Origin: Deltaproteobacteria bacterium HGW-Deltaproteobacteria-1
Lineage (GTDB): Bacteria > Desulfobacterota > Syntrophia > Syntrophales > Smithellaceae
Direction: 5' to 3'
Assembly (NCBI GenBank): GCA_002840635.1
Contig: PHBN01000001.1
Location: 1 to 44,454, forward strand
Length of the DNA stretch: 44,454 nt
The notes under the pieces are model-generated. The model was not told the DNA's origin, searched no databases, and was given only the letters and a program-made list of their open reading frames with translations. Made by a program: the position numbers and the translations under genes. Positions 1 through 44,454 of this stretch are shown in pieces (position 1 is the first letter of the stretch; the number at the start of each line of letters is the position of its first letter).

Positions 1-1
1 A

Positions 2-436
2 TGGCAGGATCAACTGGCCGAACTGCTGCCAGCCGAAAATCGAAGGGGTATATTTATCGAAAATAAAGGCCTGACAATATCTATCCATTATCGCCATGCT
101 GCCGACATCGGTTCTGCACGTAATCAAATCCTTCGTGCGACCAACCGACTGGTCCCGCAACCGCGGCTAATCAGCGGTATATATATTGAAAACCTTCTTC
201 CGAAAGGCGCGCCGGACAAGGGCGTTGCACTTACGTTCCTGATGAAGCATGCAGGGTGCCCGAAGGCATTTTTCGCCGGGGATGATGAAACGGATGAGGA
301 TGTGTTCAGCCTGAGTCATCAAAATATTTTTACCGTCCGTGTGGGAAGGAAAACCGGAAGCCTCGCTCGTTTCTACCTGCGAAACCAGCAGGAAATCGTC
401 CGGGTCCTGCGAGAAATCAGCAGAATTATCAGATAA
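2..436 (+). CDS. otsB: Trehalose-6-phosphate phosphatase (OtsB-like HAD phosphatase), C-terminal part, truncated by left window edge
   Basis: Frame 2 is open from base 2 (WQDQLAELLPAENRRGIFIENKGLTISIHYR...). It contains the HAD motif GDDETDEDVF and ends at TAA before 436. Confidence 0.85.
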   Translation, partial: WQDQLAELLPAENRRGIFIENKGLTISIHYRHAADIGSARNQILRATNRLVPQPRLISGIYIENLLPKGAPDKGVALTFLMKHAGCPKAFFAGDDETDEDVFSLSHQNIFTVRVGRKTGSLARFYLRNQQEIVRVLREISRIIR

Positions 437-624
437 TTCACGGAATCTCCCCATAAAGCTTGCCATGGACTCTTTAAAAAAGAAAAACAGATGACCAGGT
501 CGGTCTTGAAGTTTGAGTTTACGGGAAGCCAGTAAAAAATTTTTAATTACATTAAGTCCGTAAAATAGAAAATCTGACAGAGAACATCTTTCTATTGTAT
601 AAGCGTCTAATAAATCTTTTCATG

Positions 625-1143
625 TCATTTAGGATTAACAGACCTTTTAATATCCTTATTGTTCGGCACATTAACTTCAGTTGATAAAATAAGTTTAGGA
701 GGTGTTTTTTGAGCGCCAAATATTTTAACCAAAAGTTTCATCGATCTATCAATCTCTATAAGATTATTTGTTGAAATTTCTTCCAATCCTTCAACAAGTA
801 ATCCCTGCGCAACTTCCGGGGCCGATTTTACCAGATGGTTTCCTTTATTTGTCAATTCAATCCAAACAACTCGGCGATCGTTTTTAGATCTGCGTCTTTT
901 GACTAAATTCTGCTTTTCTAAACGATCTATAATTCCAATTACGGTAGTGGGATGCAGATATAACTTATTGGCAAGATCTGAAACATTGACAGGTGAATTT
1001 TCATTAATCGTTTTTATTGCCCAAAGCTGAGGGCCTGTTAATCCGGTTTCTCTTTTATTTTTTTTGGATTGTTCATTTAAGATCTGGAACACTCGTCGCA
1101 AATTGTCAATGATATTTGATATGATTAACGTTTTATCCCGCAT
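625..1143 (-). CDS. MarR family winged-helix transcriptional regulator
   Basis: 172 aa; LTGPQLWAIKTINENSPVNVSDLANKLYLHPTTVIGIIDRLEKQNLVKRRRSKNDRRVVWIELTNKG is a classic MarR HTH plus wing. Confidence 0.9.
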   Translation of the reverse strand: MRDKTLIISNIIDNLRRVFQILNEQSKKNKRETGLTGPQLWAIKTINENSPVNVSDLANKLYLHPTTVIGIIDRLEKQNLVKRRRSKNDRRVVWIELTNKGNHLVKSAPEVAQGLLVEGLEEISTNNLIEIDRSMKLLVKIFGAQKTPPKLILSTEVNVPNNKDIKRSVNPK

Positions 1144-1257
1144 ATTATCGCCTCAAAGAAACCCTGGAATTAGTGGGCATAAATTGTCCACTTCTCGAGA
1201 AGGCAACATCGAATTAACGTTGCCCTCTCGATAATATTTAGTCAGGGTCTATACTAA

Positions 1258-1710
1258 CTAGTGTCGGACAAGGAGAACAGGACTCCTGGCTTCCTCCATT
1301 ATCTTTTCAGAAATCTGACCCATGAGCCGTTTCATAAATCCTGTTTTGCCATGAGAAGGCATAACGATTAAATCGACGCCTTTCTCTTCCTGTTCCCTAA
1401 GGATCTCTTCAACAGGTTTTCCTTCCCTGATATCACTGATAACTTCGATCTCCTGGAATTCGGAAAATTTTGTCAGTTCTTTTTGCATCTTCTCCTTCAC
1501 TCGAAGGATTTCGGCATCCTCAGCCGCCTTGACTGTTGATAAATCTAAACAATAATCAACAGCGCACTGTTCGATCGGTTCCGCAACATGAAGCAAGTAA
1601 ACCTTGGCATTGTATTGCTTCGCCAATTCTAATGCCTGCTTTAACGCTTCATCCGATGAATCAGAAAAGTCTGTCGGTACAAGAATTCTTTTTGGCGCAA
1701 ACATGATCAT
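1258..1710 (-). CDS. Universal stress protein (UspA family)
   Basis: 150 aa; ILVPTDFSDSSDEAL N-terminus and VMPSHGKTGFMKRLMGQISEKIMEEARSPVLLVR nucleotide-binding signature. Confidence 0.92.
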   Translation of the reverse strand: MIMFAPKRILVPTDFSDSSDEALKQALELAKQYNAKVYLLHVAEPIEQCAVDYCLDLSTVKAAEDAEILRVKEKMQKELTKFSEFQEIEVISDIREGKPVEEILREQEEKGVDLIVMPSHGKTGFMKRLMGQISEKIMEEARSPVLLVRH

Positions 1711-1961
1711 TACCTCCTTTCATGTATTATCACCATTATTGATTCGTTAACTCACACCAACTCCTTCATATTTAATTATTTTTTCCTGACCGAGTCCAAC
1801 CACCTCCTTAAATAATTGCTATACAAATCATTTGCTTACATATAATATACAGGCCGATTGTCAAAAAGTCAAGGCCGGCGGGGTATTGACACGGATAGAA
1901 TGGATTATTTAGTTACCGAAAAAGAAAGGATAAATTAATATTTTATTTCTACCTAGGTCAT

Positions 1962-1977
1962 TGGCAGGCTACCTGCA
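1962..1977 (+). promoter_or_regulatory. Candidate sigma-54 (-24/-12) promoter upstream of the 2073 gene
   Basis: TGGCAGGCTACCTGCA: GG at 1963-1964 and GC at 1975-1976 with exactly 10 nt between, close to TGGCACN5TTGCW. Confidence 0.6.
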
Positions 1978-2072
1978 AAAGGAGATCATAACCAAACGAT
2001 TATGTTGATTGATAAAGACATATTAAAACAAATAGGTCATCCTGAAAGATGACCTGGAAAGGGTAAAAGTAA

Positions 2073-2405
2073 ATGAAGAAAATTAATTTGTTTATTATTT
2101 TAACATTGGTGCCACTCATAAGTATGTGCTCTGGACCTTATGGACCCATGAGGGACGGTTATGGTGGTTATGGTATGGGACCCGGAATGATGAGCGGATA
2201 CGGTTATGGATATGGAGGTATGTTTATGGGGATATTGTTTTTAATTCTTCTCGGTGTAGTGATTTACTTTATTGTTCAAAATGTAAGATCGAAGAATGAA
2301 ATAGGGCAGGCTAAGGAGTCCCCTCTGGACATTTTAAAGAAGCGCTATGCTAAGGGTGAAATAACAAAAGAAGACTTTGATCGAATGAAAAACGAGCTAC
2401 AATAA
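2073..2405 (+). CDS. Small Gly/Met/Tyr-rich membrane lipoprotein with C-terminal SHOCT-like domain
   Basis: Signal/lipobox-like N-terminus (LIPLISMC), GYGGYGMGPGMMSGYGYGYGG tract, TM segment, then LDILKKRYAKGEITKEDFDRMKNEL (SHOCT). Confidence 0.8.
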   Translation: MKKINLFIILTLVPLISMCSGPYGPMRDGYGGYGMGPGMMSGYGYGYGGMFMGILFLILLGVVIYFIVQNVRSKNEIGQAKESPLDILKKRYAKGEITKEDFDRMKNELQ

Positions 2406-2425
2406 AATCAAAGAAATCATTATTG

Positions 2426-2464
2426 CTAACTACTGACAGACCTTCCTGCTTAGTCAGTAGTTAG
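2426..2464 (+). terminator. Strong stem-loop after the SHOCT gene (possible terminator)
   Basis: CTAACTACTGAC ... GTCAGTAGTTAG perfect 12-bp inverted repeat, 15-nt loop; A-rich tract shortly downstream. Confidence 0.55.
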
Positions 2465-2609
2465 TGCAGTAAAAAAAATAGAGAACCAAAGAGGGTAGGT
2501 TTATCCTATCAATAAGCTATTGAACAACCATTACTGTAAATTCAGCAATATCATATATGCTGATAAAAAGAGGATAAATTAAAATTTTATATTAATCTTT
2601 AAAAAATAA

Positions 2610-3017
2610 AAACGTAAGGAGGACAGTATCGGATTTAAGGAGAAAAGCAGCGGAATTCACGCTTTCGAAATTTATATCGATAAAGGGTCAGAATCGGTAT
2701 ACTTGGAGATGGGTCCCTACATGATGTGGAACACAAAATACGGGCATATGGGGATGATGGAAGGCTATTCTTATGATTCGGCAGCGCAATTGCCCGTTTC
2801 CGAGAAAAAAGCAAAAAGCCTGGCCGCGCAGTATGTAAAGGCATCTCTCCCGAATGCTTCCGTGGATAATGACGTCGAGGTATTCTACGGTTTCTATGAA
2901 TTTGTCATAAAATTGAATAACAAACCTTTCAGTCATTTATTTATCAATGGCTATTCAGGGCAGTACTGGTATTTCAATCCGCATGGCTCCATTATTCAGA
3001 TAAGAAAATTTAAATAG
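2610..3017 (+). CDS. Small PepSY-like periplasmic-type protein, apparently missing its N-terminal signal peptide (possible 5'-truncated gene)
   Basis: Open frame from TAA at 2607; tracked start is TTG at 2703. The translation ...MGPYMMWNTKYGHMGMMEGY...AKSLAAQYVKASLPNASVDNDVEVFYGFYEFVIKLNNKPFSHLFINGYSGQYWYFNPHG resembles the 38182 protein in layout. Confidence 0.5.
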   Translation, partial: KRKEDSIGFKEKSSGIHAFEIYIDKGSESVYLEMGPYMMWNTKYGHMGMMEGYSYDSAAQLPVSEKKAKSLAAQYVKASLPNASVDNDVEVFYGFYEFVIKLNNKPFSHLFINGYSGQYWYFNPHGSIIQIRKFK

Positions 3018-3114
3018 CCGTCTTTAAGCAGCCTTTAATTTAAGGAGAGAAATGCATAATCAGGTATTTGTCAAAAAGATGAATTTAATTGATGAAGGGG
3101 AACTTTAAGAACCC

Positions 3115-3354
3115 CAACTTGAAGTTGGGCAAGATAAAAGACACAGGGATGCCTTTGAAGCAGAGATATTGACAAAGAAGAACGACCTTGTCATGCTCCC
3201 CTGTAACGTTATTGTTTGTGAAAAAAGCGGCAAGACGGTTCTATCTGTTATAAGGCCGACAGTTGCCATGCACATGGTTGATAATGTGGAACTCCGAAAA
3301 ATTGCCCCGGCAGTTGAAGTGCAGTTGAAGAAGGCTTTCGATGCCGCAATGTGA
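3115..3354 (+). pseudogene. DUF302-domain protein, C-terminal part only (N-terminal half missing)
   Basis: DLVMLPCNVIVCEKSGKTVLSVIRPTVAMHMVDNVELRKIAPAVEVQLKKAFDA matches the C-terminal half of DUF302; no matching N-terminal frame upstream. Start approximate. Confidence 0.6.
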
Positions 3355-3449
3355 CGGGATACAGGTTGTGTCACCTTTCATATCTTAAGGGATTTGGCAC
3401 ATCAGAAATAAACCGCCGTATTAATAATAAGCAAAGAGAGGAGATTTAG

Positions 3450-4025
3450 ATGAAAAACTATATCGTGAAAGTAATTGCAATGTCGCTCATATTGTCGGTC
3501 TTATCATTTTCAATCGCCTATTCCAGTGGAAATCCGACATCCAATAACAAAAACAATTATAAGCAGTTAAAAGAAAAACTAAAAGGAATTGACGGCAAAA
3601 CAGCAATGGCAATTGCCAACAAGTGGCACATGGATAAAATTGACGTGGTCACTTTTGTTACACCTGACAAGGTAAATTTCAAGTTCAAGGATGGACAGAC
3701 TATAAGCGTGCCGCTGCCTGATGATGTAATGATGGTTTCAATCGCACCATACATTAACAAAACTCATACATGTGCAACACATTATATATCGAGTTGTGAT
3801 GCGGAATTAAAGAACACAAACATAAAAGTCGTAGCGGTTACTGCCGGCGGTAAAATCCTGATTAACAAAACCATGAAAACGGCACCGACCGGTTTTCTTG
3901 ATCTTTGGCTGCCCAGAAACCAAGACATTAATATAACAGTGAGCGCCAAAGGCAAGAGTGCAACCGGGAGAATATTTACCAATAGAGACAGCAAAACATG
4001 TGAAACAACTCTTAAGCTGGAATAA
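3450..4025 (+). CDS. cueP: CueP-like periplasmic copper-binding protein
   Basis: Signal peptide, then SVPLPDDVMMVSIAPYINKTHTCATHYISSCDAELKN...GFLDLWLPRNQDINITVSAKGKSATGRIFTNRDSKTCETTLKL, which matches the recalled CueP architecture (VAPY...THPC...C...LPR...TCLTTLRL). Confidence 0.85.
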   Translation: MKNYIVKVIAMSLILSVLSFSIAYSSGNPTSNNKNNYKQLKEKLKGIDGKTAMAIANKWHMDKIDVVTFVTPDKVNFKFKDGQTISVPLPDDVMMVSIAPYINKTHTCATHYISSCDAELKNTNIKVVAVTAGGKILINKTMKTAPTGFLDLWLPRNQDINITVSAKGKSATGRIFTNRDSKTCETTLKLE

Positions 4026-4255
4026 TGGAATCAAATCTGAAAAGGAGATACCGAAGATGACTGCCATGACTCGCAGGGTCAAGGCGACTGATGGCCCATG
4101 ATACATTATGGATTCGGATATGGAGAAATGTGCAAATTACTTCACTCAAAACGAAAACATCGGGGCTTCAGCAATGAAGAAGTGATCTGTCTTTTTTTAA
4201 GGTCAAGTGTTCATTCAATGTGAAAGGTTACAAATGAATCCGAAGGAGGCAAACT

Positions 4256-4711
4256 ATGGATTTTATCAAGCGTATTCTTGTAGTCAGCTGGCTAACCCAA
4301 TATTGTGATAATACGATTAAAGTGGGAATATCATTGGCTGCCAAATATAAGGCTGAACTTTCAGTCATTCACGTGATGGATACCACATGGCTAAAAGGAT
4401 GGAGCGTTCCCATGGTATCCGTTGAACAGGAACATAAAAACGAGATGGAAAAGTATAAGGCCCAATTGCATGAAATAATCAGTGCGGAAAATAAAAAGGG
4501 AATGGCGATTCAGGAATTCGTTAAGGAAGGCAATCCTTCCGAGATCATCCTGAATCTGGTAAAAGATGAGACGATTGATCTACTGATCCTTCGCAGCCAT
4601 CAGGAAAGTCGCTTGGAACGCATGCTTGTTGGTGGGAGTAACGACGAAATCATCAGAGCCATGCCCTGCTCGATATTTCTGGTAAAGCAGGAGCTAAGTG
4701 CTGTGGAGTGA
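4256..4711 (+). CDS. Universal stress protein (UspA family)
   Basis: 151 aa; ILVVSWLTQYCDNTIKVGISLAAKYKAELSVIHVMD ... LRSHQESRLERMLVGGSNDEIIRAMPCSIFLVK. Confidence 0.85.
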   Translation: MDFIKRILVVSWLTQYCDNTIKVGISLAAKYKAELSVIHVMDTTWLKGWSVPMVSVEQEHKNEMEKYKAQLHEIISAENKKGMAIQEFVKEGNPSEIILNLVKDETIDLLILRSHQESRLERMLVGGSNDEIIRAMPCSIFLVKQELSAVE

Positions 4712-4752
4712 AGGAAGTCTGTACTTTTCGACGAAATACTTGAGGATAATTG

Positions 4753-5919
4753 ATGCCAAAATATATTTTCTGCATCAACTGCGGCTCATCATCGATCAAG
4801 TATGCCCTGTATCTGTCAGGGGCCTATGAAGAACTGGTCGTTCAAGGAGCGGCGGAACGTATTGGATTATCAGAAGGCTGGCTGTGGTTAAATGATGGTT
4901 CCGGAAAAAGACTATCGGACTTAAAGACGCAATTACCCGATAATGATCGGGCAATCGAATTGATCTTCAAGCAGGTTATCGAACAACATAATTTTCCGGC
5001 GCCCGATGCCGTGGGGCATCGTCTGGCTCACGGCGGTCCCGACCATCTGACGCCGGAAGCGGTGACGCCGTCGCTGCTGCGGGAATTGAATGCATGCATT
5101 TCCCTGGCGCCGATCCATCTGCCGGGCGAGCTCGCTTGTATTGAAGCCGTCAGTGAGCACTATCCTCAACTTCCCCAAGTGGTTTGCTTTGACACAACCT
5201 TTCATTGTCAAATGCCGGACATGGGAAAGCTGCTGCCGCTGGATTATCATTTACGGGAGGAAGGTATCCACCGTTACGGATTTCACGGTCTTTCCTATGA
5301 ATATATTACCGGCGTCCTCGGGGCGTCTATTCACGGGAAAATTATTATTGCCCATCTGGGAAGCGGATCCAGCATGACCGCACTTCAAGACGGTACTCCT
5401 CAGGATACGACCATGGGCTTTTCCCCACTGGGCGGCCTGATGATGGGGTCGCGCTCAGGCGAGCTTGATCCGGGAATCATTTTATATCTGATGGATGAAA
5501 AAGGATACGACCTCGGGCGTCTCCAGGATTTATTGTATCATCATTCCGGCCTCATGGGCGTATCGGGAATAAGCTCCGATATGAAAACATTGCTTGATCA
5601 TTGCAACAACTCTCTGCAGGCAAGCCAGGCCATTGCCATGTATTGCTATAGCGTTCGGAAATCCATCGGGGCGTTATCAGCTGTGCTTGGCGGCCTGGAT
5701 ACGCTGGTTTTCACCGGAGGCATCGGCGAGCGATCCGCGCCGATTCGCTGGCTGATCTGTCGCGGGCTTGAGTTTCTGGGAATTGCTCTTGATCCCCAAA
5801 AAAATGATGCCGATGCCGATGTGATTTCCACGGATTACGGTCAATGTACCGTCCGCGTCATACCGACCAACGAGGACATCATGATTGCCAGACATACGAC
5901 AGACGTACTGTTTAAATGA
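4753..5919 (+). CDS. ackA: Acetate/propionate kinase
   Basis: INCGSSSIKYALY, RYGFHGLSYEYI, AHLGSGSSMTALQDG, DTTMGFSPLGGLMMGSRSGELDPG, FTGGIGERSAPIR acetate kinase motifs. Confidence 0.95.
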   Translation: MPKYIFCINCGSSSIKYALYLSGAYEELVVQGAAERIGLSEGWLWLNDGSGKRLSDLKTQLPDNDRAIELIFKQVIEQHNFPAPDAVGHRLAHGGPDHLTPEAVTPSLLRELNACISLAPIHLPGELACIEAVSEHYPQLPQVVCFDTTFHCQMPDMGKLLPLDYHLREEGIHRYGFHGLSYEYITGVLGASIHGKIIIAHLGSGSSMTALQDGTPQDTTMGFSPLGGLMMGSRSGELDPGIILYLMDEKGYDLGRLQDLLYHHSGLMGVSGISSDMKTLLDHCNNSLQASQAIAMYCYSVRKSIGALSAVLGGLDTLVFTGGIGERSAPIRWLICRGLEFLGIALDPQKNDADADVISTDYGQCTVRVIPTNEDIMIARHTTDVLFK

Positions 5920-5936
5920 GATAAGGGGAAGTCATC

Positions 5937-6845
5937 ATGATTATTGAGTTTAGCAATTTTGACGAATTACGCCGGGCGGTTCATGGACTGAAGGCCGTTC
6001 CAACGGCCGTCATCGATGCCGATGAGCAGCATGTTCTGGAAGGGGCCTGCCAGGCGGCTGCCGAAGGGTTGATCGAACCGACACTAATTGGCGATACAGA
6101 TATCATCACCAGGTTGTTGGGCGACATTTCATGTAAGAACAATTTTCGTGTGATCCATGCAAGCGATGATGACGCCATGGCGGAAAAAGGCGTCGAGCTG
6201 ATTGAAAAAGGTGAAGTCCTGGCGCTGATGAAAGGTCACATCCACACCGATCAATTTCTCCATCCGGTTCTTGTTCATCACCTGCAAGGGAAAAAACGCA
6301 TATCTCACGTGTTTCTGGCCGATTTAAAAACCTATCCGAAATTGCTGTATATTACGGATGCCGCGATCAATATCACGCCCGACCTTTCAACCAAGATGCA
6401 CATTATTCAAAATGCAGTGGATATGTGCATTCTACTGGGTGTGGAACAACCCAAGGTAGCCGCGTTATCTGCGGTGGAAGTTATCAATCCGGCCATCCCG
6501 TCAACCATCGATGCGGCGTGTCTGGCCAAAATGTCCCAACGCGGACAAATTACCGGCGCATTGGTGGACGGACCGCTGGCCTTTGATAACGCCATTTCGG
6601 CCGAGTCGGCCAAAGTCAAGGGAATCAAAAGCGACGTGGCAGGCGACGTGGACATCCTGCTGGTTCCCGATCTTGTTTCAGGAAACATTCTGGGTAAAGA
6701 CTTGGAATACCTTGCCGGCGCACAACTGGCCGGTATTGTCGTCGGAACAAAAGTGCCGATCATCCTCACGTCCCGATCCGATCCGGCCAATGCGCGAATT
6801 CTTTCGTGCGCCGTGGCAGCGCTTTTATGCCACAGAATGGAGTAA
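5937..6845 (+). CDS. Phosphate acetyl/butyryltransferase family protein
   Basis: 302 aa; ALMKGHIHTDQFLHPV, LYITDAAINITPDLSTKMHIIQNAVDMCILLG, GALVDGPLAFDNAISAESAKVKGIKSDVAGDVDILLVPDLVSGNILGKDLEYLAGAQLAGIVVG. Confidence 0.9.
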   Translation: MIIEFSNFDELRRAVHGLKAVPTAVIDADEQHVLEGACQAAAEGLIEPTLIGDTDIITRLLGDISCKNNFRVIHASDDDAMAEKGVELIEKGEVLALMKGHIHTDQFLHPVLVHHLQGKKRISHVFLADLKTYPKLLYITDAAINITPDLSTKMHIIQNAVDMCILLGVEQPKVAALSAVEVINPAIPSTIDAACLAKMSQRGQITGALVDGPLAFDNAISAESAKVKGIKSDVAGDVDILLVPDLVSGNILGKDLEYLAGAQLAGIVVGTKVPIILTSRSDPANARILSCAVAALLCHRME

Positions 6846-6848
6846 GCA

Positions 6849-8678
6849 ATGAGCCAGGAAAACAATTACCTCACAAATTTAAATTTAAACCCCCTGTTCA
6901 GGGATATGTATGACTACCTGCTCGATTCGGGGCAGCGGTCGATCCTTTTTATGGATGTTATGCGCAGGCGGGGGAATAATTATTTTCAAACCATCAAAAA
7001 GGGAGAACCGCCCGTTCTTATTTTTGATTACGAAATTCTTCTTTCCGGGCGCACCTTGAAGCGTCCGGTGAACTATGATCTGGCCCGGATCATTCCACCA
7101 AAAGATAACAGCATCAATCCGAACAGTCGGCCGATTATTGTCATCGATCCACGGGCGGGAAACGGCCCAGGGATAGGGGGTTCCAAGCGCGAATCGGAAA
7201 TCGGCGACGCCCTTGCCCAGGGTCATCCGGTTTATTTCATTCTTTTCCATCCGGAACCTGTTTTTGGACAAACCATAGCCGATGTGGAGCAGGCGGAAAT
7301 CCTGTTTATTGAAGAAGTATCCAGGCGTCATCCTAAAGCGCCAAAACCGGCTGTCATCGGCAATTGCCAGGCCGGCTGGGCGGTGGCCATGCTGGGCGCA
7401 GACCGACCGGATATGACCGGTCCGCTGGTGCTCAATGGCGCGCCTCTCTCCTACTGGGCCGGTGTGCAGGGGAAAAATCCCATGCGGTATGGCGGAGGAC
7501 TTTTGGGCGGCATCTGGATGGTATCGCTCATGGCTGATCTGGGTCATGGAAATTTCGATGGCGCCTGGCTTGAAGAAAACTTCGAATCATTAAATCCTGG
7601 GAACACGCTTTGGACCAAGCAGTATAATCTCTATGCTAATGTAGATACCGATGAAGAACGATACCTTACTTTTGAAAAGTGGTGGGATGGCTATTCTGAT
7701 TTAAGCAAAGAGGAAATGCATTTCATTGTGGAAAACCTTTTTGTGGGGGACAAACTGGAAGAAGGGAAATTGACGCTGGACAGAAAAAAAATAATCAATT
7801 TGAAAGATATCAAAAAGCCCCTGCTCCTGTTTGCCTCCGAAGGTGACAACATTACGCCGCCACAGCAAGCTCTGGACTGGATTATCAAAGAATACGGCAG
7901 TACGAAGGAAATCAAACGGCAGGGTAAAGTCATCATCTATATGATTCATCCGAATGTCGGACACTTGGGCATATTCGTCGGCTCCAAGATTGCTCAAAAG
8001 GAACACAATGAAATCATTAAAAGCATCGACATTATAGACGCACTGCAACCGGGTCTCTATGAGATGATCATTGTCGATAAAGGGAAAAAAGAAGGCGTGT
8101 CCGATTACGATGTCCGCTTTGATGCACGCGACATCAAGGATCTCATAGCACTCAATGATGGTAAACAGGAGATGAAAGAAGAAGATGCAGACTTCCGTAG
8201 AGTTGCTGCTGTTTCCGAGATAAATGATAGACTGTACAACACCTATGTCAGTCCCTGGGTAAAGATGTTTTCCACGGAAACATCTGCTGATATATTGAAA
8301 CAACTCCATCCGCTCCGGATCAATAAATATATCTTCTCAGATACGGTCAATCCGTTTATGCCGATCTTCAAGACATTGGCGCCTTTGGTGAAAAAGAACC
8401 GCAGCCCGGTTTCCCCGGACAACCTTTTTCTGTCCATTGAAAAGAATGTTTCGGACAGCATTGTTACCATTCTGAACAGCTACCAGAAAGCACGCGACCA
8501 GTTCAATGAAGCCATGTTTTTCGCTATCTATGAAAATCCCTGGATGAAGATGCTCTATCCTGAAGCATCGCAGAAAAAGAAACCATTCAATGAACAAGAA
8601 AAAAAAGAAGGTGTACAGATCCAGAAAGTTAGCAGCCACGTCAAATCATCGAAAAGAAGCACTGGCAAAGATAAATAA
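6849..8678 (+). CDS. DUF3141 domain protein (PHA-synthase-like alpha/beta hydrolase)
   Basis: 609 aa; PIIVIDPRAGNGPGIGGSKRESEIGDALAQGHPVYFILFHPEPVFGQTIADVEQAE and VIGNCQAGWAVAMLGADRPD (nucleophile elbow-like). Follows ackA/pta-type genes. Confidence 0.85.
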   Translation: MSQENNYLTNLNLNPLFRDMYDYLLDSGQRSILFMDVMRRRGNNYFQTIKKGEPPVLIFDYEILLSGRTLKRPVNYDLARIIPPKDNSINPNSRPIIVIDPRAGNGPGIGGSKRESEIGDALAQGHPVYFILFHPEPVFGQTIADVEQAEILFIEEVSRRHPKAPKPAVIGNCQAGWAVAMLGADRPDMTGPLVLNGAPLSYWAGVQGKNPMRYGGGLLGGIWMVSLMADLGHGNFDGAWLEENFESLNPGNTLWTKQYNLYANVDTDEERYLTFEKWWDGYSDLSKEEMHFIVENLFVGDKLEEGKLTLDRKKIINLKDIKKPLLLFASEGDNITPPQQALDWIIKEYGSTKEIKRQGKVIIYMIHPNVGHLGIFVGSKIAQKEHNEIIKSIDIIDALQPGLYEMIIVDKGKKEGVSDYDVRFDARDIKDLIALNDGKQEMKEEDADFRRVAAVSEINDRLYNTYVSPWVKMFSTETSADILKQLHPLRINKYIFSDTVNPFMPIFKTLAPLVKKNRSPVSPDNLFLSIEKNVSDSIVTILNSYQKARDQFNEAMFFAIYENPWMKMLYPEASQKKKPFNEQEKKEGVQIQKVSSHVKSSKRSTGKDK

Positions 8679-8873
8679 TGCCCCAGGGATTGAGTAAGCT
8701 GTGAACAGAGGGAGGCTGTTTCCTTATTAACTTGCTCATTTAGAATGAAGATCAAACCCGTGCCAGTAGTAACATTTCAGCGGTTGCGGCCAAGTCATTG
8801 CCTCAAAAGCTGACATTCATTTATCCTATTTGTAAAAGTATCACTAAGAGCGTCGAATGTGTAGCAGTCACAT

Positions 8874-9395
8874 TTAGCTCCGGTCCGGAGACGGGGTTTT
8901 TACTTTCCGTTCACCCACATCAACAGTATTTGATAATAGCTTTAGTGTAATGCCGAGAACAAGAATAACGATAACATTAACGACGAGCTCGATCATCGCG
9001 TCTGCAAATGCCTGTCCCTGAAGAGTTTCGACGGATAGTTTCGCGCTTATTGACAGAATGCCCCGGGTGGCGGAAACGATACCGATATTAAGAAATGGCC
9101 GAAGATCTGTTTTATGATCTTCGAGATAACGAATTACAGTGCCCATGACTTCCATAATGATGATCACAAGAAGAAGGTCAGAGACAAATCGGATGATCGC
9201 TACAGCGGCATTTCTCGGATCATTAACGTTCCAGATAATTGAACTGAAATCCCAGTAGCTGTAAACTAAAGAAACTAATGCCGCTATTAAAAAACTGATT
9301 CCGACCATCGCATAAAGAATAGAATCGCCTGTGCGGAGTTTTTCTTTCGAGAATCTGGCGATATAATCCTGTATTTTTTTATCAAGCGCGCTCAT
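8874..9395 (-). CDS. psiE: PsiE-like phosphate-starvation-inducible membrane protein
   Basis: 173 aa with four hydrophobic segments; DLLLVIIIMEVMGTVIRYLEDHKTDLRPFLNIGIVSATRGILS is PsiE-like. Confidence 0.75.
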   Translation of the reverse strand: MSALDKKIQDYIARFSKEKLRTGDSILYAMVGISFLIAALVSLVYSYWDFSSIIWNVNDPRNAAVAIIRFVSDLLLVIIIMEVMGTVIRYLEDHKTDLRPFLNIGIVSATRGILSISAKLSVETLQGQAFADAMIELVVNVIVILVLGITLKLLSNTVDVGERKVKTPSPDRS

Positions 9396-9845
9396 TTATA
9401 TTCATCCTTCTTGAAGCGTATAGTGATAAATCGCCCAACGGACCCCATGGCCGTCTCTGATGTTGCAAAGCATATGCGTTTGATGGAATAATTCGCCCTT
9501 TTAAAGTATTAACAATATCTTGGATGTCAAGGAAGGGCGTGTAATTCCATTTCCAATTCAAGAGCTGCCTTTGTTGGCGTCGTCGGCTTCCTCAACGTTC
9601 GTAAAATACGCCTTTGAAATGTGCCATGTTCTCCTGGCGGCGGATATGACGTCAATGACGCACTGCGCCTGAATATTTTTTTTATGAAAGATGTGCACTT
9701 TCCTCAAAGTCACCATCAATATATTGAGGCGCCACCAAATACTGAGGGCAAACAAATCATTTCATGCTTTCTACTATTTCCTCTTATCCATCTAATTTCT
9801 TATTCATAAAGGACGAATCCAATATTTTGGCTCTCCTTCAGCTGT

Positions 9846-9861
9846 TGGCAGGTTATTTGCT
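9846..9861 (+). promoter_or_regulatory. Candidate sigma-54 (-24/-12) promoter
   Basis: TGGCAGGTTATTTGCT: GG 9847-9848, GC 9859-9860, 10-nt spacing, upstream of the decayed repeat and the formate dehydrogenase locus. Confidence 0.55.
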
Positions 9862-9892
9862 GTTACGTTATGATGTTATAAAAATATCGAAC

Positions 9893-10156
9893 CCTGAAGG
9901 CGTAGTCACAGGCAGATGATTTCTTTCTCTGTAAGGATCGGACTTTGGAAAACGATCAGGGAGAAAAGAACCAATGAGAATTTCAGAATGGCTGGATAAA
10001 AAAGAAACAGGAGGCATTGACGTATCTCAGATCACATTGCCTGATAGCCTGCCTTATGACGAAATGCCCGACGAGACCATTTTTTTTTAAGGAGATTGGG
10101 TGGCGCTTGATCAAAGAGTGAATTCGGAGAACTTACTCAGAAGATGGAGAATAGAC
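9893..10156 (+). repeat. Decayed copy 1 of a segment duplicated at 32187-32675
   Basis: CCTGAAGGC(A/G)TAGT(A/C)ACAGGC.GATGA ... CAGGGAGAAAAGAA(C/T)CAATGAGAATTTCAGAATGG(C/T)TGGATAAAAA ... GACGAGACCATTTTTTTT..AAGGAGATT ... TCAAAGAGTGAATTC.GAGAA.TTACTCAGAAGATGGAGAATAGAC. Confidence 0.9.
9974..10091 (+). pseudogene. Truncated/frameshifted paralog of the 32270-32578 hypothetical gene
   Basis: MRISEWLDKKETGGIDVSQITLPDSLPYDEMPDETIFF then TAA. The T-run is 9 T here versus 8 T in copy 2, and about 220 bp downstream is missing. Confidence 0.85.
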
Positions 10157-10546
10157 ATCAGGGAAAAAGTGAAGCCATGGGACTGCCTGGTGATCAATGC
10201 CTGATTGGTTATAAATCCTAAAATATGAAATATAGCAGTTGTGTCAGATTCCGAGATACGCATGCATTTCTTCACTGATAGTATTTACCTACTAATGCAT
10301 TATAGATATTCTGCTATTGCCCCGGGTTCCGAATGCAGATATTTTATATGCGTACAAGAAAAAATATTTTTTCCTAGTTCACATATGCGGATGTTTGGAC
10401 ACGCGCCGTAATTGTGTTGAGGGTGGTATGCCAATGCAAATAAAAGAAACAGGGGGCCGGCGACAATTCCTGCGTCCCATGCCGACGGAAATGATGCGGT
10501 TAACCTATATTGTTATGAGCGTAATGTAGATGGATAAGGGTATCTC

Positions 10547-12478
10547 ATGAATCGGGAAAATGAATCAGGAAACATGCCGTCGGAAAAGCCCGCTATTTTC
10601 CCCACCAGTCCGAATGACCTGGCGGGCGCATCCTCCCAAGACACAATCATAAATTTCCATTCAGCCGAGTTCAATTATACGGACAATCTCAATGACTATT
10701 CCGGCAACTATCGAGCCTTCCAGTCACTCGACGGTGTGGTCACCGCCGACATGCGCCATCAAACGGAGCGTCTGCACGGGAGAAACGTAGTTGATACGGC
10801 TGTGGATAAAACGGCCTCCTCAAAAATAATTGAGTGGGAAAGAAACGCAGAAGCAACCCGCGAGGCTTTGCCACCCATAACCGTGGTCTCCCAGGGGCGA
10901 ACTTTAATTGTTGATACGGATATCGGACGTGCCATCGCCTGCGGCAGACGCCTCCATGATCAAGGATTGGTGTGTACGCTGCTGATCACGAAAAAAGAAT
11001 CCCCGGATGTAGCCCCCCGGTTTGATCCATTTAATACGCTTGAGGTCATCGCGGTATCGATTACCGGTGCCCTGGGCGGATTTTCCGCAACGGTGACCAG
11101 AAACGGGAACCCGCAACCTCTGTCGGAATGGTTTGGCGACGAGGCGTCCGCATTTGATCTTGTTTTGGATCTTCAAGCCACGCCCTCTTTTGCAGGTGGT
11201 GGTCTACCGATGGGTTATTACGCCCCCGGATTGAATCTTGCGACCCTCGATGAAATGATGACCGAACTGCCTCAGATGCGCGGCCGGTTTCATAAGCCGC
11301 AATTTACGGTCCTTCTGAAAACCCATTGTCTGCATAGTCTATCGCGTAAAAGTAACTGCAGCCAATGTCTTGATGTCTGCCCCTTCGGCGCAATCCAATC
11401 CGTGAATCGAACCATTTCAATCGATTCTCGCCTGTGTCAGGGTTGCGGCGGCTGCGCCATGGTCTGCCCTGCGGGTGCCATTCAAATGGACCACCCATCT
11501 CATAAAGAACTGTTGAGCAGCCTGCAACTTACACTTGCAGAACAACGGGCAGATTCCGCATTACCGCCGTCTCTGGTGATTACGGATTTGGAAATAACCG
11601 AAAGCAACAAACTTCCGGGGATGGATGAGGGGAGTTCTCACCGCCGGATCAATTTCAAAGTGGAGCAAATCGGTTATGTCGGACTGGAGATGATTCTGGC
11701 CGCATTGGCCTATGGCGCAGGGTCGGTGGTCGTGGCCTGCGGCGCGCAAAACCCTCTCAGCATTAAAAAGGCCGTCGAGTGGCAGGCTCAAATTGGCAAT
11801 GCCATCCTGAGGGGCCTCGACATGTCGGAGGATAAAATCCAGTTTGCCGTCATTGCAGATGAAAACAACCGGCCTGAAAATGCGCTCCCCGTGACGGTAG
11901 GCCTTGACGCACGACTTGACCAACCTCTTTTGCCGCCTGAAACATTGTCCCCCATCTACGATAAACGGACACTGACCCGGCTGACAACCCAACATCTTTA
12001 TGATCAATCCGGTGTGCGACAACCATGCATTCCTCTGCCGACTGGCGCCCGGTTCGGCGCGGTGGGGGTGGACTCCGCTGCCTGTACCCTTTGCATGGCC
12101 TGTGCCGTTGTCTGTCCTTCCAACGCTCTGTCTGCGGCAGGCGATGTGCCAAGGCTTGAATTAATTGAAGCCCGCTGTCATCAGTGCGGCCTGTGCATAG
12201 AAGCATGCCCCGAAAGGGCGATGCACCTGCTGCCCCGGATGCTCTGCGACCAAGATGCTGTCCAGGCGCCGGCAATGCTCAATGAAGCCCAGCCGGTCAG
12301 ATGCATCGAGTGTGGTGTGCCCTTTGCCTCGCAGGGCATGGTCAATCGCATACAGGGGAAACTTACAGGCCACTGGATGTATAAGGCCGAACGGCAATTA
12401 CGCCGTCTGCAAATGTGCCGGACCTGTCGCACAAGGGATGCCCTTTCGTCACAGGATATAAAAGAATGGAATCGATAA
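10547..12478 (+). CDS. Multi-cluster 4Fe-4S ferredoxin protein of the FDH3-type formate dehydrogenase locus
   Basis: Motifs CSQCLDVCPFGAI, CQGCGGCAMVCPAGAI, CTLCMACAVVCPSNAL, CHQCGLCIEACPERAM and C-terminal CIECGVPF...CRTCRTRD; overlaps the downstream torD start (TAATG). Confidence 0.88.
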   Translation: MNRENESGNMPSEKPAIFPTSPNDLAGASSQDTIINFHSAEFNYTDNLNDYSGNYRAFQSLDGVVTADMRHQTERLHGRNVVDTAVDKTASSKIIEWERNAEATREALPPITVVSQGRTLIVDTDIGRAIACGRRLHDQGLVCTLLITKKESPDVAPRFDPFNTLEVIAVSITGALGGFSATVTRNGNPQPLSEWFGDEASAFDLVLDLQATPSFAGGGLPMGYYAPGLNLATLDEMMTELPQMRGRFHKPQFTVLLKTHCLHSLSRKSNCSQCLDVCPFGAIQSVNRTISIDSRLCQGCGGCAMVCPAGAIQMDHPSHKELLSSLQLTLAEQRADSALPPSLVITDLEITESNKLPGMDEGSSHRRINFKVEQIGYVGLEMILAALAYGAGSVVVACGAQNPLSIKKAVEWQAQIGNAILRGLDMSEDKIQFAVIADENNRPENALPVTVGLDARLDQPLLPPETLSPIYDKRTLTRLTTQHLYDQSGVRQPCIPLPTGARFGAVGVDSAACTLCMACAVVCPSNALSAAGDVPRLELIEARCHQCGLCIEACPERAMHLLPRMLCDQDAVQAPAMLNEAQPVRCIECGVPFASQGMVNRIQGKLTGHWMYKAERQLRRLQMCRTCRTRDALSSQDIKEWNR

Positions 12479-13161
12479 TGCAAAAGATGGATGCTCCGGA
12501 ATGGTTTACCACCTATGCGGATATGCGCAGCGACACTTATGTGATGCTGGCCGCACTTCTGGGACTTCCTCCCTCAGAAGACCTCCTGGGCGTATTACAA
12601 AATCTGGAGTGGCCCCAGGCCACTCCAGAGCCGCTTAGCAATGCTTTAGAAGCCTTGCGCCAGGCCGGACAAAACACATCTCTTGGCGCGATGAAAGACG
12701 AATTTAACAGGCTGTTCATCGGCCTGGGAACCGGTGAGATGGTGCCTTATGCATCGTGGTATAAAGAAAAAAAGATACAGTCGTTGCCACTGGCATCCTT
12801 ACGCTCAAGCCTCCTTGAACTGGGCATTTTGAGGCAAGCGGGCAGCCATGAGTCAGAAGATCATGCCGGGGCACTCTGTGAAATCATGGCGCTTATTTCC
12901 CGTCAATCCAACCCTATTCCCCTTCCAGTGCAGGCCAATTTTTTTCAACGCCATATTGCATCGTGGATAATCGCCTTTTTCGAAGATCTGCGTTTAGTAA
13001 AAGACGCCTCGTTTTATAGCGTGGTCGGTTTGTTCGGCAGTCGTTTTATGGAATTAGAGCACAAATATATGAATCTGGGTGAACACACCCCATTCCCGAT
13101 TAAAACAAGGAGGATTCAAAATGGAAATAAAAGTATCCGGCGGCAGACGGGCGTTTATTAA
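12478..13161 (+). CDS. TorD/DmsD family molecular chaperone for the molybdoenzyme
   Basis: ATG overlapping the upstream stop; ALRQAGQNTSLGAMKDEFNRLFIGLGTGEMVPYASWYKEKKI is TorD-like; FDH operon context. Confidence 0.85.
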   Translation: MQKMDAPEWFTTYADMRSDTYVMLAALLGLPPSEDLLGVLQNLEWPQATPEPLSNALEALRQAGQNTSLGAMKDEFNRLFIGLGTGEMVPYASWYKEKKIQSLPLASLRSSLLELGILRQAGSHESEDHAGALCEIMALISRQSNPIPLPVQANFFQRHIASWIIAFFEDLRLVKDASFYSVVGLFGSRFMELEHKYMNLGEHTPFPIKTRRIQNGNKSIRRQTGVY

Positions 13162-13318
13162 AGGTGCGGCTATTTTCTGCGGGTCTTTAGCGCTGATGGG
13201 CATCGTCAAGCCTGCACCGGTCAAGCCTGAAGAACCATTGCCTCAGTCATCAGAGTCCAAAGGCGGGTATCGATTAACGGAACATATAAAAAAATATTAT
13301 GAAACGGCGAAATTATAA
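13121..13318 (+). CDS. Small Tat-signal protein of the formate dehydrogenase locus
   Basis: MEIKVSGGRRAFIKGAAIFCGSLALMGIVKPAP: RR-containing Tat-like leader, 65 aa, upstream of fdhA, overlaps the torD 3' end. Confidence 0.75.
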   Translation: MEIKVSGGRRAFIKGAAIFCGSLALMGIVKPAPVKPEEPLPQSSESKGGYRLTEHIKKYYETAKL

Positions 13319-13352
13319 CTGATCGACTATATACAAGTGGAGGAATGCCTAA

Positions 13353-16241
13353 ATGAAACCATTCAATAAAAAGTGGCTGACGCGGATTTCTTCCGAACCT
13401 GCCTCTCAAAAAGGCATCGACCGGCGAACATTTTTAGGTCGGGGAGCCGTTGTCTTGGGCAGTGGCGCCTTGCTGGGGTTCTTACCGCTGTCATGCGTAA
13501 GGGATGCCACGGAAGAGGAAAAGAAGAATTTCCCACGGCCTGATGTAAAGATGGAATACCGCCGAAGCATTTGCACCCACTGCTCGGTGGGATGCGGTGT
13601 AATCGCCGAGCTTCAAAACGGCGTATGGGTAGGCCAGGAACCCGATTATGAATCACCCTTCAATCTTGGTTCTCATTGTGCAAAGGGAGCCTCCGTCCGG
13701 GATCATGGCTTTGGCGTCAAACGTTTAAAATATCCTATGAAGCTCGTGAACGGGTCATGGCAAAGGCTATCCTGGGACCAGGCCATCAATGAGATCGGCG
13801 ACCGCTTTCTGAAGATTCGCAAAGAGTCGGGTCCTGATGCGGTGTTTTTCTGTGGATCCTCTAAAGCGAGCAACGAGGGTTCTTACCTTCAACGAAAATT
13901 CGCCGCGTTTTGGGGCACGAACAATATCGATCACCAGGCACGCATCTGCCATTCGACTACGGTAGCCGGCGTAGCGAGCACTTGGGGCTATGGCGCCATG
14001 ACCAATTCCTACAACGATATGCATAACTCCAAAGTCATGCTGTTTCTCGGCAGCAATGCCGCCGAGGCCCACCCGGTGGCCATGCAGCATGTATTGAGGG
14101 GAAAAGAAAACGGCGCTAAAATTATTGTCGTGGACCCGCGCTTCACGCGCACGGCAGCCCATGCCGATATCTATGCGAGGCTTCGCCCGGGAACAGATAT
14201 TCCTTTTATTTACGGTCTGCTCTGGCATATTTTCAAGAATGGTTGGGAAGACAAGCAATACATCGCCCAGCGGGTCTGGGCGATGGACGATATCCGCAAA
14301 GAGACCAATAATTGGCCACCCGATGTCGTGGAAAATGTGACGGGCATGCCGAAAGAAAAGGTATATGAAATTGCCAAAACCATGGCGGAAAACAAGCCTG
14401 GCACCATCGTTTGGTGTATGGGCGTCACTCAGCACCATATGGGCACTAATACCACAAGGCTTTTCTGCATCCTCCAGCTGGCCCTGGGTAACATTGGCGT
14501 CGCCGGCGGCGGTGCCAACATCTTTCGCGGCCATGACAACGTGCAGGGGGCAACCGATATAGGCCCTAATTCCCATACCCTGCCCGGATATTATGGACTG
14601 GCTGAAGGGGCATGGAAACATTGGGCTCGCGTCTGGGATGTGGATTATGAATGGCTCAAAGCCCGGTTTGATATGACGGGTAAATATGATTCCGGGAACG
14701 GTACCCCGGAATACACCATGTTCATGGAGGGAATCCCTGTTTCACGCTGGATCGACGGTGTCCTGGAGGACAAGAAAAATATCGCCCAAAGGGATAATTT
14801 CCGAGCCGTTTTCTTTCAAGGCCATGCCGCGAACAGTCAGACCCGCGGCGTGGAGATGAAGAAAGCATTAGAGAAACTGGAAATGGTCGTGATCTCCGAT
14901 CCCTATCCGACCCACATGGCGGTGATGAGCGACCGGAAGAATGATACCTATCTTCTGCCGACCTGCACCCAGTTTGAAACCTACGGATCCGTCACCGCCT
15001 CGAATCGTTCACTGCAATGGCGGGAAAAGATTATAGAACCGCTCTACGAAGCATTGCCGGACCACACCATTTTATATAAATTAGCCAAGAAACTGGGCTT
15101 TGAGAAAGAACTGTTCAAACATATCAAGGTGACAAACGACGAACCCCTGATTGAAGACATTCTGAGGGAAGTTAACCGTGGCGCCTGGACCATCGGCTAT
15201 ACAGGACAGACCCCTGAGCGTCTCAAGCTTCAGGCCAAGCATCGGGGCACTTTCAACACAACAACCCTGAAAGCCGAAGGCGGTCCCTGCAACGGCGAAT
15301 ATTACGGCCTGCCCTGGCCCTGCTGGGGGGCGCCGGAAATGAAACATCCCGGGACGCCGATCCTCTATGATCCCAGCAAACCGGTTGCTGAAGGTGGACT
15401 GGTTTTCCGGGCTCGCTTCGGCACGGAACGAAACGGCCAAAACCTGCTGGCCGAAGGGGCCTATTCCCAAGGTTCGGAAATCAAGGACGGTTATCCGGAA
15501 TTCACCGACGTGCTGCTCAAAAAACTGGGCTGGTGGAATGATCTCACGGAGGCGGAAAAAAAGGAAGCTGAAGGGCGCAACTGGAAAACCGATCTCTCCG
15601 GCGGTATCCAGCGGGTAGCCATCAAACACGGCTGCGCACCGTTCGGGAACGCAAAGGCCCGTTGCCAGGTCTGGGAATATCCCGACCCCGTCCCGATTCA
15701 CCGTGAACCCCTTTATACACCAAGGTTCGATCTCGTGAAGAAATATCCCACGTATCAGGACCGTAAGATATTCTGGCGGTTGCCGACCCGGTATAGCTCC
15801 ATTCAATCCGTTAATCACAGCCAGAAATATCCCCTGGTTTTTACCAGTGGCCGATTGGTGGAATATGAGGGGGGCGGTGCGGAGACACGCTCCAATCCCT
15901 GGCTGGCCAAGTTACAGCCGGAAATGTTCGCTGAAATTAACCCGAAAGATGCGAATGATGCGGGCATCGGTAATGAACGATACATGTGGTTGGAGGGTGC
16001 GGAAGGGGGCAGAATCAAGGTAAGGGCCATGGTCACCCCGAGAGTCGGTCCCGGTGTGGTCTGGACACCGTTCCATTTCGGCGGCTGGTTTGAGGGTAAG
16101 GATCTCTATGACCGTTACCCGGAGGGCACCGTGCCCTATGTGCGCGGTGAATCGTGCAATACCGCCACCACCTATGGCTACGATGCCGTTACCCAGATGC
16201 AGGAAACCAAAGCAACGCTCTGCCGTATAACACCTGCGTGA
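13353..16241 (+). CDS. fdhA: Formate dehydrogenase catalytic (molybdopterin) subunit, FDH3 type, Cys-containing
   Basis: 962 aa; Tat leader DRRTFLGRGAVVLGSGALLG; CTHCSVGCGVIAE [4Fe-4S]; QARICHSTTVAGVASTWGYGAMTNSYNDM, with Cys (TGC 13947-13949) where E. coli FdnG has Sec. Confidence 0.95.
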   Translation: MKPFNKKWLTRISSEPASQKGIDRRTFLGRGAVVLGSGALLGFLPLSCVRDATEEEKKNFPRPDVKMEYRRSICTHCSVGCGVIAELQNGVWVGQEPDYESPFNLGSHCAKGASVRDHGFGVKRLKYPMKLVNGSWQRLSWDQAINEIGDRFLKIRKESGPDAVFFCGSSKASNEGSYLQRKFAAFWGTNNIDHQARICHSTTVAGVASTWGYGAMTNSYNDMHNSKVMLFLGSNAAEAHPVAMQHVLRGKENGAKIIVVDPRFTRTAAHADIYARLRPGTDIPFIYGLLWHIFKNGWEDKQYIAQRVWAMDDIRKETNNWPPDVVENVTGMPKEKVYEIAKTMAENKPGTIVWCMGVTQHHMGTNTTRLFCILQLALGNIGVAGGGANIFRGHDNVQGATDIGPNSHTLPGYYGLAEGAWKHWARVWDVDYEWLKARFDMTGKYDSGNGTPEYTMFMEGIPVSRWIDGVLEDKKNIAQRDNFRAVFFQGHAANSQTRGVEMKKALEKLEMVVISDPYPTHMAVMSDRKNDTYLLPTCTQFETYGSVTASNRSLQWREKIIEPLYEALPDHTILYKLAKKLGFEKELFKHIKVTNDEPLIEDILREVNRGAWTIGYTGQTPERLKLQAKHRGTFNTTTLKAEGGPCNGEYYGLPWPCWGAPEMKHPGTPILYDPSKPVAEGGLVFRARFGTERNGQNLLAEGAYSQGSEIKDGYPEFTDVLLKKLGWWNDLTEAEKKEAEGRNWKTDLSGGIQRVAIKHGCAPFGNAKARCQVWEYPDPVPIHREPLYTPRFDLVKKYPTYQDRKIFWRLPTRYSSIQSVNHSQKYPLVFTSGRLVEYEGGGAETRSNPWLAKLQPEMFAEINPKDANDAGIGNERYMWLEGAEGGRIKVRAMVTPRVGPGVVWTPFHFGGWFEGKDLYDRYPEGTVPYVRGESCNTATTYGYDAVTQMQETKATLCRITPA

Positions 16242-16320
16242 CCCGTTTGTCGGGATCTGTGCAAAGCGGAATTATTTTCTAGAAGAAGATAATTTCTGAC
16301 TTACGAAAAGGAGACAAACC

Positions 16321-16929
16321 ATGGCTAGAATGAAATTTCTCTGTGACACCGAACGCTGTATTGAATGCAATGCGTGCGTGACGGCCTGTAACAACGAACA
16401 TGACGTTCCGTGGGGCATTAACCGGCGGCACGTGGTCACCTTGAAGGACGGAGAGAGCGGAGAAAAATCCGTCTCCGTAGCCTGCATGCACTGCACGGAT
16501 GCACCCTGCGCAGCTGTCTGCCCCGTTGATTGCTTTTACACAACGCCGGATGGCATTGTCCTGCACGACAAGGATCTGTGCATCGGGTGCGGCTATTGTT
16601 TCTATGCCTGCCCGTTCGGAGCGCCCCAATTTCCAGAACAAAACTGGTTTGCGGCACGCGGCAAGATGGACAAATGCACGTTCTGCGCCGGCGGACCAGG
16701 TCCGGACAACTCTGTCGAGGAATACAAAAAGTACGGCCGCAACCGGATTGCCGAAGGCAAATTGCCTCTATGCGCGGAAATGTGCGCGACAAAGGCGCTG
16801 CTTGCCGGAGATGGTAATGTCGTGTCTGACATCTATATTCAACGCATTACGAAGCGTGGGGGCCGTCCTCAGACATGGGGATGGGAGACCGCTTATAATT
16901 TCAAATCAGGTAAGGGGGAAAATCCATGA
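16321..16929 (+). CDS. fdhB: Formate dehydrogenase FeS (beta) subunit
   Basis: CIECNACVTACNNEHDVPWGINRR, CMHCTDAPCAAVCPVDCF, CIGCGYCFYACPFGAPQFP, CTFC. Confidence 0.95.
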   Translation: MARMKFLCDTERCIECNACVTACNNEHDVPWGINRRHVVTLKDGESGEKSVSVACMHCTDAPCAAVCPVDCFYTTPDGIVLHDKDLCIGCGYCFYACPFGAPQFPEQNWFAARGKMDKCTFCAGGPGPDNSVEEYKKYGRNRIAEGKLPLCAEMCATKALLAGDGNVVSDIYIQRITKRGGRPQTWGWETAYNFKSGKGENP

Positions 16930-17114
16930 GATTAAAATATTTGATCCTGGCGGTAATGATGGCACTTGCGGGGATCGCCGGATGTTCCCCAGAACCGCGC
17001 AGTGTGACTATGCATGAACCGGGTGTATACAAGGGCGCTAAAGATCCGTTGCTTGCGTTAAAAAATCAGCAGGAGTTGATCGATCGCTTCAAACTCGTGC
17101 AAACCGACCGCTGA
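16926..17114 (+). CDS. Small lipoprotein of the FDH3 locus
   Basis: 62 aa; lipobox LAGIAGC, then MHEPGVYKGAKDPLLAL; ATGA overlap with fdhB. Confidence 0.75.
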   Translation: MRLKYLILAVMMALAGIAGCSPEPRSVTMHEPGVYKGAKDPLLALKNQQELIDRFKLVQTDR

Positions 17115-17127
17115 ATAAGGAGGCGTT

Positions 17128-18117
17128 ATGACAACGAAAAGCAGAATTCTGCCGATCAGACGTCTTGTGATCTTAGCCGTGCTTCTTTCACTGCTGGGAG
17201 GAGCGATGTCCTTTCAGGTGATCGGCTCTGATCTCGAAAACCCGCGGGCCAACTTCTGGCGTGTGGTCCGGGAGGGCGTTCCGGCCTATACCTCCACGCC
17301 GGATCAGGGGCACACAGTTCTCATTCAGAACAGCGGCGAGAACTGGCGGGAAATTCGCAACGGTCTCATTGCGCGGATTTCTCCGTGGATCATTATACTG
17401 GCTCTGATAGGCATGGCCGCGTTCTATCTGATTGTCGGCCAGGATAAATTGGAAAAACCTCGTTCTGGGGTGATGATCGAGCGTTTTACTTATCGGGAGC
17501 GCTTTCTGCACTGGTCTACAGCCTTGCTGTTTATTGTAATGGCTGTCACGGGGTTGAGTCTTCTTTTAGGACGCTTCGTGCTGATACCGATTTTCGGGCA
17601 TTGGCTTTTTTCAGGATATCTACAGGGTGCAAAAGTATTACACAATTATTGTGGCCCCCTGTTGCTTGCAGGAATTCTTTTGGAATTTGTCCTCTGGGTC
17701 CGTTTCAATATTCCCCGAAAGATTGATCTTCAGTGGTTCAAAAGTATGGGCGGCATGATTGGCAGTGGACCACGGCCACATATCGGGAGAGTCAACGCCG
17801 GCGAAAAGGGATGGTTCTGGCTGATATTTATTTTCGGGAGTGCCGTGGGGATCACCGGTGTACTGCTTGATTTCCCCATTTGGGAACAGACTCGCCTCAC
17901 CATGCAGGTCTCTCATGTCGTACATGCCGTGGTGGCGGTTCTGTTTGTTACCGTCTCCTTTGGACATATTTATATGGGAACTCTTGGCATGGAAGGCGCT
18001 TTTGAAGCCATGTGGTCTGGTTCCGTCGATGCTGTATGGGCAAAGCAGAACCATGATCTCTGGTATCAAGAAAAGATGCGGGAGAGTACTGTAAAACCGG
18101 ATGCGGAAATGTCTTGA
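17128..18117 (+). CDS. fdhC: Formate dehydrogenase cytochrome b (gamma) subunit
   Basis: 329 aa multi-TM; RFTYRERFLHWSTALLFIVMAVTGLSLLLGRFVLIPIFG...LHNYCGPLLLAGILLEFVLWVR...SHVVHAVVAVLFVTVSFGHIYMGTLGMEGAFEAMWSG. Confidence 0.92.
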   Translation: MTTKSRILPIRRLVILAVLLSLLGGAMSFQVIGSDLENPRANFWRVVREGVPAYTSTPDQGHTVLIQNSGENWREIRNGLIARISPWIIILALIGMAAFYLIVGQDKLEKPRSGVMIERFTYRERFLHWSTALLFIVMAVTGLSLLLGRFVLIPIFGHWLFSGYLQGAKVLHNYCGPLLLAGILLEFVLWVRFNIPRKIDLQWFKSMGGMIGSGPRPHIGRVNAGEKGWFWLIFIFGSAVGITGVLLDFPIWEQTRLTMQVSHVVHAVVAVLFVTVSFGHIYMGTLGMEGAFEAMWSGSVDAVWAKQNHDLWYQEKMRESTVKPDAEMS

Positions 18118-18186
18118 TGTAGAACAGAGTACCTCTGGTATTCCGTTGATAGGCAAACAGAAAAACAAGATTCAACAAAAAGGAGA

Positions 18187-18612
18187 ATGGATATGAAAAA
18201 AATTACAATGTTGTTAGTCATTGTCGGGATGATGGCCTTGGGGATTGGTGTCGCTATGGGTATGCATCATGCAGTTAAAATTCAAGAAAAGAATGGCATA
18301 GGAAAATATCTTACAGATACAGAGGGGAACACCCTGTATACATTTAAAAAAGATTCTCCTGGAAAAAGCGCTTGCACCGGCCCTTGTTTAGAAAAATGGC
18401 CCATCTATTACAGAGAAACAGTTGCTGCCCCCAAAGGGACAAAGGCGTCGGATTTTGGGACGATTACCAGGGAAGACGGTAAGACACAGACAACCTTCAG
18501 GGGCTACCCGCTTTATTACTGGATTAATGACAAAAAGCCCGGCGAAACCACTGGCCAGGGTGTAAAGAATGTATGGTTTGTTATTAATCCGGATAATTTC
18601 CCACTTAAGTAG
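18187..18612 (+). CDS. Secreted-repeat (COG4315-type) protein
   Basis: GKYLTDTEGNTLYTFKKDSPGKSACTGPCLEKWPIYY plus TFRGYPLYYWINDKKPGETTGQGVKNVWFVINP: two typical repeats. Confidence 0.88.
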   Translation: MDMKKITMLLVIVGMMALGIGVAMGMHHAVKIQEKNGIGKYLTDTEGNTLYTFKKDSPGKSACTGPCLEKWPIYYRETVAAPKGTKASDFGTITREDGKTQTTFRGYPLYYWINDKKPGETTGQGVKNVWFVINPDNFPLK

Positions 18613-18757
18613 TCCTGCACAAAGGACAGGGGATCACCAGGCGGGAATGATAAAAATACGCTATTTAATTCTGGTATATATTTCGGGGTGAAACCAGCAG
18701 CATTTGCTTAAACCAATCTGAAAAAGAGTTTCAACCGAAAACATAAGAGAGGCAGGG

Positions 18758-19477
18758 ATGATGGATTTATGGATTAATACATTTTACAGCATGGTTAACA
18801 GTTTGGGTTTTCCCGATCCCATTCATGCCATCCTGGTGCATATACCGATGGGTCTGACGATAGGCGCCTTTTGCTTTGCCTGGATTTCCGCACTCTCCAG
18901 TTGGAAAAGACTGGCCGTAACGGCGTATCATTGTATTACCCTTTCTCTTGTTTTTCTATTACCCGTAATCATCTTCGGATTTGCGGACTGGCGGCATTTC
19001 TATCTCGGTGCCTGGCTTACGCCAATCAAAATAAAGATGGTTCTGGCCGTTATTCTTTTGTTCCTTTCATTTGTGACATTTCTTTTGGGTTTCAAGGGCA
19101 AGAAAAGTTCAAGGATTACTCTAGCTCTTTATACGTTCTGTCTCATAACTATCATTTGTCTCGGCTGGTATGGTGCAAGGATCGTCTACGGGGAACAAAT
19201 GCCGCCGCATTCAAATAAATATCCAATCGGCGAAAAAATATTTATTGCGAACTGCAACATTTGTCATGCTAATGGAGGCAATAAAATTAGTCCACAAAAT
19301 CCTCTGAGAAGCTCCGACAATTTAAATAACTTAAAGGCCTTCATTTCGCTGATCCGCCATCCTGTAAAACCAATGCCAACATTCACAGCATCCCGGATAT
19401 CCGACCAAGAGGCTAAGGAACTCTATGATTACATTGTGAATGAAGTCAATCGCCCATGGGGAACTGACAATAATTAA
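18758..19477 (+). CDS. DUF2231-like membrane protein fused to a C-terminal c-type cytochrome domain
   Basis: FPDPIHAILVHIPMGLTIGAF N-terminal TM domain; C-terminal GEKIFIANCNICHANGGNKISPQNPL ... FISLIRHPVKPMPTFTASRISDQEAKELYDYI. Confidence 0.85.
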   Translation: MMDLWINTFYSMVNSLGFPDPIHAILVHIPMGLTIGAFCFAWISALSSWKRLAVTAYHCITLSLVFLLPVIIFGFADWRHFYLGAWLTPIKIKMVLAVILLFLSFVTFLLGFKGKKSSRITLALYTFCLITIICLGWYGARIVYGEQMPPHSNKYPIGEKIFIANCNICHANGGNKISPQNPLRSSDNLNNLKAFISLIRHPVKPMPTFTASRISDQEAKELYDYIVNEVNRPWGTDNN

Positions 19478-19495
19478 CTTAAAGAGGTGTAGAAT

Positions 19496-19783
19496 ATGAA
19501 TCAGCAACAAATGACCAGAGAGACGATAGAATTTGACAACCCATTGCCGGACACCGCCTTTAGTACAATCAACACGATCTGGGATCAATCGGCAAAAATA
19601 TTTTCTGCTATCATTGGTAATGCCAATTTATTACCCGATGATGGGGGAAATGAAACAGACAATGGGATTCCAGCTTATAAAAAAAAACGTGAAGCTCCCC
19701 GTTTGAGCAATAAAGAACTGGCTCGGTTGAAAAAGATTAAGCTTACCTGCCTCCAGGAAGAGCATGCGCTGTGGCTGAAATAA
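19496..19783 (+). CDS. Hypothetical protein
   Basis: 95 aa ORF inside the co-directional redox cluster; no family recognised. Confidence 0.5.
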   Translation: MNQQQMTRETIEFDNPLPDTAFSTINTIWDQSAKIFSAIIGNANLLPDDGGNETDNGIPAYKKKREAPRLSNKELARLKKIKLTCLQEEHALWLK

Positions 19784-19869
19784 CGTTAATGTTTCACCGT
19801 CTATGAAAGCCCCTCGGTGAAAATGCCTTACCCCGAAGCATCGTAAGAAAAGATGAGAAAAGTAATACA

Positions 19870-20286
19870 ATGAATCAGTCGGAAATAATTGAAGATAAAA
19901 AATATACAGGCGTTCGTAATCGCCGTGTTCACATGGCAAATGAAAGAACATTTCTTGCGTGGATAAGAACAAGCATCGGGCTAATGGCATTTGGTTTTGT
20001 TGTTGAAAAGTTTGCGCTGTTCATAAAACAAATGTCATTGATTTTGGGAAACGCTAATATTGCGAATGCTTTGCCTCCTCCTCATGGATATTCGGCAATC
20101 GTTGGAATATTCCTTGTCTGTCTTGGCACGTTGATTGGCCTGCTTGCATTTGTCAGGTACAGGAAAGTGGAGAGACAAATAGACGATGATACTTATCAAC
20201 CGTCATCGGTACTTGACCTGCTGCTCACCCTATCAGTCCTTGCAGTTGGAATCTTCCTTGTTGTGTATTTGATTCATAGTACTTAA
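19870..20286 (+). CDS. DUF202 (YidH-like) inner-membrane protein
   Basis: RVHMANERTFLAWIRTSIGLMAFGFVVEKFALF is the DUF202 signature; three TM segments. Confidence 0.92.
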   Translation: MNQSEIIEDKKYTGVRNRRVHMANERTFLAWIRTSIGLMAFGFVVEKFALFIKQMSLILGNANIANALPPPHGYSAIVGIFLVCLGTLIGLLAFVRYRKVERQIDDDTYQPSSVLDLLLTLSVLAVGIFLVVYLIHST

Positions 20287-20434
20287 TGCAGAGACAGTTC
20301 GCAATGGAAAAAAAGCAAAAACCCGAAGAACACCATGAATGAAGGATGAGCATGACCGCAAGCATTCTGCAACTTCAGAAATCTGCGGTATCGTAAAGGT
20401 TAAGTTACACGAAGCTTTGCGAAAGGAAAAAAAG

Positions 20435-20650
20435 ATGAAAAGATTGATGATTCCATTAGCGGTTTTGTTTGCTTTTAGCACTTCAGCATTGGCCCAGATG
20501 GGCAACAATCAAGGTAACAACATGATGGGTGGTGATTCGTGGGGTTCGAGGTGGGGAATGGGATACGGCTTCGGTTTCGGATGGATATTGTTGATTATTG
20601 TCGCTATTCTCGTTATTTTTGGCATCGTTTACATGATAAAACGAAAATAA
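20435..20650 (+). CDS. Small secreted/membrane Gly-Met-rich protein
   Basis: MKRLMIPLAVLFAFSTSALAQMGNNQGNNMMGGDSWGSRWGMGYGFGFGWILLIIVAILVIFGIVYMIKRK: signal peptide plus C-terminal TM. Confidence 0.7.
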   Translation: MKRLMIPLAVLFAFSTSALAQMGNNQGNNMMGGDSWGSRWGMGYGFGFGWILLIIVAILVIFGIVYMIKRK

Positions 20651-20676
20651 AAAATCAGTAAAGGGGAGGTTATTCA

Positions 20677-21189
20677 ATGAAAAAATCAATAGCGGCTTCA
20701 ATTTTGGCAGTCGTCGTGGGAGTAGTTCTTATTTCCTGGGATGCAGATACTCAAATGGGATATGGACCAGGCTATGGTAGAGGACAGGGTATGATGGGCG
20801 GCGGAACGGGGTGGGGAGCGGGATCCTTTCGTTCTAACGGAGAACGCATCTATTTCACCTCTACGAGCGAGCGCGGTACGGTAATCACTTACGCGGGCGG
20901 TCCGGCATCGAGTGGTTGGATGATGATGGGAGGACAACTGGCATGTGTTTCATGTCATGGTCCGGATGGGCGGGGTGGCAGACACTCCATGGGAATGATG
21001 CAGGTGATGGATGCCAAAGATATACGCTGGAAAGTTTTGCAGCCCGAATTCGATGCGGAAAAATTTCGACTGGCGGTTGTAAAAGGTCAGGACCCCGATG
21101 GCACCCAGTTAAAACCGGACATGCCGCGATGGAATATCGGCAAAGCTGATTTGGCCGACCTGATTGCTTTCCTCAAAACGCTGCCATGA
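20677..21189 (+). CDS. c-type cytochrome with Gly-rich N-terminal tract
   Basis: Signal peptide; GYGPGYGRGQGMMGGGTGWG tract; CVSCHGPDGRGG heme site; ADLIAFLKTLP terminus. Confidence 0.88.
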   Translation: MKKSIAASILAVVVGVVLISWDADTQMGYGPGYGRGQGMMGGGTGWGAGSFRSNGERIYFTSTSERGTVITYAGGPASSGWMMMGGQLACVSCHGPDGRGGRHSMGMMQVMDAKDIRWKVLQPEFDAEKFRLAVVKGQDPDGTQLKPDMPRWNIGKADLADLIAFLKTLP

Positions 21190-21334
21190 GTCTATAATTC
21201 GCGTTCGGCAAGCAACCGACATGCAGCGGGTAATTGTTTTAATGTTCATAGGGCTGGAATTATCCTAAGTGACTATTCTTGTGTTCCGGATCCTGCCGAT
21301 TAGCCGGGTCGAAAAAATCAAGGAGGCGTATCTC

Positions 21335-21730
21335 ATGAAAAGAATTCTCGGATGTGCTGCAATTGTATTATTTCTGGGAGCCACTCCTTTGTTGGCCCAG
21401 AGTATCGGGGACAATGAATATGAGAAAGGGAAAACACTTTACAAGAACAAATGCCAGTTCTGTCATGGGATGAGGGGCGACGGCAAAGGACCAGCGGCTC
21501 AATCCCTCCTGATGCACCCTGAAGATTTCACCACTCCCGAGTTTTGGCAGGATGATATTGAAAAAAAAATAACCGTGGAGCAGAAAATCGAAAATACTAT
21601 CAAAAAAGGCAAGGAGATGATGCCGGCATTTAACCTGGAATCCGATGAGATAAAGGCCATCATCTTGCATATGTCTAATACCTTCAAAAAAAAATCTCAA
21701 AGCAATAACTTAGGGAGGGATGAAAAATGA
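21335..21730 (+). CDS. c-type cytochrome (periplasmic)
   Basis: Signal peptide MKRILGCAAIVLFLGATPLLAQ; GKTLYKNKCQFCHGMRGDGKGPAAQSLLMHPEDFT; MMPAFNLESDEIKAIILHM. Confidence 0.9.
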   Translation: MKRILGCAAIVLFLGATPLLAQSIGDNEYEKGKTLYKNKCQFCHGMRGDGKGPAAQSLLMHPEDFTTPEFWQDDIEKKITVEQKIENTIKKGKEMMPAFNLESDEIKAIILHMSNTFKKKSQSNNLGRDEK

Positions 21731-23148
21731 TTGGTGAAAAACCAAGAAAAGTATTCTTTCTTCTCATAATATTCTTTCTTCTCATAGTATTCGCGTTATT
21801 GCAGATTTTGCCGTTAAACACCGCCCAGGCAGTACCGAGTTTTCAGCGGCAAACAGGGATATCGTGTAATCAATGTCATACTGTATTCCCGGAATTGACG
21901 CCCTTCGGACGAATCTTCAAACTTGGCGGTTATGTCATGAGCAAGACAGGGAAGTCCTATGAATTTCCTCCGCCGGTTGCGGGCATGGTGCAGGCATCTT
22001 ATACAAACGCCAGGGGACTGACTTCCGGGGTTGCTCCTTTTGATTACAACAACCGGGAAACCGATGGACTCAATCTGCCGCAGCAGTTAAGCTTATTTTA
22101 CGGAGGTCGAATCTACGATAAGATAGGCGCCTTTATACAGGGCACCTACGATGGCGCCACCAACAAAATCTTCTTGGACATGACAGATATACGTTATGCA
22201 AACAACACCATGGTGTGGGGTAAAAATCTAATTTACGGGTTTACGCTCAATAATAGTCCAAGCGTACAAGATGTCTGGAACACCACTCCTGCTTGGAGGT
22301 TTCCTTTTGCTTCTTCCAGCGTTGCCCCAACGCCTGCCGCAGGGGCGATCATCGATGGGGCTTTAGACCAGCAAGTAGGCGGTATCGGTGCCTATGCCTT
22401 TTGGAACAATTTGATTTATCTGGGAGTGGCTGTTTACCGCTCGGCCGACGAAGGTATTGCCTTGCCATTGAGCGCGGGCACCTTTACAGAACAGATCGTG
22501 GACGGTACAGCCCCATACTGGCGTCTGGCATTGGAACACCGGTGGAAAAATCACTTCTTTACCATAGGCACTTACGGGATGCAGACAGATATCTTTCCCT
22601 CAGGGAACAGCAGTGGGCCGTCAGATCGCTTTACAGATATCGCCTTTGACGCACAATATCAATACATGGGGACGATTGAACCGGAAGACATACCGGGTGT
22701 GGACGACGCACATAAGGCTAAAGCGGGAAAGTATATGATAACGGCGCACGCCACCTGGATTCGCGAGAACCAGGACTGGAAGGCAAGCTTTCCCCTTGGG
22801 AATACGGCAAACCGCTCTGACTTACTGACAACATTCAGAATGAATCTGAATTATTACTATCGGAGCCCGCTTGGCGATATTGGTGGATCAACGAGTTATT
22901 TTTCTACGACCGGCGAAGCAGATTCGCTGCTTTATGCTTCTAATCCAGTTGACGGAAGCAGAACGGGCATTCCTGACAACGATGGTTTTATTCTTGAGGC
23001 GAGTTATCTTCCGTGGGAAAAGACCAAGATTTCCATTCAGTATACAATTTATAACAAGTTCAACGGCGCTTCTTCGAACTATGATGGATTCGGCCGGAAT
23101 GCTTCCGATAACAACACGCTCTATGTTGTCATCTGGCAAATGTTTTAA
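21727..23148 (+). CDS. Predicted outer-membrane beta-barrel protein with N-terminal c-type heme motif
   Basis: 473 aa; N-terminal FQRQTGISCNQCHTVFPELTPFGRIFKLGGYVMS, then aromatic beta-strand-rich sequence ending ...NTLYVVIWQMF (C-terminal Phe as in OM barrels). Confidence 0.75.
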   Translation: MIGEKPRKVFFLLIIFFLLIVFALLQILPLNTAQAVPSFQRQTGISCNQCHTVFPELTPFGRIFKLGGYVMSKTGKSYEFPPPVAGMVQASYTNARGLTSGVAPFDYNNRETDGLNLPQQLSLFYGGRIYDKIGAFIQGTYDGATNKIFLDMTDIRYANNTMVWGKNLIYGFTLNNSPSVQDVWNTTPAWRFPFASSSVAPTPAAGAIIDGALDQQVGGIGAYAFWNNLIYLGVAVYRSADEGIALPLSAGTFTEQIVDGTAPYWRLALEHRWKNHFFTIGTYGMQTDIFPSGNSSGPSDRFTDIAFDAQYQYMGTIEPEDIPGVDDAHKAKAGKYMITAHATWIRENQDWKASFPLGNTANRSDLLTTFRMNLNYYYRSPLGDIGGSTSYFSTTGEADSLLYASNPVDGSRTGIPDNDGFILEASYLPWEKTKISIQYTIYNKFNGASSNYDGFGRNASDNNTLYVVIWQMF

Positions 23149-23238
23149 TTACTGCCTTTCATGAAATGTTGATTTGGCATGGTTATTGACAACGTATCAA
23201 GAAAAATTCAGTTTTGGTACTTGCGCGAGGAAAAAATA

Positions 23239-25362
23239 ATGGAACATCATCACCATTTAGAACACCCGCCAGAAGCAATGAATCACACGATGCACGAAGG
23301 GCACGACATGAAAGGGTCTAAAGGTGGCAACCACACCGATCACCATGCCCACATGGCGGCGGACTTCCGGAAACGGTTTTGGATTTCGCTTATTTTGACT
23401 CTGCCGATTCTCATCCTCTCGCCGATGCTTCAAATGCTGGTGGGCCTGAGGGAAACCATTCATTTCCCCGGCGACATCTATGTCTTATTCGTTTTTTCTT
23501 CCGCGGTATTCTGGTATGGCGGCTGGCCGTTTCTGAAAGGCCTGTTCGAGGAGCTCAAATCCCGTCAGCCCGGGATGATGACGCTGGTTGCCGTCGCCAT
23601 TACCACGGCCTATGTTTACAGCAGCGCCGTCGTGTTCGGCCTGGCCGGCAAAATCTTCTTCTGGGAATTGGCCACGCTTGTAGACATCATGCTGCTGGGG
23701 CACTGGATCGAGATGAGGTCGGTGATGGGCGCTTCTAAAGCCCTGGAAGAACTGGCCAAACTCATGCCCTCCGACGCCCACAAACTCATGCCCGACGGCA
23801 GCGTAAAGGATGTGCCGCTCGGTGAACTGGCGGTGGATGATAAAGTCCTGATCAAACCGGGTGAGAAAATTCCCGCAGACGGTGTCATTGTGGAAGGCGA
23901 GAGCTCGGTTAATGAAGCGATGCTCACCGGGGAATCAACCCCTGTTGCTAAAAAAACCGGTGGCAAGGTCATCGGCGGCGCAATTAACGGTGAAGGTTCA
24001 CTGACAATCGAGGTCAAAGGCACCGGGAAGGATTCGTTTCTGGCGCAGGTCATCGACCTTGTCAAACAGGCCCAGGAAAGCAAATCGAAAACCCAAAAAT
24101 TTGCCGACACCGCCGCGATGTGGCTCACCATCGTGGCGCTCAGTTGCGGTGCCGTCACCTTCCTGATCTGGTTGGTTGCCATGAGCAAGGAATTTTCCTT
24201 TGCCATCGAGCGAGCCGTGACCGTAATGGTCATCACCTGTCCGCATGCGCTGGGTCTTGCTATACCCTTGGTTGTGGCCGTTTCCACAGCCCTGGCCGCG
24301 AAAAACGGCCTGCTCATTCGTAATCGCGTTTCTTTCGAAGGCGCGCGAAAACTGCAAGCCATCATTTTCGACAAGACCGGCACGCTCACTGAAGGCCGTT
24401 TTGGCGTGAGCGACACACTCGTACTATCGCAGGACATCGACGAAGAAACGCTGCGCCAATACGCGGCCTCTGTAGATGCAAATTCCGAACATCCCATCGC
24501 CACGGCCATCGCCGCTTCTTCGGAAAAGAAGCTGCCCGTTGAAAACTTTAAAAGCATCCCGGGCAAAGGCGCCGAAGGCACAGTCGAGAGTAGAGAAATT
24601 AAGGTGGTCAGCCCCGGCTACCTCAGCGAACAGAAAATACATCTTGCCGACCCGCGCATCGAACCACTGCAAGCACAAGGCAAAACGGTTGTGTTTGTCC
24701 TCGTGGACGGGAAGTTGAAAGGAGCCATTGCCTTGGCCGATATCGTCCGGCCCGAGGCGAAGCAAGCCATCGATGCTCTTAAGGCGTTGAATATTCGCTG
24801 CATGATGCTCACCGGCGATAACAAGGCGACAGCCAAATGGGTATCAGATCAGGTCGGATTGGACGAATACTTCGCCGAAGTCCTGCCCGGGGATAAAGCC
24901 GCCAAAGTGAAAGAGGTCCAATCCAGGGGTATCCTGGTGGCCATGACCGGAGACGGTGTGAACGATGCCCCGGCGCTGGCGCAGGCTGATGTGGGCATCG
25001 CCATCGGAGCGGGTTCCGATGTAGCGGTGGAAACCGCTGACGTGATTCTGGTGCGGAGTAATCCGCTGGATGTTGTGGCCATCGTGCAGCTGTCACGCGC
25101 CACTTACCGCAAGATGATTCAAAATCTTTTCTGGGCCACAGGCTACAATGCCTTCGCCATTCCACTGGCCGCCGGAGCGCTTTATGCTTGGGGCGTACTA
25201 CTTAGTCCCGCCATGGGCGCGGTATTGATGTCCGCAAGCACGGTGATTGTGGCCATCAATGCACGACTGCTGAAACTGAAGACAGAGCCAAACCTAAAGA
25301 CAAAGCACAATGACGATCGGCAAAGAAAGATTAAGTTAGATGAATATGCCAAACCGGCTTGA
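23239..25362 (+). CDS. Copper-translocating P-type ATPase, CopB-like (CPH motif, His-rich N-terminus)
   Basis: MEHHHHLEHPPEAMNHTMHEGHDMKG...HTDHHAHM; TGES, VITCPHALGLAIPL (CPH), DKTGTLTEG, GDGVNDAPALAQADVGIAIGAGSDVA. Confidence 0.92.
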   Translation: MEHHHHLEHPPEAMNHTMHEGHDMKGSKGGNHTDHHAHMAADFRKRFWISLILTLPILILSPMLQMLVGLRETIHFPGDIYVLFVFSSAVFWYGGWPFLKGLFEELKSRQPGMMTLVAVAITTAYVYSSAVVFGLAGKIFFWELATLVDIMLLGHWIEMRSVMGASKALEELAKLMPSDAHKLMPDGSVKDVPLGELAVDDKVLIKPGEKIPADGVIVEGESSVNEAMLTGESTPVAKKTGGKVIGGAINGEGSLTIEVKGTGKDSFLAQVIDLVKQAQESKSKTQKFADTAAMWLTIVALSCGAVTFLIWLVAMSKEFSFAIERAVTVMVITCPHALGLAIPLVVAVSTALAAKNGLLIRNRVSFEGARKLQAIIFDKTGTLTEGRFGVSDTLVLSQDIDEETLRQYAASVDANSEHPIATAIAASSEKKLPVENFKSIPGKGAEGTVESREIKVVSPGYLSEQKIHLADPRIEPLQAQGKTVVFVLVDGKLKGAIALADIVRPEAKQAIDALKALNIRCMMLTGDNKATAKWVSDQVGLDEYFAEVLPGDKAAKVKEVQSRGILVAMTGDGVNDAPALAQADVGIAIGAGSDVAVETADVILVRSNPLDVVAIVQLSRATYRKMIQNLFWATGYNAFAIPLAAGALYAWGVLLSPAMGAVLMSASTVIVAINARLLKLKTEPNLKTKHNDDRQRKIKLDEYAKPA

Positions 25363-26237
25363 ACAAAGGACTCGCAGGGTCTGGGAGCTACTTAGGCTCA
25401 CCGTCAAAAAGATTTTGCTAATTGACGTGGCACATTGGGCGGGAGCATTCGCCTTTAATGCGTTCTTCTCGCTGTTTCCTTTGATCGTCCCCTTCGTTAC
25501 TATTGCCTCTGTTTATATTGACCGGGAACAGGCCGGGATGAGGTCATTGCTTACATGGAAAGATTTGTTCCAATTAGTGGTGAAATGCAGAGTTACATTT
25601 TCGACACCATCGCCGGTGTGATCAAAGTGCGCAGGCAGGCGGGTGCGGTCTCGCTTCTCATCCTGGTATGGGTCGTGCTCCAGGCCTTCACCACGCTCAT
25701 CAGCGCGACCAACCGCACCTGGGGCGTTCGAGCGCACAATTGGTGGCGGGCGCTGTCCTCCTGGGCATGGTGGCGCCGGTGATGATGAAAATGGCAAAGG
25801 GTTGGCTCTTTCAAGTAAATGATCTCCGTTCCTGGATCGGTGCCCCGGGGAGCTTTGTCGTCCCCTTACTGGTCGCGTTCCTTAGTCTGAGCCTGTTTTA
25901 CAAACTGGCACCGCGCAGGCCCACGCGGTTTGCCGAAGTGTGGGCCACAGCTCTGTGTGTTACGGTTGTTTTACATGTAGCCGATACTCTATTCGTGATC
26001 TACCTTAAGAACTTCGCCATGTTAAACGCGATCTATGGAACGTTCGGCGGGATCATGGCAATGCTGCTGTGGATTTACTTTTCCGGGTGCATTTTCATCT
26101 TCGGCGCCTGCCTTTGCGCCGCTCAGGCCGAAGGGCATTTTGCGCCGGAGAAACGATTAGGGCGCACTGAAAAATGGAGGATTGAAACATGCACAAACCC
26201 GTTGATCAAGAAAAGGTCATCGACAATCACGGCATGA
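25340..26237 (+). pseudogene. YihY/BrkB family membrane protein interrupted by two apparent frameshifts
   Basis: Homologous sequence moves from frame 2 (25340-~25555: WAGAFAFNAFFSLFPLIVPF) to frame 1 (~25555-25745: PISGEMQSYIFDTIAGVIKVRRQAGAVSLLILVWVVLQAFTTLISATNRTWG..NWWR) to frame 3 (~25745 on: LLGMVAPVMMKMAKGWLF...YGTFGGIMAMLLWIYFSGCIFIFGACLCAAQ). Confidence 0.8.
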
Positions 26238-26275
26238 CTTGCCTGAAATCCGGAACTGGAAATGGAGTCTGACAA

Positions 26276-27607
26276 ATGAATAAATTCAAGCAACTCTGGA
26301 GCAGACTACGGTCTAGCTTTTGGTTTACCCCTTCGCTGATTGTTTTGCTCAGCGCTGCCTTTGCGGTAGCGATGATCGAAGCGGACTCCGCCGGAAGCGA
26401 CCAATGGTTGGCCAAGTGGCCGCGCCTGTTTGGGGCCGGTGCGGAAGGCGCGCGCGGAATGATGTCCACAATTGCCGGTTCGATGATGACCGTGGTGGGC
26501 GTCACGTTCTCCATGATCCTGGTCGTGCTGGCGCTGGCTTCGAGCCAATACACCTCACGCATTCTGAGGAATTTCATGCGCAGCCGCGTCACGCAGGTCG
26601 TGCTCGGAATCTTCGCCGGCATTTTTACGTACTGCCTGATCATATTGCGCACCATTCGCGGCGGCGACGAGAGCGCATTTGTTCCAAACCTGGCGGTGTT
26701 CTTCGGCTTCGTGCTGGCGCTCGGAGGTGTCGGCGCCCTCATGTTCTTCATTCATCACATCGCCTCTTCGATTCAGGCTTCCAGCATTATCTCCTCGGTT
26801 GCTGAAGAAACCATTGCCGTCATTGACCGGCTGTTTCCTGAAAAACTTGGCCAGGAACCGGGTGAAGACGATGATGACCAGACGCTAAACCCTATATCCG
26901 GGCGGAATTGGCGTGCCGTCCCGGCCCCGCAAAGCGGTTATGTCCAGAGCGTGAATAACGCAGCGCTCCTACGCTTAGCGCAGGACAGGAAAACCATCGT
27001 ATTGATGGAGCATGGCATCGGTGATTTCGTTGTCCGGAACACCCCACTGGCCTCACTCGCTCTTGAAGATCCGCCGGATCAAGAAACGATTGCCTTCCTG
27101 CAGGATACTTTTAGCATCAGCAGCTACCGCACTGTGGAACAGGACGCTGCCTTCGGCATCAGGCAGATCGTGGATGTGGCATTGAAAGCCCTCTCCCCCG
27201 GCGTCAACGATACCACGACAGCCGTAATGTGTGTGGATTATCTGACAGCGATTATGGCACAGCTGGCCCCCCGGCAAATCCCTTCAGCGCACCGCTATGA
27301 AGAAGGGAAACTGCGAGTGATCGCCAAAGGCCCGAGCTTTGAAAGCTTGTTGGCCGAATCATTCAATCAAATTCGAAGCAGCGCCATTGGCAATGTCGCC
27401 ATCATATTGCAGATGCTGGGCGCGCTTCAAACCATCGCCAGTATGACAGACAGCCCAAGCCGTCGTCGGGCGCTTCGTGAACAATTGCAATGGATCGCCG
27501 AACTGGCTGAGCGCACCCTCGTGTCTCCATTCGACCGGGCAAGGGTTGAGGGCCAACTGGAGCTAGTGCGTAAAGCACTCGAAGATGAAAGAGAGTTTTT
27601 AACGTAA
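26276..27607 (+). CDS. DUF2254 predicted membrane protein
   Basis: 443 aa; AGSMMTVVGVTFSMILVVLALASSQYTSRILRNFMRSRVTQVVLGIFAGIFTYCLIILRTIR...; ALSPGVNDTTTAVMCVDYL. Confidence 0.9.
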   Translation: MNKFKQLWSRLRSSFWFTPSLIVLLSAAFAVAMIEADSAGSDQWLAKWPRLFGAGAEGARGMMSTIAGSMMTVVGVTFSMILVVLALASSQYTSRILRNFMRSRVTQVVLGIFAGIFTYCLIILRTIRGGDESAFVPNLAVFFGFVLALGGVGALMFFIHHIASSIQASSIISSVAEETIAVIDRLFPEKLGQEPGEDDDDQTLNPISGRNWRAVPAPQSGYVQSVNNAALLRLAQDRKTIVLMEHGIGDFVVRNTPLASLALEDPPDQETIAFLQDTFSISSYRTVEQDAAFGIRQIVDVALKALSPGVNDTTTAVMCVDYLTAIMAQLAPRQIPSAHRYEEGKLRVIAKGPSFESLLAESFNQIRSSAIGNVAIILQMLGALQTIASMTDSPSRRRALREQLQWIAELAERTLVSPFDRARVEGQLELVRKALEDEREFLT

Positions 27608-27655
27608 GCCGTTGTCAAACAATAACTGTAACATTGTAACATCGTGATCGGCATA

Positions 27656-27708
27656 AGGGGCCGTAACGAAATGGCTAGAAATGTAACAGTTATTTCTTAA
27701 CGGCCCCT
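27656..27708 (+). terminator. Intergenic stem-loop (inverted repeat)
   Basis: AGGGGCCGT (27656-27664) pairs with ACGGCCCCT (27700-27708). An overlapping imperfect pair AATAACTGTAACATT / AATGTAACAGTTATT lies around 27620-27695. Confidence 0.5.
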
Positions 27709-27760
27709 AACTGAATCGCGAAACAGGAAGAACGAAAATGAATGGAGATAACATCTGGTA

Positions 27761-29377
27761 ATGGAGACGGAAACCATCTTAATTTTGCTGTTTGTCGTGG
27801 CCACAACCGTGGCGATTGCCGTGCAACGTCTGGCCATTCCTTACACAGTCGCTCTGGTCGTCACCGGACTCCTGCTGGGGATGCTGAATATCTTTGAAGC
27901 GCCCCACCTGACCAAGGCGCTGCTGTTCGGTGTCTTTCTGCCGGGGCTGCTCTTTGAGGCCGCATTTCATATCGAGTTTAAACAATTCTGGCGAAACCGC
28001 CTCATCATTTCTTCGCTGGCCCTGCCGGGCGTTGTGGCGGCCATCGTGCTGACTGCCGTAATTTTAACCCCGGTCGCCGACGCGCTGCATTTCGTGCAGG
28101 GTTTTACCTGGAAACATGCTCTTGTGTTTGGCGCACTCATCGCCGCGACTGATCCCATAGCCGTCGTCGCCATCTTTAAGAATCTGGGCGTCCCAAAGCG
28201 GCTGTCCGTATTGCTCGATGGCGAGAGCCTGCTCAATGACGGCACCGCCATCGTTTTCTTCACGCTCAGCTTGGCGCTCGTAACAGGGACAGCGGCAACG
28301 GCCGGCGGGTTGGCTTTTGATTTTATCAGAATCGTCGGCATCGGTGCATTGATTGGAACGGGTGTCGGACTGGCCGTTTCGCAGGTCATCAGACAGGTGG
28401 ATGACCCGATGATCGAGATCACACTGACGACGATTGCAGCGTATGGTTCCTTCCTGGCTGCTGAACATTTTCATTACTCCGGCGTGATTGCCACCGTGGC
28501 GGCGGGTATGCTCTGCGGAAACTATGGCGCCCGTGTCGGCATGTCGCCATCAACCCGGATCGCCGTGGAGACGTTTTGGAAATACATCGCTTTTGCTCTC
28601 AACTCCATCATTTTCCTGCTGATTGGTCTCGAAGTACACTTCCAGGCATTGCTGGCCTCCTGGAAGGCGATCCTGGTTGCCTATCTCGTGGTGACGGGCG
28701 GCAGGGCGCTGGTCATCTTCGGCGTATCTTCGCTGCTCGGCCGGACGCGTGAAAGAATTCCCTGGGCGTGGAGCGTGATCCTGACGTGGGGCGGGTTGCG
28801 CGGCGGGCTGCCCATGGTACTGGTCCTCAGCCTCCCAAAGGATTTTCCGCATCGGGAATTGCTGGTCTCGATGACCTTCGGGGTGGTCATTCTTTCAATA
28901 CTTGTCCATGGGTTGACGATGTCTCCCCTGTTGAGATGGCTGGGCATTGTGCGCGGACACGAGGAACTCGCCGCATATGAGTTGACGCGCGGGGGGTTAC
29001 AGGCAACCCATGCCGCACTGAGCGAGATTGACCAAATGTCACACGTCCACTTCACCCAGCCGGACGTACTCTCTGATCTGCGCCGCGAATATGAACAGAA
29101 GGTCGAGCGCGATAGTGCTGCGCTCGATGAGTTGCATATCGATAACCAACAACTTCATGCCGAGGAATTACAACGCACTCGACGACACCTGTTGTTGGTG
29201 GAAAAAAACACGGTAATCGATGCCTTTCACCGTGGACTTCTCAGTCAGGCTGTCCAGGAGCAGTTACTCGCGGATATCGATATCCGGTTGCTGCGTCTCG
29301 AAACAGCAAAAACCGATTCGTCCGCCGAAGAAGAACCGTCCTTCGGACATACCGATGAGCATGCCCCTGTGGGATAG
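27761..29377 (+). CDS. CPA1-family Na+/H+ antiporter
   Basis: 538 aa; LFGVFLPGLLFEAAFHIEFKQFWRN, FGALIAATDPIAVVAIFKNLGVPKRLSVLLDGESLLNDGTAIVFF, ILTWGGLRGGLPMVLVLSLP. Confidence 0.93.
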   Translation: METETILILLFVVATTVAIAVQRLAIPYTVALVVTGLLLGMLNIFEAPHLTKALLFGVFLPGLLFEAAFHIEFKQFWRNRLIISSLALPGVVAAIVLTAVILTPVADALHFVQGFTWKHALVFGALIAATDPIAVVAIFKNLGVPKRLSVLLDGESLLNDGTAIVFFTLSLALVTGTAATAGGLAFDFIRIVGIGALIGTGVGLAVSQVIRQVDDPMIEITLTTIAAYGSFLAAEHFHYSGVIATVAAGMLCGNYGARVGMSPSTRIAVETFWKYIAFALNSIIFLLIGLEVHFQALLASWKAILVAYLVVTGGRALVIFGVSSLLGRTRERIPWAWSVILTWGGLRGGLPMVLVLSLPKDFPHRELLVSMTFGVVILSILVHGLTMSPLLRWLGIVRGHEELAAYELTRGGLQATHAALSEIDQMSHVHFTQPDVLSDLRREYEQKVERDSAALDELHIDNQQLHAEELQRTRRHLLLVEKNTVIDAFHRGLLSQAVQEQLLADIDIRLLRLETAKTDSSAEEEPSFGHTDEHAPVG

Positions 29378-29410
29378 TCGGGCGGTAAATCAAAGACAGG
29401 AGGAATACCT

Positions 29411-31936
29411 ATGATGAAACCCACTGACCGGCCCAAGGATGCTAAATCGCAGCCGGGATCGAAGCCTGATGCGAAAGATGGTTTAAAAACGTTGCCAGTG
29501 GTGGAAGTGGAGAAAAAGTTAGAATCGTCGCCGGACGGTCTAACCCAGACCGAGGCGCAGAAACGGTTGACCCAATATGGCCCGAACGAGATTGCGGAAA
29601 AGAAGACCAATCCCTTCCTGAAATTCCTCACCTATTTTTGGGGTCCCATCCCGTGGATGATTGAAGCGGCCGTGATCCTTTCGGCTATCGCCCGGCATTG
29701 GCCGGACTTCGGCATCATCCTTGTTCTGCTTGTCGCCAACGCCGTGGTCGGCTTCTGGGAAGAGCACCAGGCGGGTAATGCCATTGAAGCGCTGAAGGCA
29801 AAGCTGGCGATCAAGGCCCGGGTGAAGCGTGACGGGCAGTGGGTCAACCCGGAAGCGCGCGAGCTGGTGCCAGGCGACGTCATCCGGTTGCGCCTGGGCG
29901 ATATTGTACCTGCGGATGCGCGATTGCTGGAAGGCGATCCGGTTGAAGTGGATCAGTCGGCTTTAACGGGAGAGTCGCTGCCCGCGTCACGAAAATCAGG
30001 CGAAGCGGTTTACTCCGGTTCGATTATCCGGCAGGGTGAAAGCGAAGCGCTGGTCTATGCCACAGGCTCGGGGACTTACTTCGGCAAAACGGCGCAACTG
30101 GTACAGGAGGCGCATACCGTCAGCCATTTTCAAAAAGCGGTTTTGAAAATCGGCAATTACCTGATCGTTTTGGCGGTGGTCCTGGTAGCGGTGATTATCG
30201 GTTTTGCCGTCTACCGAGGTGACGCGCTTCTCACCACGCTGCAATTCGCCTTGGTGCTGACGGTGGCTGCGATTCCTGTGGCCATGCCGACGGTCTTGTC
30301 GGTAACGATGGCGGTGGGCGCGCGTATTCTTGCCAGGAAAGAAGCGATTGTGAGCCGACTGGTGGCGATTGAAGAACTGGCCGGCGTGGACGTGCTGTGC
30401 GCGGACAAGACCGGCACCCTGACGCAGAACAAACTGACCCTGGGCGATCCGTTTTGTGTTGATGATATTTCACCCGATCAAGTCATCCTCAATGGAGCAC
30501 TGGCCTCGCGTGCGGAAAATAACGACACCATTGATCTGGCCATTTTAGGAGGCCTGAAAGACAAAGATTCATTTAAAGCATATGAGGTCGGCCATTTTAT
30601 GCCGTTTGACCCGGTGCACAAGCGTACCGAAGCCGCCGTCACAGGCAAGGACGGAAAGACGTTTAAGGTGACGAAAGGCGCGCCGCAGGTGATTCTGGAG
30701 TTGTCGGCCAACGTCGGGCAGGTCAAAGCCGCCGTAGAGAAAGCCGTCAACGAATTTGCGGCACGCGGTTTTCGTTCACTCGGCGTGGCGCGGTCTGAAG
30801 GCGGCAGCCCCTGGCAATTTCTCGGGGTGCTGCCCCTGTTCGATCCGCCCAGGGAAGATGCCAAATCAACCATCGCCACGGCGCGACAAATGGGCGTTAC
30901 GATCAAGATGGTTACGGGTGATGCCCTGGCTATTGCCCGGGAAACCGCCCAAAAATTAGGGATGGGTTCATCCATTCTCGATGCCAGTGGCTTGGGTGAT
31001 TCCAAAAAGCAGGAAACCCCGGAAATGGCCCGGTCGATCGAAAAGGCAGACGGTTTCGCCCAGGTGTTCCCTGAGCATAAATTTCACATTGTGGATGTCC
31101 TGCAAAAGCTCGGGCACATCGTCGGCATGACAGGCGACGGGGTGAATGACGCCCCCGCGCTGAAGAAAGCCGACTGCGGTATTGCCGTTTCCGGCGCAAC
31201 AGACGCAGCGCGTGCGGCGGCCTCTATCGTGCTGATGACGCCGGGTGTGTCGGTCATTATCGATGCGATCAAAGAGAGCCGGAAGATTTTTCAGCGGATG
31301 AACAGCTATGCAATTTACCGCATCGCCGAAACGCTCCGCGTCCTGTTGTTCATGACGTTCTCGATTTTGGTCTTTAACTTTTACCCGGTGACCGCCGTCA
31401 TGATCGTCATGCTTGCGCTTCTCAACGATGGGGCCATCCTGTCCATTGCCTATGACAACGTTCGCTATAAAAATCAGCCCGAAGCCTGGAATATGCGCAT
31501 GGTGCTGGGGATTGCCACAGTATTGGGCATTCTCGGGGTCATCGCCTCTTTCGGCCTGTTTTACTTAGGCGAGCGCGTTTTTCATATCGACCGCGCGCAC
31601 ATCCAGACGCTGATGTATTTGAAACTGTCCGTCGCCGGACACTTAACGATCTTCGTGACGCGCACGCGTGGCCCGTTCTGGTCCATACGTCCTGCGAAGA
31701 TATTATGGCTCGCGGTACTCGGCACGCAAATCGTAGCGACGCTGATTGCGGTTTACGGACTGTTTATGATGCCTCTGGGCTGGGGGTGGGCCGGTTTCGT
31801 GTGGGGTTATGCGCTGCTGTGGTTCCTGGTGAACGATCGCATAAAGCTGCTTGCCTATCGGATTTTCGATCCGGTCAAATCTGCTGCAAAACCTGACGTC
31901 AAAGCTGGTGAGCCTAAGCCTGATCATGCAGGTTAG
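29411..31936 (+). CDS. Plasma-membrane-type proton-efflux P-type ATPase (type IIIA)
   Basis: 841 aa; GLTQTEAQKRLTQYGPNEI, DQSALTGESLPA, AIPVAMPTVLSVTMAVGA, CADKTGTLTQNKLTLG, MTGDGVNDAPALKKADCGIAV. Confidence 0.95.
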   Translation: MMKPTDRPKDAKSQPGSKPDAKDGLKTLPVVEVEKKLESSPDGLTQTEAQKRLTQYGPNEIAEKKTNPFLKFLTYFWGPIPWMIEAAVILSAIARHWPDFGIILVLLVANAVVGFWEEHQAGNAIEALKAKLAIKARVKRDGQWVNPEARELVPGDVIRLRLGDIVPADARLLEGDPVEVDQSALTGESLPASRKSGEAVYSGSIIRQGESEALVYATGSGTYFGKTAQLVQEAHTVSHFQKAVLKIGNYLIVLAVVLVAVIIGFAVYRGDALLTTLQFALVLTVAAIPVAMPTVLSVTMAVGARILARKEAIVSRLVAIEELAGVDVLCADKTGTLTQNKLTLGDPFCVDDISPDQVILNGALASRAENNDTIDLAILGGLKDKDSFKAYEVGHFMPFDPVHKRTEAAVTGKDGKTFKVTKGAPQVILELSANVGQVKAAVEKAVNEFAARGFRSLGVARSEGGSPWQFLGVLPLFDPPREDAKSTIATARQMGVTIKMVTGDALAIARETAQKLGMGSSILDASGLGDSKKQETPEMARSIEKADGFAQVFPEHKFHIVDVLQKLGHIVGMTGDGVNDAPALKKADCGIAVSGATDAARAAASIVLMTPGVSVIIDAIKESRKIFQRMNSYAIYRIAETLRVLLFMTFSILVFNFYPVTAVMIVMLALLNDGAILSIAYDNVRYKNQPEAWNMRMVLGIATVLGILGVIASFGLFYLGERVFHIDRAHIQTLMYLKLSVAGHLTIFVTRTRGPFWSIRPAKILWLAVLGTQIVATLIAVYGLFMMPLGWGWAGFVWGYALLWFLVNDRIKLLAYRIFDPVKSAAKPDVKAGEPKPDHAG

Positions 31937-32025
31937 ACCATTTGATGAAATCAAAAAAATAAGGAGGAAATAAGTATGGATGAAATATTTACAAAAAAAG
32001 TACGGGCCGCGGCAGTGGCTGGGTG

Positions 32026-32199
32026 GTGGCAAGAATCAATCTAACACCCAGGGAAGAAGAAGAGCTGCTACGGATTCTCGAAAGATATCTTCCTGATCTG
32101 GAAAGAGAAATGGCGGATACGGATAGAAAGGAGTTTCTCCATGCACTGGAAGAACGAGCAGCTATAATGAGGGATTTGATAAAACGCCTGAAGGCATAG
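32026..32199 (+). CDS. Small acidic hypothetical protein (possible GTG start), abutting a truncated upstream ORF (31977-)
   Basis: ARINLTPREEEELLRILERYLPDLEREMADTDRKEFLHALEERAAIMRDLIKRLKA. A separate ATG ORF at 31977 (MDEIFTKKVRAAAVAGWWQESI*) overlaps in another frame. Confidence 0.5.
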   Translation: MARINLTPREEEELLRILERYLPDLEREMADTDRKEFLHALEERAAIMRDLIKRLKA

Positions 32200-32675
32200 T
32201 AACAGGCCGATGAATTCTATCTCTGGAAGGATCTGGCGGCCATAAAAACGAGCAGGGAGAAAAGAATCAATGAGAATTTCAGAATGGTTGGATAAAAAGG
32301 AAGCAGACGGCATTGATGTATCTCAAATCACATTGCCTGATAACCTGTCTTATGACGAAGCGCCCGACGAGACCATTTTTTTTAAGGAGATTAATCCTCC
32401 TGATGGAGTCCTTTCTACAGCCGATCATCCATTTTCTACTGTAGAGCGTTTTGGGCACTGGTATTATTGCAGGGGGCGCGACAAGGCAACCGGCATTCAC
32501 GCGTCAGGGCTAGAGTGGCGGTTATTTACAAAGGATAAAGATCTTGCCGTCAAAACAGCCAAATCACACATAGGATAGAAATATTAGGATTGCTTGTTAG
32601 CGACCCACGCCACCGGAGGTAGCACTTTATCAAAGAGTGAATTCTGAGAAATTACTCAGAAGATGGAGAATAGAC
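32187..32675 (+). repeat. Copy 2 (intact) of the segment duplicated at 9893-10156
   Basis: Direct comparison, see copy 1. Confidence 0.9.
32270..32578 (+). CDS. Hypothetical protein (intact paralog of the 9974 pseudogene)
   Basis: 102 aa; MRISEWLDKKEADGIDVSQITLPDNLSYDEAPDETIFFKEINPPDGVLSTADHPFSTVERFGHWYYCRGRDKATGIHASGLEWRLFTKDKDLAVKTAKSHIG; preceded by GGGAG RBS. Confidence 0.7.
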   Translation: MRISEWLDKKEADGIDVSQITLPDNLSYDEAPDETIFFKEINPPDGVLSTADHPFSTVERFGHWYYCRGRDKATGIHASGLEWRLFTKDKDLAVKTAKSHIG

Positions 32676-32763
32676 GTTAATCAGAACATCGAGGTATAAA
32701 ATGTTTCCAACGCGCCTGAAAAAAACGTTATGGCGCTGAAATTACAAAAAAGGAGGACGTGTT

Positions 32764-33018
32764 ATGAAACTTAACACAAAGGCTTTCGGACTGGCATTTG
32801 GGCTTCTATGGGGCTTCGGTTTGTTTTTCGGAACATGGTGGATGATAATTATAGGGAAAGCATCGGGAGCGCCGACGCTTATAAGCAGCGCCTACATAGG
32901 TTACAGCATTACTCCCATAGGCAGCCTGGTAGGTTTGGTATGGGCTTTTTTCGATGGTTTAATAGGCGGCGCAATTTTTGCCTGGTTATATAATAAACTC
33001 AGTTCCCAGGAAAAATAA
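32764..33018 (+). CDS. Small two-TM membrane protein (often annotated holin-like)
   Basis: 84 aa; FGLAFGLLWGFGLFFGTWWMII ... YSITPIGSLVGLVWAFFDGLIGGAIFAWLYNKL; AGGAGG RBS. Confidence 0.7.
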   Translation: MKLNTKAFGLAFGLLWGFGLFFGTWWMIIIGKASGAPTLISSAYIGYSITPIGSLVGLVWAFFDGLIGGAIFAWLYNKLSSQEK

Positions 33019-33149
33019 AATTCACAGCGAATAAAATGCGTAAAGGGTGTGGAGGTATGATCTGAAAATAATGGTGACAGTGAAGTGGTATGGTCATAGC
33101 AGACACCTCGAAAAGCGTGATATAGAGACTAAACGATCTGAGGCGAGAG

Positions 33150-33218
33150 ATGACAACAGAGGAAAAGAGTTATTCAAAGCAATTTAAAATTGACGCCGTG
33201 AATCTTGTGACGGATCAA
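33150..33218 (+). pseudogene. N-terminal remnant of an IS3-type transposase OrfA (HTH)
   Basis: MTTEEKSYSKQFKIDAVNLVTDQ matches the start of IS3/IS911-family OrfA (YSxEFKxEAVxLVxxQG), then breaks off. Confidence 0.65.
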
Positions 33219-33233
33219 AAAAAGGAGAAGCAG

Positions 33234-33440
33234 ATGAAAAAAAACATGGGGACTGTTGATAGAGTCATTAGAATAGTGCTGGCCATTGTGGTGATTGTTC
33301 TTTACCTGACCGGCAATATCACAGGCATTGCAGCCATTATTCTGGGCATTCTTGCCTTGGTTTTTATCGTAACGAGTCTGATCGGTTTTTGCCCTCTTTA
33401 TGTGCCTTTTAAAATTTCGACGATTGGCAAATCAAAATAA
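33234..33440 (+). CDS. DUF2892 family small membrane protein
   Basis: MKKNMGTVDRVIRIVLAIVVIVLYLTGNITGIAAIILGILALVFIVTSLIGFCPLYVPFKIST; own AGGAG RBS. Confidence 0.9.
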   Translation: MKKNMGTVDRVIRIVLAIVVIVLYLTGNITGIAAIILGILALVFIVTSLIGFCPLYVPFKISTIGKSK

Positions 33441-33468
33441 AGCTGATTGCCCAAGTTCAAAGTTGACC

Positions 33469-33497
33469 GGTTGCATTGTCCAGCAGGCAATGCAACC
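33469..33497 (+). terminator. Stem-loop terminator candidate after the DUF2892 gene
   Basis: GGTTGCATTG tccagcagg CAATGCAACC perfect 10-bp arms, followed by AGTCATTCTATTATTTC. Confidence 0.55.
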
Positions 33498-33580
33498 AGT
33501 CATTCTATTATTTCGAATCATTCATTGGCGGCTAAAAACTGATTTTTCAAGACCTGATCATCCAATTGAAACTTAGAATT

Positions 33581-34441
33581 TTAGGGGCGTCCCGTTTGGG
33601 CTTTCTTTTCTTTTTTACCGGCATCCCCATTTTTCCCGTTGCTTTCGACAACACAGTTATTTTGTCCCAGACGCAAAACAGGGTCCTGACGGTAATATTC
33701 TTTGAGCACCCGGTAAAGATCGGGCGCGTGCTTGATCATTAAACGGGGCTGGTCAAAGAATTGCTCGGTCACCACAGCGAAAAATTCAGCTTCATTCGTC
33801 GCTCCGTAGGAATTGAGAAACGATTTTTTGCCGTGTTCGGCGTCATGCTTGAGACGAAGATATTCCCTTTCACATGTCTGTACCCAGTCCCGGTATTCAG
33901 CCCGGTCTCTAAGCGGCGGTGTACCGTCTGCCGCACCGTCGAGCATATCCAGCTTGTGAGCAAATTCATGATAGATAACATTATGGCCGGACTCAGGATG
34001 GCGGCCGCCTTGCAGCGCAGCATCCCAGATAATGATGACGGGGCCCTGTTGGAAGGCCTGCCCGAGAATCGGATGGCTCAGCTCTATCGGTGCCGACGCG
34101 TTTTCAAAAAAGCCAAGTTTGCGCTGGGGTGGAATTACTGTTGAGGGGTAAACGATGATGGATTCGACATTCCGATAATAGTTGTGGGGCAGTCCCAGAA
34201 GAAGCAGGCAGGCCTGGGCGGCGATGGTCACGCGGATTTCATCAGTCAGATCAAGCCCGCCGGCGCCTTCCCAATCTTTTTCAGCGATAAATACTTGGAT
34301 CAGCGCGCGCAGTTGAGTACGCTCAGCATCGGAGAGCATGCAGTAATGGGCAACGTTACGCCGTACAATATCTTCCCACGCGGCAGGAAATGGAACATCG
34401 GTGAGCTTCTTACGACGATGATCGGCAAACCACTGAAACAA
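33581..34441 (-). CDS. mtfA: MtfA-like zinc-dependent peptidase
   Basis: 286 aa; IIWDAALQGGRHPESGHNVIYHEFAHKLDMLDGAADGTPPL (HEXXH variant HEFAH), GATNEAEFFAVVTEQFFDQP. Confidence 0.92.
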   Translation of the reverse strand: MFQWFADHRRKKLTDVPFPAAWEDIVRRNVAHYCMLSDAERTQLRALIQVFIAEKDWEGAGGLDLTDEIRVTIAAQACLLLLGLPHNYYRNVESIIVYPSTVIPPQRKLGFFENASAPIELSHPILGQAFQQGPVIIIWDAALQGGRHPESGHNVIYHEFAHKLDMLDGAADGTPPLRDRAEYRDWVQTCEREYLRLKHDAEHGKKSFLNSYGATNEAEFFAVVTEQFFDQPRLMIKHAPDLYRVLKEYYRQDPVLRLGQNNCVVESNGKNGDAGKKEKKAQTGRP

Positions 34442-34804
34442 ATTTAATCCCCTTTTTCGAAATGTGGATTATTAAGTATGCTGTCTGGGGAATTCTGTCC
34501 AGCGAAAAATCGAGGGGATAGTATTTAATAATTTGTTTTCGGCTGACTGTTTGAATTAAATAGAACCGGTCCATTTTATTAGTAACTTAGTATTTTAGGG
34601 GCATCCCCCCGGGCCACCCAGAGACGGGATTCACGAAAGTGCGGTTACTCCAAACAGGCTATGACATGGAAGCGCTGGTCTAAGCCTTCAAGCCTTAATG
34701 AACCGGACGCGACCATCACTGCGGGTGGCAAGACCGTTCTCTACAAATGCATTGAGGAAGCGCACGGCGACGCCAACAAAGACAGCGTTGAATTAGAAAA
34801 GGAA

Positions 34805-36160
34805 TTAAATAACGATACGATATTCTCTGATCTTGTTTTGGAGAGTTTTGCGCGTTACCCCTAAAATCAGAGCTGCTTTGGTCCTGTTTCCGCCGGTCTG
34901 TTCAAGCGTTTTCAGGATCACCTCTTTTTCAATTTCTTTCAAAGAAGAACCTGTCGGGCCCGGCTTTATATCGTTTCCGTTTGGTAAGGTTTTAAAATCC
35001 TGAGGAAGATCTTCAAAAAGAAGTCTGTCACCGTGACTCATGATCACCATTCTTTCTATGATATTTTCCAGTTCCCGCACATTCCCAGGCCAGGGGTAGC
35101 GAACCAGGGCATCCATAACTCGAGGTTCCAGTGTTTTGACGTCCTTATTGTTTTTCCCGGCGTACTGTTTAAGAAAATGTTCAGCCAAAAGAGGGATGTC
35201 CTCCTTTTTATCTCTCAACGGGGCGATGGTGATCGGTACCACATTGAGGCGATAAAAAAGGTCTTCTCGAAAGCGGCCTTCTTTAACTTCCTTCCCCAAA
35301 TCTTTGTGGGTCGCAGCAATGATTCTCACATCCACTGAAATGGTCCGATTCCCCCCGACGGGTTCAAACTCCTTCTCCTGAAGGACTCTCAATATCTTTG
35401 CCTGTGTTGCGGGCGACATCTCTCCAATTTCATCAAGAAATAACGTTCCCCCATCGGCTAATTCAAACCTTCCTTTTCTTTTAGACTGGGCTCCGGTAAA
35501 AGAGCCTTTTTCATGACCAAAGAGTTCACTTTCCAACAATGTTTCCGGAAGGGCGGCGCAATTAACCTTGATGTAGGCCTGGTCTTTTCTAAGGCTGTTT
35601 TGATGAATGGCATTAGCGATAACTTCTTTTCCTGTTCCGCTTTCCCCAAGGAGAAGAACCGTGGCATCCGTCGGGGCTACCATGGCCAGGGTTTCAAAAA
35701 GTTCTTTCATGGATTGACTCTTACCGATGATATTGGAAAAATGGAATCTTTCCCCCAGGCGTTCCCGGTTTAAAATATTTTCTTTCTCCAAATCTCGATA
35801 GTGGAGGACCTTTTCGATCTTTAAAAGGAGTTCATCCATATCCAGGGGTTTGGTCAGATAATCATCGGCGCCGGATTTCAAGGTCGCCACGGCGGATTCG
35901 ATAGAGCCATAGGCGGTCATCATGATAATCGGCAGGCTGGGGCTGATTTTCTTAATTCGGTGGAGAGCCTCAATTCCATCCATAATGGACATTCGAATAT
36001 CCATCAAAATGAGATCATAAAAATGTTGACTGACCAAATCCACAGCTTCCTGACCGTCGGATGCCTCGATGACTTCATACCCTTCCTCGCCCAGGTGCGC
36101 CTTGAGCATCATCCGATGACTGGATTCATCGTCAACGACAAGGATCGTTTGTTTATTCAT
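34805..36160 (-). CDS. Sigma-54-dependent response regulator (NtrC/ZraR-like)
   Basis: 451 aa; receiver DLILMDIRMSIMDG; AAA+ LLLGESGTGKEVIANAIH, GSFTGAQ (ESELFGHEKGSFTGAQ), DGGTLFLDEIGE; Fis-type HTH NRTKAALILGVTRKTLQNKI. Confidence 0.95.
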   Translation of the reverse strand: MNKQTILVVDDESSHRMMLKAHLGEEGYEVIEASDGQEAVDLVSQHFYDLILMDIRMSIMDGIEALHRIKKISPSLPIIMMTAYGSIESAVATLKSGADDYLTKPLDMDELLLKIEKVLHYRDLEKENILNRERLGERFHFSNIIGKSQSMKELFETLAMVAPTDATVLLLGESGTGKEVIANAIHQNSLRKDQAYIKVNCAALPETLLESELFGHEKGSFTGAQSKRKGRFELADGGTLFLDEIGEMSPATQAKILRVLQEKEFEPVGGNRTISVDVRIIAATHKDLGKEVKEGRFREDLFYRLNVVPITIAPLRDKKEDIPLLAEHFLKQYAGKNNKDVKTLEPRVMDALVRYPWPGNVRELENIIERMVIMSHGDRLLFEDLPQDFKTLPNGNDIKPGPTGSSLKEIEKEVILKTLEQTGGNRTKAALILGVTRKTLQNKIREYRIVI

Positions 36161-37937
36161 TCGTTTCTTCCGTAATTAATGGTAACGCTATCTGAAAAAT
36201 AGAACCTACACCCGGTTTGCTGTTCACTGTTAAAGTCCCCTGATGCTTTTCGATGATCCGATAAGCTATGGCAAGGCCAAGCCCTGTTCCTGTTCTCTTG
36301 GTGGTATAAAACGGATCAAATATTTTAGACATATCCTCTCCAGGAAGACCCGGGCCGTCATCTTCAATCTCTATGACGATGATCTTCTTTTCAAGGTTTA
36401 GCAGAGCACGAATTGAAATCGTTCCTCCTGCTTTCAGGACATCCAGCCCGTTCAACATGATATTCAGCAGCGCCTGGGTGATCTGGTCGCTATCCATCAG
36501 GAGCAAAGGCAAATGTTCTGCGGTTTCCGTTTTGACCTGAATCCCTTTTGTCCGGGCGTCATCCTTAATCAATTCTATCGTATGTTGTATAACTGCCTCT
36601 AAAGGAACCATCATCTTAACCGGTTCTTTAGGGCGGGCAAAATCAAGCAGGTTGGAGATAAGCCTATTCAGTCTTTCCACTTCCTGGATGATGACCTGAC
36701 TGTATTTTTGCCCCTCGCTGCCCGGTGGGTTCTTCTTAAGAAAATACTGGGCAAATCCCTTGATGGAGCTCAGAGGATTCCTGATTTCATGGGCCATGCC
36801 GGCAGCCAGTGTTCCCAGGCTGGCCAGCCTTTCGCTCCTTTTAATTTTCTCCTGCAATTCTTTTATTTCCCGTAAGTCCCTCAGGATAATGACCGCCCCC
36901 AGATCTTCTCCTGTTTCCGCAACCAGCCTTGCTGCACTCAGGGCAAGAGGAATGAACTTTCCCTGTTGTCCCGGAAATTCCACCTCGTATTCCATAACAG
37001 GTGTTTTTTCTTTTAATGAGTTTAAGATGGGTCCGATAATAGACCGGAGTTGCTCTTTCGAGGCCTCTTTTTCCGGCCATTTCCCAGTTAGGGAAAGTAT
37101 CTCCTTAGCCCGGTAATTCATTGTGACGATATCTCCATTCGAATCAATGGAGAGAAGCCCGTCGGGCATGTTTTCGACCACATGGTTCGCATACAGGGTG
37201 ACGGCGTTCAGCGCTCTCTGGGTGATATAATAATTCTGTACTAAAAATATGAAATATAAACCGGCTGTACCCATGATCAATAAAATTAAGCCCATCATGA
37301 CCGCATGACGCAGGTCGCTGTCCCGTGCTTCTTCAAATGACTTCGTATCCAACCCTACGACGGCGTAAACCTGACCGGAAAACACCTGGTCAAGGAGTGT
37401 GCCGCTAGGCGATGTCGCAGCATGCCTTCTATAGCGCATGCGATCGGCCATATCATCGCCTTGCCCCATGGCAGGGAAGACGTCCATCTTTTTTGCCACG
37501 AAGAATACCCCTTTATCGCCAAACCAGCTCTTCGGTTCATCTTGTTTTACTATCCCGGTGATTTTTTCCTTCTGAGGAAAAGCTGTTCCGATCAAGTGTT
37601 CATTGCTATGTGCAAGAATGATACCTCGCTGATCCAGCAGGGCAATGAAATGAATATCCGAAAGATTGGCAATGGAAACCATAATCTCCTGAAGGTTGTC
37701 ACTTCGCCCCATCATCCCCATCATGCCGGTGTGAAAGGAAGCCTCGAGGCTTTTGAGAATGATCTTTCCCTCACGGCTCAGTGATTGCTCCATCCGGAAT
37801 TGATACTGGTGTAAATGCCTGTATGTCGAGATACCCAGAAGAATAAATAAAGTTATAACAACCGCAAGGATAGAGAAAATGGGAATGAACAACTTCTTGC
37901 TTCTGGTTGTCGGGATTTTGTATTTATTAAATTTCAT
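36153..37937 (-). CDS. Membrane sensor histidine kinase (ZraS-like, periplasmic sensor + PAS + HisKA/HATPase)
   Basis: 594 aa; GTLAAGMAHEIRNPLSSIKGFAQYF, ALLNIMLNGLDVL, IEDDGPGLPGEDMSKIFDPFYTTKRTGTGLGLAI; overlaps the regulator start. Confidence 0.95.
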   Translation of the reverse strand: MKFNKYKIPTTRSKKLFIPIFSILAVVITLFILLGISTYRHLHQYQFRMEQSLSREGKIILKSLEASFHTGMMGMMGRSDNLQEIMVSIANLSDIHFIALLDQRGIILAHSNEHLIGTAFPQKEKITGIVKQDEPKSWFGDKGVFFVAKKMDVFPAMGQGDDMADRMRYRRHAATSPSGTLLDQVFSGQVYAVVGLDTKSFEEARDSDLRHAVMMGLILLIMGTAGLYFIFLVQNYYITQRALNAVTLYANHVVENMPDGLLSIDSNGDIVTMNYRAKEILSLTGKWPEKEASKEQLRSIIGPILNSLKEKTPVMEYEVEFPGQQGKFIPLALSAARLVAETGEDLGAVIILRDLREIKELQEKIKRSERLASLGTLAAGMAHEIRNPLSSIKGFAQYFLKKNPPGSEGQKYSQVIIQEVERLNRLISNLLDFARPKEPVKMMVPLEAVIQHTIELIKDDARTKGIQVKTETAEHLPLLLMDSDQITQALLNIMLNGLDVLKAGGTISIRALLNLEKKIIVIEIEDDGPGLPGEDMSKIFDPFYTTKRTGTGLGLAIAYRIIEKHQGTLTVNSKPGVGSIFQIALPLITEETNE

Positions 37938-37985
37938 TACGAAATATTTTATCTCTTTTTTTTAAAAAATCATAGCCTTATCGGG

Positions 37986-38002
37986 TGCATAAAAATTATC
38001 CA
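37986..38002. promoter_or_regulatory. Imperfect dyad, candidate upstream activator site 1
   Basis: TGCATAA-AAA-TTATCCA (one mismatch from the perfect dyad at 38029). Confidence 0.5.
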
Positions 38003-38028
38003 ATAGATGCTCAGTTAAGTAAGCTTGG

Positions 38029-38045
38029 TGCATAAATATTATGCA
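38029..38045. promoter_or_regulatory. Perfect dyad, candidate upstream activator site 2
   Basis: TGCATAA-ATA-TTATGCA, perfect inverted repeat; centre 43 bp from site 1 and about 100 bp upstream of the -24/-12 element. Confidence 0.65.
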
Positions 38046-38131
38046 GTTGCCCCCGATAGGGGAGAGTCAAAGAGAATAATTATTACTATTTTATTAATTA
38101 TAGTAGATACTTATGATTGATGCTAACCATT

Positions 38132-38147
38132 TGGCATACCCCATGCA
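38132..38147 (+). promoter_or_regulatory. Candidate sigma-54 (-24/-12) promoter for the 38182 gene
   Basis: TGGCATACCCCATGCA: GG 38133-38134, GC 38145-38146, 10-nt spacing; 36 bp upstream of the ATG with GGAGG RBS between. Confidence 0.75.
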
Positions 38148-38181
38148 ATGATAACGATTAAAACATTGAAGGAGGTAGGAT

Positions 38182-38565
38182 ATGAAGAAGTTATTTATAG
38201 CATTGGTTCTGGTTTTTGGATTAGGCGTAGCTGGTGTTGCTTCGGCAGGTTATTGGGGCGGACACATGATGGGTTGGGGTTACGGTGGATATGGGGCAGG
38301 TCCGGGATATGGCAATGCAGGTTCCGGATATGGCATGCCCTGTTGGGACAATAGTTATGGCCCCGCTCAAGGTCAAAAAAAGTTGACCAAAGAGGATGCC
38401 GAAACCATTACACAAAATTACATTGGCCGGAATCCTAATTTAAAGGCTGGAAAGATTGAGGACAAAACGAAGTATTTTGAAACAGAGATACGTACCAAGG
38501 ATAATTCTCTGGTCTCCAAGCTGACCATTGACAAGAATACCGGCTACGTTGATCAAAGTTATTAA
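38182..38565 (+). CDS. Secreted Gly/Tyr-rich protein with PepSY-like C-terminus
   Basis: MKKLFIALVLVFGLGVAGVASA signal peptide; GGHMMGWGYGGYGAGPGYGNAGSGYG tract; LTKEDAETITQNYIGRNPNLKAGKIEDKTKYFETEIRTKDNSLVSKLTIDKNTGYVDQSY. Confidence 0.85.
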   Translation: MKKLFIALVLVFGLGVAGVASAGYWGGHMMGWGYGGYGAGPGYGNAGSGYGMPCWDNSYGPAQGQKKLTKEDAETITQNYIGRNPNLKAGKIEDKTKYFETEIRTKDNSLVSKLTIDKNTGYVDQSY

Positions 38566-38576
38566 GAGAATCAATT

Positions 38577-38605
38577 GCGAGGCCAGGGCAATGCCCTGGC
38601 CTCGC
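38577..38605 (+). terminator. Strong hairpin downstream of the 38182 gene
   Basis: GCGAGGCCAGGGC aat GCCCTGGCCTCGC, perfect 13-bp stem with 3-nt loop. Confidence 0.75.
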
Positions 38606-38612
38606 ATTATGA

Positions 38613-38747
38613 ACAACGGAAGCCGATGTCATGAAATGGATCGTCGCCCCCATAGTTGGCGGTATAATCACGTCCAACATTCTGGAGTTGATGATTTGTC
38701 CGGCGATTTACAATATATGGCAGGGAGGATCTTTCCAGAAGAAATAG
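38613..38747 (+). pseudogene. C-terminal remnant of a heavy-metal RND permease (CusA/CzcA-like)
   Basis: TTEADVMKWIVAPIVGGIITSNILELMICPAIYNIWQGGSFQKK* matches the conserved last TM of HME-RND pumps (VM.RIAAPMVGGM.T..LLEL...PAIY..W); stop at 38745-38747. Confidence 0.8.
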
Positions 38748-38848
38748 CAGGTAGCTTATGACTATCATTATCTACTCATTCAACTATCGTTGCTTATTGT
38801 TATAAGGGTATAGATAATGATAACGGGTTGAAAATAAAGTGAAATGCT

Positions 38849-39265
38849 ATGGACTGGATCAAAGAAAACTGGTTTTTTATTTTGTTTTTTATCTTCTTCA
38901 TCTGGATGCCTTTTTCGTCTCCACCATGGCCATGCGCCACACATCCATGTCCTGATAAATGCAGACAGGAAAACCGGCTCATCACGGATCGCCTCTACGG
39001 GCTGGTGTGGCACCCTCAGTACACGGGACTTTTTATTGCGCTTTTCGGCGAGGCATTGTTCATTGGCCCAACATTTTTTCTGTTCTGCTTTTCCCAATAA
39101 TCGTTCTCGCCTATTTTCTGCTGGCGCGAAGCGAAGAGCGCAAGGTGGAGAACCAGTTTGGTGACGAATATCGCTCTTACCGGAAACGAGTTCCGATGTT
39201 CATTCCACGTTGGGGGCAATGGAGTCAGCTGAAGGGCGAACTCACCGGCATCGTCCGTGCGAGGC
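38849..39265 (+). pseudogene. DUF2933-like N-terminus joined to a frameshifted isoprenylcysteine/phospholipid methyltransferase remnant
   Basis: MDWIKENWFFILFFIFFIWMPF... then RLYGLVWHPQYTGLFIALFGEAL; after a frame change, [45 protein letters not shown]. Confidence 0.75.
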
Positions 39266-39470
39266 GTTTGAGCAACGCCACAATAGCCAATATCAAGAAA
39301 ACCTGTTCTTTGCCTTTATTTGCAACGCGATTGGCGTACCCATTGCAGCGGGTATTCTGTATCCCAATTTCGGCATTCTTCTCAGCCCGATCATTGCTGC
39401 GGCGGCTATGAGCCTTTCCTCCGTTTCCGTGGTCGGAAATGCCCTCAGGCTGAAGAGAGTAAAGATATAG
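39266..39470 (+). pseudogene. C-terminal remnant of a copper P-type ATPase (CopA-like)
   Basis: [63 protein letters not shown] matches the extreme C-terminus of CopA-type ATPases ([45 protein letters not shown]). Confidence 0.88.
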
Positions 39471-39532
39471 GACAAATTGAAATTATAACCGGGGCGGAAG
39501 GATTACCAATTGTATCTTAGGGAGGTTTATAT

Positions 39533-39922
39533 ATGAAGCGCATAATTTTGATTTTGACAGTTTTATTTTTATCGGTGGGGCTGGCTTACGGGATGGACTA
39601 TGAGGTAATGAAGAAGTCGGGAGACTACACGGTGCAGGTCAAGATCGACCGGAATCCTCCGGCCGTAGGAGACAACAACATGATGATCTGGTTGAAAGAT
39701 GCCGCTGGCAACGATGTTAAGGGCGCCACCATGACGGTAGACTACAGCAAGCCCACCAAATTTTGGAAGTCAGCAAAAAAATACAACTCATGGGCTCAGC
39801 CTCATGAAAACAATTACCATGCAATCCTGGCGGTTCCCACACAGGGGCCATGGGATGTCACTATAAACATCCATCATAGGGGGAAGAGCGTATCAACTGA
39901 GTTCAGAATAGATGTGAAGTAG
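39533..39922 (+). CDS. FixH/YtkA-like secreted protein
   Basis: Signal peptide; YTVQVKIDRNPPAVGDNNMMIWLKDAAGNDVKGATMTVDYSKP...NNYHAILAVPTQGPWDVTINIHHRGKSVSTEFRIDV. Confidence 0.8.
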   Translation: MKRIILILTVLFLSVGLAYGMDYEVMKKSGDYTVQVKIDRNPPAVGDNNMMIWLKDAAGNDVKGATMTVDYSKPTKFWKSAKKYNSWAQPHENNYHAILAVPTQGPWDVTINIHHRGKSVSTEFRIDVK

Positions 39923-40226
39923 AGGATCTCTATCACGTTCAACTTCAACACCGGTGCTGATCATAAAAGTGGATTGCCGCTCTTATGGTTGACGGTGTTA
40001 TAATTTTGATAATTCTCTAATTGATAATTTATATTGCAATACACATGATATAAAATAGCAGGATCTTAGCTAAATATTAATAGTTTATCCGAATGTATTT
40101 CCATCCGTAATCTTCAGTTCTGGTAATTGCCCGCGACTAAATAGTTGTAGGTGACGTCAATTACTGAGGCAGGACATTTTTTTACACTGTACGTCGTGTC
40201 AATCATCGGTCAGGTCAATTTCTCTT

Positions 40227-41636
40227 TTACTTGTATCCTCCGCCAAGGGCCTTATAGAGCGCGACTGTATTATTGAAACGGGCGAAGTGCAGGGCAATCA
40301 ATCCTTTCTGTGCTCCATAGAGCGAGCGTTGCGCGTCGAGTACAGAGAGGTAGCTGTCAATACCCTTATCATAACGGGCCAGGGTGAGCCGGTAAGCGAC
40401 GGATAAAGCATCAACCAGTGACTGCTGCGCGTTGATCTGCCGGTCGACCGTCCCGTTCACGGCAAGGGCATCGGCCACTTCCCGAAAGGCGGTTTGAATG
40501 GACTTCTCATACTGGGCCACCGCGATTTCCCTGTCTATTTTGGTTACTCCATATGCAAACCATGTACGGGCGTCAAAGATCGGCATAATAATCTGCGGCG
40601 CGAAACTCCATGCGAATGAACCGGGGTTGAAAAGTCCCGATAGTTCGACACTCGCGGTCCCGGCGGCGCCGGTCAGGATGACGCGGGGGAAGAAAGCCGC
40701 GCGGGCGGCGCCGATATTGGCGTTGGCCGCCTTGAGCTGATATTCTGCGGCCAGGATATCCGGCCGGTTTAAAAGCAGTTCCGAAGACAGGCCGGCAGAT
40801 ATTTCGCGGGGGGAGCTGACGCTGGATAAATCCGCCGGCAGAAGTTCCTGCGGAACGGGGGATGCAACGAGGAGATTCAGAGCATTTTCAGATTGTGCCG
40901 TAAGTTGCGTGTAGTTGGCGACATCTCCCCGCGCCACATCAACCTGGCTTTGAGCCCGGCGCAGATCCAGTTCTGAAATCATACCGACATCATATCGTTT
41001 TTGAATCAGTTTGTAGCCGGCTTCCTGAGACTCCAGCGTCTTGGATACCAGATGCAGAGTTTCCCGGTTGGCTGCCACGGCAAGGTACGCCTGCGTTACG
41101 GAGGATATCAGCATTATTTTTGTGCTCAGGCGGGCCTGATCCGTTGCCATAAACTCTTCCAGGGCTTTGTCCTTCAGGCTGCGGATGCGGCCGAAGAAAT
41201 CTACTTCCCAGGAAGTGATACCGATACTGGCATCATATCGTTCGGTGGTAGAGGCGCTGCCGCTTTGTGAAAGATCAGCCGGAACACGTGCCTTGGACAG
41301 GCTTCCGAGCGCATTGATCGTAGGCAAAAGGGATGCTACCCCAATGCCGTACATCGCCTTCATTTTTTCAACATTTAAAGCCGCAACCCGCAGATCACGG
41401 TTGTTCGTCAGCGCTGTTTCAAGAACCTTATGCAGCCGCTCGTCAGTAATGAATTCCGTCCATGGCAGCACCGATACCGCCTGTGCGGATGTCCCGATTT
41501 TTATTTCATCGTACGATGCACCTTTCGGCCATTCAGACGGTACCGGGGCATCCGGCCGCATGTATTTGGGGGCCATCGTACAGCTGCACAGAAAGAGGAC
41601 CGCGATGACCGGCAGAAGGTATAGTTTTCTGTTCAT
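40227..41636 (-). CDS. RND efflux outer-membrane lipoprotein (NodT/OprM family)
   Basis: 469 aa; lipobox LFLCSC; MAPKYMRPDAPVPSEW; LLNRPDILAAEYQLKAANANIGAARAAFFPRVILTG; LDAQRSLYGAQKGLIALHFARFNNTVALYKALGGG. Confidence 0.95.
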   Translation of the reverse strand: MNRKLYLLPVIAVLFLCSCTMAPKYMRPDAPVPSEWPKGASYDEIKIGTSAQAVSVLPWTEFITDERLHKVLETALTNNRDLRVAALNVEKMKAMYGIGVASLLPTINALGSLSKARVPADLSQSGSASTTERYDASIGITSWEVDFFGRIRSLKDKALEEFMATDQARLSTKIMLISSVTQAYLAVAANRETLHLVSKTLESQEAGYKLIQKRYDVGMISELDLRRAQSQVDVARGDVANYTQLTAQSENALNLLVASPVPQELLPADLSSVSSPREISAGLSSELLLNRPDILAAEYQLKAANANIGAARAAFFPRVILTGAAGTASVELSGLFNPGSFAWSFAPQIIMPIFDARTWFAYGVTKIDREIAVAQYEKSIQTAFREVADALAVNGTVDRQINAQQSLVDALSVAYRLTLARYDKGIDSYLSVLDAQRSLYGAQKGLIALHFARFNNTVALYKALGGGYK

Positions 41637-41637
41637 A

Positions 41638-44454
41638 TCAATTGACCTCTGATGGATTCACATCGTTTGTGGGGGCTGATTTTTGTTCCACTTGTCTGCC
41701 GAATATTTTTTCAGTCAACCTGCTGAAAAACGAGGGAGTGCCTGTGCCGTCAGGTTTTCCCCGATGCTGTTTGCCGAAGATTGTTTCGATCAGCACATAG
41801 AAGAGGGGAGAGAAGATCAGCACCAGCACTGTCGCGGTGATCATACCTCCCAGCACCCCAGTACCGATGGCGTTTTGGGCTCCCGCGCCAGCTCCGGTAG
41901 TCATGACCAGAGGCAGGATTCCGAAACCAAATGCCAGAGATGTCATGACGATGGGGCGAAAACGAAGTTTTACCCCCTGCAGTGTGGCCTCGATCAGCCC
42001 CATTCCTTTTTCCACGCCCTGTTTGGCGAACTGTACAATCAGGATAGCATTTTTAGTCGTCAGTCCCAGCGTGGTTAAAAGCGCAATCTGAAAATAGACG
42101 TCATTGGGCATTCCCCGGAGGCTGGATGCGATGACGCCTCCGATGACTCCGAGCGGCAACGCCAACAGGATTGAAATGGGTATGGTCCAGCTTTCATAGA
42201 GCGCGGCCAGGCATAGGAAAATCACGAAGATGGAAAAAGCGTAAAGCAGGGGTGCCTGGGTGCTTGCCATTCGTTCCTGGTAGGAAAGACCGGTCCAGTC
42301 AAAACCGAATCCCTGAGGCAGCTTTTTAACCGCATCTTCCATGGCCTGCATGGCCTCTCCCGAACTCTTTCCCGGGGCCGGTTCTCCCCAGATGTTGATG
42401 GACGGGAACCCGTTGAACCTTGCCCGTTTCGGAGCCCCGGATGTCCAGCGTCCGGAGGCAAAAGAAGAAAAGGGGACCATCTTTCCCTGTGTATTGCGGA
42501 CATACAGTTTTTCCAGATCTTTGGGCAGCATGCGGTAGGGGGCATCAGCCTGAACGAAAACCCTTTTTATCCGTCCACCCTGAATAAAATCGTTGACATA
42601 GGAACTGCCGAAGGCCACGGAGAGTGTTCTATGGATGGAGGTAATCGGAATGCCCAGGGCACCGGCTTTTTCCCAGTCCACATCGATCCGGTACTCGGGG
42701 ACATCATCCATACCGTTGGGACGGACCTTGGTTACCCTCGGGTCTTTGGCCACAATGCCCAGGAGTTGGTATTGAGCATTCATCAATGCCTGATGGCCGA
42801 GACCGCCCCGGTCCAGTAACTGAAAGTCAAAGCCCATGGATGAGCCCAGTTCGGGGACGGCCGGCGGTGAGAAGGCAAATACCATGGCATTGCGGATTTT
42901 TGAAAAGGCCATCGTGGCCCTTCCTGCGACAGCCTTTGCTTTCAGATCAGGCCGTTTGCGAAGGTCCCAGTCCTTTAACTTGGCAAACACCATTCCATTG
43001 TTTTGCGACTGTCCGGAAAAGCCGATACCGGTGATGGTCATTGCAGATTCCACCGCTTCTTTTTCGTTATTTCTGAAATAATGCGCAACCTGCTTGGCGA
43101 TGTGATCTGTTTGTTCCAGTGTAGAGCCTGTCGGCATGATTAACTGAGCAAGCAATATCCCCTGGTCTTCATCTGGCAGGTAGCTTTTGGGCATGCGCAG
43201 CCAGAAAAATCCCATGATCGCAACGATAATCAGGAAAAACACCAGAAAGCGTTTCTTGCGGATGAGGGAATGATTGACCAGTTTTACACACCGGTCACGA
43301 ATGCCAAAGAACACACGGTCGAACCAAAGAAAAAAAGGACGCAAAAGTGGATGCGCATGTTCCGCGGGTTCATGTCCCGCTTCAACCGGCTTGAGAAGCC
43401 CCGCACATAATACCGGTGTCAGGATCAGGGCGACAACCACCGAAAGCAGCATGGCGGAGATGATGGTAATTGAGAACTGGCGGTAAATGACACCTGTGGA
43501 CCCGGGAAAAAACGCCATGGGACCGAACACGGCGGCAAGCACAAGTCCAATACCGATCAGCGCGCTGGTAATTTGTTCCATGGACTTGGCGGTGGCTTCT
43601 TTGGGGGGCAGTCCTTCCTCACTCATGATGCGTTCCACATTTTCAACAACGACGATGGCATCATCCACCAGAAGACCGATGGCTAAAACCATGGCAAACA
43701 TGGTCAGCATATTGATGGAAAAACCGAAGAGGGCGAGAACGCCGAACGTTCCCAGAAGGACAACCGGCACGGCTATAGTGGGAATGAGTGTGGCCCGCAT
43801 ATTGCCCAGGAAGAGCCACATCACTAGAAAAACCAGCACAATGGCGATGATGAGGGTCTTGACCACTTCGTTGATGGCCACCTTGATGAAGGCTGTGGAG
43901 TCCATCGGGTACACAACTTTGATCCCTCCAGGAAAAAACCGGCTCATTTCTTTCATCTTTGCTCTGACGGCATCGGCCGTATCCAGGGCATTTGCGCCGG
44001 CAGCCTGGCGGATGGCAATACCAGCCGCAGGTTTGCCGTTGAATTGGGCCTGGATGTCATAAATTTCGGTACCCAGTTCAGTGCGACCCACATCCCTGAT
44101 TCGCACAATTGATCCATCCGGATTGGTGCGCAGGGGGATTTTGGCAAATTCTTCGGGAGTCGAGAGCATGTTCTGGACAACGATAGGTGCGTTCAAACGC
44201 TGGCCTTTTACCTGAGGCGCCCCGCCGAACTGTCCTGCGGAAACCTCCACATTGTAGGCTTTGAGAGACGCCATTACATCTTCCACGGTCAGCCGGTAAT
44301 CCGTCAGTTTTTCAGGATTCAGCCAGATGCGCATTGCGTATCCGCCGCCGAAGATTTGCACTTCGCCCACTCCGGGGACCCGCGCCATGACTTTTTCCAG
44401 ACTGGATTTGGCATAGTCTCTCAGATCATCACCGTCCATGGAGCCGTCTTCAGA
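41638..44454 (-). CDS. RND multidrug efflux permease (HAE1/AcrB-like), N-terminus beyond right window edge
   Basis: Frame stays open to 44454 (SEDGSMDGDDLRDYAKSSLEKVMARVPGVGEVQIFGGGYAMRIWLNPEKL); AIGLLVDDAIVVVENVERIMSEEGLPPKEAT, TTKNAILIVQFAKQGVEKGMGLIEATLQGVKLRFRPIVMTSLAFGFGILPLV. Confidence 0.96.
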   Translation of the reverse strand, partial: SEDGSMDGDDLRDYAKSSLEKVMARVPGVGEVQIFGGGYAMRIWLNPEKLTDYRLTVEDVMASLKAYNVEVSAGQFGGAPQVKGQRLNAPIVVQNMLSTPEEFAKIPLRTNPDGSIVRIRDVGRTELGTEIYDIQAQFNGKPAAGIAIRQAAGANALDTADAVRAKMKEMSRFFPGGIKVVYPMDSTAFIKVAINEVVKTLIIAIVLVFLVMWLFLGNMRATLIPTIAVPVVLLGTFGVLALFGFSINMLTMFAMVLAIGLLVDDAIVVVENVERIMSEEGLPPKEATAKSMEQITSALIGIGLVLAAVFGPMAFFPGSTGVIYRQFSITIISAMLLSVVVALILTPVLCAGLLKPVEAGHEPAEHAHPLLRPFFLWFDRVFFGIRDRCVKLVNHSLIRKKRFLVFFLIIVAIMGFFWLRMPKSYLPDEDQGILLAQLIMPTGSTLEQTDHIAKQVAHYFRNNEKEAVESAMTITGIGFSGQSQNNGMVFAKLKDWDLRKRPDLKAKAVAGRATMAFSKIRNAMVFAFSPPAVPELGSSMGFDFQLLDRGGLGHQALMNAQYQLLGIVAKDPRVTKVRPNGMDDVPEYRIDVDWEKAGALGIPITSIHRTLSVAFGSSYVNDFIQGGRIKRVFVQADAPYRMLPKDLEKLYVRNTQGKMVPFSSFASGRWTSGAPKRARFNGFPSINIWGEPAPGKSSGEAMQAMEDAVKKLPQGFGFDWTGLSYQERMASTQAPLLYAFSIFVIFLCLAALYESWTIPISILLALPLGVIGGVIASSLRGMPNDVYFQIALLTTLGLTTKNAILIVQFAKQGVEKGMGLIEATLQGVKLRFRPIVMTSLAFGFGILPLVMTTGAGAGAQNAIGTGVLGGMITATVLVLIFSPLFYVLIETIFGKQHRGKPDGTGTPSFFSRLTEKIFGRQVEQKSAPTNDVNPSEVN

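What the first reader, a model, noticed from the sequence alone, without database searches (positions are those of the whole stretch)
34805..38605. ZraSR-like two-component system facing twin dyads and a sigma-54 promoter for a Gly-rich PepSY-like secreted protein
Seen directly: a sensor kinase and NtrC-type regulator pair, divergent from a signal-peptide gene. The intergenic region holds a perfect 17-bp dyad TGCATAA-ATA-TTATGCA (38029), an imperfect copy TGCATAA-AAA-TTATCCA (37986) 43 bp away (about four helical turns), then TGGCATACCCCATGCA with correct -24/-12 spacing and an RBS. A perfect 13-bp hairpin ends the gene. This is a complete regulatory unit laid out like ZraPSR/NtrC systems. The output protein is not ZraP by sequence, but it shares a signal peptide and a Gly/Met/Tyr/His tract. 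Inference: an envelope or metal-stress system with a different effector in place of ZraP.
Basis: partly seen in the sequence, partly recalled or inferred. Interest (0 to 1): 0.72.

Follow-up and report, generated by a model that had tools for sequence, protein, structure and literature searches.

The report
ZraSR-like stress switch, swapped effector protein
A bacterial metal/envelope-stress switch of the ZraSR type keeps the same pair of DNA switch sites and sigma-54 promoter in related lineages, but the secreted protein it turns on has been exchanged: here it is a small PepSY-like protein in the place where relatives make a ZraP-family protein.

Summary
Confirmed and strengthened. The window holds a sensor kinase/NtrC-type regulator pair divergent from a secreted 127-aa protein, with two 17-bp dyads 43 bp apart and a -24/-12 box. 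Orthologous pairs occur in two other families of the phylum (kinase 50-56%, regulator 67-70% identity; seven genomes). In all seven the region upstream of the adjacent secreted-protein gene carries the same twin sites at 42-43 bp and a -24/-12 box; each pair beats dinucleotide shuffles (P<=0.0015). The regulator's recognition helix is conserved too. The output protein differs by lineage: three genomes (family f42) make the window's PepSY-like protein, four (f14) make a PF13801 'Metal_resist' protein, the family of E. coli ZraP. Both kinds share the signal peptide and a Gly/Met/Tyr tract. The effector's C-terminal module has therefore been exchanged behind a conserved switch; the regulator tree needs at least three exchanges. 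Copper/silver genes recur nearby, so Cu/Ag is a better guess for the signal than Zn. Not shown: binding, sigma-54 start, inducer, or what the PepSY-like protein does. Most likely it is a periplasmic partner feeding back on the kinase, as DbfQ does for DbfS. New variant of a known kind.

The parts
34805..36160 (-). NtrC-type response regulator (REC, sigma-54 activation AAA+, Fis-type HTH), ZraR/AtoC-like, 451 aa
   Evidence: Pfam PF00072, PF00158, PF25601, PF02954 above cut-off; 51% identity to E. coli ZraR; 67-70% in f42 and f14 orthologues
36153..37937 (-). membrane sensor histidine kinase: periplasmic Cache-like sensor with TGMMGMMGR motif, extra PAS, HisKA, HATPase; 594 aa
   Evidence: Pfam; aligns with E. 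coli ZraS over catalytic core (40%) and over sensor residues 12-138 (26%, E=8e-8); orthologues 50-56%
37986..38002 (.). distal operator TGCATAAAAATTATCCA (7-3-7 dyad, one mismatch)
   Evidence: counterpart in 7/7 orthologous loci at 42-43 bp from the proximal site
38029..38045 (.). proximal operator TGCATAAATATTATGCA (perfect dyad), starts 103 bp upstream of the -24/-12 box
   Evidence: counterpart at 110-115 bp upstream in orthologues, about one helical turn further
38097..38126 (-). possible sigma-70-like promoter for the kinase/regulator operon (not better than chance)
   Evidence: 3 found, 2.9 expected
38132..38147 (+). -24/-12 sigma-54 promoter TGGCATACCCCATGCA
   Evidence: GG-N10-GC; orthologues TGGCACAGCCATTGCA, TGGCACGGCCATTGCA, TGGCATGGCTATTGCT, TGGCATGATCATTGCT, TGGCATGGCTGTTGCT
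38170..38175 (+). ribosome binding site AGGAGG
   Evidence: read directly
38182..38565 (+). secreted effector, 127 aa: signal peptide, Gly/Met/Tyr/His tract, C-terminal PepSY-like domain (about residues 66-127)
   Evidence: translation; homologues in 34 of 297 genomes; predicted helix plus 3-4 strands, pLDDT about 95-97 for the domain
38576..38606 (+). 14-bp stem-loop after the gene, no T-run on + strand

Best explanation
This is a self-contained stress-response unit of the ZraPSR plan. A membrane kinase senses a periplasmic signal (most likely Cu(I)/Ag(I) or envelope damage) and phosphorylates the NtrC-type regulator. The regulator binds the two 17-bp dyads 43 bp apart on one DNA face and, from about 100 bp upstream, activates sigma-54 polymerase at the -24/-12 promoter of the divergent gene. 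The product is exported and acts in the periplasm. In this lineage the product is a PepSY-like protein in the slot that ZraP-family (PF13801) proteins hold in sister lineages. It most likely senses or buffers the signal through its Gly/Met/Tyr/His tract and feeds back on the kinase's sensor domain, as ZraP and the PepSY protein DbfQ are reported to do. Shown by sequence: gene layout, domains, orthology, conserved twin operators, spacing and promoter, conserved recognition helix, and exchange of the effector module. Inferred: DNA binding, sigma-54 dependence, metal signal, feedback.
For: Twin sites at 42-43 bp found by an unconstrained spacing search (17-69 bp) in 8/8 loci; each P<=0.0015 against shuffles. 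-24/-12 boxes in all 8. HTH recognition stretch TRKTLQNKI the same in window, f42 and most f14 regulators, and different where operators differ, e.g. E. coli, L122. Same slot holds PF13801 proteins above cut-off in f14, as E. coli ZraP is. Concatenated kinase+regulator tree: the 8 loci form one clade 100/100, f42 and f14 sister 97/96, window outside; at least 3 effector-state changes on the regulator tree. PepSY-like genes next to ZraSR-like pairs have strong sigma-54 boxes in 7 of 8 scored cases against 3 of 20 elsewhere, Fisher P=0.0007 (a ninth adjacent case, L040, has one too). Nearby Cu/Ag genes: CopA-type ATPase beside two f42 loci, multicopper oxidase and Cu-type ATPase in L105, CusA/CzcA pump in L041, CopA and CusA gene remnants just after the effector here. 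Precedent: DbfQ, a periplasmic PepSY protein, binds the sensor domain of kinase DbfS (PMC12714742); ZraP as periplasmic accessory protein and sole strong ZraR target (PMC8249747).
Against: No experiment. The window's own -12 element is imperfect. The draft genome (83% complete) shows no sigma-54 gene, though 50 of 51 genomes searched in the family have one, so it is probably in the missing part. By NCBIfam the kinase and regulator score slightly higher to AtoS/AtoC than to ZraS/ZraR, all below cut-off. PepSY assignment is sub-threshold. The kinase orthologue is absent from 50 relatives of the same family, so the unit is sporadic here. The signal is unknown.
Confidence: 0.72

Rival explanations
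1. The circuit is as described, but the PepSY-like protein is a plain metal-binding or scavenging effector (like UipA) with no feedback on the kinase.
For: Gly/Met/His tract and metal-resistance neighbours; UipA is a metal-binding PepSY protein encoded beside UipRS (PMC8963506).
Against: Both effector kinds occupy the place of ZraP, and a small PepSY protein (DbfQ) is a shown kinase regulator. The window's PepSY-like domain has no conserved His/Cys cluster; only G25 and G56 are invariant in alignment A2.
Confidence: 0.35
2. The effector acts on periplasmic or secreted peptidases (classical PepSY / inhibitor role) as part of an envelope proteostasis response.
For: Fold match to YpeB C-terminal domain; weak PepSY hit and weak match to a subtilisin propeptide chain.
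Against: No peptidase gene adjoins the unit in the window or the f42 loci inspected.
Confidence: 0.12
3. The dyads serve another regulator or are chance AT-rich palindromes; the kinase/regulator pair controls other genes.
For: Single imperfect palindromes are easy to find by chance.
Against: Twin sites with fixed 42-43 bp spacing in three families, always upstream of the adjacent effector's sigma-54 box and not upstream of the kinase in the co-directional loci.
Confidence: 0.05
4. The contig is misbinned, and the apparent taxonomic mixing (window versus f42/f14) reflects contamination.
For: 4.9% estimated contamination, 558 contigs; kinase orthologue absent from sister genomes.
Against: A 962-aa oxidoreductase on the same contig has 81-90% identical copies in two same-genus genomes. 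Does not affect the regulatory anatomy.
Confidence: 0.15

Closest known systems
ZraPSR of Escherichia coli (NC_000913.3 4201263-4204645)
   Same: Divergent effector/kinase-regulator layout; sigma-54 box 51 bp before the effector start (50 bp here); paired 7-3-7 dyads upstream; regulator 51% identical; Cache-like periplasmic sensor with a GM.M motif; small secreted effector.
   Different: Effector is PF13801 there, PepSY-like here; operators CGAGTCATTTTTACTCG/TGAGTAAAAATGACTCG, 31 bp apart, against TGCATAAnnnTTATGCA, 43 bp apart; kinase here has an extra PAS domain.
DbfQRS of Vibrio cholerae and related PepSY/two-component modules (PMC12714742)
   Same: Small secreted protein with a PepSY-type domain encoded beside a two-component system.
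   Different: Here the regulator is an NtrC-type sigma-54 activator with a ZraS-like sensor, the effector has a long Gly/Met/Tyr tract, and the Pfam PepSY model is below cut-off.
UipA/UipRS of Microbacterium (PMC8963506)
   Different: UipA is a single-pass membrane protein with tandem PepSY domains; no sigma-54 arrangement was reported in the passages read.
Zra2 (VC_1314-1316) of Vibrio cholerae (PMC10848872)
   Same: A Zra-like kinase system whose adjacent effector has no similarity to ZraP.
   Different: Its regulator is a 158-aa CpxR-like protein, not NtrC-type.

Membership tests
ZraPSR | ZraS-type kinase with periplasmic Cache-like sensor | tested here: met
   Sensor alignment to E. coli ZraS, E=8e-8; sCache_3_2 hit sub-threshold in both
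ZraPSR | curated NCBIfam equivalog cut-offs for ZraS and ZraR | tested here: not met
   334.6 vs 479 and 515 vs 760 bits; AtoS/AtoC models score slightly higher, also below cut-off
ZraPSR | NtrC-type regulator with divergent effector behind a -24/-12 promoter | tested here: met
ZraPSR | effector of the ZraP family (PF13801) | tested here: not met
   E=0.29, 11.7 bits vs cut-off 29.2; met by the f14 orthologous loci
ZraPSR | same operator sequence as E. coli ZraR | tested here: not met
   Different half-sites, same 7-3-7 paired geometry
ZraPSR | zinc / envelope-stress induction and feedback by the effector | not testable with these tools
   needs expression data
PepSY (PF03413) | Pfam gathering score | tested here: not met
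   14.4 bits vs 24; 1 of 19 members hits at all
PepSY (PF03413) | PepSY fold | tested here: inconclusive
   YpeB C-terminal domain 5boi: prob 0.96-0.97, TM 0.67 for the domain model, but E about 0.5
[quoted passage not shown]
   window, L036-L042
DbfQRS-type PepSY/two-component module | direct binding to the kinase sensor domain | not testable with these tools
   no complex prediction available
sigma-54 regulon | sigma-54 gene in the genome | tested here: inconclusive
   Absent from this 83%-complete draft, present in 50 of 51 family genomes

The most novel reading that the evidence does not exclude
ZraSR-type sigma-54 circuits form a modular sensor chassis whose periplasmic feedback subunit is interchangeable: the same kinase, regulator, twin operators and promoter control either a ZraP-family helical protein or an unrelated PepSY-like protein, with the Gly/Met/Tyr leader kept across the exchange, so two folds perform the same kinase-feedback job.
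Probability: 0.45. Interest if true: 0.7.

Novelty: new variant of a known kind. Interest (0 to 1): 0.6.

Why it matters
How ZraP and CpxP-like accessory proteins inform their kinases is debated. Here nature ran a swap experiment: operators and kinase stayed, the effector fold changed. Comparing f14 (PF13801) with f42/window (PepSY-like) pairs would separate what the kinase needs from what the effector does. It also extends PepSY/two-component modules (DbfQRS type) to sigma-54 enhancer-binding systems and gives a testable operator, TGCATAAN3TTATGCA in pairs 42-43 bp apart, for annotating these circuits.

Tried and rejected
Single-sequence scan of genome contigs with the effector found only one weak Nitrospirota hit, mostly the Gly-rich leader of a different protein. 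Plasmid search with the effector: none. PDB profile search of the effector domain: chance hits only. NCBIfam 'SAR2788 putative toxin' hit (E=2.4e-4, 21 vs 50 bits) was rejected as below cut-off. Rfam: nothing in the window. Canonical terminator: rejected, no T-run on the + strand. A sigma-54 box or dyads upstream of the kinase in f42/f14 loci: none convincing. Clear twin dyads upstream of the L040/L042 effectors: none found. Having all PepSY-linked regulators as one clade is rejected, p-AU 0.0001. A class-wide search for more orthologues returned only the four f14 loci already held.
Full report
What is there. The stated elements are all present. The kinase (36153-37937, minus) and NtrC-type regulator (34805-36160, minus) overlap by 8 bases and diverge from a 127-aa secreted protein (38182-38565, plus). 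The spacer holds TGCATAAAAATTATCCA (37986) and the perfect TGCATAAATATTATGCA (38029), then TGGCATACCCCATGCA (38132-38147) and an AGGAGG. No other site with at most one mismatch exists in the 3.3-Mb draft genome. The stem-loop after the gene is 14 bp, not 13, and has no T-run on the + strand.

Orthologues. A whole-genome search with the kinase found clear orthologues only in two other families of the phylum: f42 (G108, G039, G075 = L036-L038; kinase 55-56%, regulator 70%) and f14 (G260, G194, G048, G143 = L105-L108; kinase 50-54%, regulator 67-69%). In all seven the order is kinase, regulator, then a secreted-protein gene in the same direction, whereas the window has the divergent, E. coli-like order. 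The kinase orthologue is absent from the other 50 genomes searched in the window's own family. Another gene on the same contig has 81-90% copies in two same-genus genomes, so horizontal gain is more likely than misbinning, though the latter is not excluded.

Operators. Searching each spacer for the best pair of sites with any separation from 17 to 69 bp returned 42 or 43 bp in all eight loci. With exact-match scoring each pair beats 2000 dinucleotide shuffles at P<=0.0015; loci within one genus are not independent. The proximal site starts 110-115 bp upstream of the -24/-12 box in the seven and 103 bp upstream here, about one helical turn less. In the co-directional loci the sites lie upstream of the effector and not of the kinase, so they belong to the effector promoter. 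The regulators share the recognition stretch GNRT..A..LG.[TS]RKTLQNKI; E. coli ZraR and other relatives differ there and have different operators. E. coli zraP has the same geometry: two 7-3-7 dyads (31 bp apart) and a -24/-12 box 51 bp before the start codon.

The exchanged effector. In f42 the regulated gene encodes the window's protein family (46-49% identity over 114-137 residues in L036 and L037, and 54% over the last 79 in L038). In f14 it encodes a PF13801 'Metal_resist' protein (41.8, 52.0 and 45.3 bits for the three scanned; cut-off 29.2), the family of E. coli ZraP (82.1 bits); the fourth f14 gene (L106) has a gap of N in its middle and was not scanned, but reads alike. The window protein scores 11.7 bits to that model. 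Signal peptide and GGYGG..MMGPGYGG tract are shared across the exchange; the window protein matches the f14 protein of L106 over residues 2-59 at 48%. On the regulator tree at least three changes between PepSY-like and PF13801 effectors are needed, and a single clade of PepSY-linked regulators is rejected (p-AU 0.0001). On the kinase+regulator tree the eight core loci form a clade with full support, with the window outside f42+f14. L122 and L119 show the divergent layout with a PF13801-type gene (L119 just below cut-off) and a sigma-54 box. L039, L040, L041 and L042 show PepSY-like genes beside more distant ZraSR-like pairs. PepSY-like genes adjacent to such pairs carry strong -24/-12 boxes in 7 of 8 scored cases, against 3 of 20 elsewhere (P=0.0007). 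Two of the three exceptions are in G058, which has a ZraSR-like pair on another contig, and the third is in G105, which also has one.

The effector protein. The last 62 residues are the conserved part: helix plus three to four strands, predicted with pLDDT about 95. Pfam PepSY is the only hit for the window's domain but is sub-threshold. Among fold matches the YpeB C-terminal domain stands out (probability 0.96-0.97, TM 0.67) with a weak E-value of about 0.5. I call it PepSY-like, not PepSY. Homologues elsewhere carry two such domains or a fused middle domain.

Signal. Nothing tests the inducer. Copper/silver genes recur near the unit: a CopA-type ATPase upstream of the kinase in L038 and near it in L037; a multicopper oxidase and a copper-type ATPase end in L105; a CusA/CzcA-type pump in L041. 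A copper-type ATPase lies elsewhere in the window (23179-25362). Immediately after the effector lie broken remnants resembling the C-terminal ends of CusA (weak, E=0.014) and a copper ATPase (E=9e-16). I favour Cu(I)/Ag(I) or envelope damage over zinc.

Mechanism. Shown by sequence comparison: layout, orthology, operators, promoter, effector exchange. Inferred: phosphorylated regulator binds the twin sites on one DNA face and drives sigma-54 transcription of the effector, and the effector then feeds back on or assists the kinase in the periplasm. Precedents: ZraP is the accessory protein and sole strong ZraR target in E. coli (PMC8249747). DbfQ, a 135-aa periplasmic PepSY protein, binds the sensor domain of DbfS and shifts it towards phosphatase activity, and PepSY genes lie near two-component genes over 60 times more often than expected (PMC12714742). 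No held paper mentions PepSY together with ZraP or ZraR.

Limits. The draft genome shows no sigma-54 gene, but 50 of 51 genomes searched in its family do. By curated NCBIfam cut-offs the pair is neither ZraSR nor AtoSC. 'ZraSR-like' rests on the sensor alignment, layout, operator geometry and effector slot.

Noticed in passing
window 38632-39440: Broken remnants just after the effector: a CusA-like C-terminal tail, a DUF2933-like start, a methyltransferase-like fragment with frame changes, and the end of a copper P-type ATPase; looks like a decayed copper-resistance operon.
   Followed up: partly
window 23179-25362: Copper-type P-type ATPase with a His/Met-rich N-terminus, next to cytochrome c-like genes (e.g. 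20677-21189 with a GYGxG..MMGGG leader).
   Followed up: partly
L049, L048, L050, L054: Proteins of about 300 aa that join a Gly/Met-rich leader, a four-helix-looking middle domain and a C-terminal PepSY-like domain; one is in the window's own genome, without a ZraSR-like pair adjoining.
   Followed up: no
L046, L105:13345-14229: Secreted proteins with two PepSY-like domains separated by GYGMGxGMMG tracts.
   Followed up: no
window 13353-16241: 962-aa formate-dehydrogenase-like oxidoreductase without in-frame TGA, found at 81-90% in only two of the same-genus genomes (one fragmentary) and at 83% in one other family of the order: patchy distribution, possible mobile metabolic block.
   Followed up: partly
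L043 (G058): Two PepSY-like genes with sigma-54 boxes and TGTATAA half-sites, but the ZraSR-like pair is on another contig: possible regulation in trans.
   Followed up: partly
L122 4801-5364: Variant operators TGTAAAATAATTATACA and TGTATAATTTTTATACG, 41 bp apart, between a divergent PF13801 gene and a ZraSR-like pair, with box TGGCACATCAATTGCA.
   Followed up: partly
window 39533-39922: Secreted 129-aa protein with a just-above-threshold FixH hit and weaker YtkA-like similarity.
   Followed up: no
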